This document shows, in pieces, positions 1 through 6,013 of a stretch of DNA of 6,013 nt. Source of the DNA: J088 sp003695505 [NCBI: Candidatus Dadabacteria bacterium] (GTDB lineage Bacteria > J088); NCBI GenBank assembly GCA_003695505.1, contig RFIY01000342.1, positions 1-6,013 of the forward strand, in the 5' to 3' direction. The notes beneath the pieces were generated by a model that was not told the DNA's origin, searched no databases, and saw nothing but the letters and a program-made list of their open reading frames with translations. How positions within the stretch are numbered: the first letter of the stretch is position 1; every line of letters begins with the position of its first letter. A program made the position numbers and the translations under genes.

Positions 1-11
1 CTTACGCCCAA

Positions 12-28
12 ATCAGAAAAATTCTGAT
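12..28. promoter_or_regulatory. 17-bp perfect palindrome, candidate operator
   Basis: ATCAGAA and TTCTGAT form a perfect 7-bp inverted repeat around an AAA centre. It lies about 85 bp upstream of the start codon at 113, in the only AT-rich stretch before the plus-strand acyltransferase gene. The arms are too AT-rich and the loop too short for a convincing terminator, so a binding site for a dimeric regulator is the better reading. It does not match the canonical lux-box pattern (CTG-N10-CAG). I could not place a convincing sigma-70 promoter with proper spacing next to it. The site is seen directly; its role is inferred. Confidence 0.4.
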
Positions 29-96
29 CCTCCAACCGGATGCAGACCTATTTTCTTCGCCCGCTGGCCGCGATATCGTGAGCCTGCAGGTTGAGC

Positions 97-105
97 AAAG
101 GAGGT
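97..105 (+). promoter_or_regulatory. Shine-Dalgarno site deciding the start at 113
   Basis: AAAGGAGGT is nearly a full anti-SD complement. The GGAGG core ends 8 nt before the ATG at 113, which is ideal, but only 2 nt before the in-frame TTG at 107. This favours ATG 113 over the TTG that would give two extra residues. Confidence 0.85.
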
Positions 106-112
106 CTTGCCG

Positions 113-832
113 ATGCTACAGGAACAGTCGTACAAGCTGGCGCAATGTGACGGATTCTCGATCTGGCGCGTAGGTGTCGATCGAGCGGAGGACGTGACAC
201 GCTTCGTGCACGGCGTCTATCACGAGCGCTTTGCCGCGCACCCGGACTGGGATGGTCCGTCGGAACTGGACAAGATGCTTCGCGACGATCTCGGTACCTT
301 GCCCTATTCGGCAATCATCAGTGCGTTTGACGAGGCCGGGCGGGCGCTGGCGACGGTACGTGTCATTCGCAAGGTGCCGTTTCGGCCGCTGCCGACGGAG
401 CGCGATTTTGGGCTCGATTTTTCGGAGATTGCCAGGAAACGCGGTCTGGAGGTTCACGAACTGTTCGAAATCGCACGCTTCGCGAAAAGCGATCGGGCAA
501 TCGTGGCGGCTGGTCTGGACGAACGCGCCGGTCATCAGGCCGTTGATCGCGTCCTTGAGCAGGCGGTTCGCGCGACAGCCTACGATCCGCAAAACGCGTG
601 GTGCGCGTCGATCGACAATGTCGTGCTTCAATTGCTTAGAAAGAAGGGTTTTGTATTCGATGCGGTTGCACCCTCGACGGTGTACCTCGGGTCGGATACC
701 ACACCGGCTCTGCTACCCGTTTCTGTCTGGGCGGCACATCAGAAGGCGAAACGCGGGTCCGTCGCGACAGCGGCGCGCAAACGCGCGCAGGCGCGGCGAC
801 CGACCGGCCTCGCCGCGGTTGGGAGCCTCTGA
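113..832 (+). CDS. LuxI/FeeM-like GNAT-fold N-acyltransferase
   Basis: This 239-residue protein resembles the superfamily that includes acyl-homoserine-lactone synthases, FeeM N-acyl amino acid synthases and the PEP-CTERM/exosortase-associated acyltransferases. These transfer an acyl chain from acyl-ACP or acyl-CoA to an amino group. Visible hallmarks are an N-terminal R-F-V-x-x-V-Y-x-E-R segment (30-39), the strand TVRVIR (81-86), LPTERDF (93-99), FEIARFAKS (118-126; compare the E-x-S/A-R-F strand of LuxI/FeeM proteins) and a GNAT-like C-terminal part ending in RKKGF (176-180). The last 30 residues form a basic tail rich in Arg, Lys and Ala that is probably disordered. There is no signal peptide, so it is likely cytosolic. 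Two nucleotides separate its stop from the next start, so the pair is almost certainly co-transcribed. The superfamily is fairly clear; the amine and acyl substrates are unknown, and a signalling product is only one option. No exosortase or PEP-CTERM gene is in the window. Confidence 0.72.
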   Translation: MLQEQSYKLAQCDGFSIWRVGVDRAEDVTRFVHGVYHERFAAHPDWDGPSELDKMLRDDLGTLPYSAIISAFDEAGRALATVRVIRKVPFRPLPTERDFGLDFSEIARKRGLEVHELFEIARFAKSDRAIVAAGLDERAGHQAVDRVLEQAVRATAYDPQNAWCASIDNVVLQLLRKKGFVFDAVAPSTVYLGSDTTPALLPVSVWAAHQKAKRGSVATAARKRAQARRPTGLAAVGSL

Positions 833-834
833 CG

Positions 835-1254
835 ATGCCAGACAGGTCATCAGAGCCGGTGTTGCTTGTTGACCGGGATGCGGGCAGTACGGCGTTGTTG
901 CGCGCCGTGCTGCCCGCATCAGCGGTGGTGGAGCGTGCGGACGTTATCTGGGTTGGCCCATGGCTGCGGCGGCTGCGGCCGCGGCTGATCTTCGTCGAGC
1001 CGGCAGGATTCAACGTCGTGCCGCGTTCGGTCGCGATGGCCGTATCCATGCTGGCGCGATCGGTACATCCGGTGCCGGTCTATTTGTTCAGCATCCTCGA
1101 AACCGATGTGCTGGAACGGTTGTCTGCCGAATACCAATGCGCGGGCTTCCTGTCCAAACATCCCGCGATTGAAGATCAGCAGCGGCGCGCCATCGATCAG
1201 GCCTTGCATGTACCGCGGCGACACGTTGCCCAGGTGGCGTTCCAGCCGATATAA
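835..1254 (+). CDS. Stand-alone receiver-like protein with Glu at the phosphosite
   Basis: This 139-residue protein fits a CheY-like receiver fold with no output domain. The pattern is beta-1 VLLVDRD (9-15), beta-3 LIFVEP (51-56), beta-4 VYLFS (82-86) and beta-5 GFLSKHP (104-110). The conserved beta-4 Ser/Thr (S86) and beta-5 Lys (K108) are present. One acidic residue of the Mg pocket is kept (D13), but the usual second Asp is R14, and the phosphoacceptor Asp is replaced by E55 (codon GAG, 997-999). The D13-to-E55 spacing matches a normal receiver. The Glu may mimic a constitutively phosphorylated state, or the protein may be a phosphorylation-independent pseudo-receiver. Its start lies 2 nt after the acyltransferase stop, with GGGAG at 821-825 as the Shine-Dalgarno site. 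It may act as a partner or regulator of the acyltransferase; that is inference. Sequence similarity is low, so a remote Rossmann-like alternative is possible. Confidence 0.65.
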   Translation: MPDRSSEPVLLVDRDAGSTALLRAVLPASAVVERADVIWVGPWLRRLRPRLIFVEPAGFNVVPRSVAMAVSMLARSVHPVPVYLFSILETDVLERLSAEYQCAGFLSKHPAIEDQQRRAIDQALHVPRRHVAQVAFQPI

Positions 1255-1291
1255 CAAGCGTCCTTGCCGTTTGCAAAGACGGAAATGCAAC

Positions 1292-1326
1292 AGCGCGCCG
1301 TCCATTGGGGACGGCGCGCTTCTTTT
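1292..1326 (+). terminator. Intrinsic terminator after the acyltransferase/receiver pair
   Basis: A perfect 12-bp GC-rich stem (1292-1303 pairs with 1309-1320) with a 5-nt loop is followed by a T-rich run, TTCTTTTG. It lies 38 nt past the stop of the receiver-like gene, in the convergent gap before the FKBP gene. The opposite strand has only a weak T-run after the stem, so it should work mainly for plus-strand transcripts and perhaps partly for the FKBP transcript. Confidence 0.88.
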
Positions 1327-1351
1327 GTTCCGAGGATACTGGCACCGACGC

Positions 1352-2092
1352 TCAGTGCGCCTGCTGATCCTTGACGACTTCGATCAGTTCTACCTCGAAC
1401 TGCAGTGCCTCATTCGGACCGATCCGCGGCGGCGCGCCTCGTTCCCCGTAGGCCAGCTCGGGTGGCAGGTAAATGCGCCACTTTGAACCGGGCTTCATCA
1501 TTTGCAGCGCTTCTGTCCAGCCGGGAATTACGCCCCCAACGGGAAATACAGCGGGTTCGCCGCGATCATAGCTGCTGTCGAATACGGTGCCATCGACGAG
1601 CTGGCCGCGGTAGTGCACCTTGACCATGTCGTTGGCGGTCGGGGGCGTGCCACTGCCTTCTCGCTCGATCTTGTAAAGCAGGCCGCTGTCCGACTTTTTG
1701 ACACCTTCCTGCGCTTCGATCATGGCCAGGAATTTCTTGCTTTTCTCGGCATTGACAGTGGTCGCCTCGGCAAACTGCTTCATTTGCGCCTTCTGCATAT
1801 CTGCCTGGCGGGCCTCCATGCGGCTGCGGAAATCCTGCATTGCCGCCATGATTTGTTGCTGCGTCAGTTGTGGAGGCTGGCCTGAGTAGCCATCGCGAAA
1901 ACCGGCGGCGAAGGCGTCGGCATTGAGCGTCGGGTCCTGTTGAGCCAGTCGCATACCCAGATCGTGCCCGATCGTGTAGGCAATGGTCTGGCTGTTGTCT
2001 TCCGTGTTGAGCGTGAATGAATCGCCCTTCTGACAGGCGGCGGTGGATACCAGTGCGGCGACCAGCAGCGTGGCGCGTACCGAAAACTTCAT
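1352..2092 (-). CDS. FKBP-type peptidyl-prolyl isomerase lipoprotein (Mip/FkpA-like)
   Basis: This 246-residue protein catalyses cis-trans isomerisation of Xaa-Pro bonds and acts as a folding helper in the envelope. It begins with a short signal peptide ending in S-T-A-A-C with Cys20 as the probable lipidation site. Thr at -3 is less usual than Leu or Val. Residues 30-130 form the helical dimerisation domain (FKBP N-terminal type), rich in Gln, Ala, Met and Lys. The FKBP domain runs from about 135 to 240. Residues lining the FKBP12 pocket are all kept: Y161, F171-D172 in VFDSS, F183, V188-I189 and W192 in GVIPGW, Y215 in LAYG, and F232. It should therefore be catalytically active. Length and layout match the Mip/FkpA family; which of these symbols applies cannot be decided here. 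Neither AGG (gap 12 nt) nor GAGAA (gap 3 nt) upstream of the ATG is an ideal Shine-Dalgarno site. It lies 97 nt downstream of the TPR-like gene on the same strand, with a possible promoter between them. Confidence 0.95.
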   Translation of the reverse strand: MKFSVRATLLVAALVSTAACQKGDSFTLNTEDNSQTIAYTIGHDLGMRLAQQDPTLNADAFAAGFRDGYSGQPPQLTQQQIMAAMQDFRSRMEARQADMQKAQMKQFAEATTVNAEKSKKFLAMIEAQEGVKKSDSGLLYKIEREGSGTPPTANDMVKVHYRGQLVDGTVFDSSYDRGEPAVFPVGGVIPGWTEALQMMKPGSKWRIYLPPELAYGERGAPPRIGPNEALQFEVELIEVVKDQQAH

Positions 2093-2117
2093 TGGTTCTC
2101 TGATCCTTTGGTTGTTC

Positions 2118-2140
2118 GTGCCCGGCAGTCGGGCGTTTTT
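2118..2140 (+). terminator. Small hairpin with T-run in the FKBP 5' leader
   Basis: GCCCG (2120-2124) and CGGGC (2130-2134) pair around a 5-nt loop, with two further wobble pairs possible outside, and TTTTT follows at 2136-2140. As a terminator it points along the plus strand, where no gene ends nearby, so it could stop antisense or read-through transcription. On the minus strand it would be a leader hairpin about 25 nt before the FKBP start codon. The stem is short, so the assignment is weak. Confidence 0.35.
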
Positions 2141-2146
2141 GTGACC

Positions 2147-2174
2147 GCTATATCTTACAATGTTGCGGCTGCAA
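2147..2174 (-). promoter_or_regulatory. Candidate sigma-70 promoter for the FKBP gene
   Basis: On the minus strand, TTGCAG (-35-like, at 2169-2174) and TATAGC (-10-like, at 2147-2152) are separated by 16 bp, about 55 nt before the FKBP start. Each hexamer matches consensus only in part (3/6 and 4/6). This is the most AT-rich spot of the intergenic gap. It would let the FKBP gene be transcribed independently of its upstream neighbour. Confidence 0.3.
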
Positions 2175-2189
2175 TGGCTCGTTAGCCCT

Positions 2190-3071
2190 TCAGGAGGGCA
2201 CCTGCAGCGGCGTCAGCAGCGGATCCCACTTGAATTTGTTGTAGTCTCCGCCGGAAATGGCCTTGCGCAGCGACACGCCGTCCTGGATCGACATTTCCAG
2301 TGCATACTGGGTGGCGGAATCCACGGGTCGCACCGAACGCATCGCATCCAGCCACCGAATCGCCTGCGCGGTGTCGCCGGTTTTGAGGTAGTCGGCTTCG
2401 GCCTTGAATACATACCAGATGGCGAAATGCTTCTCCTGATACGGACGTGCCTTTTCCAGATATTCGAGTCCCCTGTCGAGGTTGCCGACACTCACGGGAA
2501 AACGCGGCGCCTTGACGTAGAGTTTGGCCAGACCGATCAGTGGCGAAGCGTAAAAATAGGTCTCATCCATCGCCGCCGCGCGTTCAAGGTGTTTCTGGTA
2601 CTCGGGAATCAGTTGTGTGGCGTCAAGGATCCCACGGCTGATCGCTTCGAGTCCGAGAAATGTGGCCGACCAGAAGTGTCCACCGGGGTGTTCCGGGTGA
2701 TCGGCGCGAAACTGTTGCGTCAGTTTTGTGCCGATGCGCGCCGCGCGTATGCGGGCATCGCCGAGATCGACCATGCGCCAGTAGTTGAAGGCATACAGCG
2801 AGGCCCATTCCGCGTATTTCGCATCGCCTGATCGGGTGTAGGCTTTCCAGGAACGTTCAATGGCGATCTGCGCCTGTCCGAGATCGAACAGGGTCGGGCG
2901 CATGATCTCGTAAACGTGATCCAGCGGGCGTGCCGGATCCAGGTAGTCGAGTGGGACGGTGGCAATGCTGGGGGCAGCCTGTGCGCGCAGCGGATTCGCT
3001 GCCGCGGCAATGCCGGCGGCTGTCTGAACCAGCAGTTGGCGTCGTGAATGGCGAGGGCTGCAGTGAGGCAT
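2190..3071 (-). CDS. Tat-exported TPR-like helical protein (TatT-like)
   Basis: The product is 293 residues. The N-terminus carries a twin-arginine signal, S-R-R-Q-L-L at 9-14, then a hydrophobic stretch VQTAAGIAAAA and a likely signal-peptidase site after AQA (30-32), so export to the periplasm by Tat is expected. The mature part is almost all helical, with repeat-like units. GHFWSATFLGLEA (131-143), LERAAAMDETYFYASPLIGLAKLY (about 162-185), P-x-S-V-G-N-L-D-R-G-L-E-Y-L-E-K-A (192-208) and DYLKTGDTAQAIRWLDAM (227-244) resemble the TPR-type fold of the TRAP-transporter T-component (TatT) and related proteins. No TRAP permease or binding protein is in the window, so a transport role is only a suggestion; a ligand-binding or scaffold role fits equally. 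The frame stays open much further upstream, to 3284, but ATG 3071 has the best Shine-Dalgarno site and places the Tat signal at the N-terminus. ATG 3104 (11 residues longer) lacks a Shine-Dalgarno site. Confidence 0.8.
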   Translation of the reverse strand: MPHCSPRHSRRQLLVQTAAGIAAAANPLRAQAAPSIATVPLDYLDPARPLDHVYEIMRPTLFDLGQAQIAIERSWKAYTRSGDAKYAEWASLYAFNYWRMVDLGDARIRAARIGTKLTQQFRADHPEHPGGHFWSATFLGLEAISRGILDATQLIPEYQKHLERAAAMDETYFYASPLIGLAKLYVKAPRFPVSVGNLDRGLEYLEKARPYQEKHFAIWYVFKAEADYLKTGDTAQAIRWLDAMRSVRPVDSATQYALEMSIQDGVSLRKAISGGDYNKFKWDPLLTPLQVPS

Positions 3072-3077
3072 GGCGAA

Positions 3078-3085
3078 TCTTTCCC
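3078..3085 (-). promoter_or_regulatory. Shine-Dalgarno site supporting the start at 3071
   Basis: GGGAAAGA on the minus strand ends 6 nt before ATG 3071. No comparable site precedes ATG 3104 or the far-upstream in-frame starts. This supports the shorter protein that begins just before the twin-arginine motif. Confidence 0.55.
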
Positions 3086-3105
3086 GTGAATCATCCGCAA
3101 ACATG

Positions 3106-3143
3106 GTTATACCGCGTTCGCATCTTTTGCGCGAACGAGTCAA
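3106..3143 (-). promoter_or_regulatory. Promoter-like hexamers around a 7-bp inverted repeat
   Basis: In the 115-nt gap upstream of the TPR-like gene, the minus strand reads TTGACT (3138-3143), then CGTTCGC-N9-GCGAACG (3115-3137), then TATAAC (3106-3111). The inverted repeat is perfect and fills the whole interval between the hexamers. The hexamers are 26 bp apart, too far for an ordinary sigma-70 promoter, so only one may be real. The repeat is a reasonable operator candidate controlling the TPR-like gene; the regulator is unknown. Confidence 0.4.
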
Positions 3144-3186
3144 CGTATCAGACGGATCTCGGGCCCCTGTGGTTCCGTTGCGCCTG

Positions 3187-4215
3187 TCAGGGCGTCGCGT
3201 CGAGCCACGGCGCCAGCACCTGTTCGCCCCATTCCCAGAGGCGTCGACCGTTGTTGGGGTCGGTGGCTTCTGGAGATGGCGCACGTCGCCGTTTCATATG
3301 CAGATAGATTCCGGTTTCGTGTTCGATTTCGGGTGACGCGGCAAGCCAGAGCACGGGTTCGGCGGCGACGGTCGGGGCGTTGAACATCCAACGCATCGCC
3401 GGGCGCAGGATCGGTTCGAGCCAGGCCGGCGCATCGCGTGCGATGCTGGAGGCGACCGGGCCCGGGCAGAGCGAATGCACCGCGACGTCGGGATGCTGCG
3501 CGGCTGCCAGCCGCCGGGTCAGCTCGGAGACAAACGTCAGAAGCGCCAGCTTCGAGACGCCGTACTGTTTCATGCCGTCGCGCAAGCCGTAGGGGCGAAA
3601 CGCCCCTGGTTCGGGCCAGTCGAGGGCGCGGGCCGAACGATGCGCTTCGGAAGCGACGAACACCAGACGCGCGGGCCGTCCATCTGGTGGCTGACCGGCC
3701 CAGGTCGCATTGGGAATCGTGCCGGAGCCAAGCAGAAGCCGTACGAGAAGATGGTTGGCCAGGTAGTGCACCGTGAACATGATCTCGAATCCCTGGGCTC
3801 CGGCATATCCCTGGCGTGGCATCAGGCCGGCATTGAAGATCGCGGCATCGAAGACATCGCCCGCGGAGGCCAGCCGTGCCGCGAGCGATGCAACGCTGTC
3901 CAGATCGCCGAGATCGACCTGTTCCATCCGGATGCGCGGGTTTCCGGTCGTTTCCGTGAGCCGCGCGGCCGTTTCCGGAATCCCGCTGCGACAGGCCAGC
4001 ACGAGGCTCGCACCGCGCTTTGCAAGCGCTTCGGCAATGGCATAGCCAAGGCCCGCGTTGGCGCCGGTGATCAGGATCTTTTGCGCGGACAGATCCAGAT
4101 CAGCAGGAAGCGGCACGATGTCTGACCGCTGGGTCAGGCGGTCGAGGATGCCCGTCACGGTTGCGGTCAGCGGATTGTCGTGACCCAGAAAGGAGGCACG
4201 GTCACCGGAAGTCAT
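3187..4215 (-). CDS. Short-chain dehydrogenase/reductase (retinol-dehydrogenase-like)
   Basis: This 342-residue protein is an NAD(P)-dependent oxidoreductase of the classical SDR superfamily, interconverting an alcohol and a carbonyl on an unknown substrate. After a 40-residue leader come the Rossmann motif TGANAGLG (50-57), the acidic VDL (100-102), NAG (128-130), the catalytic Ser in VASEA (S189), the Y-x-x-x-K pair (Y218, K222) and PGPV (251-254). The overall layout resembles retinol dehydrogenase/protochlorophyllide reductase relatives. The asparagine of the SDR catalytic tetrad, usually in an N-H-L-G-type segment, appears to be H150 (codon CAC) in F-T-V-H-Y-L. R76 after the second strand may favour NADPH, but this is uncertain. 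The ATG overlaps the stop of the sulfotransferase gene as ATGA and has AAGGAG 7 nt upstream, so translation is coupled. The C-terminal 40 residues are charged and extend past the core fold. Confidence 0.92.
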   Translation of the reverse strand: MTSGDRASFLGHDNPLTATVTGILDRLTQRSDIVPLPADLDLSAQKILITGANAGLGYAIAEALAKRGASLVLACRSGIPETAARLTETTGNPRIRMEQVDLGDLDSVASLAARLASAGDVFDAAIFNAGLMPRQGYAGAQGFEIMFTVHYLANHLLVRLLLGSGTIPNATWAGQPPDGRPARLVFVASEAHRSARALDWPEPGAFRPYGLRDGMKQYGVSKLALLTFVSELTRRLAAAQHPDVAVHSLCPGPVASSIARDAPAWLEPILRPAMRWMFNAPTVAAEPVLWLAASPEIEHETGIYLHMKRRRAPSPEATDPNNGRRLWEWGEQVLAPWLDATP

Positions 4216-5471
4216 GCGTTTGCTCCTTGAGCAGGGGCGATGCCATATCGTTCGTGGTAGTCGGCGAATATGTCGGCAATGGTGTTCGCGTCGAGTCCGA
4301 AGTCCTCGAGCGCGTAGACGTGGCGGCCATAACGGTCCTTGCGATTACGCGTGCGCGCCTGCTCCTGGGCATCGGTCCAGTCCAGCGCGTCGATCCCCGC
4401 CTGTTCGTAGATCGAACGGATCGTCCGCACGGGATCAGCGACGAGATCGCTGTAGCGTACGTCGATCACGCGTGTTTCGCGGTCGGAACTTGCGCGATCC
4501 CGTGCGGCCTTGTCCAGTACATAGGCGATCTTTCGCTGCCAGTGGCGACCAACTTCAATCGGATCAACGTGATCGCTGAAGATGCCGCATCCATGCGCAA
4601 CCATGCTGCAAAACGAACCCAGGACCTCTGTCAGATGACGGTGGGTCTGGATCACGAGCGCTTCCGGGAACTGGTCGAGCAGTGCGTCGAGGTGTTCGAT
4701 GTGGTTCGGCGTCTTCAGGATCCAGTGGCTGCGTGGTCGCAGCCATTGCAGCAGGCGCAGCGTGCGCCGCAGCCAGCCGTAGGCCGGCGTATGGTCGGCG
4801 GCTTCGGCCCAGGCCGCGTAACGCGGAACGTGCAACATGGCCTCGGCGGTCTGGCTCAGAAAGGCCATGTCCAGCAGCAGGATCTCTTCTTCGGGAGCGT
4901 CGGGTTCGATCGGATGGATCGCGAAAAAGTCGGGCGCCAGGTAACGCAGCGCCGCGGTGGATTGACGCGCGACGCGTCGGCGTCGGTGCGATTGATCGTG
5001 CCGCTCACCACGCAACGGCGCCGGATTCAGTGCTTCCCAGCTTGGCAGCCAGCGCGCATCGGGGTGCGCAGCCAGCAGGCGCTGGAGCAGGGTGGTGCCC
5101 GTGCGCGGAATACCGGCGATGATCAGCATCGGCGGCAGGGACGTGCGCTCGATCTCTGGATGGGCGCGGTAGAGGGCGTCGATGCGCAGGCGGTTCGCGA
5201 CGAGGTTCACCAGCCGCGTCTGCTGGATGACGCGGCCGAGGGCATGTAGCCGGGCCTCCTCGTTGATCGACTGTACAAGGACTTCCAGCGGCTCGACGAA
5301 GGACTCATCCGAAAACCGCCGCTCTCCCGTGGCGCGGCGAGCGCGGTCGATGATTGCGGATGCCGACAGCTTTGGCAGCAGGGGCGTCGGCGCGACGCGG
5401 TTGAACATGCGGATCGCGCGCGGACGGGCGGGATGGGCGTAGTCTCGCGAGGTCACGCGCTCCGGATTCAT
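4212..5471 (-). CDS. PAPS-dependent sulfotransferase family protein
   Basis: This 419-residue protein is predicted to transfer a sulfuryl group from PAPS to a hydroxyl or amine acceptor (Sulfotransfer_3-type family). The 5'-phosphosulfate loop is GIPRTGTTLLQ (120-130), followed by the family-typical W-E-A-L-N-P (145-150). The 3'-phosphate site is seen in LKTPNHIEHL (252-261) and ALVIQTHRHLTEVLGS (271-286), with R278 and S286 as likely 3'-phosphate contacts. A conserved tail, R-N-R-K-D-R-Y-G-R-H-V-Y and LEDFGL (375-393), is also present. There is no signal peptide or membrane segment, so it is probably cytosolic. The frame extends 29 codons further upstream into the neighbouring gene, but ATG 5471 is chosen because it overlaps the upstream stop as ATGA and has GAGGAG 8 nt before it. 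It sits between a DUF1214-like gene and an SDR gene. Acceptor identity is unknown, and some members of this family have never been shown to have sulfotransferase activity. Confidence 0.9.
   Translation of the reverse strand: MNPERVTSRDYAHPARPRAIRMFNRVAPTPLLPKLSASAIIDRARRATGERRFSDESFVEPLEVLVQSINEEARLHALGRVIQQTRLVNLVANRLRIDALYRAHPEIERTSLPPMLIIAGIPRTGTTLLQRLLAAHPDARWLPSWEALNPAPLRGERHDQSHRRRRVARQSTAALRYLAPDFFAIHPIEPDAPEEEILLLDMAFLSQTAEAMLHVPRYAAWAEAADHTPAYGWLRRTLRLLQWLRPRSHWILKTPNHIEHLDALLDQFPEALVIQTHRHLTEVLGSFCSMVAHGCGIFSDHVDPIEVGRHWQRKIAYVLDKAARDRASSDRETRVIDVRYSDLVADPVRTIRSIYEQAGIDALDWTDAQEQARTRNRKDRYGRHVYALEDFGLDANTIADIFADYHERYGIAPAQGANA
4223..4228 (-). promoter_or_regulatory. Shine-Dalgarno site for the SDR gene
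   Basis: AAGGAG on the minus strand lies 7 nt before ATG 4215, inside the 3' end of the sulfotransferase gene. With the ATGA overlap it indicates re-initiation or coupled translation. Confidence 0.8.
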
Positions 5472-6013
5472 CGGTTGAGCTCCTCGCGCAGCGCATTCAG
5501 TTTGACGACACGGGTGGCCGGTACGGGTCGCTCGTTGGTGTGAATCCAGCGCCAGCACATCGTGCCCTGATCGTGTCCGGCCGTCTCGAGCCAGTTTGGA
5601 TGGCCCGGGTCATCATGGGCAACGATGACGCGCACCGAGCCGTCCGGTTCGTAGTGGGCGGTGTGCTTGTTGATGTGTATGCGATGGTAGCGGTAGTCGA
5701 GCGACTCCATCCAGTAATTGTTGAGCTGAAAGTTCCAGTACGGGCAGGGGTCCGGGACCGGTGTCTCGATGACCAGCGCCTCGTCCGGCGCGAGGCGCCA
5801 GTGACTCATGTAGTACGCGATGTTGGGGTCGCCGCCGGCGGCAATCGATACTTCGGGATCGAACAGCGGAAGCTCGTTCGTATGTTTCTGAAAGTCACGG
5901 GACCACTTCGCAAACAGCGCGGATGCACCGGCGACCAGTAGCGACGCCTGCCGCAGTCCGTCGACGAGCTGCTCTGGCCCCAGCGGTTCGGGCTGGTCCG
6001 GACCGTTCAGGCA
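5468..6013 (-). CDS. DUF1214-like protein, C-terminal part (5' end beyond window)
   Basis: The frame is open from the right edge of the window to the stop at 5468, giving 181 residues; the true start lies outside. The internal ATG at 5809 is not the start, because the 68 residues before it continue the same conserved protein, including FAKWSRDFQKHTNELPLF (34-51) and AAGGDPNIAYY (58-68). Further conserved-looking blocks are WRLAPDEALVIE (72-83), CPYWNFQLNNYWMESLDYRY (90-109), INKHTA (114-119) and VAHDDPGHPNWLETAGH (131-147). From memory these match the DUF1214 family as found beside sulfotransferase and SDR genes. The biochemical role of that domain is not established. The aromatic- and His-rich segments suggest a binding or active-site surface, which is inference. 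The stop overlaps the sulfotransferase ATG, so the three genes form one translationally coupled operon. Confidence 0.82.
   Translation of the reverse strand, partial: CLNGPDQPEPLGPEQLVDGLRQASLLVAGASALFAKWSRDFQKHTNELPLFDPEVSIAAGGDPNIAYYMSHWRLAPDEALVIETPVPDPCPYWNFQLNNYWMESLDYRYHRIHINKHTAHYEPDGSVRVIVAHDDPGHPNWLETAGHDQGTMCWRWIHTNERPVPATRVVKLNALREELNR
5480..5485 (-). promoter_or_regulatory. Shine-Dalgarno site deciding the sulfotransferase start
   Basis: GAGGAG on the minus strand lies 8 nt before ATG 5471, inside the last codons of the DUF1214-like gene. It supports this start over the in-frame ATG at 5558. Confidence 0.8.

Follow-up and report, generated by a model that had tools for sequence, protein, structure and literature searches.

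A putative FeeM-type N-acyltransferase gene coupled to a predicted pseudo-receiver that has lost its phosphoacceptor Asp

Why is a receiver-like protein with Glu at the phosphoacceptor position encoded directly behind a predicted N-acyltransferase, and could the one protein act on the other? This question is raised by two adjacent genes, here called AT and RR, in an entire 6013-base contig that we analyzed as a whole and refer to as the window. The source assembly comprises 2.83 Mb in 395 contigs, is 84.5% complete, and yielded no 16S sequence. Our preferred reading, to which we assign a rough probability of 0.4, is that RR is a phosphorylation-independent pseudo-receiver made together with AT, as a partner that would set the activity, location, or stability of the enzyme.

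Both open reading frames were confirmed at the positions given in the original prediction, on one strand and 2 nt apart, as were residues D13, E55, S86, and K108 of RR (Table 1). The position-specific GC contents of AT (0.70/0.47/0.68) and RR (0.71/0.45/0.73) resemble those of the three other window genes that were checked. The antisense ORF over RR shows the same pattern as RR itself (0.72/0.42/0.71), so that for RR homology decides, rather than composition alone.

Table 1. Features of the window and their coordinates
Feature	Position	Strand	Details
Perfect inverted repeat, 7-nt arms, 3-nt spacer	12-28		84 nt 5' of AT; positions 1-1400 have 17 listed inverted repeats, including this one
Likely ribosome-binding site of AT, AAAGGAGG	97-104	+	Assigned by eye; 8 nt before ATG113
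AT, putative divergent FeeM-type N-acyltransferase (239 aa)	113-832	+	ATG113-TGA832
RR, predicted single-domain pseudo-receiver (139 aa)	835-1254	+	ATG835-TAA1254
ORF antisense to RR	919-1305	-	
Terminator-like hairpin, perfect 12-bp stem, loop of 5	1292-1320		T-rich tail TCTTTTGT on + strand
FKBP-type isomerase	1352-2092	-	Pfam/NCBIfam scan
Dehydrogenase, sulfotransferase, and DUF1214 genes	3187-6013	-	Ends overlapping

The pair had been described as a self-contained cassette closed by its own terminator. The hairpin pattern downstream of RR is real; a terminator scan over positions 1-1500 gave four sites against 1.4 expected. The hairpin sits between RR and FKBP, which converge and are 97 nt apart, so it need not belong to the pair alone. 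Nor need the pair be self-contained, because the contig starts only 112 nt before AT. Within these 112 nt, the inverted repeat is a possible operator. No second copy of it was found in 135,913 unmasked bases from the same genome, and no sigma-70-like promoter was found in positions 1-1500. The other recognized genes of the window are all on the minus strand and encode the FKBP-type protein, a TPR/TAtT-like protein with weak Pfam matches, a short-chain dehydrogenase, a sulfotransferase, and a DUF1214 protein whose gene is cut by the contig end. The last three genes perhaps form an operon acting on a hydrophobic compound.

We then asked what AT is. It had been read as a LuxI/FeeM-like acyltransferase, and the FeeM part of that description stands as a weak similarity above chance. 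FeeM (PF21926) is the top Pfam match of AT, at E 0.0021 and 18.3 bits, below the cut-off of 27, and NCBIfam gives no match at E up to 1. A profile built from 18 shorter FeeM-like proteins scores AT at 19.7 bits, compared to at most 12.7 bits in 5000 shuffles. Run with filters off, this profile ranks AT first when compared to 1282 ORFs from other loci (E 3.9e-5; the next ORF has E 0.31). A profile of 12 longer FeeM-like proteins gives 9.4 bits for AT versus 8.2 for shuffles, the profile of all 30 is not above chance (10.2 versus 10.6 bits for the best shuffle), and two sub-groups of the 18, used as profiles, score AT below the best shuffles. With HMMER default filters, none of these FeeM-like profiles reports AT. 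In pairwise comparison, the best single match is L145, a FeeM and cyclic-nucleotide-binding protein, which stands above 300 of 300 shuffles; among the 12 of 30 pairwise matches listed, six were reached by two or fewer of 300 shuffles.

The residues of AT present a similarly mixed picture. AT shares D58, R83, E119, and R122 with 21, 21, 12, and 14 of the 30 FeeM-like proteins, respectively, and has no Arg at alignment column 32, Gly at 40, Asp at 87, or Tyr at 175, which are present in 21, 26, 22, and 29 of the 30. These missing residues, together with the several profiles that do not exceed shuffles, make the activity of AT uncertain. Overall, the assignment of AT as a divergent FeeM-type N-acyltransferase is moderately supported by sequence comparison.

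Other identities for AT were rejected. The LuxI half of the original description did not hold, as AT has no match to PF00765 at E up to 1 and is not taken for a LuxI autoinducer synthase. The PEP-CTERM/exosortase acyltransferase family TIGR03694 was likewise rejected, since no NCBIfam match appears at that threshold. The only match among PDB sequences (E 0.33) and the only PHROGs match (E 0.091) were attributed to chance, and PADLOC returned no match. Single-sequence AlphaFold models of AT and RR have mean pLDDT values of 40.5 and 40.9, respectively, and are uninterpretable, that of RR also with regard to the (beta-alpha)5 fold of a pseudo-receiver; it has no PDB match at E 0.001 or better. 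The PDB matches of both models were dismissed as meaningless.

For RR, the proposed receiver homology was borne out. A profile of nine canonical receivers, with RR excluded, scores RR at 25.4 bits, compared to at most 11.4 bits in 5000 shuffles of RR, and two receivers from the same genome match RR at E 4.8e-5 and 7.1e-4 with HMMER. The relationship is distant: tblastn at E 1 does not link RR to these two best HMMER relatives, RR has no match to Pfam Response_reg (PF00072) at E 1, and a phmmer search of PDB sequences with RR is empty at E 10. Membership in PF00072 is clear for all six RR relatives scanned. The nine relatives were collected with a three-sequence alignment searched against 386 genomes, at E 1e-18 or better. 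This search returned four places in the genome of the window, one of them RR, and six spread over five other genomes.

These nine relatives appear as a subfamily of single-domain receivers that share an I/L-G/W/F pair in alpha2; eight of them carry Tyr or Phe before a Ser at the Thr position. The subfamily spans the genome of the window, with three members besides RR, and the five other genomes (loci L002, L003, L164 at 6367-6762, L155-L159, and L161). One same-genome relative adjoins a chemosensory-like cluster (L103 12632-19381, L165) containing hybrid kinase, CheB-, CheA-, MCP-, and CheR-like genes, all named by eye.

To place the pair in a wider context, we searched for AT, for RR, and for the two together. 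Within the source genome, AT matches only itself at E 10. No second genome with the pair emerged, and outside the source no credible relative of AT was found in sets of 98, 386, 369, 20, and 20 genomes; the sets of 98 and 386 extend across the domain, include the source genome, and apparently overlap, and the set of 369 represents the class, presumably Gammaproteobacteria, to which a Salinisphaeraceae MAG belongs. The empty results from the two sets of 20 had no positive control and carry little weight. The genomes compared in the 98-genome set share only the domain with the source, and a search restricted to the class of the source gave back the source alone, so this negative result says little about close relatives. 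A genome-contig pattern scan, a viral-contig pattern scan, and a plasmid tblastn gave nothing usable for AT, and RR had no match in plasmids or viral contigs.

Six weak AT matches, five among the 369 genomes and one among the 386, were taken for chance. The frames at three of these loci (L098, L100, and L101) resemble chance ORFs when read by eye, and profiles detected neither a FeeM-like nor a receiver ORF in these or in the other three loci (L099, L102, and L123), in a search in which default-filter FeeM profiles miss AT itself. The tblastn matches of AT to L098 (E 3.6e-4) and L102 (E 0.006), over 54 and 85 residues, were judged to be chance as well.

FeeM-like genes themselves are readily found, with PF21926 above its cut-off in 70 of the 369 genomes. 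No receiver ORF was present within about 1.5 kb on either side of the FeeM-like gene in the 30 loci that were listed and examined, three of which are shorter. Conversely, none of nine loci with related receivers (three in the same genome) contains a FeeM-like ORF by profile, with filters on or off, and tblastn with AT at E 1 is negative for all nine; these relatives are paralogues or distant homologues of RR, not orthologues. One FeeM-profile match, at L118, was rejected as a TPR and cyclic-nucleotide-binding protein rather than an acyltransferase. As a neighbor marker for related genomes, FKBP was taxonomically uninformative: of its 523 matches, the 80 named loci kept come from many phyla, and none is accompanied by AT or RR by tblastn at 1e-3. 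Together, the counts of 0 of 30 and 0 of 9 indicate that it is uncommon in this sample for a receiver to neighbor a FeeM-like gene, and the AT-RR pairing may be private to an unsampled lineage.

This distribution bears on the best-surviving alternative, in which AT and RR are merely co-transcribed, AT makes a lipid or signal independently, and RR acts elsewhere, for example by occupying proteins that its phosphorylatable relatives from this genome would otherwise bind. Gene adjacency alone may mean just co-expression. The genome has three canonical relatives of RR, one of them next to the hybrid kinase and CheB-, CheA-, and CheR-like genes recognized by eye, and the sample holds no FeeM-receiver pairing elsewhere. 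Competition for binding within two-component systems is, moreover, among the roles discussed for pseudo-receivers in the sections consulted of a 2025 review (PMC12632262). We nevertheless consider this alternative somewhat unlikely in view of the coupling of AT and RR across only 2 nt. An arrangement of two genes with so short a spacer often reflects a shared role.

We next compared the residues of RR with those of its relatives. Position 55, the phosphoacceptor, is Asp in all nine relatives and Glu in RR, and position 14, the metal ligand DD2, is Asp in all nine and Arg in RR. In contrast to these two sites, D13, S86, and K108 are common to all 10 proteins, and RR also keeps an aromatic residue, F105, three before K108. 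RR additionally has Ile after S86 and about three extra residues after E55; these features and R14 were not part of the original prediction. Sections of the review define a pseudo-receiver as a receiver homologue that lacks one or more of the five active-site residues, and RR lacks two of them (R14, E55). Judged by its residues, RR is a pseudo-receiver by this definition.

The same source reports that DD2 is non-acidic in about 80% of pseudo-receivers. With both the phosphoacceptor Asp and the direct metal ligand DD2 lost, ordinary phosphorylation on Asp is not the expected mode of action for RR. The original prediction had offered a locked-on or a phosphorylation-independent receiver. Independence from Asp phosphorylation is now likelier than first proposed, because DD2 is lost too, and a locked-on state is possible only, given that the literature on Glu is mixed. 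According to the same sections, Glu partly activates many response regulators and has been disproved as the cause of activity in some pseudo-receivers (PMC12632262). In excerpts of two further papers, a constitutively active double mutant of CheY includes D13K (PMC11528121), and neither D13K nor D58E is activating in Myxococcus EpsW, which the authors read as a sign that EpsW does not function as a terminal regulator (PMC4671073). Overall, the observation on AT and RR is sound and slightly stronger than first reported.

The lost residues could also mark RR as a paralogue in decay, drifting after a duplication and already without DD2, the phosphoacceptor Asp, and other constraints. The branch of RR is by far the longest of the tree (3.7 versus a median of 1.01 changes per column, with uncertain placement), the usual Gly near alpha3 is gone, and the 25.4 bits of RR compare with at least 158.9 bits for the nine receivers on their own profile, which they match by construction. 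Such decay seems improbable to us, however, as the 139-codon frame is intact, RR retains S86, K108, and the aromatic residue three positions ahead of that Lys, and where receivers lack the Asp, Glu replaces it most often, as the review sections state (PMC12632262).

We return to RR as a phosphorylation-independent partner of AT. The arrangement of the genes, the receiver ancestry of RR, and its lost residues are established by the data above; in this proposal we infer the physical partnership, the direction of control, and the substrate. AT and RR would form a closely coupled two-gene unit in which AT would transfer a carrier-bound acyl chain to an amine. RR would descend from a single-domain response regulator, with the Ser, the Lys, and the aromatic residue through which the allosteric path normally runs still in place. 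Constitutive in shape, it would most likely partner the AT made with it and determine how active or stable the enzyme is, or where it is located. The amount of the AT-RR pair, rather than phosphorylation, would then be the switch. Gene adjacency is the basis for suggesting that RR perhaps binds or controls AT.

Domain fusions among FeeM-like proteins provide a precedent. A cNMP_binding domain is fused in six of the 10 FeeM-like proteins scanned among the 30 (L145, L133, L141, L139, L152, and L148). All six belong to the longer group, where they make up 6 of 12, and the four shorter proteins scanned have no cNMP_binding domain. These fusions indicate that FeeM-like enzymes do acquire regulatory partners. 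The cNMP-fused proteins are in their own right candidates for cNMP-regulated acyltransferases. For pseudo-receivers, the review sections document protein contacts as a mode of action and report ligand binding, including that of end products (PMC12632262). The reading of RR as a partner of AT is reasonable because FeeM-like enzymes gain regulatory modules and pseudo-receivers act by protein contacts or ligand binding.

A more specific and quite improbable version would be a protein-controlled acyl-signal module, in which a dedicated pseudo-receiver sets the output of a LuxI/FeeM-like enzyme by constitutive contact or by binding the acyl product. Two genes would then unite the making of the signal with its sensing, in the absence of a LuxR-type regulator. 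In the least probable alternative, RR would sense a ligand, either the acyl product or the substrate of AT, and provide feedback, comparable to the atypical regulators JadR1 and RedZ, which bind end products of the pathways they control. Reported ligand and end-product binding by pseudo-receivers (PMC12632262, in the sections consulted) and the altered residues directly after E55 favor it. Against it stand the DNA binding described for JadR1 and RedZ, the single-domain build of RR, which leaves no space for a DNA-binding part, and a single-sequence prediction in which a ligand pocket could not be modeled.

If the partner reading is true, a stand-alone pseudo-receiver with a single candidate target enzyme would constitute a simple two-protein system, in which the effector, the target, and the role of Glu could be tested directly. 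The review, as far as the sections consulted extend, calls the on/off switching of bacterial pseudo-receivers a mystery, and most of the cases it names there bind DNA as regulators or belong to larger proteins; its main text contains neither "single-domain" nor "acyltransferase" (PMC12632262). Among open-licence PMC papers, judged by titles and the openings of abstracts, we found no description of an acyltransferase and pseudo-receiver pair.

In comparison to known systems, AT-RR is a novel variant of known parts and not a new type of system. AT shares A80-T81-x-R83 and E119-x-x-R122 with the FeeM family PF21926, but falls below the curated cut-off and lacks the Arg, Gly, Asp, and Tyr at columns 32, 40, 87, and 175 that are common in the 30 loci. 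The FeeM-cNMP-binding fusions likewise couple a member of this broad acyltransferase family to a regulatory module; their regulator is a fused cNMP-binding domain, whereas the neighbor of AT is a separate receiver. Toward TIGR03694, AT shows a local similarity to one member, L149, that was reached by 1 of 300 shuffles, but a profile of L149 with the OlsB-like L150, L151, and L153 gives AT only 1.2 bits, below the best shuffles. RR, finally, is homologous to the single-domain receivers and pseudo-receivers of PF00072 and fits the published pseudo-receiver definition (PMC12632262), but it is too diverged for PF00072 itself and adjoins a putative acyltransferase gene rather than two-component genes.
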